A DNA stretch of 64,000 nt. Origin: Funiculus sociatus GB2-C1. Lineage in GTDB: Bacteria > Cyanobacteriota > Cyanobacteriia > Cyanobacteriales > FACHB-T130. The stretch spans positions 1 to 64,000 of the forward strand of contig NZ_JAMPKJ010000021.1 of assembly GCF_039962115.1 (NCBI RefSeq), given 5' to 3'. The position numbers and the translations under genes were made by a program. The notes under the pieces are model-generated. The model made no database searches. It saw only the letters and a list, made by a program, of their open reading frames with translations, and had not been told where the DNA came from. Shown in pieces: positions 1 to 64,000 of this stretch. The number at the start of each line of letters is the position of its first letter. Positions within the stretch are counted from its first letter, which is position 1.

Positions 1-12
1 AATGCGCCCTAT

Positions 13-816
13 GTGTCAATCACCATCGGGCTTTACTCCCTATTACATACAATAAAGTTATCTCTCTTTTTATTGTTCCGCTATGTATTTAGCATACTAA
101 GTACTGAAGAGCCATCATTATTTGATAAGATTACAAAAGCTAAATATAGATTATTTGCATTGTTTGCAGGCAGTGCAATAATTTTCTATAGTTTAGCAGG
201 TTTTAAAATTATTGACCCCTTTATTTTTTTGCCTTCAAATAAACCTGATAATATTAATTCGAGAAATAATTCAGAAAGTTCAATTAGCGCTCTTACTCCT
301 AAGCCAAAAATAGAGTCTGTACAGGTAAGTAAGCCTGAGGAATTAAAGTCTTCAGTTGCTAATCTGTCAAATGGCAATTATCTGCTTTGTAGCCAGAGTA
401 ATACTTCTGATGAAGATGAATTAGGTTTTTGTTTTCGGTTTCATAAAATAGGGAATCGAGTCATTGGCAACTTCTACGCAGCTGATTACACAGAGGGCTA
501 TTATGTATGTATCGATGGTACAGTTAATAGCAGTACCGTCAAGGGTAAAGGAATGGCATATACTGTAATGGATGAGCCTATAAGTAATCACAATAAAATT
601 GAGCATCAAGATAAGCTTGTTAACGGTGATGAAAGTGGTCTTCTGAAGGTTGGCTTAGTCAGGGCTAGGAATACTGGTTTTAGTGATGAGAGTGGTGGAA
701 TGGAAGGATATTCTGTTGAGTTTTACTATGGGAAAGTTGTGCTTAATTTGAATAGTGTTTATCGTTACAAGGTAGGAGCTACACCTCCACCTCAAAGATG
801 TAAACGCATTCCTTGA
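13..816 (+). CDS. Hypothetical membrane-anchored protein
   Basis: I do not recognise this family. The frame starts with GTG at 13 but is open to the window edge, so the true start may lie outside. Residues about 8-29 and 47-73 are hydrophobic and look like two membrane segments. The rest (about 190 residues) is soluble and Ser/Asn-rich just after the membrane, then more folded, with several cysteines. This suggests an anchored exported or cytoplasmic domain. The gene is AT-rich compared with its neighbours. It ends 152 bases before the retropepsin-like gene, with no clear terminator. Function unknown. Confidence 0.6.
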   Translation: MSITIGLYSLLHTIKLSLFLLFRYVFSILSTEEPSLFDKITKAKYRLFALFAGSAIIFYSLAGFKIIDPFIFLPSNKPDNINSRNNSESSISALTPKPKIESVQVSKPEELKSSVANLSNGNYLLCSQSNTSDEDELGFCFRFHKIGNRVIGNFYAADYTEGYYVCIDGTVNSSTVKGKGMAYTVMDEPISNHNKIEHQDKLVNGDESGLLKVGLVRARNTGFSDESGGMEGYSVEFYYGKVVLNLNSVYRYKVGATPPPQRCKRIP

Positions 817-968
817 AAATTAGCGACCGTCAATCAGTTATAACTAACTAACTATCGCTTTATACTGCATTAAGAAATAAAATTGTCTAAGAAGAAGTTT
901 CGGAAGTTTTGATAGTATTCAACAACAAATTATCAAGCATCATCAAAAATGGCTAACGAGCAGAAAAA

Positions 969-1370
969 TTGATAGTGCAGGTAAGGCTAACAAATGCGAT
1001 TGATGAAGAGTTAGTAAATCGCGGACTGCTTAACCCAAATTTATTGCGCGTGTATGAAACACAAGCACTTGTAGATACTGGCGCTACACGCACTGTGCTA
1101 CCTATGGATATAGTGCAGCACCTTGGTTTAAGGATTATGAGTCAACAGGTAGCTAAATATGCTGATGGTAGAGAGGAAGCAGTCGGGCTGACAGGGCCTG
1201 TCATCATTGAAATAGAAGGTCGTCAGACTATCGAAGCAACAATGGTGACAGGGAATCAAGTGTTGATAGGTCAGACTGTATTGGAGACGTTAGATTTACT
1301 TGTAGATTGTAAAAATCAGCGCCTAGTTCCAAATCCCGCACATCCTGACTATCCAGTGTTGCGAGTATAG
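969..1370 (+). CDS. Retropepsin-like aspartic protease domain protein
   Basis: A 133-residue single-domain protein. Residues 36-40 read DTGAT, the catalytic Asp-Thr/Ser-Gly signature of clan AA aspartic proteases, followed by a hydrophobic turn (VLPMDIV). The C-terminal part, LIGQTVLETLDLLVD, is the second conserved element of stand-alone bacterial retropepsin-like proteins. A single DTG per chain means the active form would be a homodimer. The start used is TTG at 969; GTG at 975 is an alternative and there is no in-frame ATG close by. Such genes are common in cyanobacteria and their substrates are unknown. The family call is firm; whether it has protease activity is inferred. Confidence 0.75.
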   Translation: MIVQVRLTNAIDEELVNRGLLNPNLLRVYETQALVDTGATRTVLPMDIVQHLGLRIMSQQVAKYADGREEAVGLTGPVIIEIEGRQTIEATMVTGNQVLIGQTVLETLDLLVDCKNQRLVPNPAHPDYPVLRV

Positions 1371-1456
1371 CAATTAATTAATAGGTGTAAGATAAGAGCG
1401 ATCGCATCCACGTATAGTTAAAATACGCTTAAAATGCTGCTTACTGTAAATTGACT

Positions 1457-2797
1457 ATGCCTATCGACGCACCTCTTCCCGTCGGGTCAGTTCTAGAAAA
1501 CCGCTATTGTGTCGTGCGAGAATTGGGGCAAGGTGGCTTTGGACGTACCTATCTTGCAGAAGATACCAATCGGTACAGTGAGCATTGCGTACTTAAAGAA
1601 TTTTTACCACAAGTTCAAGGCAGCAAGGAATTACAAAAAGCTGAAGAGTTATTTATGCGGGAAGCTGGGGTTCTTTATCAGCTGCAACACCCGCAGATTC
1701 CTCGTTTCCGAGAATTGATCCGAGTCAATCTTGGCGGTACGGAATCCCTATTTTTGGTGCAAGAGTATGTAGAGGGGCAAACCTACTGCGATTTGTTAAA
1801 AGCAGGGAAGCCGTTTGACGAGGCCCAAGTAGTTCAACTGCTGCGGCAAATTCTACCAGTATTGGACTACATCCATTCGCTAGGGGTGGTGCATCGAGAT
1901 ATATCCCCTGATAACTTGATTCAGAGGAGTTCCGATAAGTTGCCAGTTTTAATTGACTTTGGTGGCGTTAAGCAAGTAGCAGTAAATGCTGCCTCCCAGT
2001 TTAGCGGACAGATGCCCGCTACTCGGTTAGGTAAGGAAGGTTACGCACCAGAGGAACAAATACGCCAAGGAAATGCTTTTCCTTGTAGCGATTTGTACGC
2101 TTTGGCAGTTACAGTTTTGGTGTTGCTAACTTGCAAAGAACCCCAGAAACTTTTCGATAGTTTTCAGGCAACTTGGCGGTGGCGACAAGAGGCGAAGGTT
2201 AGTCCTATGTTAGCGATTATTTTGGATAAAATGTTAGCTTATTATCCGGGCGATCGCTATCAGTCAGCTAGAGAAGTTCTCCAAGCCCTCCCGTCTGGAA
2301 ATCCCCTTTTTTCTCAAGTTCCTACTATGAACGTTGTAGGTAGCCCCGCCTATCAAATTCCTCCAACAACTATCAGTCAAAAAAGTAAAAGTCCCAGTGT
2401 TTCCATTCCTAACCCAATTCACAAGCTGACTTGGTTAAAATTTTGGAAAACAGGAATTAGTGTAAGTCTGATTTTGGCAGTCGGAGTCGGGGCTTGGACT
2501 TTAATAAAATCCCGTTTATCCTCCTTTCCTCCAGCAATATCTTCGCCATTACCTGCCGATGGTTCGCTAAGTAAAAAAGAGCAGGATTTTGTAGCTGAAA
2601 TAACTAAGCGTCGCCAAGCTTTGAAGATTTCCGAAACGGTTTTTATTCGTCAAGTTGATGAAATTTTTTATCAGAAGTATCCAGAATTAAAGCAACGCAG
2701 TTTGACAACTAAGCCAGAAGATGCACGTTTCCGAATTGATTGGTACCAAATTGCTAATGACGAACTAAATAAGTTAGAAAAAGGCGCTCAATTATAG
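1457..2797 (+). CDS. Serine/threonine protein kinase with C-terminal membrane segment
   Basis: A Hanks-type kinase. The glycine loop GQGGFG is at residues 24-29, the ATP-binding Lys at 48 (VLKEF), the catalytic loop HRDISPDNL at 146-154, DFG at 167-169, and an activation-segment end GKEGYAPEEQ. The catalytic loop has Ser where most kinases have Lys (HRDIK), a variant also seen in other bacterial kinases. A single hydrophobic stretch (ISVSLILAVGVGAWTLI) near residue 335 would anchor the protein, leaving about 95 residues of possible sensor domain. The ATG at 1457 is preferred over TTG at 1451. Substrate unknown. A long hairpin overlaps the stop codon. Confidence 0.88.
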   Translation: MPIDAPLPVGSVLENRYCVVRELGQGGFGRTYLAEDTNRYSEHCVLKEFLPQVQGSKELQKAEELFMREAGVLYQLQHPQIPRFRELIRVNLGGTESLFLVQEYVEGQTYCDLLKAGKPFDEAQVVQLLRQILPVLDYIHSLGVVHRDISPDNLIQRSSDKLPVLIDFGGVKQVAVNAASQFSGQMPATRLGKEGYAPEEQIRQGNAFPCSDLYALAVTVLVLLTCKEPQKLFDSFQATWRWRQEAKVSPMLAIILDKMLAYYPGDRYQSAREVLQALPSGNPLFSQVPTMNVVGSPAYQIPPTTISQKSKSPSVSIPNPIHKLTWLKFWKTGISVSLILAVGVGAWTLIKSRLSSFPPAISSPLPADGSLSKKEQDFVAEITKRRQALKISETVFIRQVDEIFYQKYPELKQRSLTTKPEDARFRIDWYQIANDELNKLEKGAQL

Positions 2798-2875
2798 CAG
2801 TCCTATTTGAGTTGCGAAAGGCGTAGAAACAGGGTTTCTGCCTAATAGGAATCACAACTCAAACAGGATTGCTAT
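2794..2875. repeat. Nested inverted repeat after the kinase gene
   Basis: The arms at 2794-2814 and 2855-2875 are 21 bases each and complementary except at two positions. The loop holds a second hairpin (2823-2830 with 2834-2841). The left arm includes the kinase stop codon (2795-2797). It may act as a terminator or be a dispersed hairpin element; there is no U-tract directly after it. Confidence 0.7.
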
Positions 2876-2929
2876 GTGATGCAATTTAGTTCGCTAAGAT
2901 TGTTTTTAACTGTCAAGCCAAAATTTTTA

Positions 2930-3130
2930 TTAAGGAAAGTCAGGAATCACCCATTGGGGAGGCTGCATAGCTTTTTTTCTGCGCGCTTCGTCAGCAATTT
3001 CCAGCATTCTATCTAAAGAAGTCTCTTTGATGAAGTTTGACGCAGACGCTGCATTTTCCTTATTGGGGCATTTGTCACCCAAAATGCAGCCGTTAACGCA
3101 GGCTTCAGCGCAGTTTACTGTAGCTTCCAT
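2930..3130 (-). CDS. Small conserved Cys-containing protein
   Basis: A 66-residue protein whose first 22 residues hold four cysteines (positions 7, 11, 15, 21: C-x3-C-x3-C-x5-C). A helical, charged segment (LDRMLEIADEARRKK) and a Pro-rich end (PPQWVIPDFP) follow. The Cys spacing could bind a metal or an Fe-S cluster, but this is inference. It reads as a genuine small cyanobacterial gene: the start is ATG, the composition is coding-like and no other frame explains the stretch. Function unknown. Confidence 0.6.
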   Translation of the reverse strand: MEATVNCAEACVNGCILGDKCPNKENAASASNFIKETSLDRMLEIADEARRKKAMQPPQWVIPDFP

Positions 3131-3290
3131 TGTGTTTGCTCTCTCTCATGGTCTTTGATGCTAGGCAGACTGATTCAAGCTTTGTCACTTTCAAAGCGAA
3201 AACGTCTACTTAAATTCTCCTTCTACAAATTGTACGGATATCTGTGAAAATTTCCAGCGTCTTGAGCGATCGCTTTCTTTACCGTTGCTA

Positions 3291-4736
3291 TCAAACTGAA
3301 TTAGCCCAATTTTTCGCCCAGTCTAAGGTCTGATAAACCTGCTTGAGAGTTGGTGCTTCGCAGTACAGTCGCAAAACGGGTTCCGTACCGCTGAAGCGAA
3401 TCATCAACCAACTGTCATTGGCTAAACGGAACTTATAACCATCAATTGTCAGACAGTCTGTTACTGACTGACCCGCAATTTCAGTTAAAGGCGATTTTTG
3501 CAGTTGTTCGAGTAAACGCGATCGCACGTTCATACTCGCTAAAGGTAAGTCAATCCGATCGTAAGCTGAGGTAAAACTTGTTTTCTCCTGCAAGCGTTGG
3601 TAAAGTTCGCTTAAGTCTAGCCCCGACTGGGCGATCGCTTCCAACAAATACAGTGCTGACAGCAGCCCATCCCGCTCTGGGATATGATTGCCGTAGCCAA
3701 TGCCTCCAGACTCTTCGCCGCCTACTAACACCTGAGTTGATAACATCCGGTCGGCGATGTACTTATAGCCTATCGGTGTCTCATACACTGGCAGATTGTA
3801 CAGAGACGCTACGCGGGGAAACAAATCGGAACCGCTGACTGTTTTTACCACTTCGCCCGTCAGTCCCCGCCGCGATGCCATGTGTTCAATTAAAATCGGG
3901 ATGAGTATTTGGGAACTGAGGAAATTTCCTTGCCCATCGACAGCAGCAATGCGATCGCTATCTCCATCAAACACAAATCCTACTGCCAACCCCTCACCAC
4001 TGCTGCGGCGGTGAGTCCGCATCTGCCGGAACATCTGGGAAAGGTAACGCGGTAAAGGTTCCGGCGCACTTCCACCAAATAAAGGATCGCGAGAACTATT
4101 AATTTCCTGAATTGGCGTTGCCAACAGTTTTTCAAGTCCGGATGCCGCCGCACCGTGCATCACATCGGCAAAAACACTGAGTTTCTTTTGCGCGATCGCA
4201 TCCTGAATGCAGCCAATATCCACTTTAGCCCGTAGCTCTTCACAATAATTAGACCACGGGTCGAACCTCTCCAAACTTCCAGGCTTTCCTTGGACTGGCG
4301 ACGATTCCTTAGCCAACAGTGCTTCTATCTTTTGCGTAATTTCTGGGGGAACCGAACCCCCAAATGCTCCCTTGACTTTTAACCCCGAATATGGGCCTGG
4401 ATTATGACTTGCCGTAATCACCAAAGCCCCTAGAGCCTTTTGTTGATAAGCCGCCCAGCTAAATGCTGGTGTTGGGGCATAACTATCGCTCAACAGCACA
4501 TCAAATCCCGCAGCTTGCACTGCAAGAGCCGTCTCAAAAGCAAAAGTTTCCGACATAAAGCGCCGATCGTAGCCCACAATGATCGTGCGCTGACTTGTCG
4601 TCTCACCATAGACATCTGCCAGGACTTGTGCCGCCAACGGTGCCACAAGCGTTAAACGCTCGAAGGTGAAATCTGCGGCGATGATACCTCGCCAGCCATC
4701 TGTACCAAACTTAATCGGATTAACAGCAAGCGGCAT
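3291..4736 (-). CDS. Phosphoglucomutase/phosphomannomutase family protein
   Basis: An alpha-D-phosphohexomutase of 481 residues. It starts with the usual FGTDGWRG substrate motif (10-17). The active-site phosphoserine lies in TASHNPG (Ser110), the Mg-binding loop is DGDSDR (257-262), the sugar-binding loop GGEESGG is near 335, and the phosphate-binding RFSGTEPVLR lies near the C-terminus. All four functional loops are present, so it should interconvert hexose 1- and 6-phosphates. Whether glucose, mannose or glucosamine is preferred cannot be read from the sequence. It looks monocistronic, and its start faces the next minus-strand gene across about 110 bases. Confidence 0.9.
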   Translation of the reverse strand: MPLAVNPIKFGTDGWRGIIAADFTFERLTLVAPLAAQVLADVYGETTSQRTIIVGYDRRFMSETFAFETALAVQAAGFDVLLSDSYAPTPAFSWAAYQQKALGALVITASHNPGPYSGLKVKGAFGGSVPPEITQKIEALLAKESSPVQGKPGSLERFDPWSNYCEELRAKVDIGCIQDAIAQKKLSVFADVMHGAAASGLEKLLATPIQEINSSRDPLFGGSAPEPLPRYLSQMFRQMRTHRRSSGEGLAVGFVFDGDSDRIAAVDGQGNFLSSQILIPILIEHMASRRGLTGEVVKTVSGSDLFPRVASLYNLPVYETPIGYKYIADRMLSTQVLVGGEESGGIGYGNHIPERDGLLSALYLLEAIAQSGLDLSELYQRLQEKTSFTSAYDRIDLPLASMNVRSRLLEQLQKSPLTEIAGQSVTDCLTIDGYKFRLANDSWLMIRFSGTEPVLRLYCEAPTLKQVYQTLDWAKNWANSV

Positions 4737-4843
4737 AAAAGCAGGGGGTGTTGCAATGATAACGGTCGGATCTTAACATTTGTGGAGTCATTAGTCACTT
4801 AAGAGTTGTCAAGTTGAAACCCTCCCTAGCCAACGCTTAAAAA

Positions 4844-5224
4844 CTAAGGACTACCGCCATCGTCCTCTTGAGAGCCTGACTCGTGCTTGACAGTTGGGGA
4901 ATTGCCATTTGAAGCTGACAGATGTTCGAGAAGCGATCGCAGCCTCATGCGCTCAATGTAAGGCCAGCCGCCAGCTTCTTCCATATCTTTCAACAGATTG
5001 TATAGAGCTTGACGATTATCCGGTAAAGAAGTCTGAAATACACCTTCCCGAATCTCGCGGTGCAAATCCTCTAACGCGCGAAGCATTGCCAACAAAGCCA
5101 GAGTATCTCCCTGACAAGTCTTTGCCAAAGACCGAACAGAAATAGCGATCGCTTCCAATTCTGACCCAAAAAGCCCCGACTCAACATCTTTGTTACTGTT
5201 CATGCGGGTGATTTGTCTGTCCAT
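4844..5224 (-). CDS. Conserved cyanobacterial hypothetical protein
   Basis: A 126-residue, mostly helical and acidic protein. The central part (about residues 24-108) is rich in Leu and charged residues and contains RALEDLHREIREGVF and EEAGGWPYIERMRLR. The last 18 residues are low-complexity Ser/Gly/Asp. The first ATG is at 5224; a second ATG six codons later (MNSNKD) is a plausible alternative start. I recognise no catalytic motif and assign no function. Confidence 0.65.
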   Translation of the reverse strand: MDRQITRMNSNKDVESGLFGSELEAIAISVRSLAKTCQGDTLALLAMLRALEDLHREIREGVFQTSLPDNRQALYNLLKDMEEAGGWPYIERMRLRSLLEHLSASNGNSPTVKHESGSQEDDGGSP

Positions 5225-5536
5225 GCTGTTTTCAACTTTAACGGAGTGTTTTCTTAACTAGAGCGATCGCTGCACAATCGACCTATTGGTAAATTGGTGT
5301 GGTGTGTAAGCACGGCATGGGTCTAAATCCCTATTAGGGATGGAAATAAAGGGATTGAAATAATTTACCCGCAGCTTCAGGATAAAGGCAACACAAAGCC
5401 TTGTAAAATTCACTTTAGAGATTCTAAGCCGAACGATTCCGAGCAAAATTAAGAATTTCACTTTTGTCCCTTGTCACTTAAACCCCACCCCAGATTTTAC
5501 TGGTAGGGATTCCTAAATTAGATATTGAGGTTGACC
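5225..5536. other. psbO upstream region
   Basis: This 312-base stretch separates the hypothetical gene from psbO. It contains a HIP1 octamer near 5262, a CRISPR-repeat-like fragment (5325-5361) and then the psbO leader. No gene is visible, and I could not place a promoter with confidence. Confidence 0.5.
5325..5361. repeat. Solitary CRISPR-repeat-like fragment
   Basis: AAATCCCTATTAGGGAT at 5325-5341 matches the palindromic 3' half of a well-known cyanobacterial CRISPR repeat type that continues TGAAAC; here it continues GGAAAT. AGGGATTGAAAT at 5350-5361 repeats the 3' end. No second full copy at spacer distance and no cas gene is present, so this is a relic or a chance resemblance, not an array. 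Confidence 0.4.
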
Positions 5537-6376
5537 ATGAGGTATCGCGCTTTCATTGTTGCCTTCCTGGCATTATGCTTGGGGGTACTAACTGCTTGTA
5601 GTGAAGGTCCAGCCAACGCGACTTCCGCTCCAACTCCACTCACCTACGACCAGATCCGAGGCACGGGTCTAGCAAATAGCTGCCCTCAACTCTCTGAAAC
5701 GACTCGCAGTTCTATTCCCATCGATCCTAGCCAGACATACAAAGTTACTAACCTGTGCTTACAGCCGACCAGCTTCTTTGTCAAAGAAGAATCTGCCAAC
5801 AAACGGCAAGCCGCCCAATTCGTTCCCGGCAAGTTGTTGACACGGTATACATCTAGCATCGACCAGGTGCTAGGTGAACTGAAAGTAGATGAAAATAACC
5901 GTCTAAGCTTGGTTGAAGAGGATGGTCTCGACTTCCAAGCCACAACTGTTCAGCTGCCTGGTGGCGAACGAGTACCCTTCCTGTTCACAATTAAAAACCT
6001 GGTTGCCAAAAGTCAGCCCGGAATGGACAGCATTAACACCTCGACCGACTTTGAGGGCGAGTTTAACGTTCCCTCCTATCGGGGGGCAACTTTCCTCGAT
6101 CCCAAAGGTCGCGGTGTAGCGAGTGGCTATGATAATGCAGTAGGACTCCCAGCCCAATCCGATTCTCAGGAACTGACTCGTGCTAATGTCAAGCGTGTAG
6201 ACACCCTGAAGGGTAACATTTCTCTGCAAGTCGCCAAGGTGGATAACGTCACCGGTGAAATTGCCGGAACCTTTGAAAGCGAACAGCCTTCCGATACTGA
6301 TCTAGGAGCTGGCGAAGTTAAAGAAGTTAAAATTCGCGGCATTTTTTATGCGCGGGTTGCACCAGATCAGGCTTAA
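5537..6376 (+). CDS. psbO: Photosystem II manganese-stabilising protein PsbO
   Basis: PsbO stabilises the Mn4CaO5 cluster on the lumenal side of photosystem II. The 279-residue product has an export signal, then LTYDQIRGTGLANSCPQL, with the conserved disulfide pair at Cys49 and Cys74. Further PsbO signatures are CLQPTSFFVKEE, GGERVPFLFTIKNLVA, STDFEGEFNVPSYRGATFLD and PKGRGVASGYD. The ATG at 5537 is used rather than TTG at 5525. The signal ends LGVLTAC-SEG, with Cys21 in a lipobox-like position, so the mature protein may be a lipoprotein. A strong terminator follows, consistent with a single-gene transcript. Confidence 0.97.
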   Translation: MRYRAFIVAFLALCLGVLTACSEGPANATSAPTPLTYDQIRGTGLANSCPQLSETTRSSIPIDPSQTYKVTNLCLQPTSFFVKEESANKRQAAQFVPGKLLTRYTSSIDQVLGELKVDENNRLSLVEEDGLDFQATTVQLPGGERVPFLFTIKNLVAKSQPGMDSINTSTDFEGEFNVPSYRGATFLDPKGRGVASGYDNAVGLPAQSDSQELTRANVKRVDTLKGNISLQVAKVDNVTGEIAGTFESEQPSDTDLGAGEVKEVKIRGIFYARVAPDQA

Positions 6377-6802
6377 ATCTGCTACTTAGCACTGATTGCT
6401 TAATTTAGCGGATCGGGAAAAGGGGCTGGTGAAGCCCCTTTTTTTATGCCTTAGAAGTCAAAAGTTAAAAGTGAGGACTTATAAGGGTTACTCATTTAAA
6501 GCTTTTAACTACACACTGACAGTGCTTGTTTCCGGTAGAAAATCATTTCTCCGTGAAAATGCTATTGTAATTAACTGGCCAAAAAGAATAAACTTATGAT
6601 CAAGCCTGAAAAAGCAGGTAATTAGGAAAATTTACCAAAAATGCTTGATTAGTTTTACTTTTCTGAAGGGCAGTTCCCCGGAGCCTACTTAATAGCTCGA
6701 TCCTCCAGCGTCTATGTTTTAAATCACAGCATCTACTTAAAAAGCAGAATAAAACCAAAATTAGCGTCTCTACTGGGGACAATCTACCAAGCGAACTTCT
6801 TT
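6377..6802. other. Intergenic region psbO-sigF
   Basis: A 426-base gap. It contains the psbO terminator (6421-6446); beyond that it is AT-rich. The short open frames on both strands lack coding character. Presumably it holds the sigF promoter, but I see no unambiguous -35/-10 pair. Confidence 0.5.
6421..6446 (+). terminator. psbO rho-independent terminator
   Basis: A stem of AGGGGCT (6421-6427) with AGCCCCT (6433-6439) and a five-base loop is followed by a run of T to 6446. It lies 44 bases after the psbO stop. Confidence 0.9.
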
Positions 6803-7579
6803 ATGTATACCAACGTCACTCCCGAAATTAAACTGGAGAGCTTGCAACTGTTACGAGAGTACCAGCACAATCGTACAGATGCTGTCCGGAATCATCTGGT
6901 AAAACTGAATTTTGGACTGGTGAGAAAAGAAGCACATCACTGGGTTAATCAGTGTACTGAGAACTATGAGGACTTGCTTCAGGTTGGCTGTTTAGGATTA
7001 ATTCGAGCTATTGAACGCTTTGACCTGTCCAAGGGACACGCCTTCAGTTCCTTCGCCATCCCCTACATTCGCGGCGAAATTCAGCACTATCTACGAGATA
7101 AAGGCTGCTCGTTCCGCCTACCTCGGCGCTGGCAGACTCTGCGGTATCAGGCAGCCTCTGTAACGCGGGAGTTTCAACAGAAATACAACCGACCACCTAC
7201 CCATTCAGAGGTGGCAGCGGCGCTGGAAATTTCTGCTTCAGAATGGCAGGAAATCCAGTTAGCGTTTCAAAACCGAGAATTGCTAAGTTTAGATTTACCA
7301 GTGGGAGATGCTGAGGAAGGTTCGACTTGCTTAGGCGAACTTGTACCAGACCCCCAATATCGCAGTTTTCAGTTAGCCCAAGAAGACCAGATTCGCCTAC
7401 AATTGGCTCTGGTGCAACTAGAAAAGCGCACTCGCGAAATTCTAGAATTCGTTTTTTTACACGATTTAACGCAAAAAGAGGTCGCAGAACGCTTAGACAT
7501 CAGTGTGGTGACTGTCTCCAGGCGTGTTAAAAAAGGATTAGACTCGCTCAAAAAGCTAATGGTAGGGCCGGAGAATTAA
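6803..7579 (+). CDS. sigF: Group 3 RNA polymerase sigma factor SigF
   Basis: A sigma-70 family factor of 258 residues. Region 2 is near residues 27-100 (DLLQVGCLGLIRAIERFD, then FSSFAIPYIRGEIQHYLRD), with a shortened region 3. The region 4 helix-turn-helix near 228-247 is LTQKEVAERLDISVVTVSRR. The overall match, including GSTCLGELVPDPQYRSFQLA, is to the cyanobacterial SigF group, which in other cyanobacteria controls pilus/motility and stress genes. No anti-sigma partner gene is adjacent. The following Pro-rich lipoprotein gene is separated by 276 bases and is probably transcribed separately. Confidence 0.93.
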   Translation: MYTNVTPEIKLESLQLLREYQHNRTDAVRNHLVKLNFGLVRKEAHHWVNQCTENYEDLLQVGCLGLIRAIERFDLSKGHAFSSFAIPYIRGEIQHYLRDKGCSFRLPRRWQTLRYQAASVTREFQQKYNRPPTHSEVAAALEISASEWQEIQLAFQNRELLSLDLPVGDAEEGSTCLGELVPDPQYRSFQLAQEDQIRLQLALVQLEKRTREILEFVFLHDLTQKEVAERLDISVVTVSRRVKKGLDSLKKLMVGPEN

Positions 7580-7855
7580 CCAAGAAGTTCTTGGGAAGGG
7601 AAGAGGAGTTAAATTGAAACATTGGCAAGGTGCGAGAACCTTCCCCCATCCAACCTTCTTTTCGTCAACCGGCAACGGACAAAAAACTAAAAATTGAATA
7701 AAGTAACACAAATGCTACGCTTTCATCTATATATTTTAAACTTGTAATAGAGGGGTGCGATCGCATCCATCTATTCAAGGTATAACCCGCCTCAAAGAAA
7801 TTTGAACAGAAAATCTCTTGTGGCGGATGCTATTAAGGGATTTGGGAACTGCAAA

Positions 7856-8764
7856 ATGCGTCAACATTCATGGATTGCGTTTGTCGGGATATTTGCTCTG
7901 GTAGCGGCTGGCTGTGCGCCAGCAGAGGATACTGCTATAGCTCCTAGTCCTGTTGTTTCTCCGCCGGCTGATCCGGCGGCGGTTCCGACTACTTCACCAA
8001 TAGCAAAGGCACCCCCAGGGTTTCCTACGCCAACTGTTCCTCCACGAACAGCGAACGTTCCGGGAGTTCCCGGCTTGATTCCATCCACAAACTCGGATGT
8101 GCGATCGCGTAATATTCCTAAAGGTAGACAAGACCCCTTTGAGAATGTTCCCCTGAACCCGCAAGTGACTGTGGTGCCTCCAGAGCCTGGTTCGGTTCCT
8201 CCGCCTCCGATTCCAGTTTCTCCGGCTCCGGGTGTAGCACCGCAGCGTTCCATCCCAGTGCCGCCGCCTCTGCCCCAAGTACGCAATCCCGGAGTAAGAG
8301 CAAACAACGGTGGTAGAGCAGTTCCCCGCACAAGGTATACACCGCCGCGTCCCCCCCAGGTTAGAACAACAACACCGAGAAATCAGGCACCTAGAACCGC
8401 ACCAAATTCAGCTCCTATTGCTAGAACAAATACGGTGCCCCCTGCTCCCCTGCTGCCAAAACTGCCACCTCTACCAGAACCAACTCTGGCGAGAAATGTA
8501 GAAGTTACAGGAGTGGTGCAAGTAGGTAGGGAGCCTCAAGCAATTGTAAAAGTGCCGAATGAGCCGAGCCGCTACGTAGGAGTTGGGCAACGTTTATCTA
8601 ATGGGCAGGTGCTAGTTAAGCGGATTGAAGTGAATAATGGTGGCAGTCCGATTGTGATTTTAGAGCAATATGGCAGAGAGGTTGCCAGACGAATTGGAGA
8701 AAAACCAGAGGCGAATCCTGCTGGCGCACCTACGGCTGCTGCTCCTGGTTCTCCTCAAGCCTAG
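7856..8764 (+). CDS. Proline-rich lipoprotein, conserved in cyanobacteria
   Basis: The chosen start is ATG 7856 (302 residues), because it gives a compact signal peptide ending in the lipobox LVAAGC; the frame is open from TTG 7802. After the lipidated Cys comes a long Pro/Val/Arg-rich spacer with repeated PP and PPP blocks up to about residue 215. A compact C-terminal domain of about 75 residues follows (VEVTGVVQVGREPQAIVKV ... GYREVARRIG-like), resembling small beta domains of envelope or pilus-assembly proteins. The spacer probably spans the cell wall. Exact function unknown. High G+C wobble in the Pro-rich part produces long spurious antisense frames. Confidence 0.7.
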   Translation: MRQHSWIAFVGIFALVAAGCAPAEDTAIAPSPVVSPPADPAAVPTTSPIAKAPPGFPTPTVPPRTANVPGVPGLIPSTNSDVRSRNIPKGRQDPFENVPLNPQVTVVPPEPGSVPPPPIPVSPAPGVAPQRSIPVPPPLPQVRNPGVRANNGGRAVPRTRYTPPRPPQVRTTTPRNQAPRTAPNSAPIARTNTVPPAPLLPKLPPLPEPTLARNVEVTGVVQVGREPQAIVKVPNEPSRYVGVGQRLSNGQVLVKRIEVNNGGSPIVILEQYGREVARRIGEKPEANPAGAPTAAAPGSPQA

Positions 8765-8792
8765 ATACGATTTGTTGTAGGGAGTTTAAAGA

Positions 8793-9056
8793 GTGCAGAC
8801 TACTGGAGGAGAACCGCTGCGAATTGAAATAAGCTTGCCTAGGTTGCCCTTGGCAATTTATCGGGAATTAGCTGCCCATTTGCGGCAGGTAGAAGGAGTG
8901 GAAGCGGATCTGATTCCCCAAAATTCGCAGCAGTTTGACTACCATCAAAGCCAGGTCGGGGGCTTGTGGATTCAATATGTACAAGATGCCAATCCAGCTA
9001 GTCGGCAACAAGTAGACCGGATTTTAGAGTATTATAGTCAGCGCTACAGCCCCTAG
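8793..9056 (+). CDS. Small conserved hypothetical protein
   Basis: An 87-residue protein starting at GTG 8793, 28 bases after the lipoprotein stop, so probably in the same transcript. It has a ferredoxin-like alternation of strand and helix (RIEISLPRLPLAIYRELAAH, then GLWIQYV, then RQQVDRILEYYSQRY). No enzyme motif is recognised. A terminator-like hairpin follows directly, which supports it as the last gene of the unit. Confidence 0.6.
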   Translation: MQTTGGEPLRIEISLPRLPLAIYRELAAHLRQVEGVEADLIPQNSQQFDYHQSQVGGLWIQYVQDANPASRQQVDRILEYYSQRYSP

Positions 9057-9068
9057 TAGGAAATCTTT

Positions 9069-9096
9069 CCACCGTAATATTCGGTGGGGGCTTTTT
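9069..9096 (+). terminator. Terminator before hisS
   Basis: A stem CCACCG (9069-9074) with CGGTGG (9082-9087) and a seven-base loop is followed by GGGC and a five-T run to 9096. It lies 12 bases after the small hypothetical gene. Confidence 0.7.
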
Positions 9097-9125
9097 GGCA
9101 ATCTGGCAAAAGCTAACAAAAATTC

Positions 9126-10421
9126 ATGGGCATCATTCAAGCTTTACGGGGAACGCGGGACATTCTGCCCGAAGAAGTTGGCTATTGGCAATGGGTAGAA
9201 TCGGTAGCGCGAGACATTCTTAACGTAGCCGCTTATCAAGAAATTCGTACTCCGATTTTTGAGCTGACTGCACTATTTGAGCGGGGAATTGGCGAAGCTA
9301 CAGACGTGGTGGGGAAGGAAATGTACACCTTCAACAGCCGGGGGGAAAACCCTTATTCCATCACTCTACGTCCTGAGGGTACAGCGGGTGTGGTGCGCTC
9401 TTACATTGAAAACCATCTTGATGTAAAAGGTGGGATTCAGCGCCTTTGGTATATGGGGCCGATGTTTCGTTACGAAGCTCCCCAGGCGGGGCGACAGCGG
9501 CAATTTCACCAACTGGGCGTAGAAGTGTTAGGTAGTGCTGACTCCAGGGCCGATACGGAGTTGATTGCAATCGCTACCGACATCCTGCAAACCCTCGGTC
9601 TGAAAAATCTGCACCTCTACATTAACTCCGTGGGTTCCCCAGAGGATCGACAGCGTTATCGACAAGCATTGGTGGACTATCTGACTCCCTATAAAGAAGA
9701 GTTAGATCCAGACTCGCAGGTGCGTTTGGATCGCAATCCCTTACGAATATTGGATAGCAAGGATAAGCGGACGCAGGCAATTGTTAAAGATGCCCCCAGC
9801 ATTTTAAATTATCTGGGTGCAGAGTCACGCGATTACTTTGAGCAAGTAAAAGCAAGGCTGACTGATTTGGGAATTGCTTACGAACTAAATCCGCGTCTGG
9901 TGCGCGGTTTGGATTATTATACTCATCTGGCCTTTGAAATTGTCTCTGACGACTTAGGAGCGCAGGCAACTGTCTGTGGCGGCGGTCGTTATGATGGGCT
10001 AGTAGCAGAATTGGGCGGGCCAAGTACGCCTGCTGTGGGTTGGGCGATGGGTTTGGAGCGCTTGATTATTTTGCTACAACAGCTGCAACAGCCACCAGCA
10101 AAGGCGCTGGATTTCTACGTAGTTTCACGGGGGGAAGCAGCAGAGGGTCAAGCACTTAAACTGGCTACGCAACTGCGAAGAATTGGGTTTAGTGTGGAGT
10201 TAGATTTGAGTGGCAGTGCGTTTAAAAAGCAGTTCGCCAGAGCAGATAAGAGCGGTGCCGTTGCTTGCTTGATTTTAGGGGATGAGGAGGCAGCAAACCA
10301 AACCGTCAAGCTCAAGTGGATGGCAACCAAAGAGCAAAATGCGATCGCTCAAGTGGAATTATTGGCTAAAACAGACGAACTGCGTCGCCAGTTAGATACC
10401 GCAGGGAGTTATAAGTTATGA
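9126..10421 (+). CDS. hisS: Histidyl-tRNA synthetase
   Basis: A class II aminoacyl-tRNA synthetase of 431 residues that charges tRNA-His with histidine. Visible signatures are the start [11 protein letters not shown], motif 1 around the dimer interface, motif 2 with [11 protein letters not shown] and [17 protein letters not shown], the histidine-binding loop [24 protein letters not shown], and motif 3 [10 protein letters not shown]. The C-terminal anticodon-binding domain is present (FYVVSRG to the end). The last codons and the stop are formed by a short repeat that makes a perfect 19-bp inverted repeat, so the extreme C-terminus may differ from relatives. Confidence 0.97.
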
Positions 10422-10457
10422 ATTATGAGTTTTAAATTAATTCATAACTTATAACTC
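10406..10457. repeat. STRR inverted repeat overlapping hisS stop
   Basis: GAGTTATAAGTTATGAATT (10406-10424) is perfectly complementary to 10439-10457. It is built of heptamer-like units (TTATAAG, TTATGAA). The hisS stop TGA (10419-10421) is inside the left arm. The hairpin may terminate transcription. Confidence 0.85.
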
Positions 10458-10484
10458 AAAATTCAAAATTTTTCCTAGCCGCCG

Positions 10485-13151
10485 ATGGAATACTGGGAAT
10501 TTCTGATCCAAAAAGAAGGCGATCGCTCTTGGCTCTCTCTAAAGAAGCCAAGTTTGGAAATCTTAGAAGGTCGGTATCGGGTGGTTGCTCACTCAAACCG
10601 ACCAAACACTGATGTGGAAATTCGCATCACGCATGACAGCACCGAGGAAGTTCCCCCCAGGCGGCGCTCTCAGAAGCGATCGCGTCGCACCAATGCCCAA
10701 GGGTTAATGGTGGTGATTCCCTTTACCTACTTTAAGCCGGGGATATGGGATTTGCGTTGCTCTGGGGATATCATGTCCGATTTCCTGGGCAATACTTGGC
10801 AGCAAACGATTAAGTTTCAGGTTTTACCACAAGCCGCAGAAACTTCCACAGATAGCGATTCAGCGGAAGAAGATATTTCGCCGGAAATTTTTCATCCCCA
10901 TTCAGCAGAGATGCCGGAAACGTCTCTACCTCCAACGGAGGCTGAGTCCCAAAGGTGGAAGGCGGCGTCAATGCCTGTCAGCGACCTTATGGAACACTCG
11001 CTACAGATGGTAGACGAAATTTTACACGAAGTTGTCGATCCACTCTGGCAAGCGTTTGAGCCGATACCTGCTGCGCCACCGCAGCGGTTGTTTACCCTAG
11101 ACTCAGAGCTGCCAAGAGAGGAATTGCCTGAGTTTCAGAGTGCTATTGATTCACCAGATATTGCAACAGATATCACCCAACCGCAAGTAGAGGCAACTCC
11201 TGAAACGTTTCTAAGGCTGATTCTCGACCAGGAAAATTTTGTAGCGCGTCGGGGAGAGCCGATTATTTTTTCTGGGGAAGTTGAAGTTTTGGACACTTCC
11301 AGTTCTCACAACTGTGTCCAGGGTGGAACGCTGAGAGTGGAAATGCGCGATCCGCAAAACTCAAAAATTCTGGTAGATGTAGAGCAACCGCTACCCGAAC
11401 AGGTGTCAAGCTTTGCCTTTAGGTGTAATCTTGAGCTGCCTGAAGAGTGCAAAACTCGGTTAATTTTGGGAGAAGTCACGCTAATAGACGAAACGCAGAC
11501 AGTCTTGGCGACTCAATCATTTACTGTAACAGCAGATTTAGAAGATTTACTGGGCGCGATCGCTAACGATAGAGAAGCTGAAAATTTATTGCACCCGCCG
11601 TTAGGATCTCTTTTGGCAGAGACACCACCTCTAGATTCATCTTTTCTGGATTTGGTGCAACAACCGAAAGACAATCAATCCCTACGTCTAGAACCGTTAC
11701 CAAATCAGCCTTTACCTCCGCAAATTACCCGAAGCAATCCGGCAAAGGAGGCAGCACTTAAAGCTCCCAAACTGCCTGCGATCGCTTCTGATACAGATGC
11801 AACCGATAGCGAGGGCAAAACATCTGTTACTCCTCCACCCCCGCCGTTGGGATCTCTACCACCCAAAATTTATCGCCCCGATCCGGCCAATCCAGTTAAT
11901 AAAACGCTCAAACTCCCTCTAATTTCAGGCTCTGCTCCTGTTACAGAGGTAGAAGCAATAATCGATTCTTCCTCTAGCGAGCTTGAACCTCCCACGGTGG
12001 AGAACGCTGCTCAAGAGCAGGCTGCATCAGAGGTGGAGCAGTTAGTTGATAATTTGTTGAATAACTTAGCTGATAGCTGGCAGCGTCCAGAGATACCATC
12101 AGCTGAAGATGACAGCGAAGATGCTGATACAACGGCTAATGAGGATGTAGCTGTCGAAGAACCTTCTGACACTCCAGAATCAGACAATCCTGCTGAAGAT
12201 AGCGATCCCACATCGACTGTAGACACCGCCTTTGCTACCCTGAAGCTGAAAGACCGTTTTTTGTCCCGGTTAAACGACCTGGCAAACGATGAGGAATTGG
12301 CTCAATTGCTACAACCTGAGGAAGAGTTGCCTGCTACCGAGCCAGAGTTAATAGAATCAGAGTTGTCTGCACCAGACGTGGCCCAGGAAGATAGTGAAAA
12401 TACTGGTGTGGTTGATGGAACTGAAACGGCGGCAATACAACAGTCGTCGGAAACCGACTCTGAAGCCCCGCCAGAGAGTATGTCAACAGATTGGGAGTTA
12501 TTGGCTCAACTGCTAGATCAACAACCCCCGCTACCAGAATTTGACGAAGAAGATGCCGCTATTTCCAGCGACGCGCCCAGTAATTCTCAAGTGGCGGCAG
12601 AAAGTCCCCTGACTATTACTCAAAATCCTACCAATGGGTTCTCGACAAGAAATTCCGGTGGAAATTGGGCAGATCAAGAGATTGTTGTGGACGATGACCC
12701 CTTTGAGGAGCCTCTGGGCAGAAGCGATCGCATATCCCCTTTCCCTCCTAGCCATTATCCCCAACCGCAGCCATCAGCGCTAGACGAGGAGCCTGTGCCA
12801 GCACCTGAGTTGGTGTTGCCAGAAGGCGAACTGATTGCAGGGCAACTGCTCTTGCTCCGCGTGAAATTAAACTCCGAGTTGAGCCGCATCTATGTCAAGC
12901 TGTGGGTTCACGATCGACAAACGCGATCGCTGCTGGATGGTCCTCGTTGGCTTGTAGATTTTTCGCCCAATGCCTTTGGTGTCTTGGAAACAATGACTCA
13001 GTTAACTGTGCCGTTTGGGAGTATGTCCATCCGATTTGAAGCGGTTACAGTAGATACTTATACCCAAAGAGAGAGCCATAAAGTGACACTTGACCGTACT
13101 GTCATTCCCCCTGACTTGCCCAACTGGTCGCTGGATGAGTTTGGGGATTGA
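10485..13151 (+). CDS. Large acidic protein with conserved ends
   Basis: An 888-residue protein of a cyanobacterial type I cannot name. Residues about 1-125 form a folded beta-rich domain (EYWEFLIQKEGDRSWLSL ... KPGIWDLRCSGD). A second beta-rich domain lies near 245-355 (LDQENFVARRGEPIIFSGEV), of the kind seen in immunoglobulin-like folds. Residues about 365-770 are low complexity, rich in Pro, Glu, Asp and Ser. The C-terminal 110 residues are folded again (LPEGELIAGQLLLLRVKLN ... SIRFEAVTVDTYTQRESHKV). No signal peptide or membrane segment is seen, so it is probably cytoplasmic and perhaps a scaffold. It starts 63 bases after hisS, across an inverted repeat. Confidence 0.75.
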   Translation: MEYWEFLIQKEGDRSWLSLKKPSLEILEGRYRVVAHSNRPNTDVEIRITHDSTEEVPPRRRSQKRSRRTNAQGLMVVIPFTYFKPGIWDLRCSGDIMSDFLGNTWQQTIKFQVLPQAAETSTDSDSAEEDISPEIFHPHSAEMPETSLPPTEAESQRWKAASMPVSDLMEHSLQMVDEILHEVVDPLWQAFEPIPAAPPQRLFTLDSELPREELPEFQSAIDSPDIATDITQPQVEATPETFLRLILDQENFVARRGEPIIFSGEVEVLDTSSSHNCVQGGTLRVEMRDPQNSKILVDVEQPLPEQVSSFAFRCNLELPEECKTRLILGEVTLIDETQTVLATQSFTVTADLEDLLGAIANDREAENLLHPPLGSLLAETPPLDSSFLDLVQQPKDNQSLRLEPLPNQPLPPQITRSNPAKEAALKAPKLPAIASDTDATDSEGKTSVTPPPPPLGSLPPKIYRPDPANPVNKTLKLPLISGSAPVTEVEAIIDSSSSELEPPTVENAAQEQAASEVEQLVDNLLNNLADSWQRPEIPSAEDDSEDADTTANEDVAVEEPSDTPESDNPAEDSDPTSTVDTAFATLKLKDRFLSRLNDLANDEELAQLLQPEEELPATEPELIESELSAPDVAQEDSENTGVVDGTETAAIQQSSETDSEAPPESMSTDWELLAQLLDQQPPLPEFDEEDAAISSDAPSNSQVAAESPLTITQNPTNGFSTRNSGGNWADQEIVVDDDPFEEPLGRSDRISPFPPSHYPQPQPSALDEEPVPAPELVLPEGELIAGQLLLLRVKLNSELSRIYVKLWVHDRQTRSLLDGPRWLVDFSPNAFGVLETMTQLTVPFGSMSIRFEAVTVDTYTQRESHKVTLDRTVIPPDLPNWSLDEFGD

Positions 13152-13246
13152 TTAGTTGTTAAAAATTTTTATAATTCGGATCTTTGCGCCAAATTCACTG
13201 TAGATTCGATTAGAAGAATTGTTTCATAACAATAGGAAATTTAGCG

Positions 13247-13363
13247 ATGGCAGCTTCATTCTTACCTTCAATTTTGGTCCCTCTAACTGGCTTGGTCTTC
13301 CCAGCTATAGCAATGGCTTTCCTCTTTCTTTACATTGAACATGAAGACCCAACTGGGATTTAA
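13247..13363 (+). CDS. psaI: Photosystem I subunit VIII PsaI
   Basis: A 38-residue single-span protein, too short for a standard gene track. It starts [15 protein letters not shown] and continues through a hydrophobic segment to FLYIEHED. This is the pattern of PsaI (AAS-x-LP-x-I-x-x-P ... FP ... M-x-x-LF-x-x-IE). PsaI sits at the periphery of photosystem I, next to PsaL, and supports trimer formation. Here psaI is not next to psaL but converges on the psbEFLJ operon, with two hairpins between them. Confidence 0.88.
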
Positions 13364-13381
13364 TAGCTACAAATTAAAAAC

Positions 13382-13411
13382 CCGCCCTTCCGGTTAGGAC
13401 GGGCGGTTTTT
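13382..13411. terminator. Bidirectional terminator psaI/psbJ
   Basis: A stem CCGCCC (13382-13387) with GGGCGG (13401-13406), extended inward by three more pairs, is flanked by A-run and T-run on opposite sides (AAAAAC before, TTTTT after). It can therefore end transcription from psaI and also from psbJ. Confidence 0.85.
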
Positions 13412-13414
13412 CTA

Positions 13415-13440
13415 AAGGATGTAGAAGCTTCTACATCCTT
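13415..13440. repeat. Perfect 26-bp palindrome
   Basis: AAGGATGTAGAAG at 13415-13427 is followed immediately by its exact reverse complement to 13440, centred on AAGCTT. It lies 13 bases beyond the psbJ stop. It may be a second terminator or transcript-stabilising hairpin. Confidence 0.8.
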
Positions 13441-13452
13441 CTTTGTTTATGC

Positions 13453-13572
13453 TTACAAAGAGGAGCCTAAACCAGCATAGGCACCATAGAAGAAAGTACC
13501 TAATACGGCGATAATACCTAAACCAGCGACTGTCGCTACAATCCACAATGGGATTCTTCCACTTCCAGACAC
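13453..13572 (-). CDS. psbJ: Photosystem II protein PsbJ
   Basis: A 39-residue single-span subunit near cytochrome b559, involved in PSII assembly and plastoquinone exchange. The product begins [17 protein letters not shown] and ends [11 protein letters not shown], which matches PsbJ over its whole length. The start codon is GTG at 13572, with a strong ribosome-binding site (AGGAGG) at 13581-13587. It is the last gene of psbEFLJ but is separated from psbL by 325 bases, much more than is usual. Confidence 0.95.
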
Positions 13573-13587
13573 AGCTTTTTCCTCCTA

Positions 13588-13885
13588 ATTAAACTCGAAC
13601 TAGCTTTATTTAATCAAACTCAGTTAGGCGAAGCACTCACTGTTATAGGGCTTTCGCACTATGACAGAAGCTTCCAGTTTCACTCGCCGTTGCCTCCCTA
13701 TACGAATGTATAGTGTGGTTTTACACAGCGTCCGGAGGTTTTGCTTAGGTTTCCCTAGCACTGACTCCCGTACTACTTGCGTAGTACCCTGGCAGACACC
13801 CGCCTCCCGCAGGCACAATTTCTGTTGTTACACCGCTTGGTTTTCGCTTATCCCGAAGAGCCGCTATACCTAGCTGGTATAGCGG
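13588..13885 (-). mobile_element. Structured insert between psbL and psbJ (element remnant or RNA)
   Basis: This noncoding stretch is rich in hairpins. Perfect arms occur at 13861-13870/13876-13885, 13770-13776/13781-13787, 13698-13703/13708-13713 and 13713-13716/13723-13726, and an arm pair with one mismatch at 13640-13648/13659-13667. CCTCC (13693-13697) can pair with GGAGG (13734-13738) and close a multi-hairpin domain. The minus-strand frame 13624-13818 looks like a degenerate C-terminal tail of a TnpB-type protein (RRVKLEASVIVR near its end). I infer a non-autonomous IS200/IS605-type remnant carrying a guide-RNA-like 3' region. A group II intron fragment is the main alternative. Boundaries are approximate. 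Confidence 0.45.
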
Positions 13886-13897
13886 AATTCTGCGATT

Positions 13898-14020
13898 TTA
13901 GTTAAAGAAATAACTGGAAAACAAAATTCCCAAAACGAAGACAAGTAGCAATCCTAAGAACAGAGAAGTCCTGTTTAACTCAACTGGCTGATTATTAGGA
14001 TTGGGAAGACGATCCGGCAT
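13898..14020 (-). CDS. psbL: Photosystem II protein PsbL
   Basis: A 40-residue single-span PSII subunit at the dimer interface. The sequence starts [20 protein letters not shown] and ends [10 protein letters not shown], the classic PsbL pattern. The ATG at 14020 lies 9 bases after the psbF stop, so psbF and psbL are tightly coupled. Normally psbJ follows closely; here a structured insert intervenes. Confidence 0.95.
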
Positions 14021-14029
14021 CGGTTTCTC

Positions 14030-14167
14030 CTATCGTTGAATAAATTGCATGGAAGCGATCGCGCCCAAGAAAAAGACTGTAGGCACAGCCAGAGTGTGGA
14101 CAGCAAGCCATCTAACGGTAAAAATCGGATAAGAAACTGGTTGATTTGCTGGAGTATTGCTAGTCAT
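14030..14167 (-). CDS. psbF: Cytochrome b559 beta subunit PsbF
   Basis: A 45-residue protein with one membrane span. It contains the heme-ligand His24 in [18 protein letters not shown] and ends with the conserved SMQFIQR. With PsbE it forms cytochrome b559 of the PSII reaction centre. It starts 24 bases after the psbE stop in the same operon. Confidence 0.97.
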
Positions 14168-14191
14168 GATTTGCCACTACTTTTAAACTAC

Positions 14192-14437
14192 TTACTTGAT
14201 AAATTGCTCTATTTGATCTTTTGATTCAACACGATCTTGCACAATTGGCACTTCCGTCCGATTTGGAGTGAAATACTCATTGGGGCGGGGTGTTCCAAAC
14301 GCATCGTATGCCAATCCAGTTTGAACAAATAGCCAACCAGCAATAAACAATGCTGGGATAGTGATGCTGTGAATCACCCAGTAACGTACGCTCGTAATAA
14401 TGTCCCCAAACGGACGCTCTCCAGTAGTACCAGCCAT
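14192..14437 (-). CDS. psbE: Cytochrome b559 alpha subunit PsbE
   Basis: An 81-residue PSII subunit. The single span [18 protein letters not shown] includes the heme-ligand His23. The lumenal part has the conserved [17 protein letters not shown] strong ribosome-binding site (AGGAGG) lies 9 bases before the ATG. It is the first psb gene of the operon, 134 bases after ycf48; this conserved order links cytochrome b559 synthesis with the assembly factor. Confidence 0.97.
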
Positions 14438-14571
14438 TCAGATTCCTCCTCTGACAACAGTTTAAAGCTTTGTTTATATGATACGAAATTCGGTAGATGA
14501 CAAGCAAGAAAATAGTTGCAAACAGCTTATTTTCTGCTTATTACTACCACCTGACGGCGACGATGCTCTCT

Positions 14572-15576
14572 TCAAGCCGCAGACGATGAACCCTCGTATT
14601 TCAGCAAAACACCACGCTGACCAATAATAAATCCTCGATCGGGCGTTACAAATTTAATTTTGTACAAATTCGAGGGTATATTCTCCATCTCGCGATCTTT
14701 TTCCCAGGTTTTACCACCATCTGGACTGCGGAGTAAATTGCCACTTCCCCCCGTCACCCAAATTTCCTCTGGTGTGCGATATGCCAAATCGAGTAAACCC
14801 CAACTGGTAGATATCTCTGGATATTGTGCCTCTTGCCACTCATCGTGCTTTTCAGGGTCGCTAAATTGCAGCTGACCGCCCCGTGCGACCATCCACAACC
14901 GACCATCTTGTGCAAAACCCATATTTTCAACACGTCGGGAACTATTGCGGTTGTGGGATACCCACGCTTCCTGACCTGGTTCCCAAGTTGAGTAGAAGTT
15001 CCCTTTTGCTGAGACTGCTACATATTTACCATCTTCAGAGCGGGAGATGTTGCGGACAACGCCCACTGCTTCTTGCACCATCGCTTTCCAGTTTTGTCCA
15101 GCGTCTTGAGTGCGATAAATTGCGCCTACGTTGGTGGTCATCTCAGCGGAGTTGGGCCCTAGTGCCAAAATTGTGTTGGGTGCGCCCGGTAATTTATTAC
15201 TCAGTGAGATGCGCGTCCAAGATTTTCCGCCATCGGTGGTGTGCAGTAAGATAGCAGGTTCTCCTGTAATCCAACCCTCAGAACCAGCAAAACTCACACC
15301 TGTAAAGCGGTATTTCTGATCCCCAAGGGACAAGTTCCGAGGCTCCCAGGTTTTGCCGCCATCGGTTGTTTCCAAAATTGTAGAGTCACTGCCCACAAGC
15401 CAGCCGCGATCGCGGTCGTCGGTAAAGGCAATATCCTGAATATTAGCTGTTGTTGGCAGCTCAATGACTTGCCAAGGGTTGTTGCTCACCGAAGGGACGC
15501 TACTACAACTGGCACAAAACAGGGCGACTACCAGCAATATTACAATTTGTTTCAGTGTTCTCACAAAAAAGTTCAT
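14572..15576 (-). CDS. ycf48: Photosystem II assembly factor Ycf48
   Basis: A homolog of plant HCF136, a seven-bladed beta-propeller that binds newly made D1 and its reaction-centre intermediates. The N-terminus has a signal with the lipobox LFCASC, so it is lipid-anchored on the lumenal side. The propeller carries repeated GWLVGSDSTILETTDGGKTW-type blades (DGGKTW or DAGQNW recur in several). Positively charged residues are frequent, as expected for D1 binding. ATG 15576 is preferred over GTG 15588. It sits between rubA and psbE, the usual cyanobacterial order. Confidence 0.95.
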   Translation of the reverse strand: MNFFVRTLKQIVILLVVALFCASCSSVPSVSNNPWQVIELPTTANIQDIAFTDDRDRGWLVGSDSTILETTDGGKTWEPRNLSLGDQKYRFTGVSFAGSEGWITGEPAILLHTTDGGKSWTRISLSNKLPGAPNTILALGPNSAEMTTNVGAIYRTQDAGQNWKAMVQEAVGVVRNISRSEDGKYVAVSAKGNFYSTWEPGQEAWVSHNRNSSRRVENMGFAQDGRLWMVARGGQLQFSDPEKHDEWQEAQYPEISTSWGLLDLAYRTPEEIWVTGGSGNLLRSPDGGKTWEKDREMENIPSNLYKIKFVTPDRGFIIGQRGVLLKYEGSSSAA

Positions 15577-15637
15577 AACGTCCAGCACTGGTGGATAGAA
15601 TCTGACCTACGGCAGGTATCAAGAGCCGAGTTTCGTT

Positions 15638-15970
15638 TTAATGCAAACTGTAAAGACTCAGAAAAAACAAAAAACCTAAAGCCAAGGCACCAAAAATGAG
15701 CAGATTCTTCTGTCCTGGGGTTAAAGTGTTTACCCCCAGACCAAAACCCAGATTTTCCTTAAATCCAGACGGCGCACCTGCAACGCCAATATTTTGAAAC
15801 TGCGTTTTCCGCACTCCACAGACGGGACAGCGCCAAGAGAGCGGTAATTCTTCAAACGATGTTCCTGCGGGGATATCACCCTTACTATCGCCCTTAAGTG
15901 GCTCATAAACATAGCCACAGGCGCGACATTCGTGGCGATCCATGATGGCATCAACGGCTTGATCGCTCAT
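15638..15970 (-). CDS. rubA: Membrane-anchored rubredoxin RubA
   Basis: A 110-residue protein. The rubredoxin domain has two Cys pairs that bind one iron, CRACGY (residues about 16-21) and CPVCGV (about 48-53). A linker is followed by a C-terminal membrane span (NLLIFGALALGFLFFLSLYSL). Membrane-bound RubA is needed for photosystem II assembly in several phototrophs. It lies directly upstream of ycf48 and psbEFLJ in the same orientation, supporting an assembly operon. Confidence 0.95.
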   Translation of the reverse strand: MSDQAVDAIMDRHECRACGYVYEPLKGDSKGDIPAGTSFEELPLSWRCPVCGVRKTQFQNIGVAGAPSGFKENLGFGLGVNTLTPGQKNLLIFGALALGFLFFLSLYSLH

Positions 15971-16172
15971 AGCTCAGAAAGTAGTTGAGAAGCCAACCTT
16001 AAAATCTATGTTAAAAATTATGCCATAAGTGTAGGACTTCCTTAACATTTTCTAGTTCTGGTGGGCGCAAAGGGCGATCGCTAGATATAAAATTTGTTTA
16101 GTTCGACTTATGTGTGCTATACGTAATCGCTCTCGAAAGCCGCCAGCGTTACGCTGTAAAGGTAGTCACTCT

Positions 16173-16178
16173 ATAATG
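16173..16178 (+). promoter_or_regulatory. Candidate -10 box upstream of ndhC
   Basis: A TATAAT hexamer 55 bases before the GTG start of ndhC. No convincing -35 box accompanies it, so this is a weak prediction. Confidence 0.3.
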
Positions 16179-16233
16179 TATATGTAAAGAAGTAATAACT
16201 CGCGTTGTTTCATCTGAGTGGTAGTTAACTATC

Positions 16234-16596
16234 GTGTTTGTCCTTAGTGGGTATGAGTATTTTTTAGGATTCCTACTGGCTTGCAGCTTGGTGCCTTTTC
16301 TAGCACTGTCTGCTGCTAAGCTTCTGCGCCCCAGCGGTAGTAGTCCAGAGCGACGCACCACCTATGAATCTGGTATGGAGCCGATTGGGGGAGCTTGGAT
16401 TCAGTTCAACATCCGCTACTATATGTTTGCGCTTGTCTTCGTGATTTTTGATGTTGAAACTGTTTTCTTGTTTCCGTGGGCTGTTGCCTTCCATCGCTTA
16501 GGAGTTTTGGCTTTCATAGAAGCCCTGATCTTTATTGCAATTCTTGTGGTTGCTCTTGTTTACGCTTGGCGCAAAGGAGCTTTGGAATGGTCATGA
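16234..16596 (+). CDS. ndhC: NAD(P)H-quinone oxidoreductase subunit NdhC
   Basis: Subunit 3 of NDH-1, a 120-residue protein with three membrane spans. The conserved loop [19 protein letters not shown] is present, as is [15 protein letters not shown] in the second span. The start is GTG at 16234. NDH-1 accepts electrons from ferredoxin and reduces plastoquinone in cyclic and respiratory flow. The stop lies inside the start region of ndhK, so the two genes are translationally coupled. Confidence 0.97.
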
Positions 16597-17339
16597 AATC
16601 TAACCAGGCAAATGAATATGCTGCCCTAGAACAGCAGCAGAAAGAACGCATTCTTAGTCCAATTGAGCGGCCCAAGGTCACTCAAGAGCTTTCGGAAAAC
16701 GTCATCCTGACCACAGTTGATGACCTGTACAACTGGGCGCGGCTTTCCAGCGTATGGCCTTTGTTGTTTGGCACCGCCTGCTGCTTCATTGAAGTTGCGG
16801 CGATGATTGGTTCGCGGTTTGACTTTGACCGATTTGGACTGGTTCCCCGTTCCAGCCCCAGACAAGCAGATTTAATCATTACTGCTGGAACCATCACTAT
16901 GAAGATGGCACCTGCTTTGGTACGTCTTTATGAACAGATGCCAGACCCCAAGTATGTGATTGCGATGGGAGCTTGCACAATCACTGGCGGGATGTTCAGT
17001 GCTGACTCCCCGACAGCGGTACGCGGAGTGGATAAGTTGATTCCTGTGGATGTATACCTGCCTGGATGTCCACCACGTCCAGAAGCGATCATGGATGCGA
17101 TCATTAAACTCCGGAAGAAAATCGCTAATGATTCGATTCAGGAACGCGATCAAATGAAGCAAACGCATCGCTACTACAGCACCACCCACAAACTCAAAGG
17201 TGTAGACCCCATCCTGACAGGGAAATATCTACAGTCAGGCACTCGCCAAAGCCCACCGCCAGAGTTGGCAGCAGCTATGGGTATGCCTGTATCCCCAGCC
17301 CTGTTGACGGCTCAAAAACAGGAGGAAGGTCGTGGCTGA
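16587..17339 (+). CDS. ndhK: NAD(P)H-quinone oxidoreductase subunit NdhK
   Basis: The NDH-1 subunit that carries the terminal [4Fe-4S] cluster (N2 equivalent). Cluster ligands are visible in [16 protein letters not shown] and [10 protein letters not shown]. Two starts are possible: ATG 16587, which has AAAGGAG 7 bases upstream, and ATG 16593, which overlaps the ndhC stop as ATGA. I chose 16587 for the better ribosome-binding-site distance. The frame is open further upstream but that part is only the ndhC coding sequence in another frame. The C-terminal tail QKQEEGRG overlaps ndhJ. Confidence 0.96.
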
Positions 17340-17832
17340 AGCAGAATCCCAAATCGTAGCCAGTAAGATTTCTGGGTGGTTGACGGAAAACGACTTTGAG
17401 CATGAGGCTCTAGAGCAAGATCATCAAGGCGTTGAGATCATAAAAGTTGACCGGGACTTTTTGATTCCTATCGCCACAGCCCTCTATGCTTATGGGTTTA
17501 ATTACTTGCAATGTCAAGGTGGCTATGATGCAGGGCCGGGTGAGGATTTGGTCAGCTTCTATCATCTGATTAAGCTGAGTGACAATGCTGACCGACCGGA
17601 AGAAGTGCGTCTGAAGGTGTTTTTGCCGCGAGATGACGCTAGAGTGCCTTCGCTGTACTGGATTTGGAAGACAGCAGATTGGCAAGAGCGGGAATCCTAC
17701 GATATGTTCGGTATTGTCTACGAAGGACACCCGAACTTGAAGCGTCTTTTGATGCCGGAAGATTGGGTAGGCTACCCTTTGCGGAAGGATTATATTTCGC
17801 CTGATTTCTACGAGTTGCAGGATGCTTTTTGA
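17332..17832 (+). CDS. ndhJ: NAD(P)H-quinone oxidoreductase subunit NdhJ
   Basis: The 30-kDa-type hydrophilic-arm subunit, 166 residues. The conserved block near the C-terminus is [19 protein letters not shown], followed by [19 protein letters not shown]. The GTG start at 17332 overlaps the end of ndhK by 8 bases, so ndhC-K-J form one operon with coupled translation. A strong terminator follows 38 bases after the stop. Confidence 0.96.
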
Positions 17833-17870
17833 TTAAGAAGCATTGCCCTTAATCAGGAAATTTTGCCTGA

Positions 17871-17908
17871 AAGCACTCACTTGTTTTAAGTGGGTGCTTA
17901 TTTTTTTT
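17871..17908 (+). terminator. ndhCKJ terminator
   Basis: A 12-bp stem, AAGCACTCACTT (17871-17882) with AAGTGGGTGCTT (17888-17899; one G-T pair), is followed by A and eight T. A weaker hairpin (GATTAAG/CTTAATC at 17831-17854) precedes it. Confidence 0.9.
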
Positions 17909-18033
17909 AGATAGCTTTTGCTAGAAAATAAATTGTCCTCACAATCGATTTTGTTTGAATTTTAGCTAGTAGCTTGTGTCTTGGGAACGAAACCCAACTT
18001 ACGACTTATGAGATAAGTTCAGGAAACTTCTGA

Positions 18034-18060
18034 TTAACTCAAAACTCATAACTTATAACT
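18034..18060. repeat. STRR block after uricase gene
   Basis: Heptamer-like units (ACTCAAA, ACTCATA, ACTTATA) lie directly next to the uricase stop codon (18063-18065). They are of the same type as those at the end of hisS. Confidence 0.7.
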
Positions 18061-18062
18061 AT

Positions 18063-18989
18063 TTATTCATCCCGGTTTAGGGTTAATTTAATCATTCCAT
18101 AGGGAGGTCGCGGATCGCAGTACACTTTTATTTTAGAATCTGCATCTGATACAAATGCGGTGTCCCAAAGTCGATTTTCAGCTGCAAAGGAAACTTCTGC
18201 CATTTGCGGGAAGCGTTGTAGTAGGCGCACACCCATCTCATAAACGAGATGTTGGATTGATTTGCTGACAAATTCATGAAAGACAACTTGCACGAAATCG
18301 CGCACTTGTTCAGCAGGGATGTAATGTGATAAATCAGACGCGATCGCATTCTCTACGTCAGCGTATTTCCAGTAAACATCGAGATAAATAAATAAGGGGC
18401 GATCGCTCATTTCTGGTAGCGTGGTATACTCATCGCGAGCAAAGTTGGCAAACAAGCTACCAGTAACTTTGATTAGCTGAAATCCTACTCTTCCACAACT
18501 ATGAGCGACGATTTTTGTACCATCTCCCTCACGCTCAAAATCCAGCACTGTAACTGCATAGTCATTGCGCGAACGGCTGAATAAAACTTCGCTATTGGTA
18601 TTTCCCCCATCGGGGTGAGGTAAATGTGCCGCAGCAAATGGTTGTTCTCTACCTGTAACTCGCAGCGATCGCATTTGGGGATAAGTATTTAAAAACTCCT
18701 GTCCCAGGAAATTTATAAAACCTTCTAAGGTTGAGCCATCGAATGTGATCGCTTTCTTCAAAACAAAGTTTTTCATGGTGTCGGTAGCCACCACATCTGT
18801 ATTGATTCCCTCAGTGTAGGCGGCGATAAAATTGTTACCGAATACCTCAACATCAACATCAACCGCAAACAGGATGTTTTCTCTACCACTAAACTCTGAT
18901 TCTGGAATTTCTGTCAAACCCAACATCGGTTTTGCATATGTGCGGTACAGGGTAATATTTCCTTTACCATAGCTAATTTCTGCGCTCAC
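18063..18989 (-). CDS. Urate oxidase (uricase)
   Basis: A cofactor-free urate oxidase of 308 residues; it converts urate and O2 to 5-hydroxyisourate and H2O2. The N-terminal T-fold carries the catalytic Thr in NTDVVATDTMKNFV, preceded by AYTEGIN. The C-terminal half has the second T-fold repeat (FAAENRLWDTAFVSDADSKI) with the usual end motif. Length and motifs are typical. It stands next to the amidohydrolase gene, in the same orientation, at the edge of a purine-catabolic island. No gene for hydroxyisourate hydrolase is visible in the window, so that step would be spontaneous or encoded elsewhere. Confidence 0.93.
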   Translation of the reverse strand: MSAEISYGKGNITLYRTYAKPMLGLTEIPESEFSGRENILFAVDVDVEVFGNNFIAAYTEGINTDVVATDTMKNFVLKKAITFDGSTLEGFINFLGQEFLNTYPQMRSLRVTGREQPFAAAHLPHPDGGNTNSEVLFSRSRNDYAVTVLDFEREGDGTKIVAHSCGRVGFQLIKVTGSLFANFARDEYTTLPEMSDRPLFIYLDVYWKYADVENAIASDLSHYIPAEQVRDFVQVVFHEFVSKSIQHLVYEMGVRLLQRFPQMAEVSFAAENRLWDTAFVSDADSKIKVYCDPRPPYGMIKLTLNRDE

Positions 18990-19154
18990 GCCTTGCTCCT
19001 TATCCTACTATTTTTGGTTTTGTATTGAGGAAACCTTGTTATTAGCCATTTTTATAAATTTTAGGGTTGCATTATTCAAGGAAACTTACAATCACATTAT
19101 TAGTCTCTCGTTACGTTGGCGAAACTCTGTGCAAGGCTCGAATTATATTCGCCA

Positions 19155-19168
19155 GTATTTCTATATAC
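19155..19168. promoter_or_regulatory. Second GTA-N8-TAC palindrome
   Basis: GTATTTCTATATAC lies between the amidohydrolase stop and the uricase start (166 bases upstream of the latter). It fits the NtcA core, but a TATAAT on the minus strand is only 7 bases away rather than the usual ~22, so activation from here is doubtful. Confidence 0.3.
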
Positions 19169-19176
19169 ACATTTTT

Positions 19177-20586
19177 TTAGAAAGTGCCGGAAGCGGAACG
19201 TTTTTGAAACTGACCTTTACCTTTGTTGCCCAGCCAGCGATCGCCATCTACAATCAACTCCCCGCGTAAGAAAACTTTCTCTACTTTCCCAGTAATAAAA
19301 CGCCCTTCAAATAAGCTGTAGTCTACGTTAGAATGATGAGTTGCCGCACTCAAAATATGTTCTTTATTTGGGTCAAATAAAACTATATCGGCATCGCTTC
19401 CCACAGCAATTGTTCCTTTTTTAGGAAACAATCCAAACATTTTAGCGGGAGCAGTTGCAGTTAACTGTACAAACCTATTCAGCGAAATTTTACCCGTTCT
19501 AACACCGCCATCATATAGTAAAGTCAACCGCAATTCTACGCCAGGCGCACCATTAGGAATTTTAGAGAAATCCTCTTTTCCAACTTGTTTAGAACGGTGC
19601 CAACCAGAGGAATTTTCTTTGAAACAAAATGGACAATGATCGGTAGCAACTATCTGGAGATCGTCAAACTTTAACCCCCGCCACAATGCCTGTTGACACT
19701 GATGTTCTCGTAACGGTGGGGTCATCACATATTTAGCCGCTTCAAAACCTGGTTTGTCATACTCCTCAATGTTTAAGAAAAGGTAATGAGGACAAGTTTC
19801 TGCAAAGGCATAAATACCGCGATCGCGTGCTTCAACTACTACATCTAATGCTTCTTTTGCTGACAGATGAACGATATATACAGGGATTTCCGCCAACTCT
19901 GCAATCCGAATTGCTCTGTGAGTAGCTTCTGCCTCCATAATTGTTGGTCTTGTTAAAGCATGATATTTTGGAGAAGTATTTCCCTGAGCCAATGCTTCTT
20001 CAATTAATACTTGAATTACGCTACCATTTTCTGCGTGTAAATTCACCATACCGCCATGAGAACCTACCGCCCGCATCGTTTTAAATATAGAGGCATCATC
20101 TACCATTAAAATTTCTGGATAAGCCATGAACATTTTAAAGCTAGATACCCCATCGTAATTAATTAAATCGGGTAATTCTTTTAAAACTTCTGGGTTAATA
20201 TCTGTCAGAATCAGGTGAAAACTATAATCTACACAAGCTTGCGGTTCTGCCAATGCTAGACGATTATCAAGTGCAAATATTGCGCTTTCTCCTTTGCTTT
20301 GTTGAGCATAATCGATAATAGTAGTCGTGCCACCAAAGGCAGCGGATCGCGTTCCTGACTCATACGTATCGCAAGTTTCGGCAATGCCTTGACGGGACTC
20401 CATGTGGGTGTGAACGTCAACACCACCAGGCAATACAAGTAATCCTGAAGCTTGATATTTTTGGGCTGATGGTACTTCTAATTTTCGAGCGATCGCTTCA
20501 ATTTTTCCATCGCGAATTAGAATATCTCCTACATAGTCATCGACTGCTGTAACAATTCGTCCGCCAGTTATTAGTACGTCTGTCAT
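19177..20586 (-). CDS. hydA: Dihydropyrimidinase-type amidohydrolase (possible allantoinase)
   Basis: A cyclic amidohydrolase of 469 residues. Metal and catalytic residues are visible: HTH in GGVDVHTHME, the carbamylated Lys in SSFKMFMAY, His in VNLHAENG and VHLSAKEA, and Asp in ATDHCPF. Sequence features (FKMFMAYPEILMVDD, GAPGVELRL) place it with dihydropyrimidinases/hydantoinases rather than with AllB or PuuE. Its position beside uricase, OHCU decarboxylase and an allantoate-amidohydrolase-like gene suggests it opens the allantoin ring. A role in pyrimidine or hydantoin degradation is the alternative. Family call firm; substrate inferred from context. Confidence 0.88.
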   Translation of the reverse strand: MTDVLITGGRIVTAVDDYVGDILIRDGKIEAIARKLEVPSAQKYQASGLLVLPGGVDVHTHMESRQGIAETCDTYESGTRSAAFGGTTTIIDYAQQSKGESAIFALDNRLALAEPQACVDYSFHLILTDINPEVLKELPDLINYDGVSSFKMFMAYPEILMVDDASIFKTMRAVGSHGGMVNLHAENGSVIQVLIEEALAQGNTSPKYHALTRPTIMEAEATHRAIRIAELAEIPVYIVHLSAKEALDVVVEARDRGIYAFAETCPHYLFLNIEEYDKPGFEAAKYVMTPPLREHQCQQALWRGLKFDDLQIVATDHCPFCFKENSSGWHRSKQVGKEDFSKIPNGAPGVELRLTLLYDGGVRTGKISLNRFVQLTATAPAKMFGLFPKKGTIAVGSDADIVLFDPNKEHILSAATHHSNVDYSLFEGRFITGKVEKVFLRGELIVDGDRWLGNKGKGQFQKRSASGTF

Positions 20587-20718
20587 TTTTACTGATTAAA
20601 ATGTGATAAAACAAACCACTCTAGGCACCGATAACCCAGAGATGTAGAGACGTTGTATACAATGGCTGGAAAACGAAATAACCTTACTTTTTGAGCTGGG
20701 TTGGGGTATCTGCACAAC

Positions 20719-21117
20719 TTAAGTAGAAGCTTGTTTATAAGCTGCCCAACCTCCAAGATGAGAAATATCAGCCCATTGATATTTTTCTACCAATTCACGC
20801 GGATAAAGCATAGCAGTAACTTCCTCTCCATCTTCTAAAACTACGTTTTTAGGATACAAGTTAGGCGGTTCTGTAGACAGTAAATATTCATATTGTTCAG
20901 CAGTCAACTCGTAAACTTCACCCGGAATAGCAATACCTCCGGATGCAACTTCATAGATACCTGGATGCCAGCCATTCTCTACAGAGTACATTCGATAATT
21001 GGGACGAGTAACTGCCTCTTTAATGAATTTTGCTGATTGCAGATTCTTGTGATCCGGTTGCCCTCGTAAGGCAGAACCGCAAATAAAAAATTGCTTTGAT
21101 TCTGATTTACTTTCCAT
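20719..21117 (-). CDS. Allophanate hydrolase C-terminal-like protein
   Basis: A 132-residue stand-alone domain of the gamma-glutamylcyclotransferase fold: YGS-like start FICGSALRGQPDHKNL, a central GWHPGIYEVASGGIAIPGEV (substrate-loop region), then LTAEQYEYLLSTEPPNLYP. It resembles the C-terminal domain of allophanate hydrolase (AtzF) and the allophanate-hydrolase-related proteins of plants and cyanobacteria, without the amidase domain. It is transcribed away from the OHCU decarboxylase gene across a 245-base promoter region, suggesting a role in the same nitrogen-recovery pathway. Reaction unknown. Confidence 0.7.
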   Translation of the reverse strand: MESKSESKQFFICGSALRGQPDHKNLQSAKFIKEAVTRPNYRMYSVENGWHPGIYEVASGGIAIPGEVYELTAEQYEYLLSTEPPNLYPKNVVLEDGEEVTAMLYPRELVEKYQWADISHLGGWAAYKQAST

Positions 21118-21264
21118 CTTTTATCGCTCTTTCAAATTGTAAATACTCTATCTTATCAAAAACTAAATTTTGCTATAGCTTGCCTCAAATTTTACCTAAA
21201 AATTAAAATTTTAATTTTCTATTCATAATTATGTATAAAATTTCATAAAAAATAAAAAAATACC

Positions 21265-21278
21265 GTAACGATTGTTAC
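21265..21278. promoter_or_regulatory. Candidate NtcA-binding site
   Basis: GTAACGATTGTTAC fits GTA-N8-TAC, the core of cyanobacterial NtcA sites, and is itself nearly palindromic (GTAAC/GTTAC). It lies in the 245-base divergent region, 85 bases before the OHCU decarboxylase start and about 150 bases before the minus-strand gene. A TAATAA hexamer (21303-21308) lies 24 bases downstream, roughly where a -10 box would be. Confidence 0.55.
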
Positions 21279-21362
21279 TGAATTTTAGCGCTGGCTAACC
21301 GCTAATAAAGCAATATACAACTTTAAAGGTTAAAAGTCCGTACTTGTGGGTGGCATGGAAGG

Positions 21363-21863
21363 ATGAAGTATAAGCTGTCTGAACTGAACCAAATGAGTCA
21401 GGAAGCTTTTGTAGATGCTTTGGGGTGGGTTTTTGAGGATTCGCCTTGGGTAGCGCAAAAGACGTGGATGAAGCGACCTTTTGCCGACGTTACATCATTG
21501 CATGAAACTATGATAAAAGTGGTTCAAGAAGCCAGCTTGGATAAACAACTTGCCTTAATTTGCGCTCATCCCGACTTAGCAACCAAGGTGAAAATGAGCG
21601 CATCCTCCGTTCAAGAACAGGCGGCGGCAGGATTATATCAGCTTACCTCTGAGGAGTGCGATCGCTTTCACTTTCTTAACCAAGCATACAAAGAGAAATT
21701 TAATTTTCCCTTCATCATCGCCGTTAAAAATCACACTAAAGAAAGCATTCTCAAAGCCTTCGACAATCGGCTAAAAAACACCCTAGAAGAAGAATTAAGG
21801 CTTTCCCTATCCGAAATTACTCAGATAGCCTGGTTCCGCCTCCTAGAAATCCGTATAACTTAA
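21363..21863 (+). CDS. uraD: OHCU decarboxylase
   Basis: 2-oxo-4-hydroxy-4-carboxy-5-ureidoimidazoline decarboxylase, 166 residues; it makes S-allantoin from OHCU. The family motif ICAHPDLATK is present, with the N-terminal LNQMSQEAFVDALGWVFEDSPWVA and the later FPFIIAVKNHTKESILKAFD region. It is the first gene of the plus-strand half of the purine island, directly downstream of the NtcA-like site, and is followed 73 bases later by the xanthine dehydrogenase FAD subunit. A hydroxyisourate hydrolase domain is not fused to it. Confidence 0.93.
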   Translation: MKYKLSELNQMSQEAFVDALGWVFEDSPWVAQKTWMKRPFADVTSLHETMIKVVQEASLDKQLALICAHPDLATKVKMSASSVQEQAAAGLYQLTSEECDRFHFLNQAYKEKFNFPFIIAVKNHTKESILKAFDNRLKNTLEEELRLSLSEITQIAWFRLLEIRIT

Positions 21864-21936
21864 AAACGAATACTTCTCTCTCGACTCCTTCTTTCCTCTT
21901 TTCCACTTCTCTCTTGTCTTTGCGGTTCGTTTTAAA

Positions 21937-22746
21937 ATGGATTTACCTAACATCGAAGCTTACTTACAACCCACGAACTTAGACTCTGTAAAAAACTGGC
22001 AACAAGGATGGGCTTGGTTAGCTGGCGGAACTTGGATATTTTCCCAACCAGAACCAAACTTAAAAGTCCTCGTAGACTTGGAAAAATTAGGCTGGTCACA
22101 AATAGAAATTACCCCGGAAGGATTAGCCATCGGTGCCACATCTACAATGGATAAATTATCCAATTTTGCCTTTCCTGAAACATGGACCTCAGCTAAAGCA
22201 CTTTTAAGCGCCGTAGCGGAATTAGCATCATTTAAAGTTAGCAATATTGCTACTGTGGGAGGCAATCTTTGCCTAGCATTACCTGCGAGTACCTTTGCTC
22301 CGGTAATGATAGCACTGGGAGCAACTTATGAAATTGGAAGTCCAAATTCTCCATATCGCCAAGTTCCCGCCTTAGATTTTCAAATTGGGGCGCAACAAAC
22401 CATACTACAACCGGGTGAAGTTTTGCAAAAAATTTGGATTCATGAAAGTAACTTAGAATGGCTAGTTTACTTTAAGCGAATCTGCGTACAAACTTCTGGT
22501 TATGCAGTATCAATTGTAGTAACAGCATACAACCCTAAAACAAATCAAGTGCGATTTGGATTAGGCGCTTGCGTTCCTGCCCCGCGTCTAATTGAATTTG
22601 TCTATGTTCCCACTCCAAAGGAAATTTCGGAAGCATTAGACGCGCAATTGCCTGTAGATTGTTTTATAGAAGATGAAAGGGCAAGTGCAGCTTATCGCCA
22701 ACACGTTACCAAAATTTTAATGCAGCGATCGCTATCGGAATTTTAG
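21937..22746 (+). CDS. Xanthine dehydrogenase FAD-binding subunit
   Basis: A 269-residue FAD-domain protein of the xanthine dehydrogenase/CO dehydrogenase medium-subunit family. The FAD-binding elements are LAGGTW near the N-terminus and SNIATVGGNLCLALPAST in the middle (the conserved TVGGN-type loop). The C-terminal half corresponds to the CO dehydrogenase flavoprotein C-terminal domain. It would pass electrons from the Fe-S clusters of the next gene product to NAD or another acceptor. The gap to the Mo subunit gene is short, so the two are probably co-translated. Confidence 0.88.
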   Translation: MDLPNIEAYLQPTNLDSVKNWQQGWAWLAGGTWIFSQPEPNLKVLVDLEKLGWSQIEITPEGLAIGATSTMDKLSNFAFPETWTSAKALLSAVAELASFKVSNIATVGGNLCLALPASTFAPVMIALGATYEIGSPNSPYRQVPALDFQIGAQQTILQPGEVLQKIWIHESNLEWLVYFKRICVQTSGYAVSIVVTAYNPKTNQVRFGLGACVPAPRLIEFVYVPTPKEISEALDAQLPVDCFIEDERASAAYRQHVTKILMQRSLSEF

Positions 22747-22774
22747 ATTTTATATTTTAAAATTTATCGTGTTT

Positions 22775-25504
22775 ATGCAAGAAACTCTAAATTTTCAAGT
22801 AAATGGCAACACCTATTCAGAAACTTGTCCCCCTGGAACAAGCTTACTAAGTTTATTGCGAAGTTTGGGCTGGGTTGGCGTGCATCGAGTGTGCGAATCT
22901 GGTGATTGTGGTAGCTGTACTGTCTGGGTAGATAACGCGGCAATTCATAGCTGTATTTATCCCGCTATGAAAATTGATGGTCAAGCTGTCACCACGATTG
23001 AAGGATTGGCAATTGATGGCGAATTGGCACCAATGCAAAAAGCATTTTTGGAGTGCCAAGGTTTTCAGTGTGGGTTCTGTACTCCCGGCATGATTATGAG
23101 TGCGGAAAAGATTAAATATGATACTGAAGAAGGCCTCCGCAAAGCCTTAGAAGGAAATTTATGTCGCTGCACTGGTTATCAGGGAATTATTGATAGTATT
23201 CTCTTTCGTCATACAGAAATTAAAATTCAAGAAAATTTAACCCCAAATTCAAAATTAGAAATTCAAAGTCCGGTAGGACAAAGTATTCCCAAACAGGATG
23301 GGCCAACACTCGTTACAGGTAAACCAGCATATACTGCCGACTGGTCGCCACCTGGATTATTGCATCTTAAGGTAGTGCGATCGCCTCATCCCCACGCCCA
23401 TATCCGCCAGATCAACACAGACAAAGCAAAAGCCTTTCCCGGCGTTCATGCCATTTTTACCCATGAAGATGTGCCGCGCATCCCCTACAGCACTGCGGGT
23501 CATGCAGAACCAATTCCCGACCCTCTCGACCACTACTTATTAGATAATAAGGTGCGTTTTGTAGGCGATCGCGTCGCCGCTGTCGTAGCAGAATCTCCGG
23601 GTATTGCAGAATTAGCCTGCCAACTAATCGAAGTGGATTATGAAATTTTACCTCACCTTATCGATCCAGTTGCGGCAATGAAGGGCGATATCCTCATTCA
23701 TGATGAGCCAGAATCATCTCAAATTTATGACGTTCACCACAATATTGCTGGTAAAGTTCTATTAGAAAATGGCGACCTAGAAGAAGGATTTGCCGCCTCA
23801 GATTTAATTGTTGAAAACACTTATCATCTGCCAGCAGTTCAGCACGTTCACTTAGAACCTCATGTTAGTGTAAGTTGGCTGGATGAAGACGGAAATTTAG
23901 TAGTTCGTTCCAGCACTCAAGTCCCATTTCACTGTCAAAATTTACTTTCTAAACTTTTCTATTTACCCAAAGACAAAATTCGAGTTTATAAAGCCCAAAT
24001 TGGCGGCGGATTTGGTAATAAACAAGAAATTCTCTCCGAAGATTTGTGCGCCTTAGCAACACTCCGCACCGGGAAACCCGTGCAATGGGAGTTTACGCGA
24101 GAAGAGGAATTTACTGCAACTAATAGCCGCCATGCGATGAAAATTCGCTTGAAAACTGGGATCAAAGCTGATGGTACGCTGGTAGCTCAGGAAATGGAAG
24201 CAATTTCTAACACCGGAGCTTATGGAAATCACGCTCAAACTGTGGTTTTTCTCACGGGTTGCTTTCCCCTTGGCTTGTACAATTGCCCGCATCAACGATT
24301 TCTCGGTTTAGGCGTTTATACTAACACCATGCCCGCTGGAGCTTTTCGGGGATATGGCGCGACTCAAGGCAACTTTACTGTTGAATCTCAATTAGATGAA
24401 ATTGCCCAAGCACTCAATTTAGACCCGATTCAATTGCGTCTGAAAAATATTATTTCTCCTGAGCATATCATTAAATTAGGACGCACCGGAAGTAAAGACC
24501 ATTTCCACTTAATTGGCAGTTATGGCTTACAAGAATGTTTTGAAAAAGCTACCTCAGCCCTTGGTTATGTTCCGGGAATGCAACCCGTATTAGATGGACA
24601 TTTGCGGCGAGGTTTTGGATTTGCCGCTTCAATGCAAGGAAGCGGTTTGGCGAAAATTCATAGTGCTGGAGTCAGGTTATCGCTAACAGCTTCCGGTAAG
24701 TATGAACTAAGAACTGGTTCAGTTGATGTTGGTACTGGTTCAGATACTACTTTGCGGCAAATTGCGGCTGATATTCTTGGGGTAGAAGTTGCTGATATTG
24801 ACCTGATTGCAGGTGATACCCACCGCACTCCGTATGATTCTGGCTCTTATGCTTCGGCTACTGTTTATATATCAGGACAAGCTGTGAAAAAAGCCGCGCA
24901 AATAATGCGATCGCGTCTTTTGGAATTAGCAGCCCAACTCTTGCCTAATCAACCCGAAGAAACCATTTTTACAGATAAAACTGTCTTACAACAACTAGCA
25001 GCAGCCGCTCAAGAACAACAGGTATTTCTATCAGTAGAGGTAGAACATTCAGCAGATGAATCTTCCCTAAGTTTTGCAGTTCTGGGTGTGGAAGTAGAAG
25101 TTGATATTGAGACAGGGAAAATCAAAGTTTTACGATGCGTTCAAGCCCTTGATATCGGCAAAGCAATTAATCCTAGAATTTGTCACGGACAAGCCACTGG
25201 CGGAATTGTGATGGGATTAGGATATGCTCTTGCGGAAGAACTCATAATCAACGAACAAGGGCGAATTCTTAATTCTTGGATGCGTACTTATCGCATCCCT
25301 TCTGCCAAAGATGTACCGCCGATGGAAATCATTTTAATCGAGAAAGCTGACCCCCACGGCCCGTTTGGAGCAAAAGGCATCGGAGAGATTGGAACCAATT
25401 GTACGGCACCTGCGATCGCTAATGCTGTCGCCCATGCCACAGGCATCAGATTAACTCAACTTCCCATGACACCAGAACGAGTCTGGAAAGCATTAAATCA
25501 GTAA
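22775..25504 (+). CDS. Xanthine dehydrogenase Mo subunit fused to 2Fe-2S domain
   Basis: A fusion of about 909 residues. Residues 1-150 hold two [2Fe-2S] clusters: Cys40, 45, 48 and 60, then Cys99, 102, 130 and 132. From about residue 165 the molybdenum hydroxylase part follows (GKPAYTADWSPPGLLHLKVV), with cofactor and substrate loops QIGGGFGNKQE, GAFRGYGATQGNF, GSYASATVYISGQAV and the catalytic Glu in FGAKGIGEIGTN. It should hydroxylate hypoxanthine and xanthine to urate. Separate FAD protein plus an Fe-S/Mo fusion is an unusual split; three-protein or single-chain forms are commoner. ATG 22775 is preferred to GTG 22769. Confidence 0.92.
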   Translation: MQETLNFQVNGNTYSETCPPGTSLLSLLRSLGWVGVHRVCESGDCGSCTVWVDNAAIHSCIYPAMKIDGQAVTTIEGLAIDGELAPMQKAFLECQGFQCGFCTPGMIMSAEKIKYDTEEGLRKALEGNLCRCTGYQGIIDSILFRHTEIKIQENLTPNSKLEIQSPVGQSIPKQDGPTLVTGKPAYTADWSPPGLLHLKVVRSPHPHAHIRQINTDKAKAFPGVHAIFTHEDVPRIPYSTAGHAEPIPDPLDHYLLDNKVRFVGDRVAAVVAESPGIAELACQLIEVDYEILPHLIDPVAAMKGDILIHDEPESSQIYDVHHNIAGKVLLENGDLEEGFAASDLIVENTYHLPAVQHVHLEPHVSVSWLDEDGNLVVRSSTQVPFHCQNLLSKLFYLPKDKIRVYKAQIGGGFGNKQEILSEDLCALATLRTGKPVQWEFTREEEFTATNSRHAMKIRLKTGIKADGTLVAQEMEAISNTGAYGNHAQTVVFLTGCFPLGLYNCPHQRFLGLGVYTNTMPAGAFRGYGATQGNFTVESQLDEIAQALNLDPIQLRLKNIISPEHIIKLGRTGSKDHFHLIGSYGLQECFEKATSALGYVPGMQPVLDGHLRRGFGFAASMQGSGLAKIHSAGVRLSLTASGKYELRTGSVDVGTGSDTTLRQIAADILGVEVADIDLIAGDTHRTPYDSGSYASATVYISGQAVKKAAQIMRSRLLELAAQLLPNQPEETIFTDKTVLQQLAAAAQEQQVFLSVEVEHSADESSLSFAVLGVEVEVDIETGKIKVLRCVQALDIGKAINPRICHGQATGGIVMGLGYALAEELIINEQGRILNSWMRTYRIPSAKDVPPMEIILIEKADPHGPFGAKGIGEIGTNCTAPAIANAVAHATGIRLTQLPMTPERVWKALNQ

Positions 25505-25662
25505 TTTGTATTAATTTGTAGGTTAGGGCTTGGTACTCCTTGGAACTCACCTTACATCGGTTTAAGCAATCGTAAGTTATTTGGTTGAAAAATAGTGAAA
25601 CTCAACAAATATTTTAAAGTAAGTTTTATTCTACGCCACAACTATTTAAACATCCGAAAGGT

Positions 25663-26679
25663 ATGCTTTATTTTTATCACCAACTAGCGCAAGCTTTGCA
25701 ACAAAGCCCAGTAGTTATTGCCACACTAACCAGCATCAAAGGTTCTGTTCCAAGAGAAGTGGGAGCAAAAATGATTGTTTTCCCCAACGGACAAATTATT
25801 GGGACAATTGGCGGCGGTGCAGGGGAAGCTAAAGTCATAAAACAAGCCTTAAAGGTGCTAGAAACGGGTGAAAAACAATTGGTAGCAATTGACTTATCTG
25901 GCGCACCGCATCGGGAAACTCAAGGAGTTTGTGGTGGAATAATGCAGGTATGGCTAGAACGTTGGTCAGGAACATCTACTATTACACTGGTAAACAAGAT
26001 TATCAAAGTGCTGAAATCCGGCAATTCTGGAGCGCTGGTCACCCCGTTTGATGTTGCGAAATTTCCTTATCTAATTCACCCATATTCAGTAACAGCCGCA
26101 GAGTTAGAAGTTAGTGAAACTGTCTTCATTGAGCCTTTACTTTATCCACCAACTCTATTAATTATTGGCGCTGGTCACGTTGCCTTGCCGCTGGCGAAAA
26201 TTGCACATTTAGTAGGGTTCCAAATCGTTGTTCAGGACGATAGAGCGGAATTTGCCTGTGTGGAAAGATTCCCCCAAGCAACAGCGATTCTGGCTCAGCC
26301 TATAGGCGAGGCAATATTAAATTTACCTCAGACTTCGCAATTGTATGCAGCGCTAGTTACAAGAGGATATGCACAGGATTTGGCAGCACTGCGAATTCTA
26401 TTGCAGCGACAGGTAAAATATATTGGAATGATTGGGAGTGAAAGGCGTGTTAGAACTGTTTATAAATTGTTGCAAAATGAAGGAATTTCGCTGAAATTGC
26501 TACACAAAGTTTACGCTCCTATTGGTTTGGATATTGGCGCTTTAACTCCAGAGGAAATAGCTGTTAGCATTTGTGCGGAATTAATCAAAGTTCGTCGGGG
26601 CGGAAGTGGGTTATCTTTCTCTGAGATAATGGGAGCTGCTTCAGCAGAAAACTCTCCTTTAATTCAAAAGTGTTTCTAA
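25663..26679 (+). CDS. xdhC: XdhC family molybdenum-cofactor maturation protein
   Basis: A 338-residue XdhC/CoxI protein. The N-terminal domain has TLTSIKGSVPREVGAKM and GTIGGGAGEA followed by GVCGGIMQVWLE. The C-terminal Rossmann domain has LIIGAGHVALPLAKIA and ends with YIGMIGSERRV and GLDIGALTPEEIAVSI. XdhC binds the Mo cofactor, helps its sulfuration and inserts it into xanthine dehydrogenase. Its place right after the Mo subunit fits this role. The MocA-like gene follows after 18 bases. Confidence 0.93.
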   Translation: MLYFYHQLAQALQQSPVVIATLTSIKGSVPREVGAKMIVFPNGQIIGTIGGGAGEAKVIKQALKVLETGEKQLVAIDLSGAPHRETQGVCGGIMQVWLERWSGTSTITLVNKIIKVLKSGNSGALVTPFDVAKFPYLIHPYSVTAAELEVSETVFIEPLLYPPTLLIIGAGHVALPLAKIAHLVGFQIVVQDDRAEFACVERFPQATAILAQPIGEAILNLPQTSQLYAALVTRGYAQDLAALRILLQRQVKYIGMIGSERRVRTVYKLLQNEGISLKLLHKVYAPIGLDIGALTPEEIAVSICAELIKVRRGGSGLSFSEIMGAASAENSPLIQKCF

Positions 26680-26697
26680 ATTGGTAATTGATAACTA

Positions 26698-27312
26698 GTG
26701 ATTAACAACTTTGCTATAGTTTTGGCAGCAGGCGCGTCTACCCGGATGAACTCTTGCAAAACTTCTTTAATGTGGCGCGATCGCAAAAATTTGTTATCTT
26801 ATCAAGTAGAAGAATTTCTGCTTGCAGGTATTACACCTATAGTAGTTCTTGGCCCTCACAATTGGGAGCGACGTGCAGATTGCTTGCCGGGAAGTATAGC
26901 CGTTATTAATAACCAGCCCAGTGATGGGAAAACCAGTTCTATATTAATAGGTTTAAAGCATCTACCTAGAGACTTTCATACTTTAGCTATTTCAGCATTA
27001 GACCAACCTCGATCTGCGTGGATTTACCAAAAATTACTACAAGCAAGCGAATCTTCTGATGCACCTATTACTGCACCCATTTATCAAGGTAGAATGGGTC
27101 ATCCTTTGTTTTTCTCGCCCAAAGTTCTGCCTAACCTAGAAAATTTGCGCGAAGAAAGTTTTGGTTTGCGGCAAGTAGTTCAAGATTTCCATCCCAATAT
27201 TCAGCAATTGAAATTTGACACAAGTGATGTTTTGATGGATTTAAATACGCAGGAAAGTTATCAAGCTGAATTTCTCAAACTACCATCTATACCCACCCTC
27301 AATTATTCCTAA
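26698..27312 (+). CDS. MocA-like molybdenum cofactor cytidylyltransferase
   Basis: A 204-residue nucleotidyltransferase of the MobA/MocA type. The nucleotide-binding signature is LAAGASTRMNSCKTSL, the metal-binding site lies around ALDQPR, and the cofactor-site motif is GRMGHPLFF. In xanthine dehydrogenase clusters the family member usually adds CMP to the Mo-pterin. The start is GTG at 26698, 18 bases after xdhC, so it is probably in the same transcript. CTP versus GTP preference cannot be decided by eye. Confidence 0.85.
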   Translation: MINNFAIVLAAGASTRMNSCKTSLMWRDRKNLLSYQVEEFLLAGITPIVVLGPHNWERRADCLPGSIAVINNQPSDGKTSSILIGLKHLPRDFHTLAISALDQPRSAWIYQKLLQASESSDAPITAPIYQGRMGHPLFFSPKVLPNLENLREESFGLRQVVQDFHPNIQQLKFDTSDVLMDLNTQESYQAEFLKLPSIPTLNYS

Positions 27313-27476
27313 AATTCTCTTTTCTCTCTTGCTCAGCGTCCTCAGCGGTTCGTTAATAGTCACCAATTAAATCAGATTGCCATATAACAACGTGTTAATA
27401 AAAAAGTACAGTTATTTTTAGTCTGAGTTTGGAAAAAATATAGAAGACCTGTCTCTTATTAAGGCTGCTGAAAGAT

Positions 27477-27490
27477 GTTATATAACTTAC
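27477..27490. promoter_or_regulatory. Loose NtcA-like GT-N10-AC motif
   Basis: GTTATATAACTTAC, 97 bases before the allantoate amidohydrolase start, keeps only the GT-N10-AC core of NtcA sites (GTT instead of GTA). Low weight on its own; noted because the pathway partner operon has a full match. Confidence 0.2.
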
Positions 27491-27587
27491 ATTTAGCGCT
27501 ATTATCAACAATCGGAGGCAGAGCCTCCAAAACTTCTTTACCAGACTGAGCCAGAATACGAGAAAATTGAATAAAGGGAGTTTCTAT

Positions 27588-28847
27588 ATGACATTTATTT
27601 CCCCGCTGGCGGTGAATAGCGATCGCCTCAACCGCAGCATCGCCAACCTCGCAGAAATTGGCAAACTCCCTAACAGCGGCGTGCGCCGTCTTGCTTACTC
27701 TCAGGAAGATTTACAAGCGCGTCAGCTGATGCAAGGCTGGATGATTGAGGCAGGTATGACAGTTCGCATAGATGCCGCTGGTAACATCATTGGCACTTAT
27801 CCGGGTCAGCAGCAAGCACCAGCATTAGCTACAGGTTCCCACATTGATACAGTACCCTCTGGCGGACGCTACGACGGCGTTTTGGGGGTGTTGGCGGGAA
27901 TTGAAGCTGTGCGACTATTGCACGAAAACCGTATCGCACTAACTCATCCGGTGGAAGTAATTGTATTTGCGGACGAAGAAGGCACAATGATAGGTGCTAA
28001 GGCGATGTCGGGTAGTGTTGTAAAAGACCCAGAATATTATAGTCGCCGCGATCGCGCCTCAATTCAAACTTGTTTACAACTCATTGGTGGAAATTGGGAT
28101 AAAATTGCCACAGCAAAACGCACTCGCTCTGATATCGCTGCCTACGTCGAATTACACGTCGAACAGGGAGGAGTGCTGGAGAGTTTGGGTAGGGAAATAG
28201 GTGTTGTCGAAGGCATTGTTAGCCAGCATCGGTATAAAATTACCATCACAGGTTGCCCAAATCACGCTGGAACTACCCCAATGCACCAGCGACAGGATGC
28301 TTTAGTAGCAGGCGCTCAAGTAATTTTAGCTGTAAATGATCTAGCTAAGAATACTCCCGGTCAACAAGTGGGAACAGTGGGAGCCTTGAATGTCTTTCCC
28401 AATGCTGCCAATATTGTACCGGGACGAGTTGAGATGACGGTAGATATCCGCGACTTATCTCAAACTCATGTTGAGGGAATAGCAGCGCAGTTGGAAGAAA
28501 GATTGAAAGCGATCGCTAGTGCAACGAAAACTGAGATGGCGATCGCCCCGATTTTACAAACTATACCAACTCTCGCAACACCACAGATTCAACAGGCAAT
28601 TGTTCAAGCTTGCTTCTCATTGAAACTTACCCATTGTACAATGCCTAGCCGTGCCAGTCACGATGCACAAGAAATAGGACATTTCACCGATATGGGCATG
28701 ATTTTTGTCCCCAGCAAAGCAGGTATCAGTCACGCAGAAAATGAATATACCTCGCCAGAACAATGTACTCAAGGCGCAAATGTGCTGTTACAAACTTTGT
28801 TACATCTAGACCAAATTTACACAGCGCGATCGCGCTTTCCAAGCTAG
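27588..28847 (+). CDS. allC: Allantoate amidohydrolase / Zn-dependent carbamoylase
   Basis: An M20-family hydantoinase/carbamoylase enzyme, 419 residues from ATG 27588 (AAAGGGAG lies 8 bases upstream; TTG 27567 is rejected). Metal ligands are in GSHIDTVPSGGRYDGVLG and FADEEGTMIGAK, with further sites in ELHVEQG and, near the end, ISHAENEYT. The dimerisation and substrate motif CPNHAGTTPMHQRQDA and SRASHDAQEIGHF are present. By context it degrades allantoate, releasing ammonium. By sequence alone N-carbamoyl amino acid or beta-ureidopropionate hydrolysis is also possible. The gene faces the DUF2288 gene. Confidence 0.87.
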   Translation: MTFISPLAVNSDRLNRSIANLAEIGKLPNSGVRRLAYSQEDLQARQLMQGWMIEAGMTVRIDAAGNIIGTYPGQQQAPALATGSHIDTVPSGGRYDGVLGVLAGIEAVRLLHENRIALTHPVEVIVFADEEGTMIGAKAMSGSVVKDPEYYSRRDRASIQTCLQLIGGNWDKIATAKRTRSDIAAYVELHVEQGGVLESLGREIGVVEGIVSQHRYKITITGCPNHAGTTPMHQRQDALVAGAQVILAVNDLAKNTPGQQVGTVGALNVFPNAANIVPGRVEMTVDIRDLSQTHVEGIAAQLEERLKAIASATKTEMAIAPILQTIPTLATPQIQQAIVQACFSLKLTHCTMPSRASHDAQEIGHFTDMGMIFVPSKAGISHAENEYTSPEQCTQGANVLLQTLLHLDQIYTARSRFPS

Positions 28848-28878
28848 AGGTAACTCAAAAAACTACGATGAGGAACTT

Positions 28879-29196
28879 TTATTCTTGGGGACTCAGGGGA
28901 GTTTCGGGGATGTATTCTTGCACCAAAACGTAAGGCGACACGATCAGCGCGTTGAATCGCTTTTTGTGGTTGACGTTCCAATCTTGCTTCTCTTCTGGGG
29001 AAGGCTTGTAAATTAGCTGTTCGACAATCCAATGCTGCACCGAGGAAACATCATCAGACGCGATCGCTACCCCCACATCCAGCAAATCCAAACCTTTATC
29101 CACAACAACCACAGCATCGCGTTCAGCATGAGGCATCAGCCAATTCCACTCGGCCTCATCCAGCAACTCTGCTAGTTCTGCTCTTAAATCCGACAT
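28879..29196 (-). CDS. DUF2288 family protein
   Basis: A 105-residue protein with the DUF2288 layout: N-terminal SDLRAELAELLDEAEW, a central VVVVDKGLDLLDVGVAIASD, and a C-terminal FNALIVSPYVLVQEY. No function is established for the family. It is convergent with allC, 31 bases apart. Confidence 0.8.
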   Translation of the reverse strand: MSDLRAELAELLDEAEWNWLMPHAERDAVVVVDKGLDLLDVGVAIASDDVSSVQHWIVEQLIYKPSPEEKQDWNVNHKKRFNALIVSPYVLVQEYIPETPLSPQE

Positions 29197-29306
29197 TTTT
29201 TTATCCTCTTTTATTTTAGTTTACTAGGCTGTAGCTAATAGCATCAACCCTACCTTAAAGGTATTTTACCCAATAGATGAAAATTTAAAATACGCTGGTA
29301 CTTTAT

Positions 29307-30356
29307 CTATACTTCGGCTTTCATTTCGTCAATCTCAAACAAGCTTACTATTACCCCAGTAATAGGAATCGAAATAAATATACCCAATAATCCTGCTACT
29401 CTTGCACCTACTAACAAGGCAAAAAATACCACTACTGGATTAATATTGAGCGAATTTTGCATAATCCGAGGGGAGATCAAGTTATCTTGTAGCTGCTGAA
29501 GTACAATACACGCTGCTACTACTTGAATTGCTAACCAAACATTTTGAGATAGCAAAATAATAAAAACTATCCCCACTCCTAAAGTCGCTCCAATCCCAGG
29601 AATCAAGTCAAATAATCCTGTAATTATTGCTAAAAGCAATGCAAAAGGTACGTTTAAAACTAAAAATACAATAAAACTAGAAGTAGTCAGAAACAAACTT
29701 AACAATAATTGTCCTCTAAAAAAGCCTAAAAACTTCCGTTTTATTACAAGTGTAACTCTGTTTTGTAGGTGATTGGGAACAAATTTAATTAGTAAATTCC
29801 AAAGTCTGTCCCCATCTAAAAGCATGAAAAAAGAAACAACCGCAATTAATATCAAGTTCAGAAAGTTTGCAAAAAATATTTGAATTGTTGCCAGACTGTA
29901 ACCAAGCCCTATTCCAAGCCCAGCGAGTAACTGCTCTCTAAACTGCTCTTCGATAAGATTTAAGTTTACTTGTATATTTCGTTGTCGAAGGTAGTTTTCT
30001 AATCGCTCTAGTAGCGGCAACATAGAATTGAAAAACGTAGTCAAACTTTCAATTAATTGTTGCCCTTGGGATACAACTGAGATCCCCACTGTAACCGTCA
30101 GACCAACGATCAAAGTCATGCCGAAAATAAAAACTACAGTTACAGCTACGCCGTGAGGCACAAAACGATGTAGCGATCGCACCGGATAGCTCAACAAAAA
30201 AGCTACAATTGCTGCAAACGTAAAAATGACAATAACCGTCTCAAAATATTCTAAAATTTCTACCGCAGCCCAGCCACAGGCAAACAATAGCAGAAATCTC
30301 ACTAAAGCCGAGTTGTTGAGTCGTTCCCACAAACTTTTGCCTAATGGTTCGCTCAT
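29307..30356 (-). CDS. AI-2E family transporter
   Basis: A polytopic membrane protein of 349 residues with about seven hydrophobic segments. It has the family pattern: a first hairpin (FLLLFACGWAAVEILEYF), a long amphipathic middle part (residues about 95-150) and the C-terminal motif GLFDLIPGIGATLGVG followed by QLQDNLISPRIMQ. Members export varied small molecules or ions; the substrate here is unknown. Its start lies 4 bases after the plsC stop, so it is probably the last gene of the plsX-fabH-fabD-plsC transcript, hinting at an envelope-related role. Confidence 0.88.
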   Translation of the reverse strand: MSEPLGKSLWERLNNSALVRFLLLFACGWAAVEILEYFETVIVIFTFAAIVAFLLSYPVRSLHRFVPHGVAVTVVFIFGMTLIVGLTVTVGISVVSQGQQLIESLTTFFNSMLPLLERLENYLRQRNIQVNLNLIEEQFREQLLAGLGIGLGYSLATIQIFFANFLNLILIAVVSFFMLLDGDRLWNLLIKFVPNHLQNRVTLVIKRKFLGFFRGQLLLSLFLTTSSFIVFLVLNVPFALLLAIITGLFDLIPGIGATLGVGIVFIILLSQNVWLAIQVVAACIVLQQLQDNLISPRIMQNSLNINPVVVFFALLVGARVAGLLGIFISIPITGVIVSLFEIDEMKAEV

Positions 30357-30360
30357 CTTT

Positions 30361-30999
30361 TCAGCGCCCTAAGTCGTGCAGGGCATGAATCGCCGCCGCA
30401 CATTTTTGAGTTATTTCCTGCAACTCGTCCCTATCTGTCGAACTAGGAGCATCAATTACCTGACCAATCCGCACCGTCACAGGCACCGGACGCGGTACAG
30501 GCGAACCTTTCCTAAAAATCGCCTCCGTACCCCACAAACTAACTGGAAGTAGCGGGGCTTTCGCCTTAGCCGCAATCAGCGCCGCCCCAAGTTTGGGGTC
30601 TGTAATCCGGGCATCTAGTGTCCGCGTCCCTTGCAAAAATAGACCAACAGCCCATCCTTCCTCCAGCAGAGACAGCGCCGAACGAATCGCACTCCGGTCT
30701 GCCGAACCACGCTTCACCGGATAAGCACCGTATAACTGAATTGCCTGCTTCAAAACCGGAACCTTAAACAGTTCCTCCTTCGCCATATATGCCACAGGTC
30801 GCCGCACACAGCAGGACAAAATCGGCGGGTCAAAGTCACTAGCATGATTGCTCACCACCACCAATGGCCCCGTAGCAGGCACCTGTTCCGACCCATAGAT
30901 GCGCCCCCGCAGGTATCCGTGCAGCACAGGACTTACCACCGACCATTTGAAGACATGATACAGAACTAAACTCGAAACAGGTTCGCGATCTTTGCCCAT
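30361..30999 (-). CDS. plsC: 1-acyl-sn-glycerol-3-phosphate acyltransferase PlsC
   Basis: An acyltransferase that adds the second acyl chain to lysophosphatidate. The catalytic HX4D motif is VVSNHASDFDPP, followed by AYMAKEELFKVP and the substrate motif GLFLQGTRTLD (usually FPEGTRS; here QGTRT). I chose ATG 30999 (212 residues). The GTG at 31041 also opens the frame but its codons lie in a hairpin-repeat region (31043-31147). Downstream of plsX, fabH and fabD in one orientation, it completes a phospholipid-synthesis operon. Confidence 0.9.
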   Translation of the reverse strand: MGKDREPVSSLVLYHVFKWSVVSPVLHGYLRGRIYGSEQVPATGPLVVVSNHASDFDPPILSCCVRRPVAYMAKEELFKVPVLKQAIQLYGAYPVKRGSADRSAIRSALSLLEEGWAVGLFLQGTRTLDARITDPKLGAALIAAKAKAPLLPVSLWGTEAIFRKGSPVPRPVPVTVRIGQVIDAPSSTDRDELQEITQKCAAAIHALHDLGR

Positions 31000-31042
31000 A
31001 GAGGGTAGGGGTGATAAGGATTTTTTCTCGTTCCCAGGCACT

Positions 31043-31147
31043 GCATTGGAATGCCTTCTGTATTAGCGAAGCTTCGCTAACACACAATTAGTTGTTGCAT
31101 CACACGAGGCAGAGCCTCTTTGAGAGTCGTTCCCAGTCTCCGACTGG
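31043..31147. repeat. Cluster of four hairpins between fabD and plsC
   Basis: Hairpins are at 31043-31054 (GCATT/AATGC), 31063-31080 (18-bp perfect palindrome), 31106-31118 (GAGGC/GCCTC) and 31133-31147 (CCAGTC/GACTGG). GTTCCCAG occurs twice (31031-31037 region and 31130-31136 region). It resembles a dispersed hairpin element rather than coding sequence. Confidence 0.6.
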
Positions 31148-31155
31148 AAGTAAGT

Positions 31156-32043
31156 TTATTTTGCTGTTGGTAATTCGGCAACGTTACCAACATTCTGCAA
31201 AATGACATCGGGACAGGTGCGCTTAATCAGACCAGTCAAAACTTTGCCGGGGCCAATTTCCACTACCCGCGAAATCCCTTCTAATGGCAATTGTAGGGAA
31301 ATTTCTCGCCACCGCACCGATCCTGTCATTTGCCGAATCAGGCGATCCTTCAAAACATCCGCCTCTACAGCAGGAATGGGTTCCACATTCGACAGCACAG
31401 GCACTTGGGCCGAGTTAAATGGTACAGACTCCAAAACTTGCTGGAACTCAGCAGCAGCTTGAACCATTAACGGGGAGTGAAAAGCACCAGACACATTCAA
31501 GCGGACAATACGCTTGGCTTTTACTTGAGATAGTAGTGCCTCTGTTGCTTCTACTGTTCCAGAAATGACAACTTGAGCAGAACTGTTGTCATTAGCCATT
31601 ACAACGTCGGGAGTTTCCTGAATTAGTTGTTCCAGCTTGGTGCGGTCAAACCCAATCAAGGCAGCCATCATCCCTTCAAAGGCATTATCCATCAATTCAG
31701 CGCGGCGCTTGACCAAGTTTAAACCAGCTTCAAAGTCAAACACACCAGCAACGTAGAGAGCAACGTATTCTCCCAAACTGTGACCAGCAACCAAGTCGGG
31801 TTGGTGTCCTGAAGAGCGCATCATATCCGCCAAAATACTTTCTACCACGTACAAACAAGGCTGAGTGTAGAAAGTACGCGATACCTTATCTTCCTGGCTT
31901 TGACAAATTTCCGGAACAGACCAGCCTAAAATTTGCTCTGCTTGCTCAAATTTAGCCTTAGCATCTGGCAAGTCTAATAAATCCGTTCCCATTCCAATTG
32001 CTTGCGAACCCTGTCCCGGAAATACCCATGCGGTTTTTGTCAT
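31156..32043 (-). CDS. fabD: Malonyl-CoA:ACP transacylase FabD
   Basis: A 295-residue enzyme that moves malonyl from CoA to acyl carrier protein. Signatures are WVFPGQGSQAIGMG at the start, the nucleophile motif VAGHSLGEYVAL, NDNSSAQVVISGT, the catalytic His in VSGAFHSPLM, and EIGPGKVLTGLIKR. An STRR block abuts the ATG on its 5' side, so no ribosome-binding site is evident. It is the third gene of the plsX-fabH-fabD-plsC series. Confidence 0.97.
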   Translation of the reverse strand: MTKTAWVFPGQGSQAIGMGTDLLDLPDAKAKFEQAEQILGWSVPEICQSQEDKVSRTFYTQPCLYVVESILADMMRSSGHQPDLVAGHSLGEYVALYVAGVFDFEAGLNLVKRRAELMDNAFEGMMAALIGFDRTKLEQLIQETPDVVMANDNSSAQVVISGTVEATEALLSQVKAKRIVRLNVSGAFHSPLMVQAAAEFQQVLESVPFNSAQVPVLSNVEPIPAVEADVLKDRLIRQMTGSVRWREISLQLPLEGISRVVEIGPGKVLTGLIKRTCPDVILQNVGNVAELPTAK

Positions 32044-32068
32044 TGTCAGTTGTCAGTTGTTAGTTGAA
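32044..32068. repeat. STRR abutting fabD start
   Basis: Tandem heptamers TGTCAGT-TGTCAGT-TGTTAGT directly precede the fabD ATG (minus strand). They occupy the place where a ribosome-binding site would be expected. Confidence 0.8.
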
Positions 32069-32153
32069 AAAAGTTAGGAGGCGAGGAGTTAGAAGTTATT
32101 AATTAAAAATTCATAACATTCCCAATCCAAAATCAAGAGCATCCAAAATCGAA

Positions 32154-33152
32154 TTATCTTCCCCATTGGAAAATCGCCGCGCCCCAAGTTAGCCCAGCCC
32201 CAAAACCAGAAGTAGCAATTACATCACCCTGTTTAATCTTTCCTTCTCGCACTGCTTCATCCAGCGCTAAAGGGATGCTTGCAGCAGAAGTATTGCCGTA
32301 GTTGGCAAGATTGCTGATGACTTTATCAGCAGGAATATTCAGCCGTTGGGCGACAGCATCAAGAATGCGTTGATTGGCTTGATGCAAGATCAACCAGTCA
32401 ATTTGGTCAACGCTCATGTTTGCTCTAAACAGGGCTTTCTCTATCACTTCCGGCACTTTTTGGACGGCAAAGCGGTAAATTTCTTTGCCATTCATCGTGA
32501 TGGGTTGGTAGGAGCCTTCTTGGACAGTGACATCGGCAACAAGTTCTTTAGGCTGTGGTTTGTATCCTAGGTTCAGAGACTGGTGTTGAGTGCCATCACT
32601 CTTGAGTTCAAAACCCAGGAGGCGATCGCTAGTCGAAGCCTGCATTACGACAGCACCCGCACCATCCCCAAATAATACGCAGGTTTTCCGGTCTGACCAA
32701 TCTACCCAGCGCGAGAGAATATCAGCCCCAATCACTAAGACGTTTTGATATACGCCAGTGCGGATAAATTGCGATGCCGTCGCCAAAGCAAAGACAAACC
32801 CAGAGCAAGCGGCTGTTAAATCAAAGGCTACCGCTTTTGTTGCCCCTAACCGAAACTGAATTGATGAGGCACTGCCAAACAAATCGTCAGCAGTTGAGGT
32901 TGCCAGAATAATCAAATCCAGGTCAGTTGGAGAAATTCCCGCCATAGCGATCGCATTTTGAGCCGCAACCGTAGCGAGATCGCTTACCGACTCAGTAGCC
33001 GCTATCCGCCGCTCACGTATGCCAGTGCGCGATGTTATCCACTCATCGTTCGTTTCCACCAACTCACACAGTTGGTGATTATCCAGGGAAACTGTCGGTA
33101 TCGCGGAACCGCTCCCTGTAATGGCGACACCGACACCTAATTGCTGTATCAT
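32154..33152 (-). CDS. fabH: 3-oxoacyl-ACP synthase III FabH
   Basis: The initiating condensing enzyme of fatty-acid synthesis, 332 residues. The catalytic triad is visible: Cys in DLTAACSGFVFAL, His in LILHQANQRILD and Asn in LANYGNTSAASIP. The start MIQQLGVGVAITGSGSAIP is typical of cyanobacterial FabH. It couples acetyl-CoA with malonyl-ACP made by FabD, encoded just downstream. Confidence 0.97.
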   Translation of the reverse strand: MIQQLGVGVAITGSGSAIPTVSLDNHQLCELVETNDEWITSRTGIRERRIAATESVSDLATVAAQNAIAMAGISPTDLDLIILATSTADDLFGSASSIQFRLGATKAVAFDLTAACSGFVFALATASQFIRTGVYQNVLVIGADILSRWVDWSDRKTCVLFGDGAGAVVMQASTSDRLLGFELKSDGTQHQSLNLGYKPQPKELVADVTVQEGSYQPITMNGKEIYRFAVQKVPEVIEKALFRANMSVDQIDWLILHQANQRILDAVAQRLNIPADKVISNLANYGNTSAASIPLALDEAVREGKIKQGDVIATSGFGAGLTWGAAIFQWGR

Positions 33153-33170
33153 TACACTCCATCAATCGTT

Positions 33171-33264
33171 GTTTGCTAATGGCTAATGGCTATGGCTAAT
33201 GGCTAATGAACAATTAGCAATCAGCAATCCTGACCTTAGCTGTTCCCCAATTAGCCATTAACAG
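33171..33264. repeat. STRR block between plsX and fabH
   Basis: Units of TAATGGC (at least four copies), then AATTAGC/AATCAGC and a final TTAGCCATTA. The block lies between two genes of one operon, so it is transcribed as a leader of fabH. Confidence 0.8.
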
Positions 33265-33267
33265 ACT

Positions 33268-34311
33268 TCACACTTCTTCCTGACCGCTAACTGCTGATTG
33301 CTGACTAATCCGACCTTGAGACTGAATTCGCTCCAGTACCTGATTATCAATAGCTTCTTTCGCCAAGCGAACCGCATTAAAAATCGAGGGAGCTTGGGAG
33401 CTACCGTGGCTGATAACGCAAATTCCTGCCACTCCCAGTAATAGGCAACCTCCGTGTTCCGCATGGTCTACGCGCTGCTTAATGCGCTTCAGATTCGGTT
33501 TTAGCAAAGCCGTGCCTATCTGTCCGTGCAGTCCTTGAGGCAACTCCTCCTTGAGGATATGCAACACCGCCTCACCAACCGCTTCGGCAAATTTCAACAA
33601 AACATTGCCTACAAAACCATCACAAACAATTACATCAAAGCGTCCCGTGAGGACATCTCGACCTTCAGCATTGCCGATAAAGGAAATTTGCGAATTTTCT
33701 TGCAGCTTTTGGTGAGTCCGAATTGCCAATTCGTTACCTTTACATTCTTCTTCCCCAATGTTGAGCAGTCCTACCTTGGGTTCATCAACACCCAGCACAT
33801 ACTGGCTATAAATTGACCCCATCAGTGCGAACTGTTCTAAGAACTTAGGACGACAATCGACATTTGCGCCGACATCAAGAATTAGCACCGACTTACTTGC
33901 TACCATTGTCGGCAAAACTGCACCAATTGCCGGACGGTCGATGCCCCGCAGTCGTCCCAGTCGCAGCAGTGCGGATGCCATAGCGGCTCCTGAGTGTCCT
34001 GCTGAAACCACTGCATCCGCCTGCTTTTGTTTTACCAAATCCATAGCCACGTTAATCGAAGCCTTGGGCTTGCGTTTTAACCCGCTTAGAGGCTCCTCGT
34101 GCATTTCAATTGTGCCTTCTGAAGGCACAATTTGAGGAAGATGAGAACTGGTGTGTTGCTTGAGAGTGGCTTCAATCTGATGAGGATCGCCCACCAGCAA
34201 AACCTCTACGCCCAATTCTTCCTGTGCTCTAAGCGCCCCTGCAACGATTTCGGCGGGGGCGTGGTCGCCACCCATAGCGTCAATTGCGATCCGTGCGCGA
34301 GTCGATCCCAT
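33268..34311 (-). CDS. plsX: Phosphate acyltransferase PlsX
   Basis: PlsX converts acyl-ACP to acyl phosphate for glycerolipid synthesis. The 347-residue product has the family start RIAIDAMGGDHAP, then SGLKRKPKASINVAM, DAVVSAGHSGAAMA, LNIGEEECKGNEL and VVCDGFVGNVLLKFAE. The core ends near HGSS ... VRLAKEAID. The last ~15 residues (GRISQQSAVSGQEEV) are encoded by heptamer repeats at 33281-33310 and are probably not conserved. First gene of the plsX-fabH-fabD-plsC operon. Confidence 0.96.
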   Translation of the reverse strand: MGSTRARIAIDAMGGDHAPAEIVAGALRAQEELGVEVLLVGDPHQIEATLKQHTSSHLPQIVPSEGTIEMHEEPLSGLKRKPKASINVAMDLVKQKQADAVVSAGHSGAAMASALLRLGRLRGIDRPAIGAVLPTMVASKSVLILDVGANVDCRPKFLEQFALMGSIYSQYVLGVDEPKVGLLNIGEEECKGNELAIRTHQKLQENSQISFIGNAEGRDVLTGRFDVIVCDGFVGNVLLKFAEAVGEAVLHILKEELPQGLHGQIGTALLKPNLKRIKQRVDHAEHGGCLLLGVAGICVISHGSSQAPSIFNAVRLAKEAIDNQVLERIQSQGRISQQSAVSGQEEV

Positions 34312-34557
34312 TGATCAAAATGATAGAAACCTTAAAAATTCTACCAGTACCGATGACCGATGAAGAAGGCAATCATGGAAAGGTAAAAAGCAAAAATAAG
34401 AGAAACTAGGGGCCAGAGGGCAGGTGTGGGGTAAACTTTTCCCAGTTCCCAATCCCCAAAAATTGGTAAATTCAGGCGGAAGTCGCTTGGGTCGTTCGTC
34501 TAATTTTTAGCTTGCACGCTCTTGCAGGCTCTTTGTACTAAGAAAGGAAAGTGAGTA

Positions 34558-35913
34558 ATGCTGGAATTATTTGGCTCTGGATTGGTTACTTTGTGGCTGA
34601 ATATGGCTGGGTTGAAAACAACTGGAGTCGATACTGCCCAACTAATGGCGTGGCGGGGCGTTCCTTTGTTTGCCCTGAGCAGCGCAACCGATCCCGCAGC
34701 TGAAATCGCTATGCGGCAATACTTGAAGGGCTTGTCAGCTAAAGGAGCTGTAACAGCTTCTCAGGGGGTGTGGCTTCAGTCTGGGGCGGTGACGCTGGCA
34801 AATCACCAAGGGACTATTCCCATCCCTGCGGCTTCGTTGACTAAGATTGCTACTTCTGTAGCTGCTTTAGAAACTTGGGGGCCAGCTCATCAGTTTGAAA
34901 CTTTGATCGGTGCCACGGGGCCAATTAAAAATGGGGTGTTGCAGGGAGATTTGGTGATTACTGGTAGTGGCGATCCGTTCTTTGTTTGGGAGGAAGCGAT
35001 CGCTGTTGGGAATGCCTTAAATAAGCGCGGTATCCGCCAAGTTAACGGCAATTTGGTGATTGTGGGTAATTTCTACATGAATTACCAATCTAACCCCGTC
35101 TTGGCTGGTCAAATGCTAAAAGCAGCATTTAACCCCCGCTCTTGGCCCAGAGATGCCCAATATCTCTACAACTTAATGCCGTCAGGAACGCCAAAGCCTC
35201 AAATAGCGATCGCTGGTGGTGTGAAAGTGCTAACTCCCCCAAGCCCCGTTAGTCAGGTAAATTTTGGCGGATTCCCGAAACAAATCTTATTGTTGCGCCA
35301 CCACTCAATGTCTCTGGGTCACATCCTTAAGGAGATGAACATCTACAGCAACAACGAGATGGCAGAGATGCTTTCCAATTCCCTCGGCGGCGCATCAGTT
35401 GTAGCCCAGTTGGGAGCTAAATCTGCGGGGGTTCCCCAGCAGGAAATTCAACTTATAAATGGTTCCGGGCTGGGAGTTGAAAATCGCATCTCTCCCCGTG
35501 CTGTTTGTGGGATGCTGATGGCAATGGAGCGCTATCTACAACCCCACAATTTAACCGTTGCCGACTTATTCCCCGTAGCGGGACGCGATCGCCGGGGAAC
35601 GATGGCATATCGCAAACTTCCACCAGGCACAATTATCAAAACTGGCACCCTGCGAGAAGTTAGTGCCTTAGCTGGAGTAGTTCCAACACGCGATCGCGGG
35701 CCCGTTTGGTTTGCCATCATCAACAAAGGCGGCAACGTCGATAACTTCCGCACCCAACAAGACATCATCGTGCAAAAGCTTGTCAAGCAGTGGGGAATGG
35801 CACCCACCTTACCCGTTGCCCTCGCCCCCAGCCCCGGCACCTCTGATGCCCCCAAGCACCTCGGAGAACCTACCCGTAACGAAATTATCTCCGGTGTCCA
35901 GGTGCAATTTTGA
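34558..35913 (+). CDS. dacB: D-alanyl-D-alanine carboxypeptidase (PBP4 family)
   Basis: A peptidase S13 penicillin-binding protein of 451 residues acting on peptidoglycan stem peptides in the periplasm. The three active-site motifs are present: SxxK in PAASLTKIATS, SxN in IYSNNEMAEML and KTG in IIKTGTLREVSA. The large insertion typical of S13 between motifs 1 and 2 is reduced. The N-terminal hydrophobic stretch LFGSGLVTLWLNMAGL is probably the export signal. It converges on lptC across an STRR hairpin. Confidence 0.92.
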   Translation: MLELFGSGLVTLWLNMAGLKTTGVDTAQLMAWRGVPLFALSSATDPAAEIAMRQYLKGLSAKGAVTASQGVWLQSGAVTLANHQGTIPIPAASLTKIATSVAALETWGPAHQFETLIGATGPIKNGVLQGDLVITGSGDPFFVWEEAIAVGNALNKRGIRQVNGNLVIVGNFYMNYQSNPVLAGQMLKAAFNPRSWPRDAQYLYNLMPSGTPKPQIAIAGGVKVLTPPSPVSQVNFGGFPKQILLLRHHSMSLGHILKEMNIYSNNEMAEMLSNSLGGASVVAQLGAKSAGVPQQEIQLINGSGLGVENRISPRAVCGMLMAMERYLQPHNLTVADLFPVAGRDRRGTMAYRKLPPGTIIKTGTLREVSALAGVVPTRDRGPVWFAIINKGGNVDNFRTQQDIIVQKLVKQWGMAPTLPVALAPSPGTSDAPKHLGEPTRNEIISGVQVQF

Positions 35914-35915
35914 TT

Positions 35916-35973
35916 CGCTAATGGCTAATGGCTAATTGTCTGCTCTTCCCAATTAGCCATTAGCCACTAACTA
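35916..35973. repeat. STRR hairpin between dacB and lptC
   Basis: TGGCTAATGGCTAATT (35922-35937) is perfectly complementary to 35951-35966 with a 13-base loop. Built of TAATGGC heptamers. It lies between convergent genes, and its right flank supplies the lptC stop codon (35971-35973). Confidence 0.85.
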
Positions 35974-37134
35974 AGGAATAATTTCCGTCACCACTCTGCC
36001 GCCGCTGTTAGCACCACCGCCGCCAGTAACGACAACCGTCTGATCCTGTAACCTCCCGGCAGCTTGCGGGCCTGTCAAGTGCAGCGGCGGATTAACTTGT
36101 TTATAAGTCACATTACCTACAGCATCAAATTCCTCAGTAGAAATATTCCAACTCACCCGATCGGCTTGAAGTTGGGATTGATTTCGAGTACCAACGCCTC
36201 TGACATTTCCACTTAGACGAGCAACTTTTCCCTTCAAATCTACCTGACCCTGATTTCCGGTCAGCGTCACTTGCTGCTGCCGATGGAAAACCTTTAATGG
36301 TTCGTTTGACGTTACCATTTCCGTCGTTAAATCCCAGGTGACAGAATTACCAGCTATTTGCATCGGCGGTTCCAAGGAATTTATCTGGACATTCTGCTTC
36401 AGCGTTGCCGTCTTTGTGTTCAGGTTTACCTGACCACTGTTGCCGAAAGCTTGGTCTGTCACAGTTTGACCTTTGTAGCGATTAATTTGGAGTGGGCGAT
36501 CGCCTATAACCATCTTTTGAGGAATCTGCCAAATCAAGTGTTCCGTTCTCACTTGTAATACTGGGTCTTTCGAGGTTCCCACAACCTGACCGATTAATTC
36601 CAGTTGCTGCGATCGACTAAAATATCTTCCTTCCTTAGCCGTAGCATCCAGCTGTTTATGAGTTCCTACCAAATTGTCACGAACTATTAACAGGTCTTCC
36701 TTGGGTCTCCACTCTAATTGATCTCCCTTCAGCACCGCACCATTACGCGGATCGGTAGCTACAATTTGACCATTGAGAAATACTTTTTTTCCATCCTCCT
36801 GAATTTCTCCACTCTTTGCCTTGATCTGCAAAACCAGTTTCCCATCCTGAAACAAATCGCCTGTTGGATTCTGAATGCGGGCAGTTTTCTTATCTTTGGT
36901 GTAAACCGCGTTCTTCGCCTGCACTTTCCACAGGGGTCGTCCCTGCTCATCCGCCTGATCTAAAGTTACATCGTTAAATACCAAACTCCCCTCGAAATCT
37001 GTCACCGAGGAAGTATCTTTCTGTAACTTTTTTTCTGCACGTTTTTGCGGATTACAACCAACCAATAAAACTGGTAAAAGGCAAAACGCAAAAGGCAAAA
37101 GAAATAGTTTTTTACTAACTTGTAAGTTTTTCAT
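35971..37134 (-). CDS. lptC: LptC-family lipopolysaccharide export protein
   Basis: A 387-residue protein of the LptC/OstA-like periplasmic type. A signal peptide with lipobox (VLLVGC) is followed by repeated beta-strand units (VKARNAVYTKDKK-like, GEIQEDGKKVFLNGQIVATD, LKGDQLEWRP ...), as in jelly-roll lipid bridge proteins. It would help move lipopolysaccharide to the outer membrane. The frame is open to 37299, but that part overlaps the NYN gene; ATG 37134 gives a proper signal peptide. Part of the signal (LLPFAFCLLP) is encoded by an STRR. Confidence 0.87.
   Translation of the reverse strand: MKNLQVSKKLFLLPFAFCLLPVLLVGCNPQKRAEKKLQKDTSSVTDFEGSLVFNDVTLDQADEQGRPLWKVQAKNAVYTKDKKTARIQNPTGDLFQDGKLVLQIKAKSGEIQEDGKKVFLNGQIVATDPRNGAVLKGDQLEWRPKEDLLIVRDNLVGTHKQLDATAKEGRYFSRSQQLELIGQVVGTSKDPVLQVRTEHLIWQIPQKMVIGDRPLQINRYKGQTVTDQAFGNSGQVNLNTKTATLKQNVQINSLEPPMQIAGNSVTWDLTTEMVTSNEPLKVFHRQQQVTLTGNQGQVDLKGKVARLSGNVRGVGTRNQSQLQADRVSWNISTEEFDAVGNVTYKQVNPPLHLTGPQAAGRLQDQTVVVTGGGGANSGGRVVTEIIP
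37076..37102. repeat. STRR inside the LptC signal peptide
   Basis: Tandem AAAAGGC-type heptamers lie in frame and encode the hydrophobic LLPFAFCLLP segment on the minus strand. Confidence 0.75.
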
Positions 37135-37174
37135 TCCTTCTGCCTTTATATCAATTATTTTTTTGTTTTTGAGC

Positions 37175-37783
37175 TTACCTTTCTTCCTGATCGTCCATAA
37201 ACCCGATCCCAGAAAGCGGACGGTAAGTGTAGTTTTGTCGGGGCGTTTTTTGGATATCTTCTTTGATACCATCGAGGTCAATGTAACGGTCTGACACATT
37301 GATCAAACTGTCACTGGTCATTGAACGCAGACTCACAACCTCGACCCGAACACCCCGATAACTAACAGCATCAACCGCGTAAGCCAGATCGCCATCCCCA
37401 CTCACGAGAACCGCTGTATCGTAAGACCCCACTAAAGCCATCATATCAACTGCGATTTCCACATCTAGATTGGCTTTCTTAGAGCCATCAGGCAGCTGTA
37501 CCAAGTCTTTAGCAATGACGCGATACCCATTGCGACGCATCCAAAGCAGAAAGCCTTGTTGCTTTTCATTGGTGCGGTCAACACCAGTGTAGAAAAAAGA
37601 GCGCAGCAGCCGAGATCCTGCGGTTAATCGGCACAGCAGCTTCGTGTAGTCAATTTCAATTCCCAGCTGCAACGCTGCATAAAACAGATTTGATCCATCA
37701 ATAAAAATGGCAACCCGACCCCGATTTTCTAAAACTTGTTCCGGCGTGAATACGGAATCATTACTGGTGAAATTATTCAACAT
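37175..37783 (-). CDS. NYN domain protein, LabA-like
   Basis: A 202-residue PIN-fold (NYN) putative RNase. The acidic metal site is visible as RVAIFIDGSNLFYAA (first Asp), KANLDVEIAVDMMALV (Asp) and VLVSGDGDLAYAVDAV (two Asp). Members include LabA, linked to circadian output in Synechococcus, but most are uncharacterised. Same orientation as lptC, 40 bases upstream of its start. Confidence 0.87.
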   Translation of the reverse strand: MLNNFTSNDSVFTPEQVLENRGRVAIFIDGSNLFYAALQLGIEIDYTKLLCRLTAGSRLLRSFFYTGVDRTNEKQQGFLLWMRRNGYRVIAKDLVQLPDGSKKANLDVEIAVDMMALVGSYDTAVLVSGDGDLAYAVDAVSYRGVRVEVVSLRSMTSDSLINVSDRYIDLDGIKEDIQKTPRQNYTYRPLSGIGFMDDQEER

Positions 37784-37815
37784 GATTGTTATGCCTCGGT
37801 TTTTTATGAAAAAAG

Positions 37816-37899
37816 TAATTAGCTGTCAGTTGTCATTTGTCATTAGTTAAGCTACAAAAGACAAAAGACAGCAGAAAAAAACTAACAGCTAGTAGCTAA
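37816..37899. repeat. STRR block at the end of metG
   Basis: Heptamer-like TTAGCTG-TCAGTTG-TCATTTG-TCATTAG units, an A-rich centre (ACAAAAG twice) and an inverted counterpart AACTAACAGCTAGTAGCTA. The metG stop TAG (37896-37898) is the last unit. Confidence 0.8.
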
Positions 37900-39503
37900 G
37901 ACGAAACAGCTTGGTGTTGTTCCAGTCTGGCGAAGACTGGTTTAGCTTCCCCCAACTTCTGTCTTGGAGTTAGTGTTCCCCAAGCGCTATGAGTAACGAA
38001 CGGTTCTGTAACATCTGTTAACGATTTGTTGTTAAAGTCAATTGAAAAGCCTAGCTGTTGGTAGATGTCGTTGCTGATGTTGGGAATAATTGGGGAAAGT
38101 AGATAAGCTGCCAGTCTAACAGATTCAAGAACAGCATACAGCACTTGTTCTACTGCCTGCTGTTGTCCCTGCTTGTATAACTTCCAGGGAGCCTGCTCAT
38201 CAATAAATTTATTACAGGCTCGAATCAAAGTGAAGATGGCTTCACTTGCTTGGCTGAAAGCCAAGGATTCATAAGCTTGAGTAACTTTGTCACCTAGAAC
38301 AGAGCCAATCGCTTTGAGCTGATTGTCAGAGGGAATGTCTTCTCCTAAGCAATTGGGAACCTCGTTGTTACAATATTTTTTGAACATGTTTAAGGTTCGG
38401 TTAAGTAAGTTTCCCAAGTCGTTTGCTAAGTCTGCATTCAGGGTATTGATAAACCGGGTTTCATTAAAATCTCCGTCTTGTCCAAATTCAATCTCCTTGA
38501 GAAAGTAGTAACGAATAGCGTCAGCGCTGTAACGGTTTACTAAATCGACCGGATCGACAGTATTACCCAGAGTTTTACTAATCTTCCGCCCGTCTTTGGT
38601 GAGAAAGCCATGCCCAAACACCCGGCCGGGTAGAGGCAAACCAGCTGACATTAACATTGCCGGCCAATAAACTGTATGAAACCGCAGAATGTCTTTACCA
38701 ATCAGGTGCATATTAATCGGCCACCACTTGGATAAAGCATTCTCTAGCGTCGGTTCCATATCAGGATCGAGCAATGCTGTTATATAACCAACCAAGGCAT
38801 CAAACCAGACATAGATGGTGTGGCTGGTATCGACTGGTACTGGAAAACCCCAGTCTAAATTTACTCGCGAGATAGAGAAATCTTGAAGTCCTTGGCTGAC
38901 AAAGTTCAAAACTTCGTTGCGGCGGCTTTCTGGCTGGATAAAATCTGGTTGCTTTTGATAAAGTTCTTCCAGCTGGCTTTGGTACTTGGAGAGTCGAAAG
39001 AAGTAGTTCTGTTCGTCTCGCCACTCGGCTTCTTTGTTTGGATGCAGAGGGCAACGGTGTCCTTCTAAGAGGTCACGTTCTTCTTTGAATTCCTCGCAAG
39101 CAACGCAGTACCAACCTTTTTGTTGACCAAGGTAGATGTCACCTTTCTCCCAGACTCGCTGGAAAAATTCTTTGACTATCGCTTGATGGCGGGAATCTGT
39201 AGTGCGGATAAATCGGTCGTACTTGATGTGAAGCTTTTGCCAAAGTGTATTGAAAGTATCAGCAATTTTGTCGCAGTGAGCTTGCGGGGCAAGTCCATTA
39301 GTTTCTGCTGTCCGCTGAATTTTCTGTCCATGCTCATCCGTGCCTGTAATCAATAACACAGATTTGCCGCGTAGTCTCTCAAACCGAGCCACGACATCGG
39401 CAGCTATGGTTGTATACGCACTACCAATATGGGGTACGTCGTTCACATAATACAGCGGTGTGGTAATAGCAAATGTGCTTTTACTTGTATCGTTAACACT
39501 CAT
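37896..39503 (-). CDS. metG: Methionyl-tRNA synthetase
   Basis: A class I aminoacyl-tRNA synthetase of 535 residues. The HIGH motif is present as NDVPHIGSAYTT and KMSKS as DGRKISKTLGN. A zinc-knuckle region is in CVACEEFKEERDLLEGHRC. No C-terminal tRNA-binding EMAP-like domain is seen, so it is the short monomer-type enzyme. ATG 39503 is preferred; TTG 39518 only extends the frame. The stop codon comes from an STRR unit. Confidence 0.97.
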   Translation of the reverse strand: MSVNDTSKSTFAITTPLYYVNDVPHIGSAYTTIAADVVARFERLRGKSVLLITGTDEHGQKIQRTAETNGLAPQAHCDKIADTFNTLWQKLHIKYDRFIRTTDSRHQAIVKEFFQRVWEKGDIYLGQQKGWYCVACEEFKEERDLLEGHRCPLHPNKEAEWRDEQNYFFRLSKYQSQLEELYQKQPDFIQPESRRNEVLNFVSQGLQDFSISRVNLDWGFPVPVDTSHTIYVWFDALVGYITALLDPDMEPTLENALSKWWPINMHLIGKDILRFHTVYWPAMLMSAGLPLPGRVFGHGFLTKDGRKISKTLGNTVDPVDLVNRYSADAIRYYFLKEIEFGQDGDFNETRFINTLNADLANDLGNLLNRTLNMFKKYCNNEVPNCLGEDIPSDNQLKAIGSVLGDKVTQAYESLAFSQASEAIFTLIRACNKFIDEQAPWKLYKQGQQQAVEQVLYAVLESVRLAAYLLSPIIPNISNDIYQQLGFSIDFNNKSLTDVTEPFVTHSAWGTLTPRQKLGEAKPVFARLEQHQAVSS

Positions 39504-39938
39504 AGATATAAAAAACAACTAGATTATTTGCTTTCGATCATATCCAAGGGTACGGTCATTTTGGATTTTTTCGTTACCTTTTCTAGATGTTTTTAAGTAA
39601 ATTTAGTTAAGTAAGTATAAATTCATACCATTGATAGTTGATGAGTTGCCCAGAATACTTAAACATTGTTGACTGGAAAGTTCTGCCTTAAGAGATTCGT
39701 AAACCCCAGGAAAATAAGGTTAATAATTGTATTAAGAAAAGTTAATGAGTTGGCGTTGGGAAAGTAAGGGTTGAGTGCTAAGTGTTGGAAGACGGCAGTG
39801 CCGTACCCTGACTGAGCGAGGAAAATGCCTCTAGCCTAAGCACAGCAAGTCTTGCCTGTTAAAGGCGATCGCATCCATCCCTTTTACTATCCGCTAGACT
39901 CTTCCTTGCGCCTGTTGATTATTGCTTACATTTAAAGA
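39504..39938. other. Intergenic region metG-acyltransferase
   Basis: A 435-base gap between divergent genes, AT-rich, with one HIP1-like site near 39867 and an imperfect palindrome ACGGCAGTGCCGT at about 39793. I see no gene, RNA or clear promoter. Confidence 0.5.
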
Positions 39939-40661
39939 ATGTCTTCAGATAGCCCATTACAAATTTCTCAATTTCTGCTCTCGACTCTCTCGACGCGGAT
40001 GTATGTATACCATGAGGATCGGGTTCCTCATGACTGTCCTGTACTGGTCGTGAGCAATCACCGCAGTGTTATCGATGCACCCCTACTGATGGGGGCGATC
40101 AAACGTCCGATTCGCTTTGCCTGCCATCACTATATGGGGCAAGTGCCTGTGATGCGGGAGATTGTTAATCAGTTGGGGTGTTTTCCTTTAGAAGCCCCTG
40201 AACATCGGCAGAAAGGTTTTTTTGAGAAGGCGATTCAACTGTTGCAGCATCGTCAGGTGGTTGGGGTGTTTCCAGAGGGAGCTAAACCGATGGTGCAGGT
40301 GACACCGCCTAATAAAATGGGGGATTTCCAACGGGGATTTGCTCATCTGGCAATACGAGCGCCTGTGCAGAATTTAGCCGTTTTGCCAGTGGCGATCGCA
40401 TCCTTGGAAGAAACCACCAATTCAGCGGTGCCACTGCGTTTGTTAAGTTTCTTTGACCCTTCAGAGCCGCTTTTCGACGGCCCCGGCTGGCACCCGATGG
40501 TTATTTATCGTCGGGCTAATGTTTTAATTGGTCGTCCGCGTTGGATTTCTCCCCAAATGCGGGAACAATATCAAGGAAAGCAGGCAAAATCAGTTGTGGC
40601 TGATCTGTCTGATTACTGTCATCAGGAAATTGCTGATCTACTGCGTCAGGGTTGTTATTAG
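39939..40661 (+). CDS. PlsC-like acyltransferase
   Basis: A 240-residue acyltransferase of the lysophosphatidate type. Motif I is VVSNHRSVIDAPLL (HX4D), then HHYMGQVPVMREIVNQLGC, and motif III is GVFPEGAKPM. The C-terminal part (VLIGRPRWI) fits the family. It is followed 126 bases later by an alpha/beta hydrolase similar to the N-terminal half of plant phytyl ester synthase, whose C-terminal half is an acyltransferase. Substrate could be a lysolipid, diacylglycerol or phytol; not decidable here. Confidence 0.83.
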   Translation: MSSDSPLQISQFLLSTLSTRMYVYHEDRVPHDCPVLVVSNHRSVIDAPLLMGAIKRPIRFACHHYMGQVPVMREIVNQLGCFPLEAPEHRQKGFFEKAIQLLQHRQVVGVFPEGAKPMVQVTPPNKMGDFQRGFAHLAIRAPVQNLAVLPVAIASLEETTNSAVPLRLLSFFDPSEPLFDGPGWHPMVIYRRANVLIGRPRWISPQMREQYQGKQAKSVVADLSDYCHQEIADLLRQGCY

Positions 40662-40787
40662 TGGAAGAGGGTGGGAGTTGTCCCATAGAATGAGGATAAA
40701 TACCTACCAGATTGGCTATTCAACAAGCGAGCAATCAGCAACTGATTCTAATTTTTCACAAGTTGTTTTTTAAACGGACGTTAAAAA

Positions 40788-41603
40788 ATGCCAGAAATTA
40801 AAAGCCGTCCTTGTTTCCTTACCCCCAGCCGGATGAATCCAGACCACCCACTGTTTGTGTTCCTTCCAGGTATGGATGGTACAGGTCAGCTGCTGCGATC
40901 GCAAACGACTGGATTAGAATCAGGCTTTGATATCCGCTGTTTGGCGATCCCCGCCGATGATTTGACCAGCTGGGAAGAACTCACAGAGCAGGTAGTGGCT
41001 CTGGTGGAAGCAGAAGTAAAAAAACAACCAAATCGGTCAGTTTACCTGTGCGGCGAGTCATTTGGTGGCTGCTTAGCGATGAAAGTGGCACTGCGATCGC
41101 CTAAACTGTTTGACCGGATGATTCTGGTTAACCCAGCTTCTTCTCTTAATCAAAGACCGTGGCTGCGATTGGGATCGCAACTAACTCACTTGGTGCCAGA
41201 ATTAATTTATCGTTTGGGAGCAGTTTGGCTGTTGCCGTTTTTGGCTCATTTGGAAAGAATTTTACCAAGCGATCGCCAAGCGCTTCTAGATGCCGTCCGG
41301 TCAGTACCGCCGAAAACTATTGTTTGGCGAATTTCCTTAGTGAGAGACTTTCACATGGAGGAAAGCAAGCTGCGTAGCCTCGACTTACCTGTACTGGCGA
41401 TCGCTGGTGGCGCAGACCGCCTGTTGCCTTCTGTAGCTGAGGCTCAACATTTAGCTTCCGTCCTACCCAACGCCAAAATGCTTGTCTTGCCTCGTTGCGG
41501 TCACGCCTGCCTTTTGGAAGCAGATGTCAACCTCTACGAAATTATGAAAGCGGAAAATTTCTTAGAAAGTCGGGAAAAAAATCTCGCGAATATTTCATCC
41601 TAA
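40788..41603 (+). CDS. Alpha/beta hydrolase, phytyl ester synthase N-half-like
   Basis: A 271-residue alpha/beta hydrolase. The start FVFLPGMDGTGQLLRSQT and the nucleophile elbow YLCGESFGGCLAMKVALR (Ser in GESFGG), followed by LVNPASS, closely resemble the hydrolase half of plant phytyl ester synthase-type proteins (LPGMDGTG, GDSFGGCLA, LVNPAT). The catalytic Asp is likely in AGGADRLLPS and the His in PRCGHACLLE. It would cleave ester or thioester bonds of lipids. No signal peptide. The neighbouring gene upstream is an acyltransferase. Confidence 0.85.
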   Translation: MPEIKSRPCFLTPSRMNPDHPLFVFLPGMDGTGQLLRSQTTGLESGFDIRCLAIPADDLTSWEELTEQVVALVEAEVKKQPNRSVYLCGESFGGCLAMKVALRSPKLFDRMILVNPASSLNQRPWLRLGSQLTHLVPELIYRLGAVWLLPFLAHLERILPSDRQALLDAVRSVPPKTIVWRISLVRDFHMEESKLRSLDLPVLAIAGGADRLLPSVAEAQHLASVLPNAKMLVLPRCGHACLLEADVNLYEIMKAENFLESREKNLANISS

Positions 41604-41685
41604 CTTTCTGAGAATATGTGTTCAATAGCTTGAGAAGTTGAGAAGCGATCGCTTCTCAACCAAAGCAAAAATCAGGCATCAGTCC

Positions 41686-42552
41686 TTAACGGAAATTATT
41701 GGGATTCAGCCGAGGGTTGGATCGTGCGGGTATTCCTCGTCTCAACTGGGTGCCAGTACCGCCGTCAGATGGATCTAAGAAAGGTCGCAGGTTAATATTT
41801 TGGGATGGACGATTTCGGGAATTGCCGCCCAGGGAAGACAAACCCAGGTTTAATAAGTCGCTGAGCATCTGAGCATCCCTACCGCCGACAAAAGTATTCA
41901 CGCCTTGAGTTACCTGTCCGCTGTCGGCGACGCTAATGTTTTGGAAGACGCGATCGCGTGTCTGTTGTGGATCTTGTCCCGGCGGTACTGTCAGCACAAT
42001 TCGACAATCTGGGTTTTTCTGAGTGGTGATACAAACAACGTTGTAGTTGTTTTCCACAGATGCCTGCATCTCTTGCAAACCATCAGGTCTATAAGATTCT
42101 AACCTGCGGCTAATTTCGTTACAGCGTCGCTCTGATGTCCAGCCACCGCCTAAAGGACTGGGAGTTGCCCAAGCATAAGATTGACTTGGTTGGCTCTTGG
42201 GATGGTACATCACCGTATACTGACCGCTCATAACCTGACAGGTAAATCGCGACTCGTTGGCAGTTTTGCTATCTGATTCCGCATCCGGTTGGGTTGTGGT
42301 AGACTCTTTACTCTCAGGCTTGGTTTCTACCTCAACATCCCCAGGCGATGTCTTCTTTTGGTCTTCTACATCTGGTAGTTGCGCTTGAATCAGAGAACCA
42401 GCATTGGCTTCACCGCTACTCAGTAGGATTGTTACGCCAACGGATAAAGCCACACTTTGAAAAACTGAAGACCCAAGCACGAAAGCCAACTTACACAGCC
42501 GTGGTGACATATCAACCCTCTTAGGAAGTTTCTTGACTATTGTCAGCATCAT
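41686..42552 (-). CDS. COP23 domain protein
   Basis: A 288-residue exported protein of the circadian-oscillating-protein (COP23) family. N-terminal hydrophobic segment (residues about 25-45) for export or anchoring; an acidic Thr/Glu-rich linker; then the COP23 domain (FTCQVMSGQYTVMYHPKS ... RCNEISRRLESYR ... VVCITTQKNPDCRIVLTVPPG) with its conserved cysteines. A Gly/Asn/Arg-rich tail follows. Function of the family is unknown. Confidence 0.85.
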   Translation of the reverse strand: MMLTIVKKLPKRVDMSPRLCKLAFVLGSSVFQSVALSVGVTILLSSGEANAGSLIQAQLPDVEDQKKTSPGDVEVETKPESKESTTTQPDAESDSKTANESRFTCQVMSGQYTVMYHPKSQPSQSYAWATPSPLGGGWTSERRCNEISRRLESYRPDGLQEMQASVENNYNVVCITTQKNPDCRIVLTVPPGQDPQQTRDRVFQNISVADSGQVTQGVNTFVGGRDAQMLSDLLNLGLSSLGGNSRNRPSQNINLRPFLDPSDGGTGTQLRRGIPARSNPRLNPNNFR

Positions 42553-42756
42553 TTAAAAAATGAGCTGTTTTCACAAATCTTTATAAATGGACATTTGTAG
42601 CGTATACTACGAGGGTGCGACTATAACCTCTATGCCCTGAAAGAAATCCGGGCAAGCGGTAATTGTCTACGGTGTCCCCTAAATACCAATGACGGGAAAA
42701 ACCGCTCTAAAGTTCCCGCGCAGTCCTTAAATAGAAGATAAAAGGAGAAAAAACCA

Positions 42757-43641
42757 ATGTCGGAGGCACAAAAGCCGCTGACAGTTCCACGCGAATACTT
42801 GGAACCGCCAGGAGAGTTCAATCCAACGCTACTCATGTTTTTATCATCCGTAGCGATGCTAGTAGTTTCAAACTTCGGTTACTGGCTGTGGGAGTGGCCT
42901 CACTGGTGTTGTTTTACCACTAATACACTTGCCCTGCACATGGCAGGAACGGTGATTCACGATGCCTGCCACAATTCTGCCCATCGTAACCGGGTAGTGA
43001 ATGCCATCATGGGACATGGCAGTGCGCTGATGTTAGTCTTTGCCTTCCCGGTGTTTACGCGGGTACATTTGCAGCATCATGCTCATGTGAATGACCCGGA
43101 AAACGACCCTGATCATTACGTTTCTACGGGAGGGCCCCTGTGGTTAATTCCGGTACGCTTTTTGTACCACGAGATATTTTTCTTTCAACGGCAGCTGTGG
43201 CGCAAACATGAACTTTGGGAATGGTTTTTAAGCCGCTTGTTTGTCGGGTCTATTTTCTATATCTCAATTCAGTATCACTTTTTAGGCTACATTCTGAATT
43301 TTTGGTTCATACCGGCTGCCGTGGTGGGATTGGCGCTAGGATTGTTTTTTGATTATCTACCGCATCGTCCGCATCAAGAGCGCGATCGCTGGAAAAATGC
43401 CAGAGTTTACCCCAATTCAGTTCTCAACGTGCTGATTATGGGGCAGAACTACCATCTAATTCATCATTTGTGGCCTGCTATCCCCTGGTACAACTACCAG
43501 AACGCTTATTACGCCACCAAGCCACTGTTAGACGAAAAAGGCTGTCATCAATCCCTAGGACTGCTGCAAGGAAAAGATTTCCGGAGCTTCCTATACGACG
43601 TTTTTTTGGGTATCCGCTTTCACAAAAAAAGTGTTAGCTAA
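42757..43641 (+). CDS. crtR: Beta-carotene hydroxylase CrtR
   Basis: A membrane di-iron oxygenase of the fatty-acid desaturase type that hydroxylates beta-carotene rings to zeaxanthin and related xanthophylls. Its 294 residues carry the His boxes HDACHNSAH, HLQHHAH and HHLWP, with hydrophobic spans between. The last codon and stop merge into an STRR (GTTAGCTAATGGGG). Convergent with aroH. Confidence 0.95.
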   Translation: MSEAQKPLTVPREYLEPPGEFNPTLLMFLSSVAMLVVSNFGYWLWEWPHWCCFTTNTLALHMAGTVIHDACHNSAHRNRVVNAIMGHGSALMLVFAFPVFTRVHLQHHAHVNDPENDPDHYVSTGGPLWLIPVRFLYHEIFFFQRQLWRKHELWEWFLSRLFVGSIFYISIQYHFLGYILNFWFIPAAVVGLALGLFFDYLPHRPHQERDRWKNARVYPNSVLNVLIMGQNYHLIHHLWPAIPWYNYQNAYYATKPLLDEKGCHQSLGLLQGKDFRSFLYDVFLGIRFHKKSVS

Positions 43642-43703
43642 TGGGGATTGGGGATTGGGAAAAATATTTTCCTATTCACCAATTACCAATTACCAATTAC
43701 TAA
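43639..43703. repeat. STRR block between crtR and aroH
   Basis: GGGGATT units from 43643 and TTACCAA units from 43674. It includes the crtR stop (43639-43641) and the last five codons plus stop of aroH. Confidence 0.85.
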
Positions 43704-44069
43704 CGCCCAATCTGGTCTTAGGGTTTTGGCACCGCGCAGATAGGGATGCTGAATTGGGGGGTGAGAAGCTGGAAGATTGACGTGGATTAAGAACCGGATG
43801 CAACGTTCCAGTCCGCCTTCTACGTGCATTTGTTGAACATCTAACAGGGGAACATTGTCCCAGTCAGGACGAGAACGGGCGATCGCTGCGGGAAAGACAG
43901 CATCTAAATCACGAGTAACCGAGAACGTAGCACTGATAATCTGATCTGGGTGCAGTTGATTTCCCTTTTCCAATTCATCCAGCAGTTCTGTCACAACTTC
44001 TCGCATCGCCTCAACTGTGTTTTCTGAGGCAGTCGTTGCCCCGCGAATCGCTCTAACTCGCCACTCCAC
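43683..44069 (-). CDS. aroH: Chorismate mutase, AroH type
   Basis: A 128-residue trimeric-type chorismate mutase converting chorismate to prephenate for Phe/Tyr synthesis. Conserved features are RAIRGATTASENT (first Arg), DLDAVFPAA, RCIRFLIHVN (second Arg) and PYLRGAKTLRPDW (Tyr and Arg). Aligning with Bacillus AroH by eye, the catalytic Glu78 position is Gln80 here (LLDVQQMHVEG). This may be lineage-specific. The C-terminus LVIGNW is encoded by STRR units. Confidence 0.93.
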   Translation of the reverse strand: MEWRVRAIRGATTASENTVEAMREVVTELLDELEKGNQLHPDQIISATFSVTRDLDAVFPAAIARSRPDWDNVPLLDVQQMHVEGGLERCIRFLIHVNLPASHPPIQHPYLRGAKTLRPDWALVIGNW

Positions 44070-44116
44070 GCAAAAGTCCTCCGAATATTAAAATAGTTTT
44101 AAGTTTTGAGTTGTTC

Positions 44117-44138
44117 CAGACGCGATATATCGCGTCTG
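44117..44138. repeat. Perfect 22-bp palindrome upstream of aroH
   Basis: CAGACGCGATA followed by its exact reverse complement. It lies 48 bases upstream of the aroH ATG on the minus strand. It may be a dispersed palindrome or an operator. Confidence 0.75.
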
Positions 44139-44150
44139 AGTTTTAATTCA

Positions 44151-44178
44151 CTCAACACTCAACACTCAGCACTAACTA
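44151..44178. repeat. STRR at the end of sppA
   Basis: Tandem ACTCAAC/ACTCAGC heptamers run into the sppA stop codon (44176-44178) on the minus strand. Confidence 0.75.
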
Positions 44179-44997
44179 TGGTCGATATAGCCACAACGGC
44201 TGACCACTGGTAGATAGTTCAAATTCTAACCAGTCTATCCCAGCTGATAGACCAGATACCCCCTGAACTTTACTCGATACCACGCGATTCCAAAAGGGTT
44301 TGCGTTCTTCAATAGTGAAACACTTGGTTTTCTCCGGGTCAAGACCCACCAATTCTGTTGCCCAGCGGCGTGCGTCTTCCTCAGTTCCGAGTCTGTCTAC
44401 GATGCCCAGTTCTAAAGCTTGCGCTCCAGTAAAAATGCGACCATCAGCAAAGCTTTTAACTTTTTCTGTTGCTAATTTTCGCCCCTCAGCAACCGTTTCG
44501 ACAAACTGCTGATAACTGTTGTCAATCAAATCTTGGAGAATGTTCTTTTCCGGATCTGTGAGTTCCCGGTCAAAAGCCAAAATATCTTTATAGGGGCCGG
44601 ATTTGATCACCTTGAAAGATACGCCGATTTTTTCTAGCAAACGCTCCAGGTTGTTTCCTCGCAGAATTACACCGATACTGCCAGTAATCGTGCCTGGGTT
44701 GGCGACGATATGGTCGGCTCCCATGCCGATGTAGACTCCTCCAGATGCCGAGATATTGCCGAAGCTGGCAACAATCTTGACCTTCTGGCGCAGACGCTTG
44801 AGCGCCTCGTAGATTTCTTGCGAATCCCCAACAGTGCCGCCTGGACTATCTATGCGTAGCAGTAAGGCGGGAAAGCGTCGTTCTTCAATGGTTTTCAGAG
44901 CTTCCAAAACCCGTTTGCGGGTGGCAGCAGCGATCGCGCCTGTAACTTCAATCCGAGCAATTTGTTTTTGAAATTTGGGCTTAAAAGGCCAGATCAT
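44176..44997 (-). CDS. sppA: Signal peptide peptidase SppA (short form)
   Basis: A 273-residue serine peptidase of family S49. The nucleophile Ser is in GNISASGGVYIGMGAD and the general-base Lys in IKSGPYKDILAFDR. RIDSPGGTVGDSQEI is the conserved substrate-groove motif. It is half the length of the E. coli tandem-domain enzyme, as in Bacillus and most cyanobacteria. It degrades signal peptides left in the membrane. No N-terminal membrane span is obvious (IWPFKPKFQK). Confidence 0.93.
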   Translation of the reverse strand: MIWPFKPKFQKQIARIEVTGAIAAATRKRVLEALKTIEERRFPALLLRIDSPGGTVGDSQEIYEALKRLRQKVKIVASFGNISASGGVYIGMGADHIVANPGTITGSIGVILRGNNLERLLEKIGVSFKVIKSGPYKDILAFDRELTDPEKNILQDLIDNSYQQFVETVAEGRKLATEKVKSFADGRIFTGAQALELGIVDRLGTEEDARRWATELVGLDPEKTKCFTIEERKPFWNRVVSSKVQGVSGLSAGIDWLEFELSTSGQPLWLYRP

Positions 44998-45375
44998 GAG
45001 CAGTCAAGCAATGAATCTTGAATAATTGGATGAGCCGAGTTAGGTAAAAGAGCAAATCCTAGAAACAGTAAGCGTTTCCACATAAATGCCGATCCTTTCT
45101 CTAGTTTGCACGATCCGCATCTGTTTATGTGGGCTACTGGTGCCTGGGCTTGTTTGTCTATTTCCATTTCTCCTTAACATAGCTGGTGTTTTATAGCAAA
45201 TATATATTTTTTTGTAATCCTCACAACAATTCATATAAGTTGCTTAACAGAAATACATATTAAGTACAATAAGGGGATTGGGGGCTGGGGACTAGGGACT
45301 AGGTAAGACTTTTTCCTCCTCCCCAATCCCCAATCCCCAACCCCCAATCCCCAACCCCCAATTCCCAGCCCTTCT
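44998..45375. other. Region between sppA and EamA permease
   Basis: A 378-base gap between divergent genes. The right part is an STRR array of G-rich (45272-45300) and C-rich (45318-45369) heptamers that can pair as a long hairpin. The rest is unremarkable; the minus-strand open frames over it are repeat-derived. Confidence 0.6.
45272..45369. repeat. G-rich/C-rich STRR pair before EamA gene
   Basis: GGGATTG/GGGCTGG-type units on the left, CCCAATC units (about six) on the right, 17 bases apart. The array ends 6 bases before the ATG, leaving no room for a normal ribosome-binding site. Confidence 0.85.
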
Positions 45376-46524
45376 ATGCAGCTAAAATTCACAGACTCCA
45401 AAATCCCGTTCGCACCGTTGCTACTAATTGCCCCGTTTTTTCTGTGGGGAACAGCTATGGTAGCGATGAAAGGCGTTATCCCAAACACGACACCTTTGTT
45501 TATGGCTGGTGTGCGGTTGGTGCCTGCGGGTGTTTTGGTATTGGCAGCAGGCTTTTTGATGGGGAAACCTCAACCAAAAGGTATTAGTGCATGGCTATGG
45601 ATTAGCTTGTTTGCCCTGGTTGATGGCGCTTTGTTTCAGGGATTTTTGGCGCTGGGATTAGTGAGAACTGGTGCGGGATTGGGATCGGTAATGATTGACT
45701 CTCAACCGCTGGCAGTAGCTTTGCTGTCGTGCTGGTTGTTTGGTGAAACCATTGGTTTGTGGGGTTGGCTGGGATTATTAGTGGGAGTGCTGGGTATTAG
45801 TTTGATTGGGTTGCCCCAAGAGTGGATTTTCAATCTTTCACACCCAAACGCGATCGCCCAATCGATGGTAGAGACGCTAAATTTAGCGTCTTTGGTGGAT
45901 CTATTTGAAAATGGGCAGTGGCTAATGCTGTTGGCGGCGCTGTCTATGGCTGTGGGAACGGTGACAATTAGGAAGGTGTGCCAATATGCCGATCCGGTGA
46001 TGGCAACAGGATGGCACATGATTTTGGGCGGGTTGCCTTTATTTGCGCTGTCTGCTATTGGAGAAACCCAGCATTGGGTGCATTTAGATAGTTTGGGCTG
46101 GCTGGCGTTGAGCTATTCGACAGTATTTGGCAGCGCGATCGCTTACGGTTTATTCTTTTACTTTGCCTCTAGTGGCAGTCTTACTAGCCTCAGTTCTCTA
46201 ACTTTTCTGACACCAGTGTTTGCCCTACTCTTTGGCAACCTGCTGTTGTCGGAAGTTCTGACTCCCCTCCAGTGGGCAGGAGTCAGTCTTACTTTGGTGA
46301 GTATATATCTAATTAATCAGCGGGAGACGCTAGCCCAAAAGTGGAGCGATCGCAGCTTCTGGGCTTCCTCTTCGCCATCCACATCTGTTGAGGCTATTGT
46401 CTCCGGTGAGGAAACTACCTCTGAGGAGCAAATTCCCCTGTTAGGTGCCGCAGAACAACGCCCCTATGCGTCGCTGCCGATAAAATTGAAAGAATCTGAA
46501 GCCGAGATGTGGCAAAATCGGTAG
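45376..46524 (+). CDS. EamA/DMT family permease
   Basis: A ten-span drug/metabolite transporter, 382 residues, with two EamA domains (about residues 10-140 and 185-310). The first spans read LLLIAPFFLWGTAMVAMKG. The C-terminal ~65 residues are soluble and acidic. Substrate unknown; the family exports small metabolites or amino acids. Its start directly follows an STRR array. Confidence 0.88.
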   Translation: MQLKFTDSKIPFAPLLLIAPFFLWGTAMVAMKGVIPNTTPLFMAGVRLVPAGVLVLAAGFLMGKPQPKGISAWLWISLFALVDGALFQGFLALGLVRTGAGLGSVMIDSQPLAVALLSCWLFGETIGLWGWLGLLVGVLGISLIGLPQEWIFNLSHPNAIAQSMVETLNLASLVDLFENGQWLMLLAALSMAVGTVTIRKVCQYADPVMATGWHMILGGLPLFALSAIGETQHWVHLDSLGWLALSYSTVFGSAIAYGLFFYFASSGSLTSLSSLTFLTPVFALLFGNLLLSEVLTPLQWAGVSLTLVSIYLINQRETLAQKWSDRSFWASSSPSTSVEAIVSGEETTSEEQIPLLGAAEQRPYASLPIKLKESEAEMWQNR

Positions 46525-46760
46525 GAATGAAGATGATCGCTCCCAAGCACAAGTTAATATGTGAGAGCAAATTAATAGTTTTTGCTATGATCGGCGCATC
46601 ATTTTCAATTCCACCAAACGAGCTTTTTCCCAAATATTGTGGGTAAAAAGGTTACTAACTGTATAGAAATTATAATTTCATGCTGGCACTGGAAGCTAAA
46701 GAAAAAACTCTTAGCAAAGGATCTTGTCGGGTTTTGATCGCTTAGACAGGTTTCCCCAAA

Positions 46761-48002
46761 ATGATACTCTATCGCTCAACGTTGCTTCTAGTCACATCTG
46801 TCACCTGTTTGGGTTTTATCCCCATTTCAGGCAAAAACTTTTCAGGTGTTGAGCAAGCGATCGCCACTTTACCAACCCGTTCGCAATCCCTAGAATTAGC
46901 TCAGCTAAGTTCTCCAAACGCCGCAGACGCGGAACCTGTCCTCACAGTTGGCTCTCAAGGCTTGGAAGTAGCCGAATTACAAAAGGCACTCAAGCGTTTG
47001 GGACACTACGACGGGGCAGTTGATGGCGTGTATGGGCGAACTACAGCGGTTGCCGTTTCCAAATTTCAAGCATCTGCCGGGTTAGCGGCTGACGGCATTG
47101 CTGGCTCAACAACTAGGGAGAATATCAAGACATCTCTAGCTGCACAGCCCAAACCATCCCCTATACAAAAACCGAAAGCGGCAAAACCTCGCCCTAATCC
47201 GCTGTTGTGGGCGCTGGGCTTGATTTTAGCGGCTGCTGGGGTAGGATTGACAGTATACTTCTTTTTGTCATGGTTGAGAAAAGCTACCAGGGACGAGGAG
47301 GAGCCAGAAGCCTCATCTGATGAACTATCCGATGAAATCAATTATCTAGACTTGGAAGATGCCAGTAATAATGGCATGGATACCCACATTCAACCGCTAG
47401 AAAACGACAGCAAAAACGGCTTCCATTCCCCTGTTTTAACCGTTTTAGATAAACGTAATTCAGACGAGGAAATAACTCCCCAGCCGCCTAAAGAAACAAC
47501 ACCGCCAATCAGGGAAACTACTCGCCTGGCTAAAATCGACATTGTTGAGGAATTAGTCAAAGATTTACAGGGAAACGATCTGGCAAAGCGACGCAAAGCA
47601 ATCTGGGAACTGGCGCAACGGGGAGACTCTAGGGCAGTACAGCCATTAGTGGATCTGTTGATGGATTCAGATTCCCAGCAACGCGGCTTAATATTGGAGG
47701 CTCTATCGCAAATTGGCACGCGCACTCTCAAACCTATGAATCGGGCGTTGGCAATTTCGTTGCAAGATGAAAGCCCGGAAGTGCGGAAAAATGCGATTCG
47801 CGATTTGACGAGAATCTATGACACGATTTCCCAAGTTAGCCAGCTATTACGCCTTGCTGCTGAGGATCAAAATCCCGATGTTCAGGAAACAGCGCGGTGG
47901 GCTATGGGTCAGTTAAATCGGATTCGCACTATCCCTGGTGCTGATAATAAGGCAGCTTTGCCTAATTCCCCTGAAGACAAATCAGACGAGCGATCGCAAT
48001 AA
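46761..48002 (+). CDS. Peptidoglycan-binding and HEAT-repeat membrane protein
   Basis: A 413-residue protein. After an N-terminal export signal there is a peptidoglycan-binding domain (about residues 62-120; GSQGLEVAELQKALKRLGHY, GVYGRTTAVAVSKFQ). A single membrane span follows (LLWALGLILAAAGVGLTVYFF, about 149-169). The C-terminal part (about 255-390) carries HEAT/PBS-lyase-like repeats (LAKRRKAIWELAQRGDSRAV). This would place the wall-binding part in the periplasm and the HEAT part in the cytoplasm, linking cell wall to an internal partner. The function is unknown. Confidence 0.85.
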   Translation: MILYRSTLLLVTSVTCLGFIPISGKNFSGVEQAIATLPTRSQSLELAQLSSPNAADAEPVLTVGSQGLEVAELQKALKRLGHYDGAVDGVYGRTTAVAVSKFQASAGLAADGIAGSTTRENIKTSLAAQPKPSPIQKPKAAKPRPNPLLWALGLILAAAGVGLTVYFFLSWLRKATRDEEEPEASSDELSDEINYLDLEDASNNGMDTHIQPLENDSKNGFHSPVLTVLDKRNSDEEITPQPPKETTPPIRETTRLAKIDIVEELVKDLQGNDLAKRRKAIWELAQRGDSRAVQPLVDLLMDSDSQQRGLILEALSQIGTRTLKPMNRALAISLQDESPEVRKNAIRDLTRIYDTISQVSQLLRLAAEDQNPDVQETARWAMGQLNRIRTIPGADNKAALPNSPEDKSDERSQ

Positions 48003-48058
48003 AGTTTTGATTGAATTAAAATAACTCAGAACTCAACCCAAAACACATTCAAAGCTCT

Positions 48059-49129
48059 TTGAAACTGTTATTGCTCTCAACCCCAGTTGGCGCTCTTGGC
48101 ACAGGGCTAGGGGGAGGTGTCGAACTAACGCTGCTTAACGTTGCCCAAGAGATGATCCGCCGGGGTCATAGTCTAAAAATTGTCGCTCCCCAAGGATCTG
48201 TCTTGGGGGAGATTCCCATTGTCGAGATTTCTGGAGAACTCCAAACAACGGCTCAGAGTCAGGGACGCAGTACGCCGATTGTCATGCCGGAAAATTCGGT
48301 ATTAGGCAGTATGTGCGACTATGCGCGGCAAGTGCAGGCTGATTACGATCTGATTTTCAACATTGCCTACGATTGGTTGCCGTTTTACCTGACACCATTT
48401 TTTGAGTGCGCGATCGCTCATTTCATCAGTATGGGTTCCCTCTCCGAGGCAATGGATCAAATCGCCGCAAAGGTTGCCGTCGAGTTTCCCGGTACTATTG
48501 GTGTCTACACTCGCACCCAGGCAGAAACGTTTCCTTTTGCCCAGGAGTGTCGGATTCTAGGTGGTGGACTAGATCTATCCCTGTATGATTTTGCCAAAGA
48601 ACCCTCACCCGCCTTAGCTTGGCTGGGTCGAATCGCTCCCGAAAAAGGTTTGGAGGATGCTGTCGCCGCTGCGAATATAACTGGCATCCCCCTAAAAATA
48701 TTGGGAAAAATGCAGGATGAGGCATACTGGCAGCAGATTTGTCAAGAATATCCAGATGCTCCTGTGGAATATGTGGGATTTTTCCCCACAGCCCAAATGC
48801 AGGAAGAATTAGGCAAATGTCGGGCGCTGTTGATGACACCTCGCTGGGTGGAAGCGTTTGGCAATGTGGTAATTGAGGCGTTGGCTTGTGGGGTGCCAGT
48901 AATTTCCTACAGTCGAGGTGGCCCTACTGAAATTATCCAAGATGGGAAAACGGGCTTTTTGGTGGAACCGGATAGCGTGGAAGGTTTAGTAGAGGCAATT
49001 GGACGATTGGATCAAATTGACCGCCTAGCTTGTCGCCAACAAGCCGAAGCGAAGTATTCGTTGGAGGCTTTGGGCGATCGCTTCTTAAACTGGTTTCAAG
49101 ACATCATAGAGACATCTATGAATTGCTGA
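48059..49129 (+). CDS. Glycosyltransferase family 4 protein
   Basis: A GT-B-fold glycosyltransferase of 356 residues. The N-terminus has LLLSTPVGALGTGLGGGVEL (acceptor-side glycine loop). The donor site is WLGRIAPEKGLEDAV, and the nucleotide-sugar motif is PRWVEAFGNVVIEALACG (E-x7-E). The start is TTG at 48059; no in-frame ATG is close. Sugar donor and acceptor unknown. It stands alone, 56 bases after the previous gene, and may be transcribed with it. Confidence 0.87.
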   Translation: MKLLLLSTPVGALGTGLGGGVELTLLNVAQEMIRRGHSLKIVAPQGSVLGEIPIVEISGELQTTAQSQGRSTPIVMPENSVLGSMCDYARQVQADYDLIFNIAYDWLPFYLTPFFECAIAHFISMGSLSEAMDQIAAKVAVEFPGTIGVYTRTQAETFPFAQECRILGGGLDLSLYDFAKEPSPALAWLGRIAPEKGLEDAVAAANITGIPLKILGKMQDEAYWQQICQEYPDAPVEYVGFFPTAQMQEELGKCRALLMTPRWVEAFGNVVIEALACGVPVISYSRGGPTEIIQDGKTGFLVEPDSVEGLVEAIGRLDQIDRLACRQQAEAKYSLEALGDRFLNWFQDIIETSMNC

Positions 49130-49289
49130 GATGGTGTACCGCTGATCAGCCGCGATCGCAGAATTCAACTTTCAGATGTAGATACTATTTGGTGAGAGCG
49201 ATCGCGTTTTCTGCGTACATCAAATGCGTAGGATGCGTTAAGCGATTTCTCGTAACGCACCCCAAAAAATTAAAATGAACGATTTTGCA

Positions 49290-50885
49290 TTACGCACTCA
49301 CAGGAGTTTTTACCTCTTGTGGGAGTTTTTGCACTTTTGCCTCCTCTGCCATAAAATCAGCCAACTGAGCTTCAATCTGCTCTTTGACAATCTGGCGATA
49401 CTCCACAAAATGCTCGATTTGAGCGCACACAGCTAAATAGCTGCTGATTCCGCCCTTATTGTGCCGATACATACTAAGCAGGTTGCGCCAGAACTTTAAG
49501 CGAGTTTTTCGGACAACACCTTGTCGCCAACAAATTGTTAGAAACGCCCGAATTACTACCCAATCTAGTTTCTTTTTGGGACGTTTTCCCTTATTAGGAT
49601 AAGTTGCTTCTCCTAAAATGCGGAAGTGACGGTAAGTACGGTCTAGAAAACGCTCTGGATCGTAAAGTGTCCAAAAGGCGTTGATATATTCGCGGGCAAT
49701 TTCTTCTAGGGGACGAGTAGGGACATAGTTCATCAATGTTGTTTGATTGATGTTTGCTGATTCTCCTCGCAGTCGTCCTTCTTTCTTTAGCCGATGCCAG
49801 AGGGCGGTATCGGGTAAAGCTTGCAGCATACTAAATATAGCTGTGGGAATTGAGGTTTTCTCGACAAATTGGACAATGCGATCGCCTGCTCCCGGTTTCT
49901 CCCCATCAAAGCCAATAATAAACCCTGCCATCACCCGCAGCCCCGAACGCGCGATCGCCTCAACAGAATCGCTCAAAGAATCTCGTGTATTTTGAAACTT
50001 CTGCGTTAGCGCTAAACTGTCCTCGTCTGGTGTTTCTATCCCTAAAAACACCGCCCCGAAATTACACTGAACCATCATATCCATTAGTTCTTGATCTTTT
50101 GCCAAATCAACTGATGCTTCTGTGGCAAAAGAGAAAGGATACTGATGTTCAACCATCCAAGGTTGCAACTCTTTTAGGAACAACTTGACATTCCGCTTAT
50201 TCCCAATAAAGTTGTCATCCACCATAAAAATGCTGCGTCGCCAACCCAACTCATAAAGGCGTTCTAATTCAGCTATTAATTGGGCTGGGGCTTTTGTCCG
50301 GGGTTTGCGTCCGTAGAGAACAATAATGTCGCAGAATTCGCACTGAAAAGGACACCCGCGAGAAAACTGGACTGACATCTCAGAATAAGCGTCAAACTCC
50401 AGTAAATCGAAGCGGGGAATAGGCGTAATGGTGACATCCGGTCTTTCTCCCCCAGACCGTAAAATACCACCAGTGTCGCCCCGTTGAACTGCCTCCACAA
50501 ACATTGGCAGAGTGATTTCCCCTTCATCCAAAATTAGGAAATCTGCACCAGCCGCTTCTGCTTCTTTGGGTAAAGCTGTTGGATAAGGGCCGCCTACTGC
50601 AACAGCTTTACCGCGTCTTTTTGCTTCTTGAATTTGGTCAATAAAATCTTCCTGCTGGACAATCATTGCTGAGAGAATCACCAAATCTGCCCATTCCCAC
50701 TCAGCTTCAGTTACCTGGCGGATATTTCTATCTACTAGCTTAAACTCCCACTCTTGGGGGAGAATTGCTGCTACAGTTACTAAACCTAAAGGCGGTAGCA
50801 TAGCTTTGCGATTTAGCAAAGCTAAGGTTTTTTCAAAAGACCAAAAACTTTTGGGAAATAGCGGATATAAAAGTAAAACTCGCAT
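49290..50885 (-). CDS. B12-binding radical SAM protein (copy 2)
   Basis: A 531-residue protein with an N-terminal cobalamin-binding-type domain (about residues 1-140; LLYPLFPKSFWSFEKTL) and a radical SAM domain whose [4Fe-4S] ligands lie in SRGCPFQCEFCDI (CxxxCxxC). A DUF4070-type C-terminal region follows. The usual DxHxxG cobalamin-lower-ligand motif is not seen, as in several members of this class. The related hopanoid methylase HpnP has the same layout, but I cannot assign that role. It is about four-fifths identical to the upstream copy at its N-terminus. Confidence 0.85.
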   Translation of the reverse strand: MRVLLLYPLFPKSFWSFEKTLALLNRKAMLPPLGLVTVAAILPQEWEFKLVDRNIRQVTEAEWEWADLVILSAMIVQQEDFIDQIQEAKRRGKAVAVGGPYPTALPKEAEAAGADFLILDEGEITLPMFVEAVQRGDTGGILRSGGERPDVTITPIPRFDLLEFDAYSEMSVQFSRGCPFQCEFCDIIVLYGRKPRTKAPAQLIAELERLYELGWRRSIFMVDDNFIGNKRNVKLFLKELQPWMVEHQYPFSFATEASVDLAKDQELMDMMVQCNFGAVFLGIETPDEDSLALTQKFQNTRDSLSDSVEAIARSGLRVMAGFIIGFDGEKPGAGDRIVQFVEKTSIPTAIFSMLQALPDTALWHRLKKEGRLRGESANINQTTLMNYVPTRPLEEIAREYINAFWTLYDPERFLDRTYRHFRILGEATYPNKGKRPKKKLDWVVIRAFLTICWRQGVVRKTRLKFWRNLLSMYRHNKGGISSYLAVCAQIEHFVEYRQIVKEQIEAQLADFMAEEAKVQKLPQEVKTPVSA

Positions 50886-50916
50886 GAAATCTCAATCCTC
50901 ACTTTCTTTAAAGTCA

Positions 50917-51001
50917 TTATTCATTAGTCATTAGTTCTTAGTTTTTGGTAGGGACACGGCGGCCCGTGTCCCTATAACTAATGGCTACTAACTAATGACT
51001 C
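50917..51001. repeat. STRR and hairpin between the two radical SAM genes
   Basis: TCATTAG-type heptamers on both sides flank a perfect hairpin AGGGACACGG/CCGTGTCCCT (about 50950-50973). The right block supplies the last codons (SLVSSH) and stop of the upstream radical SAM gene. Confidence 0.8.
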
Positions 51002-52582
51002 TTCTTGCTTACTTTTCACCTCAGAAACTTCAGTTTTCTGTTTTGGCTGGGGTGCTAGATATTCAACTAATTGAGCCTCAATTTCGTCGCGAACAATTTG
51101 CCGATACTCCATGAAATGCTCATTGTGGGCGCAGAGGGTGAGGTAATGTTCCCATACTGCCGGGTTGTTCTTAATGATGCTAAACAAATGATGCCAGAAT
51201 TTCCAGCGAGTCTCGCGTTTGAAGCCCTGACGCCAGATTACAATCGAAAGTGCCTTCAAATCTATCAGGCTGGGCATTTTGAAGGGGGCTTTTACTTTTG
51301 GTGCGCCTAACATTAGGAAACAGCGATAGATGCGATCCAGATAGCGAGTGGGTTCATACAAATCACTAAATGCCTCGACATATTCTCTGGCGATGTCTTC
51401 TACAGGGCGCGTCGGGATAAAATTCATCAAAGTGGTCTGGTTGAGGTTGCCTTCTTTGCCCACCAGTCGCCCTTCTTTCTCTAGTCGGTGCCACAACGCT
51501 GTATTGGGGAGAGCTTGCAACATTCCAAAAGTTGTGGTAGGGATAGCAGTCAATTCGGCAAATCGAACAATGCGATCGCCTGCGCCTTTTTTCTCGCCAT
51601 CAAAGCCAATAATAAACCCAGCCATCGGTCGCAATCCGGCGCGTGTAATCATTTCCACAGCTTCAGCTAGGGAACTGCGCGTATTTTGGAATTTCTTCGT
51701 CATCGACAGACTTTCCTCATCCGGCGTTTCAATTCCCAGAAACACAGCATCAAAATAACACTCAACCATCAGCTCTATCAATTCGGGATCTTGCGCCAAA
51801 TCGATAGAAGCTTCCGTATTAAATTTGAAAGGATATTTGTGTTCAGCTTGCCAGACTTTCAACTCCTTGAGAAATAACTTGACATTGCGCTTATTCCCAA
51901 TGAAGTTGTCATCCACCATAAACACACCGCGCCGCCATCCCAGTTGGTAGAGGTACTCCAACTCCGCCAAAAGTTGCGCTGGGGTTTTAGTGCGGGGTTT
52001 GCGACCGTATAGCACAATGATGTCGCAAAATTCGCACTGGAAGGGACAACCTCGCGAAAACTGCACCGACATCGAATCGTAAGCATCAAATTCTAGCAAA
52101 TCAAAGCGGGGAACTGGAGTTGTCGTGACATCTGGTTTTTCCCCATTGATGGCGCGGAAAATGCCCGATTTTTCGCCGCGCTCAATTGCTTCGACAAACA
52201 TCGGCAGCGTAATTTCCCCTTCATCTAAAATCAGGAAATCTATACCCGCCTCTTGGACTTCTTCTGGTACAGAAGTTGGATAAGGGCCACCACAGGCAAC
52301 CAGTTTACCGCGCCGCTTCGCTTCCCGGATTTGGTCAAGTAAATCTGGCTTTTGGACAATCATGGCGGAGAGAATTACCACATCTGCCCATTCCCACTCT
52401 GCGTCTGTCACAGGGCGAATATTTCGGTCTACCAGTTTAAATTCCCACTCTTGAGGTAAGATTGCCGCCACGGTCACTAAACCCAACGGCGGTAGCAAAA
52501 CCTTACGGTTGACTAATTCCAGAATTTTCTCGTAAGACCAAAATGTTTTAGGAAAAAGAGGATAAACTAATAAAACTCTCAT
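50978..52582 (-). CDS. B12-binding radical SAM protein (copy 1)
   Basis: A 534-residue paralog of the next gene downstream, same domain order: cobalamin-binding-type N-terminal domain, radical SAM core with SRGCPFQCEFCDI, DUF4070-type end. Conserved blocks are VTVAAILPQEWEFKLVDRN, LDEGEITLPMFVEAIE, FMVDDNFIGNKRNVK and FLGIETPDEESL. The C-terminal six residues come from repeat DNA. Substrate unknown; B12 radical SAM enzymes usually methylate unreactive carbons. The two copies lie in tandem, 92 bases apart, so probably in one transcript. Confidence 0.86.
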   Translation of the reverse strand: MRVLLVYPLFPKTFWSYEKILELVNRKVLLPPLGLVTVAAILPQEWEFKLVDRNIRPVTDAEWEWADVVILSAMIVQKPDLLDQIREAKRRGKLVACGGPYPTSVPEEVQEAGIDFLILDEGEITLPMFVEAIERGEKSGIFRAINGEKPDVTTTPVPRFDLLEFDAYDSMSVQFSRGCPFQCEFCDIIVLYGRKPRTKTPAQLLAELEYLYQLGWRRGVFMVDDNFIGNKRNVKLFLKELKVWQAEHKYPFKFNTEASIDLAQDPELIELMVECYFDAVFLGIETPDEESLSMTKKFQNTRSSLAEAVEMITRAGLRPMAGFIIGFDGEKKGAGDRIVRFAELTAIPTTTFGMLQALPNTALWHRLEKEGRLVGKEGNLNQTTLMNFIPTRPVEDIAREYVEAFSDLYEPTRYLDRIYRCFLMLGAPKVKAPFKMPSLIDLKALSIVIWRQGFKRETRWKFWHHLFSIIKNNPAVWEHYLTLCAHNEHFMEYRQIVRDEIEAQLVEYLAPQPKQKTEVSEVKSKQEESLVSSH

Positions 52583-52845
52583 TGAATCTAAACCCTCACA
52601 CTCTTGTATTTTTTTAGCTATTAGCTAATTCATAGCATAAGAGTTTAGCTGAATCCGGCTAATCTGGTTAATATAATTGTTTTTTTAACGCTCCTGGCAG
52701 CAAAGGTACGCCGGAAGGAACACAAAGGGTAGGTTATAGGTTTTTAATCTAATCCTTGTTTTTGTTCGCTAGTTACTAGCCGCCTTTGCGTAAGGGTTGC
52801 GGGGCGACAGCACTACCTTTGCCTTAAAAAACCCTTCTTGAGTGT

Positions 52846-53823
52846 CTACTCGCCTTTAATTGCGGGTGGTTTTCTCTCGACTCCGCTAATTTTCAGCACG
52901 TCGGTGAAGGTGGCGCAGTAATTCGGCAGACCAAAGGTAGTCGGATTTACGGGATCTTGGTAGGTGAAATTACGGTAGCGCAAGCAAAATCGATCCCAAG
53001 GTGCCATCTGAATGCGGAACAAGACAATCAATAAATCGGCAAGTGAGAGAGTCAAAGGCACGCGGAAATAAATCTTTTTATCCAGATAGGCGCAGACTTC
53101 CTCTACGGCTTGATTTGCCGTCAGCGCTTCCTGTCCCAAAACTAACTGTCGTGGTTCTCCAGGTTTTGGGGGATTGTCGATGAGGTGTTGCACCACAGTT
53201 GCAATATCCCGCGCATGGATAAAGTGGAAGCTGCCATCGGCTTTGAAAAAGCGAATCATGTCTATCCACTTTGCTACTCCTGGTAAACCGGAGGAAAGGT
53301 GGGAGTAAGGTTTGTTGGTATCTCCTCCCAGTACCAGGGTGGGAAACAGGGTGGTGATGCGGGGTGCGATCGCTAGTTTCGATAACCGCTGCAAGCAGTC
53401 ATACTTAGAACGGATATAGTCTGTCCCCAGTTGTGACGCTTCCTTGAGTGGTTTGTTGGAACGGTCGAGGACGCTAGCGGTGGAAAAGTAAATTACTTGT
53501 TTGCACACTGCTGGGTCAAGCAGGTTCAACAACCGGATGGTTTTGATAACGTTAACATCAAACACCTCTTGCGACCCGCCCCAAGCGGTAGCTGCCAAAA
53601 CTGCAACATCCATTGTCTTGAGCAAATCGCCTATTCGCTCAACTTCTCGCAGGTCATAATGCAGGATGGTAACGCCCGGTCTTGCTTCGTAGTCAATTCC
53701 CAGTTTATTTGGGTTTCTGACCAGCAGATACAGCTCGTGTTCTGTGTTTTGAATCAGGCTTTCGCTAATGTAGTGACCAATGCAGCCACTCGCACCAGTC
53801 ACCAAAATCCGCTTCGGGGTCAT
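52846..53823 (-). CDS. NAD-dependent epimerase/dehydratase (SDR)
   Basis: An extended SDR of 325 residues. The Rossmann motif is ILVTGASGCIGHYI (GxxGxxG). The catalytic Ser/Tyr region is FSTASVLDRS ... YIRSKYDC (YxxxK), and FIHARDIATVVQHLID is the conserved C-terminal motif. The substrate is not evident; sugar nucleotide or other carbonyl compound. Its start lies downstream of hemE across an STRR. Confidence 0.86.
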   Translation of the reverse strand: MTPKRILVTGASGCIGHYISESLIQNTEHELYLLVRNPNKLGIDYEARPGVTILHYDLREVERIGDLLKTMDVAVLAATAWGGSQEVFDVNVIKTIRLLNLLDPAVCKQVIYFSTASVLDRSNKPLKEASQLGTDYIRSKYDCLQRLSKLAIAPRITTLFPTLVLGGDTNKPYSHLSSGLPGVAKWIDMIRFFKADGSFHFIHARDIATVVQHLIDNPPKPGEPRQLVLGQEALTANQAVEEVCAYLDKKIYFRVPLTLSLADLLIVLFRIQMAPWDRFCLRYRNFTYQDPVNPTTFGLPNYCATFTDVLKISGVERKPPAIKGE

Positions 53824-53837
53824 AAGGAGTTAGTCAT

Positions 53838-53905
53838 TAGTAAGTTGCTAAGAGCTAAGAGCTAATCGTGAAGCTATTAGCTCTTAGCTATTAGCTCTTA
53901 GCTGA
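53838..53905. repeat. STRR block at the end of hemE
   Basis: Tandem GCTAAGA and TTAGCTA/TTAGCTC heptamers in inverted orientation. The right part encodes SAKS and the stop of hemE (53891-53893). Confidence 0.85.
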
Positions 53906-54937
53906 TTTGGCAGTTTCAAAGAAGAATGCCACGTTTTCTTCGGGGGTGCTGGGTAAAACTCCGTGACCGAGGTTCATGATATGACCTTTTTTCCCGGCTT
54001 TGCGAATCGTGTCTAAAATGCGATCGCGTATGAACTCTTTCGAGCCAAATAAGGCGCACGGGTCCATATTTCCCTGCACTCCCATATCTGAGCCAAGTCT
54101 TGCCCTTGCTTGAGCCATATCCACCGTCCAGTCTACGCTGACGATATCTACGCCGGATTGTGCCATGCGCTCGAGTATCCCAGCACTGCCATTAATGTAT
54201 AGGATCAGTGGGGTATCTGGATGATTTGCCTTCACCTGCTTGACAACTTGCTGTTGATATGGTAAAGCAAAAGTTTCGTAGTCTTGAGGACTGAGTTGCC
54301 CCGCCCAAGAGTCGAACATCTGAACAACTTGAGCGCCGCAGTCGATTTGGTAGCGGACGTAAGTAGCAATCGAGTCTGCTAATTTGCTCAAAAATTTATG
54401 CAGCATTGCTGGTTCTGTGAAAGCCATGCTCTTGATAATCGTGTAGTCTTTCGAGCTTTTGCCTTCAATTGCATACGCCGCCAGCGTCCAAGGCGCACCG
54501 ACAAAACCTAGCACAGTTGCCTTATTTCCGACTTCTTGACGCAAAGTTTGCAAAATTTCGCGGATGAAAGGCAGAGATTCCTCAGGTTCCAGGGGATGCA
54601 GTTTATCGATTTGCTCCAAAGAGCGGATGGGCGGATCGATTACTGGGCCACGACTTTCGATGATATCAAAGGGAATGCCGAGTCCCGGCAGGGGGGTTAA
54701 GATATCGGAAAATAAAATTACCCCGTCTGGCTCAAAGGCGCGAAACGGTTGTAGCGAGATTTCGATAGCGAGTTCTGCTTTTTCAGAGCGATCGCGGAAC
54801 GCGGGATACTTATCTCTTAAATCCCGATAAGCTTTCATATATCTACCCGCCTGCCGCATCATCCACACTGGCGGACGGTCTAAAACTTCTCCACGAGCTG
54901 CCCGCAGCAGATACGGTACTTGGGTTGCAACGGTCAT
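53891..54937 (-). CDS. hemE: Uroporphyrinogen decarboxylase
   Basis: HemE removes four carboxyl groups from uroporphyrinogen III to give coproporphyrinogen III, on the path to heme and chlorophyll. The 348 residues begin with [27 protein letters not shown] (signature 1 with the catalytic Arg/Asp region), with [13 protein letters not shown] (signature 2) and GVDIVSVDW. The end, SAKSAKS, is encoded by repeats. Confidence 0.97.
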
Positions 54938-55089
54938 CTACACTTCACCTAAAGACTTTATTAAACACATTCGTTTAGCTTATCACTCTCGGATGGACGT
55001 TTAGACTATTTCCGCTCTCGACAACCCAAAATCTACAATCTCTATTCGCCACTAGCCTTTGACAGACTAGCAGCTAATCCCCCTTTTTT

Positions 55090-55380
55090 TTACCTAACCA
55101 AGCAGACGCCACCGATTTCCACCGTGCATTGCTGCTGTTTTCTAGCAGCTTCTAGGGTGCGAGAGTTGGGGTTATAGCTGTACTCGCCTGCGGGGAAAAC
55201 GCGGTTGGGATTGGCACAGTATGTATACGTTTGTCCGCCTTCGAGATAAGACACGACAACTAAAGAAGTCTTTGCAGCCGGACAATTCTCCATAACTGTC
55301 AATCCAAAGTCTTTTTCTAGGCGTTGTTTTCTGGTATCTGTGACTGTGGCTTGAGTAGTTGGGTTTTGAGTTGCAACCAT
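55090..55380 (-). CDS. Small repeat-related hypothetical protein
   Basis: A 96-residue protein with four cysteines and the unit GQTYTYCANPNRVFPAGEYSY. Directly upstream and in frame with it (55383-55460) is a second, start-less copy of the same unit, so the gene may have lost its first repeat. No family recognised. Location and role unknown; there is no clear signal peptide. Confidence 0.55.
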   Translation of the reverse strand: MVATQNPTTQATVTDTRKQRLEKDFGLTVMENCPAAKTSLVVVSYLEGGQTYTYCANPNRVFPAGEYSYNPNSRTLEAARKQQQCTVEIGGVCLVR

Positions 55381-55382
55381 TC

Positions 55383-55505
55383 TTGGTTTTAGCTCAGCGC
55401 TGCTAATGTCATAGTTATATTCTCCTGCTTTGACAAAGCGGTTGGGATTGGCACAGTAAGTATACGTTTGACCGCAAAGGTTGTCGCGAGTGTTTGAAAA
55501 AACTT
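55383..55505 (-). pseudogene. Start-less repeat unit fused upstream of the small gene
   Basis: The minus-strand frame reads GQTYTYCANPNRFVKAGEYN and continues without a stop into the ATG of the next gene. A TAA at its 5' end and no ATG, GTG or TTG mean it cannot start on its own. It duplicates a unit of the downstream gene. Confidence 0.55.
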
Positions 55506-55521
55506 ACCGGACATTATTTTG

Positions 55522-56487
55522 TCATCTCCCATTAAGCAAAACTTCTTCATACTGGGATCGTAAGCTTAAAATACCTCTGTCTGCGTCTAGTAAACCGAGT
55601 ATTCCTATAGGTAGAGCTGCGTTGCAACCATCGTGACCAAAAGGGAGATCGGAGACAATCGGAATGTTGAGAAGAGACAAGCGATCGCGCAAAACTTCCT
55701 CAATTGTCAAACTAGGAATATTAGGCGGAGCCTCGCATCGGCTAAAGCGTCCCAAAGCAATTCCTCGAACTTTCTTAAAAGCGCCAGAAAGTCGCCATTG
55801 GGTCAGCAATCTGTCGATGCGGTAAGGAACTTCAGTGACATCTTCCAGTGCCAAAATAACGCCATCAAGTTCAGGTTGTATCGGTGTGTTTAAAAAATGC
55901 GTCGCTACTGTCAGATTTGCTGGTAGCAAAATGCCACTCACTTTACCACCACCCCAAGCTGTACCTTTCAACGGTTCTACAGAACGCCCTTCCACCAAAT
56001 CAAATAGTCGCTGTTTTGACCACTCAGGCTCAGCTGCAATCGTCGTCAACAGTGGCCCATGAACGCCTGCAATCCCCTCCTTGCTAAGACTCCATAGCAA
56101 GCCTGTAACGTCAGAAAAGCCGATTAACCACTTGGGATTGGGGATTGGGGATTGGGGATTGGGGATTGGGACTTGCTTGTCCCCGGCTTGCCAAGTCCAA
56201 TCTTCTAATAATCTGGCACTACCGTAACCACCTCTAGCACAGAGGATACCTTTGCATTCTGGGTCATGCCATGCTTTTTGCAACTGGCGACGACGGGTTT
56301 CATCTGTTCCAGCAAGGTAGCCATAGCGATCGCTCACATTATCATCTACTTTTACTTGATAGCCACGCGATCGCCATATCTCCACACCCTTTTCAAACGC
56401 CTCAACTTCACGCATTGCACCACTGGGGGCAATTACTCGTAGCAAATCCCCTGGTTGTAGGGCTGGTGGCAATTGGCAAAGATTCAT
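55522..56487 (-). CDS. ldcA: LD-carboxypeptidase (S66) with repeat insertion
   Basis: A 321-residue serine peptidase of family S66 that trims the terminal D-Ala from muropeptide tetrapeptides in cell-wall recycling. Signatures: VIAPSGAMREVEAFEKG, GILCARGGYGSARLLEDW, the nucleophile in WLIGFSDVTGLLW, and SDLPFGHDGCNAALPIG. Between GSARLLEDW and the nucleophile lies an in-frame Pro/Asn-rich stretch (IPNPQSPIPNP) encoded by a heptamer repeat. Whether it affects folding is unknown. Confidence 0.9.
   Translation of the reverse strand: MNLCQLPPALQPGDLLRVIAPSGAMREVEAFEKGVEIWRSRGYQVKVDDNVSDRYGYLAGTDETRRRQLQKAWHDPECKGILCARGGYGSARLLEDWTWQAGDKQVPIPNPQSPIPNPKWLIGFSDVTGLLWSLSKEGIAGVHGPLLTTIAAEPEWSKQRLFDLVEGRSVEPLKGTAWGGGKVSGILLPANLTVATHFLNTPIQPELDGVILALEDVTEVPYRIDRLLTQWRLSGAFKKVRGIALGRFSRCEAPPNIPSLTIEEVLRDRLSLLNIPIVSDLPFGHDGCNAALPIGILGLLDADRGILSLRSQYEEVLLNGR
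56134..56170. repeat. STRR inside ldcA
   Basis: Five tandem GGGATTG heptamers (37 bases) lie within the coding sequence without breaking the frame. Confidence 0.9.
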
Positions 56488-56544
56488 AATTGGGATGCCT
56501 AGACTCCGAAAAAAACTGTTTTAATCACCGAATAAACATAAGAA

Positions 56545-58326
56545 CTAACGACACCGATACAGTTGATACGGAACCCCGATCCGATAATGTTCAGTTTGCT
56601 CAATGTTACAAGTGTATTTATCAGAAAGGGCTAAATCTTGGGGATAATCCCTCCGCTTGAGTCCAGGGGCAACTACCCACAAGTTGAGCGGTTTTTCTAA
56701 AGGAGTTTGGATAACAGACAGATTTTGCCAAACTTTATCATAACCAGTTTTTCTGTCTAAGAAAGCAAAATATGCGTTTTCATTTTCAAGCGATCGCTTC
56801 AACTCTAAAGCGCCTATATTAGGTGTCCGTATTTTATCGAGTGCTAGTGCAAAGCTTAATCCCAACGCTACATCCTGGGAACTGTCGTATCCCACCACAA
56901 CCATCAACCCAGCATCAGGTTCTATGTTCATGTTCTGGGCGACTCGCTGCGGGTTGAAGGGTTTTTGAAAGGTTAGGTTAAAAACCACAAACACACAACT
57001 TATAAAGGAAACTAAAAAGTAAAATGTAAAGAAGCCATTCGCGTTTCTATATCCTGTTGCCTTTTTAACTTTTACTTTGCTCAGATGAATAGTAAAAATA
57101 GCTCCCAAAATAGCGCACATAGCTGGATAATAAACAAAGTTATAACGAGGAGCAATAGTGATATCTTTATCCAAAAGGTAGATAACAGCGAAGAATTGGA
57201 GCAGCACCCATAGGCTGAAAATAACAAAAGTTAAAATTGCCCAATAACGACCTGTATTAGTAATGACTTTTGACTCTACCCTGAAAGCATCAAAAATAAC
57301 GTATTTTAAGAGCCAAACACCAAATAGAAGCATCAGCACTCCATTTGTAACTGCAATCCAGAGGGGTTGATTTTCTACTGGTAGAGAAACTACCATCAAC
57401 AGCCAACCAGCAAGAGTTTGGTATAGGGGAGCAATATTATGTGGAGCAGGTAGCCAACTGGTTTCTGGACGGTTAAAATGTGCCATTAAAACTTGCAGCC
57501 ACGGCAGATAGAATAAAAAAGGCAAGCAAGCAAAGGCAAGAGGTAAAAATAAAAGTCTTATATTCTTAGTTTTGCCGCGCCCATCGTTAAAGGAAGTTGG
57601 GGATATTCCATGAAGCGTTGTAACTTGCATGAAAATGAGGGCGAAGAGTTGGGCGATGAAAGCGAGGATAAAAAAGTAGTGGACGTAGAAACCAATGCTG
57701 TTAAATATTCCCCAGGCTAGACAAACAAGGACTTGTGTTGAAATACCTTTTTCCCGGTTTTGCTGAATTTGAATTAATCCTAAAAGAGCTAAGGTAATTA
57801 GTAATACTGGCAAAGTATAGTGTCTTGCTTCTTGGGAAAGGTAAACTCCAAAAGGGGAAACAGCCATTATGGCGGCGGTAATTAAACCAGTGGTTCTGGA
57901 GAAAGCGACGCTACCCAGCCAGTAAATTGCCGCGATCGCAACTACTCCAAATATTGCTGGAAGCGATCGCACAGCCCACACCCATGACTTTAAAGCATCG
58001 GCATCAACTGAATTTAACCAGGAAAGCCAGCTGTGCATCAAGCAAAAAAATAAGGGAGGATGGGTAGACTGAGTAGCAAGTGTTTGTGCAATTTCCGACC
58101 ATGTGACTTCTGGGTTAAGGGTAAAAATTTGCTCTAATGTTGAGAGGGGAAAAGCCACATTTAGCGGTACGTCATCATAGGTGCGTCCTAAGCTAAATAA
58201 AGCCGTAATTACCTCATCTAACCAAAGAGGTTTTAGATCGAGATGCCAAAACCGCAAAGCAGCTCCCACACCAATTACCGCAGCCAGCGCTAAATAATGT
58301 AAAAAGAAATTAATAGATTGATTCAT
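56545..58326 (-). CDS. GT39-type membrane glycosyltransferase
   Basis: A polytopic protein of 593 residues with about ten or more hydrophobic spans. The first lumenal loop has the acidic motif PLWLDEVITALFS and the later THPPLFFCLMHSW, as in ArnT/PMT-family (GT39-like) transferases. It would move a sugar from a polyprenyl donor to an acceptor. A soluble C-terminal domain (~130 residues) follows. ATG 58326 is used; the frame is open to 58365 only through STRR sequence. Confidence 0.83.
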   Translation of the reverse strand: MNQSINFFLHYLALAAVIGVGAALRFWHLDLKPLWLDEVITALFSLGRTYDDVPLNVAFPLSTLEQIFTLNPEVTWSEIAQTLATQSTHPPLFFCLMHSWLSWLNSVDADALKSWVWAVRSLPAIFGVVAIAAIYWLGSVAFSRTTGLITAAIMAVSPFGVYLSQEARHYTLPVLLITLALLGLIQIQQNREKGISTQVLVCLAWGIFNSIGFYVHYFFILAFIAQLFALIFMQVTTLHGISPTSFNDGRGKTKNIRLLFLPLAFACLPFLFYLPWLQVLMAHFNRPETSWLPAPHNIAPLYQTLAGWLLMVVSLPVENQPLWIAVTNGVLMLLFGVWLLKYVIFDAFRVESKVITNTGRYWAILTFVIFSLWVLLQFFAVIYLLDKDITIAPRYNFVYYPAMCAILGAIFTIHLSKVKVKKATGYRNANGFFTFYFLVSFISCVFVVFNLTFQKPFNPQRVAQNMNIEPDAGLMVVVGYDSSQDVALGLSFALALDKIRTPNIGALELKRSLENENAYFAFLDRKTGYDKVWQNLSVIQTPLEKPLNLWVVAPGLKRRDYPQDLALSDKYTCNIEQTEHYRIGVPYQLYRCR

Positions 58327-58400
58327 GTTTGTCCGTTGTCCATTGCTAATTGCTCGCTTGTTCAAAAGCTATCAGCCATTAGCCATTAGCCATTAGCCAT
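58327..58400. repeat. STRR block between GT39 and helicase genes
   Basis: GTCCGTTGTCC-type units next to the GT39 start and four tandem GCCATTA heptamers next to the helicase start. It lies in a divergent promoter region. Confidence 0.85.
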
Positions 58401-58406
58401 CCTTCC

Positions 58407-60806
58407 ATGAACGACGATAATCTAATTTCACCCGATGGTACACCCCAGCCGTCTATTGCACCTGTGCGGGAGGAGGCGATGCTGCGACTCCGCGATGGGC
58501 TGCGGGAAGGGCAGCAAAGTATGGCTGACTGGCGTTCTGGTCCGTTGGCGGTTTCTGCTGTCCCTGGCGCAGGTAAATCAACGGGGATGGCAGTAGCAGC
58601 TGCTTTAGCGATCGCTCGCGAACAGCTGCATACGCGACGCTATTTAGTCATCGTCACCTTTACCCGCTCTGCTGCTGCTAATATCAAAGCAAAAATTCGT
58701 CAGTGTCTCCGGGAAGATTTACTGCTACCACAAACAGGTTTTATTGTCCATACTTTACACGGTTTGGCGCTGAATATTGCTACTCGCCATCCAGAGTTAT
58801 CGGGTTTGAATTTGGAAACGGCGACGGTGGTTTCTCCCAACCAAAGTCATCGGTTAATTCGAGACTGTGTAGAACGATGGATTTCTGCTAATCATGGGCG
58901 TTATGGGACGCTGCTAGAAGGCATTCAATTTGATGGGGAAGAAACTGAGCGGTTACGCCGTCAGGCAGTTTTACGGACTGAGGTGCTGCCTAGCATCGCC
59001 AACACAGTGATTCACGAAGCGAAAAGCTCTGGACTCTTGCCGCAAGATTTGTGGGCATTGGCAAGGCAGACACCGGATGATTATGGGATTTTGAGCGTAG
59101 CAGCTGGATTGTACGAGCAGTATCAAGCATTATTGCGATCGCGTGACTTAATTGACTACGACGAAATGATTTTAGGCGCACTGCGCGTACTGAAAAACGA
59201 CAGCGCCCGCCAATTGTGGCAAAATCAAGTTTTTGCCGTCTTTGAAGACGAAGCCCAAGACTCCAGCCCCCTCCAAAGTCAGCTGTTAGAAATTCTCGCT
59301 ACCACAGATTACCCAACCGCCTTAGATTCAAACCCCAGCGATGTATCCCATCTCTACAATCTTAATTTGGTGCGGGTGGGAGATCCTAACCAAGCCATCA
59401 ACTCCACCTTCACCCCAGCCGACCCAATTTATTTCCGGCGGTTCTGCGAAGATTGTCAGCACCTCAACCGCTTGGCAACAATGGATCAAGCTGGTCGTAG
59501 TACCCCCATTGTCATCGCCGCCGCTAACTTTGTTTTAGACTGGGTGAATCAACAATCGGCAGCAGTCAACCGACAACGAACAAGGGACAACAAACAACCA
59601 ACAGCCGAACTCCCCTTTCGTCAGCAAGAAATTCGCTCCGTTGATGCAGGCGATCCGCAAACTGATGCCAACCCTAGCGCCACAGGTCGGGGACTGGAAA
59701 TTTATAGTCCCCGCGATGTTTATCATACAGTCGAGTTAATAGGAGAGCGAGTTATTGAATTATTTGGGAAAACCCCAAATAGTCGGGCAGCTGTTTTGGT
59801 GCGGGAAAATCGGCAAGCCCGATTTGTTAAAGAGAAACTAGATTATCTGGAACGTCAGCACGATATTAAAGTGTTCGAGGTAGGAGAAAGCGATCGCCAC
59901 TCCCGCGTTCCTGCTGAAATCCTTGCCATGCTGCAATTTCTCGACCGCCCTCATTCCCCAGACTACTTAAAAGCCGCACTAGAAGTCCTCGTCAAACGCG
60001 AACTAATTCCCACCCAAGACCTGAACGCCCTCGCCACCTTTCCAGAGCAATTTCTCTATCCAGGCCCCCTCGACCCAGCACAGACACCACCAGTCCAGCA
60101 AGCGGCGCGTTACTGTCGCAGTTTACTTCGCGCCCGCCTAGAACTGCCGCAGTACCAACTGCCAACTTTCCTGGCGCTAACCTTAAAATACGGCCAATCC
60201 GAGCTAGCCACAGCAGATAAATTAGCAGAACGAATTGCGATCGCTACCTCTGGCAACAGTTCCATGAGCGCCACACTAGAGGTACTGAGCGAAATTGTAA
60301 ACTCGGAACGATTTGAACCCGTAGAAACCGAAGACACAGACGCTCGTTATATCCGTTCCGGTCAAGTCACCATCATCACCATGCACAAAGCCAAAGGGCT
60401 AGATTGGGATTACGTGTTTATCCCGTTTTTGCACGAGGATAGCATTCCTGGTAGCCCTTGGGTGCCAACAGCTGCCCAGTTTTTGGGTGATTTTACCTTA
60501 GCAGAAGTAGCTAGGGCGCAAATTCGCGCCCATCTCCACGGTCAAGTACCGCCAGTAGCACCCCTCGCCTGGGAACAAGCAGGACAACTCAAAGCCGCAG
60601 AAGAATTCCGCCTCCTCTATGTAGCCATGACACGGGCAAAGCGCCTACTCTGGATGTCCGCCTCCCAAAAAGGCCCTTTCCGCTGGAACACCTTCAACTG
60701 GAGCCATCAAGACAGCTTACAGGAGAAAAAACCTTGCCCGGTTATACCCGCTTTGAAGAGTCAGTTTCCGAAATCGGTTGTCACCTTATCTAGGATGCGG
60801 AGTTAA
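58407..60806 (+). CDS. UvrD/Rep-like DNA helicase
   Basis: A superfamily 1A helicase of 799 residues. Motifs: Walker A SAVPGAGKST (residues about 48-57), Ia VTFTRSAAANIKAK, II VFEDEAQDSSPLQ, III VRVGDPNQAI, V TIITMHKAKGLDWDYVFIP and VI RLLYVAMTRAKRLLWMS. It is likely a 3'-5' translocase in repair or recombination. No nuclease domain is seen. Residues about 383-400 are encoded by an in-frame STRR. The 3' end overlaps the PEP-CTERM gene by 17 bases, in convergent orientation. Confidence 0.93.
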   Translation: MNDDNLISPDGTPQPSIAPVREEAMLRLRDGLREGQQSMADWRSGPLAVSAVPGAGKSTGMAVAAALAIAREQLHTRRYLVIVTFTRSAAANIKAKIRQCLREDLLLPQTGFIVHTLHGLALNIATRHPELSGLNLETATVVSPNQSHRLIRDCVERWISANHGRYGTLLEGIQFDGEETERLRRQAVLRTEVLPSIANTVIHEAKSSGLLPQDLWALARQTPDDYGILSVAAGLYEQYQALLRSRDLIDYDEMILGALRVLKNDSARQLWQNQVFAVFEDEAQDSSPLQSQLLEILATTDYPTALDSNPSDVSHLYNLNLVRVGDPNQAINSTFTPADPIYFRRFCEDCQHLNRLATMDQAGRSTPIVIAAANFVLDWVNQQSAAVNRQRTRDNKQPTAELPFRQQEIRSVDAGDPQTDANPSATGRGLEIYSPRDVYHTVELIGERVIELFGKTPNSRAAVLVRENRQARFVKEKLDYLERQHDIKVFEVGESDRHSRVPAEILAMLQFLDRPHSPDYLKAALEVLVKRELIPTQDLNALATFPEQFLYPGPLDPAQTPPVQQAARYCRSLLRARLELPQYQLPTFLALTLKYGQSELATADKLAERIAIATSGNSSMSATLEVLSEIVNSERFEPVETEDTDARYIRSGQVTIITMHKAKGLDWDYVFIPFLHEDSIPGSPWVPTAAQFLGDFTLAEVARAQIRAHLHGQVPPVAPLAWEQAGQLKAAEEFRLLYVAMTRAKRLLWMSASQKGPFRWNTFNWSHQDSLQEKKPCPVIPALKSQFPKSVVTLSRMRS
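59553..59602. repeat. STRR inside the helicase gene
   Basis: Heptamer-like CAGTCAA-CCGACAA-CGAACAA-GGGACAA-CAAACAA units in frame, encoding a Gln/Asn/Arg-rich insertion. Confidence 0.75.
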
Positions 60807-61530
60807 TTTGCTTGCGCTTCATTACTTTCGTTGCACCCAAAGCACCAAAGGCTAATAAACCCAACACTGAAGCAGGTTCGGGAACCGGAGTGGTTTGAGT
60901 GGCAGCTTGATAAGTCAAGTTGTCAAATCCAACTGAACCTGTGTTGCTGAAATCTATAACTGCCCGTTTTACTGAAGTTCCGCTGTAGGCAAAAGTTTTA
61001 CCCAGAACAGCCGCTCTTATCGGAGAGGGGAAAATGCCGATTATGTCTTCATCCAGAAGCACCTGCTGGATGCTAATAGAACTTAACGCCTCATTAAAGA
61101 GTTCAATAGTAAATGTAGGCATAGGCGGAAATGGAGAATAATTTACTAGGCTTGCCACGTCGAACATAAGTTCTGCCGTCGGTATGGTGAAGTCAAGTGT
61201 AAGGATACCAGGGGCATCGGTTGCTAAGACGGGGGGTGATAAATCCAAGTTATAGAGTAGAGTTCCTGGCGGGCGACCTGCTATTTCTGATAGATCCCAA
61301 GTTCTTACAACATTGTAGGTGGCAGCAGTTGAGTCTATTCCATCTACCTTGAAATCAAAGGTGACTCCCTTAAAACTTAAATCATCTACTGGTTGAGTCG
61401 GTAGCTCATCAAAAGTTAATTTGGTCAATGTAGCAGCCTGCACACTTTCAGGTGCCATCAGCGTAGATAAAGAAACTGAGCAGATTGTGCTGAAGGTTAA
61501 GGCTGAAAATGTTTCTCTTAAGGTAGCCAT
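60790..61530 (-). CDS. PEP-CTERM exported protein
   Basis: A 246-residue exported protein. It has an N-terminal signal peptide, a beta-rich middle (TLTLDFTIPTAELMFDVAS) and a C-terminal sorting signal: PVPEPASVLGLLAFGALGA, then MKRKQ. Proteins of this type are handled by exosortase and placed at the cell surface or in exopolysaccharide. Chosen start ATG 61530. No enzyme motif recognised. Confidence 0.87.
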   Translation of the reverse strand: MATLRETFSALTFSTICSVSLSTLMAPESVQAATLTKLTFDELPTQPVDDLSFKGVTFDFKVDGIDSTAATYNVVRTWDLSEIAGRPPGTLLYNLDLSPPVLATDAPGILTLDFTIPTAELMFDVASLVNYSPFPPMPTFTIELFNEALSSISIQQVLLDEDIIGIFPSPIRAAVLGKTFAYSGTSVKRAVIDFSNTGSVGFDNLTYQAATQTTPVPEPASVLGLLAFGALGATKVMKRKQINSAS

Positions 61531-61594
61531 ACGAGTTATTTCTCCAAAAGTTATAAGTTGATAAAAGTGCAATGCGATCGCATACGATCAGTCG

Positions 61595-62890
61595 TTAAGA
61601 AGGCTGTTTCTGTTTGCGCTTTAGTGCTGAAGTTGCACTCCATACACCAACCGCCCATAACCCCAACAAGCCAGCAGGCTCCGGAACATCTTTTGGCGGT
61701 TCAACTACTATTGGATCGGCGCGAAAAATTCCGCTAGTGCCATTAGCAAGACTGGCAAAAAACGCCACTTGACCGGAATTATTCAACCCTTCTCGGTAAA
61801 AACTTAACTCTTGCACTGTCGAACCAAATAGGGTGTCACCAGTAACAATTACCTTATCTTTGAGAGGATTGTTTCCAGTAAAAATGCCACTTCCTCCCAC
61901 ATCTAAGCCTGCCAAAAAAGCTACTGTTCCAAAATCATTAATTGAGGGAGTACCAAAAAAGCTGTTAAAAGCGCCACTGCTATCGGCAATGGTGGTCGTT
62001 GTCGTGCCGTTGCCCGTAAAAACTCCGCTACTTCCCGTATCTAGACCCGCAATAAAGGCTACATTGCCTGAATTATTAATGGAGGGAAGGCTAAAACTCC
62101 TAAAAATGCCGCTAGTGTCAGCAATGGTCGTGATAATAGGCTCAGAGCCAAATGGGTTATCGTTGCCTGTGAAAATTCCAGTTGCTATATCACTTTCATT
62201 ATCAGACTGATATACGCCACCTCTAAAGGCTACGGTTCCGGCATCGTTGAGCATAGGAATGCTAATGCTTTCAAAGACTCCAGGTGCAATGGGCTGGCAA
62301 AAAACGCCGCCGCAGGAACGGGTGGAAATAGAGCCTCCGTTACTTATGCGAATGCTGGTTTGCACGAAAACCCCTGTAAACTCTTCTAAGAAAGCTACAT
62401 TTCCAGCGTTATTGATGGAGGGGAAGAAAACAGCCTCTCGGAAGCCAGCAACCACAACCAATTCAAAGTTGGTTTCATCTTCACCCTTAAAAATTATTGG
62501 AGTATTAGAGCGACGAAGTCCGGTAGAAAAGGCTACGGTTTTTGCGTCATTAATGGAGAGGGAACTAAAGCTATTAAATAGAGGCTCTCCGCTAGGATTG
62601 CCATAGGTGGTATTAGTGTCAACAACGGTGGTAGTTGTTGTGCCGTTGCTCGTGAATATCCCTTCGCCACCCACATCTAGTGCAGCATAAAAGGCGACGG
62701 TTCCTGTATTATTAAGGGCAGGGCTACCAAAGAAGTTATCATTGGGGTTACTATTACTAAAGCTGCTAAAAGAACTGTTGGTGTCAGCAATTTTTGTAAA
62801 ATTGAAACTGGCAGCTTGTGCTTCTCCAGTTCCTAGCAAACCCAGACACAAACCCATCAATGCAGCTGGAAGGCTCAAGTGTAATTTCAT
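61595..62890 (-). CDS. PEP-CTERM repeat protein, copy A
   Basis: A 431-residue exported protein with a signal peptide (LPAALMGLCLGLLGTGEAQA) and about seven units of roughly 45 residues. Each has the pattern INNSGNVAF ... LDxGxxGIFTGNGTTTT, which suggests a repeated beta structure. The C-terminal sorting signal is VPEPAGLLGLWAVG and KRKQKQ. It is a tandem relative of the next upstream gene; nearly identical DNA covers their 3' parts. Confidence 0.86.
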   Translation of the reverse strand: MKLHLSLPAALMGLCLGLLGTGEAQAASFNFTKIADTNSSFSSFSNSNPNDNFFGSPALNNTGTVAFYAALDVGGEGIFTSNGTTTTTVVDTNTTYGNPSGEPLFNSFSSLSINDAKTVAFSTGLRRSNTPIIFKGEDETNFELVVVAGFREAVFFPSINNAGNVAFLEEFTGVFVQTSIRISNGGSISTRSCGGVFCQPIAPGVFESISIPMLNDAGTVAFRGGVYQSDNESDIATGIFTGNDNPFGSEPIITTIADTSGIFRSFSLPSINNSGNVAFIAGLDTGSSGVFTGNGTTTTTIADSSGAFNSFFGTPSINDFGTVAFLAGLDVGGSGIFTGNNPLKDKVIVTGDTLFGSTVQELSFYREGLNNSGQVAFFASLANGTSGIFRADPIVVEPPKDVPEPAGLLGLWAVGVWSATSALKRKQKQPS

Positions 62891-62928
62891 GGCTATTTTT
62901 CTCCTGCATTTAGGTAACTGTTTATCCG

Positions 62929-64000
62929 CTATTTCTGTTTGCGCTTCATCACTGAAGTAGCCCCAAAAGTACCAACAGCCAGTAAACCCAACACAGAAGC
63001 AGGTTCCGGAACATCTTTTGGCGGTTCAACTACTATTGGATCGGCGCGAAAAATTCCGCCAGTGCCATTAGCAAGACTGGCAAAAAACGCCACCTGACCG
63101 GAATTATTCAACCCCTCTCGGTAAAAACTTAACTCTTGCACTGTCGAACCAAATAGGGTGTCACCAGTAACAATTACCTTATCTTTGAGAGGATTGTTTC
63201 CAGTGAAAATGCCACTTCCTCCAGCATCTAAGCCTGCCAAAAAAGCTACTGTTCCAAAATCATTAATTGAGGGAGTACCAAAAAAGCTGTTAAAAGCGCC
63301 ACTGCTATCGGCAATGGTGGTCGTTGTTGTGCCGTTGCCCGTAAAAACTCCGCTAAGTCCCGCATCTAGGACAGCACTAAAGGCTACGGTTCCTGAATTA
63401 TTAATGGAGGGGTCGCTAAACCTGTTAAAGGCACCATTACTGTCAGCAATGGTGTTGGTGATAATTTCTCCATTATCTCTGGTGCCGTTGCCTGTGAAAA
63501 TTCCGCTACTTAGGTCATCATAGAAGCTATCAGACTGATATACGTCAGCACTAAAGGCTACGGTTCCTTGATCATTAATCATAGGCGCGCTAATGTTTTC
63601 AAAGACACCCGCAGCTGGTGGTTCGGTGTAAAAGCGGGTGGAAGCAATAACATTGTCAACCGATTCTTCACCAGCCAAAATTGTGGTCAGTCCACTAAAC
63701 CTTGAGATTGCTTGTAAGAAAGCTACAGTTCCGACGTTATTGAGTGAAGGAGAATAAACGTCCGTAAAACTATCTTCTCCAATCGCACCCTCTATTACGT
63801 TTTTTAATTCGCTGGTAAAAATTCCTGAAGTTCCAAAATTAGCACTAAAAGCTACGTTCCCTACATCATTTATAGAGAAGGAACCAAGTTCAGTAAGAGT
63901 ATAGACTTCCGTTGGCCTTTCGCCAAAAAGACTGTTCGTATTGGCAATGCTGGTCGTTGTGGTGCCGTTGCCCGTAAAGATACCTTTACCCCCTGCATCT
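62929..64000 (-). CDS. PEP-CTERM repeat protein, copy B (5' part outside window)
   Basis: The same repeat architecture as copy A. The frame is open from the window edge at 64000 to the stop at 62929, so the start lies outside and the TTG at 63678 is not the start. Units again read INNSGTVAF and SGVFTGNGTTTT. Sorting signal VPEPASVLGLLAVG, then MKRKQK. Probably in tandem with copy A, 38 bases apart. Confidence 0.85.
   Translation of the reverse strand, partial: DAGGKGIFTGNGTTTTSIANTNSLFGERPTEVYTLTELGSFSINDVGNVAFSANFGTSGIFTSELKNVIEGAIGEDSFTDVYSPSLNNVGTVAFLQAISRFSGLTTILAGEESVDNVIASTRFYTEPPAAGVFENISAPMINDQGTVAFSADVYQSDSFYDDLSSGIFTGNGTRDNGEIITNTIADSNGAFNRFSDPSINNSGTVAFSAVLDAGLSGVFTGNGTTTTTIADSSGAFNSFFGTPSINDFGTVAFLAGLDAGGSGIFTGNNPLKDKVIVTGDTLFGSTVQELSFYREGLNNSGQVAFFASLANGTGGIFRADPIVVEPPKDVPEPASVLGLLAVGTFGATSVMKRKQK

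Follow-up and report, generated by a model that had tools for sequence, protein, structure and literature searches.

What separates psbL from psbJ in the psbEFLJ operon of Funiculus sociatus GB2-C1, and where did it come from? In the DNA analyzed here (the window, 64,000 nucleotides in all), 325 nt lie between these two genes, and the original prediction had read most of this stretch as a structured insert left by a mobile element. The genes of the operon, for each of which Pfam agrees, and the neighboring photosystem I gene are as follows.

14192-14437, minus strand: psbE
14030-14167, minus strand: psbF
13898-14020, minus strand: psbL
13453-13572, minus strand: psbJ
13247-13363: photosystem I subunit VIII open reading frame (Pfam PSI_8)

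Between psbJ and this photosystem I gene, at 13380-13440, terminator-like hairpins were seen on both strands.

RESULTS

An oversized gap with a bounded insertion

A shared contig carried psbL and psbJ in 97 of the 100 genomes surveyed, our own included, and the gap between them ranged from 17 to 325 nt with a median of 55, F. sociatus GB2-C1 being the maximum. The four other genomes of the same family in the sample have gaps of 46, 47, 47, and 77 nt, and twelve other genomes have gaps of 137 to 293 nt. The spacer is predicted to fold more stably than its shuffled versions (-106.7 kcal/mol versus a mean of -90.3; z = -3.05; 0 of 100 shuffles equal), and relatives preserve its hairpins and closed multi-hairpin domain through compensatory changes, so that both the unusual length and the structured nature originally described for this gap were confirmed. 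BLAST of the spacer against plasmid and phage collections returned no matches.

Comparison with the same-family genomes sets the bounds of the insertion. At the psbL end, three of them (L059, L060, and L062) carry the empty site TTTAAC followed directly by TAACTGGG and the fourth (L102) carries TTTAAC followed by TAACTGGT, TTTAAC-TAACTG being common to all four, while F. sociatus GB2-C1 reads TTTAAC, then 274 nt, then TAACTGAG. The insert is therefore 13627-13900 on the minus strand, in sense with psbEFLJ, and its excision yields a psbJ leader similar to those of the relatives. An insert does exist, as originally proposed for 13588-13885, with bounds that had to be moved, 13573-13626 being the pre-insertion psbJ leader. 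In sense orientation the insert starts with TAA, which is the psbL stop codon or a repeat of that stop; the TAA after TTTAAC can be read either as element sequence or as a 3-base repeat (target duplication). Trichocoleus sp. FACHB-40 (L125, genome G101, listed as the same species) carries the same insertion at the same site, and the 7.2 kb that contain it are 98.4% identical (L133 lies within L125, as L141 does within L126). As judged from these junctions, an ancestor of the species acquired the insertion at the psbL end, directly behind TTTAAC. The parts of the element are listed below with the evidence for each; R1 and R2 are the covariance models described in the next section.

13627-13900, minus strand: complete inserted element, 274 nt (empty site of relatives and similar joined flanks)
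13901-13906, minus strand: target or TAM-like motif TTTAAC, the final two psbL codons (enrichment upstream of kin)
13861-13885, minus strand: left-end hairpin, 10-bp stem (predicted fold; hairpin-like sequence also after relatives' left ends, by eye)
13629-13815, minus strand: omegaRNA-like core with expanded domain (R1, R2, BLAST)
13798-13814, minus strand: P1, the core's first hairpin (two-sided changes at 6/6 pairs across kin)
13731-13788, minus strand: extra domain, 58 nt, two hairpins (48- to 75-nt domain in 28/45 ORF-less rows and 0/17 tnpB-linked rows)
13685-13730, minus strand: P4, the hairpin following the domain (two-sided changes at 6/6 pairs)
13630-13673, minus strand: right-end terminal hairpin (two-sided changes at 12/12 pairs)
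13607-13626, minus strand: would-be TnpB guide site directly past the right end, here psbJ leader (position only)

The insert RNA resembles RNAs at tnpB 3' ends

In DNA comparisons, the insert matched sequences in 10 of 100 genomes, our own included; those outside our own genome were pieces with 68 to 96% identity. BLAST of the core to ORF-less copies reached a best E value of 1.1e-16, and none of the 14 loci first examined had a tnpB frame in its open reading frame list. The exact core pattern occurs at four places in genome contigs and at none in viral contigs. An alignment of eight ORF-less copies, the psbL-psbJ insert among them (A3), showed two-sided changes at 26 of 42 structure pairs, and 0 of 500 shuffles reached any of the five measures used. 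From these eight copies, with a structure adjusted by eye on A3, the covariance model R1 was built; the insert, as a training member, scores 176.8 bits. In a later alignment fitted to the model (A6), two-sided changes appear at 41 of 42 pairs (0 of 500 shuffles), a count that leans towards the R1 structure because the alignment was fitted to it.

R1 matched at least 49 of the 100 genomes, our own included, and among its weaker matches were tnpB 3' ends (61 to 81 bits, some as low as 39); all four proteins tested at those ends carry OrfB_IS605, Cas12f1-like_TNB, and HTH_OrfB_IS605. For a second model, R2, 11 tnpB-linked RNAs were given an alignment of their own and an RNAalifold structure. R2 contains none of the insert's sequence but is not wholly independent, since R1, trained partly on the insert, served to locate and trim these RNAs. 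R2 gave a single match in the 64 kb, at 13629-13760 on the minus strand (34.4 bits; E = 3e-7), and matched 20 of 21 ORF-less loci at E values of 0.0036 or less, missing L010. The score of the insert is modest, and R2 aligns P1 to a hairpin of the extra domain. Across our whole genome, R2 gave at least three matches at E values up to 1: a recA leader (48 bits, the best among those listed), the insert (34.4 bits; E = 3e-5), and a third match no better than chance. All copy counts are lower bounds because only part of the first-look candidates was scored (per whole-genome search, at most 24 for R1 in the 100 genomes, 8 for R1 across the order, and 150 for R2 in our genome).

The window had zero matches in Rfam 15 at gathering scores, and a relaxed search of 13400-14100 gave six weak matches without an intron, a ribozyme, or HEARO among them, the best being the Plastid-psbJ-2 3' UTR (E = 0.004, below the gathering score), at the psbJ end and outside the insert. 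Group II intron and HEARO were accordingly rejected as candidates, neither model giving a match. The missing Rfam match says little about the insert, since six tnpB-linked loci with the same RNA type also had none. Comparison with RNA models, to which the mobile-element reading had been tied from the start, thus turned out both ways, Rfam being silent and the model from tnpB-linked RNAs matching the insert. By these alignments, the predicted insert RNA is homologous to TnpB omegaRNAs.

Both R1 and R2 matches stop at 13629, two bases short of the element end. The insert shares the guide-side layout of an omegaRNA, its scaffold stopping at the right end with the guide position next; PMC10278001 describes the right end as the 3' boundary of the omegaRNA scaffold and places the guide beyond the element. 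Hairpins are subterminal at both ends, in a layout resembling that of the tnpB elements of relatives (partly by eye). No TnpB similarity was found within the insert, and 274 nt are too short for tnpA or tnpB; lacking both, it is filed as a non-autonomous derivative rather than as a full IS200/IS605 member.

Ends, target motif, and mobility of the kin

The right end reads TAGTTCAC in 16 of 17 tnpB-linked rows and TACTTCAC in 21 of 33 ORF-less rows, and TTCGCC instead of TTCAC in the insert. The base that follows TTCAC varies among kin, T, A, G, and C all being seen, unlike IS607 as described in PMC10711439. Of the 32 other ORF-less rows, 14 have TTTAAC in the 420 nt upstream of the core (shuffle mean, 4.1; 0 of 500 shuffles reach 14), and in 18 it was not found there. 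Left ends and gene orientation of the kin were judged by eye, the upstream flanks of L139 and L141 being short. So judged, left-end-like sequence follows TTTAAC in ORF-less kin such as L029, L046, L105, L120, L122, L137, and L142, and the same pattern was seen in the tnpB elements L050, L054, L056, L057, L112, and L114; in several tnpB elements, TTTAAC precedes the left-end hairpin upstream of the gene.

Genome G038 holds two ORF-less copies of 463 nt each. Excision of one restores an open frame exactly, presumably that of an ABC transporter by its residues, and removal of the other (L014) leaves its host gene one base out of frame. Since one copy rejoins its frame exactly on removal, ORF-less kin have moved recently.

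Two other psbL-psbJ gaps, those of L095 (G035:C21) and L096 (G075:C168), have, at the same TTTAAC, sequence resembling a left and a right end, without an R1 match, the element-like sequence in the G035 gap being 103 nt. These element-like ends suggest that the psbL end is a repeated target.

A protein-less family with an expanded RNA

In an alignment of 62 R1 matches (17 tnpB-linked and 45 ORF-less), the link between two helices was measured. Rows were labeled tnpB-linked by tblastn with one TnpB, or with three for 18 further loci and the TTTAAC test. The link is 4 nt in 17/17 tnpB-linked rows and 58 nt in the psbL-psbJ insert; the 45 ORF-less rows divide into 28 with 48 to 75 nt, 6 with 39 to 40 nt, and 11 with 4 to 7 nt, where 28/45 is no frequency because R1, by whose high scores the rows were mostly chosen, includes the domain. 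In 24 of these 28 rows, 12 or more of the 14 pairs of the two-hairpin domain form, often with sequence near GGAGUNAGUGC...GCAAAACCUCC; fewer form in L018, L022, L037, and L040.

No TnpB similarity was found in the flanks, mostly 1.5 kb per side, of the 18 further loci with high scores, two of them at places already sampled. Across the order, at least 39 of 291 genomes, our own included, have an R1 match at E values of 1e-22 or less. As a test of constraint, three orthologous ORF-less pairs were compared, with a mixed outcome: the elements are 86.3%, 95.4%, and 95.1% identical, the first less so than its flanks and the other two above one flank only. BLAST of the L017 copy against the plasmid collection gave no matches. 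Judged by sequence and covariation, the insert belongs with other scattered protein-less copies, in a family whose RNA frequently bears the extra domain.

A conserved module of ~175 nt was also seen between left end and core in 21 rows, representing 18 distinct places and several families (A7; L014, L029, L034, L037, L039, L042, L105, L109, L118, L124, L144, and L145 among them). RNAalifold gives it 31 pairs, 18 with two-sided changes (no shuffle control), and no long shared frame was found in it among ORF-less copies. The psbL-psbJ insert lacks this 5' module.

State of the element in its own genome

Both Y1 TnpA matches of our genome hold in-frame stops (G000:C131:3252-3596 and G000:C14:4047-4295). 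Four TnpBs are present, 35 to 40% identical to the query TnpB; R1 found nothing at their 3' ends, and R2 gave weak matches at three of the four loci (E = 0.006, 0.16, and 0.3). Taking the TnpB search, R1 at these 3' ends, and R2 together, no TnpB with the RNA type of the insert was found in this genome. Nowhere else in the genome do the 18 nt past the right end match perfectly, and hits with 2 to 3 mismatches are no commoner than for a control pattern. Between our genome and that of Trichocoleus sp. FACHB-40, 8 substitutions fall in the 274 nt and 105 in the other 6,900 nt (p = 0.08), so that the insert changes no slower than its surroundings. The second genome also holds a tnpB-linked RNA (L127; R2, 81 bits), whose TnpB is 56% identical to that of L056. 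From the TnpA stops, the missing TnpB of the same type, the missing second guide match, and the rate of change, we take the insert to be a relic tolerated by the operon.

DISCUSSION

We propose that the insert is very probably a non-autonomous, ORF-less IS200/IS605-type element made of a left end, an omegaRNA-like RNA, and a right end, lying in sense and now an immobile, nearly neutral relic. This reading is based on the R2 match, the target motif, and the end hairpins, all of which agree with tnpB elements; together with the empty site, they bear out the IS200/IS605-type remnant with a guide-RNA-like region of the original prediction, whose TnpB coding tail had to be given up, no TnpB similarity being found there. 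The element was most likely mobilized in trans by a TnpA transposase and would presumably be cotranscribed with psbEFLJ. From what is known of TnpB biology, a TnpB able to bind its RNA would be guided by the psbJ leader to cut insertion-free alleles, thus favoring retention; in PMC8612924, TnpB is proposed to cut the donor joint beside the motif, with the same outcome. In its own genome, the element is most likely immobile and evolving roughly neutrally.

Could the element have been co-opted as a cis-acting leader or processing site setting psbJ output relative to psbEFL? Its sense orientation immediately ahead of the psbJ leader, shared by the two genomes seen for the species, and its nearly complete set of formed stems would suit such a role. 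However, other ORF-less copies adjoin unrelated genes and are in some cases convergent with their neighbor (by eye, uncounted), the terminator-like sites of the operon strand all fall outside the insert, and no slower change was observed; moreover, no other measured genome has a gap this long, and no R1 match was found in 13 other psbL-psbJ gaps (the twelve of 137 to 293 nt and that of G001). We consider this co-option unlikely. We grant similarly little probability to an active guide RNA, bound by a TnpB encoded elsewhere and directing cuts of insertion-free alleles. The kept stems, the TTTAAC motif, the guide position over the psbJ leader, the four TnpB genes of our genome, and L127 in the second genome would all fit, but the TnpBs of our genome have different 3' RNAs, and near-matches to the 18 nt past the right end, for which no other perfect genome match exists, stay at control level.

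Two further explanations are highly improbable. Group II intron debris, also put forward originally, or another ribozyme could account for the closed multi-hairpin domain, but neither the Rfam gathering scores nor the six weak relaxed matches brought up an intron or ribozyme, and the RNA has positive homology to tnpB 3' ends. Growth of the spacer by chance, without a mobile element, might be entertained since twelve other genomes of the 97 have gaps of at least 137 nt without an R1 match; it is contradicted by the exact empty site, the homologous copies elsewhere, the covariation, and the element-like ends at the same TTTAAC in G035 and G075. We thus retain the ORF-less IS200/IS605-type relic.

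Like IS200/IS605 elements with TnpB and omegaRNA (reRNA), the insert has the 3'-end RNA architecture, the right-end hairpin, an insertion site after a short motif, a variable base past the right end, and a guide position outside the element; unlike them, it has neither tnpA nor tnpB, measures 274 nt in total, carries a 58-nt extra RNA domain, and ends in TTCGCC. Non-autonomous derivatives of IS200/IS605 are named MITE-like elements or PATEs, and the insert resembles them in consisting of ends without ORFs, presumably moved in trans; what may set it apart is a conserved guide-RNA-like RNA that covaries and has gained a domain. Standalone HEARO or IscB omegaRNAs are likewise guide-RNA-like RNAs without an adjoining protein gene, from which the insert differs in having no HEARO match in Rfam and in its relation to TnpB RNAs. 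In titles and abstract openings of the literature, with subscription papers mostly outside, we found no ORF-less TnpB-type elements with omegaRNA in cyanobacteria and no description of an insert in psbEFLJ, which is weak evidence of novelty.

Our study shows that TnpB-type guide RNAs can travel on elements without any gene, that these protein-less elements have an RNA domain absent from 17 tnpB-linked relatives, and that an essential photosystem operon can accommodate one of them. Should the RNA still function in trans, one could test directly whether protein-less elements with a guide RNA persist via the TnpB of other copies. More tentatively, and with the balance rather against it, this cyanobacterial family of protein-less transposons may carry an expanded guide RNA, an omegaRNA core with a conserved two-hairpin domain and often the ~175-nt 5' module. 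No longer bound by the coding constraint of tnpB, this RNA may engage TnpB or some other effector in trans and may have turned into a lasting trans-acting guide-RNA system, in which one copy would take its guide from the leader of a photosystem II gene.

The original prediction also turned to relatives and repeats, and here the outcome is mixed: the same spacer is present in a close relative and DNA comparison found no second close copy of the insert in our genome, while R2 gave the distant omegaRNA-like match before recA. This locus (L128; G000:C42:48357-48472, minus strand; 48 bits) has a counterpart in the second genome (L129; 43 bits). Both are in sense, the likely recA start (Pfam RecA) following ~65 nt downstream; the locus shows no TnpB similarity, and the two are possibly a second omegaRNA-derived leader.
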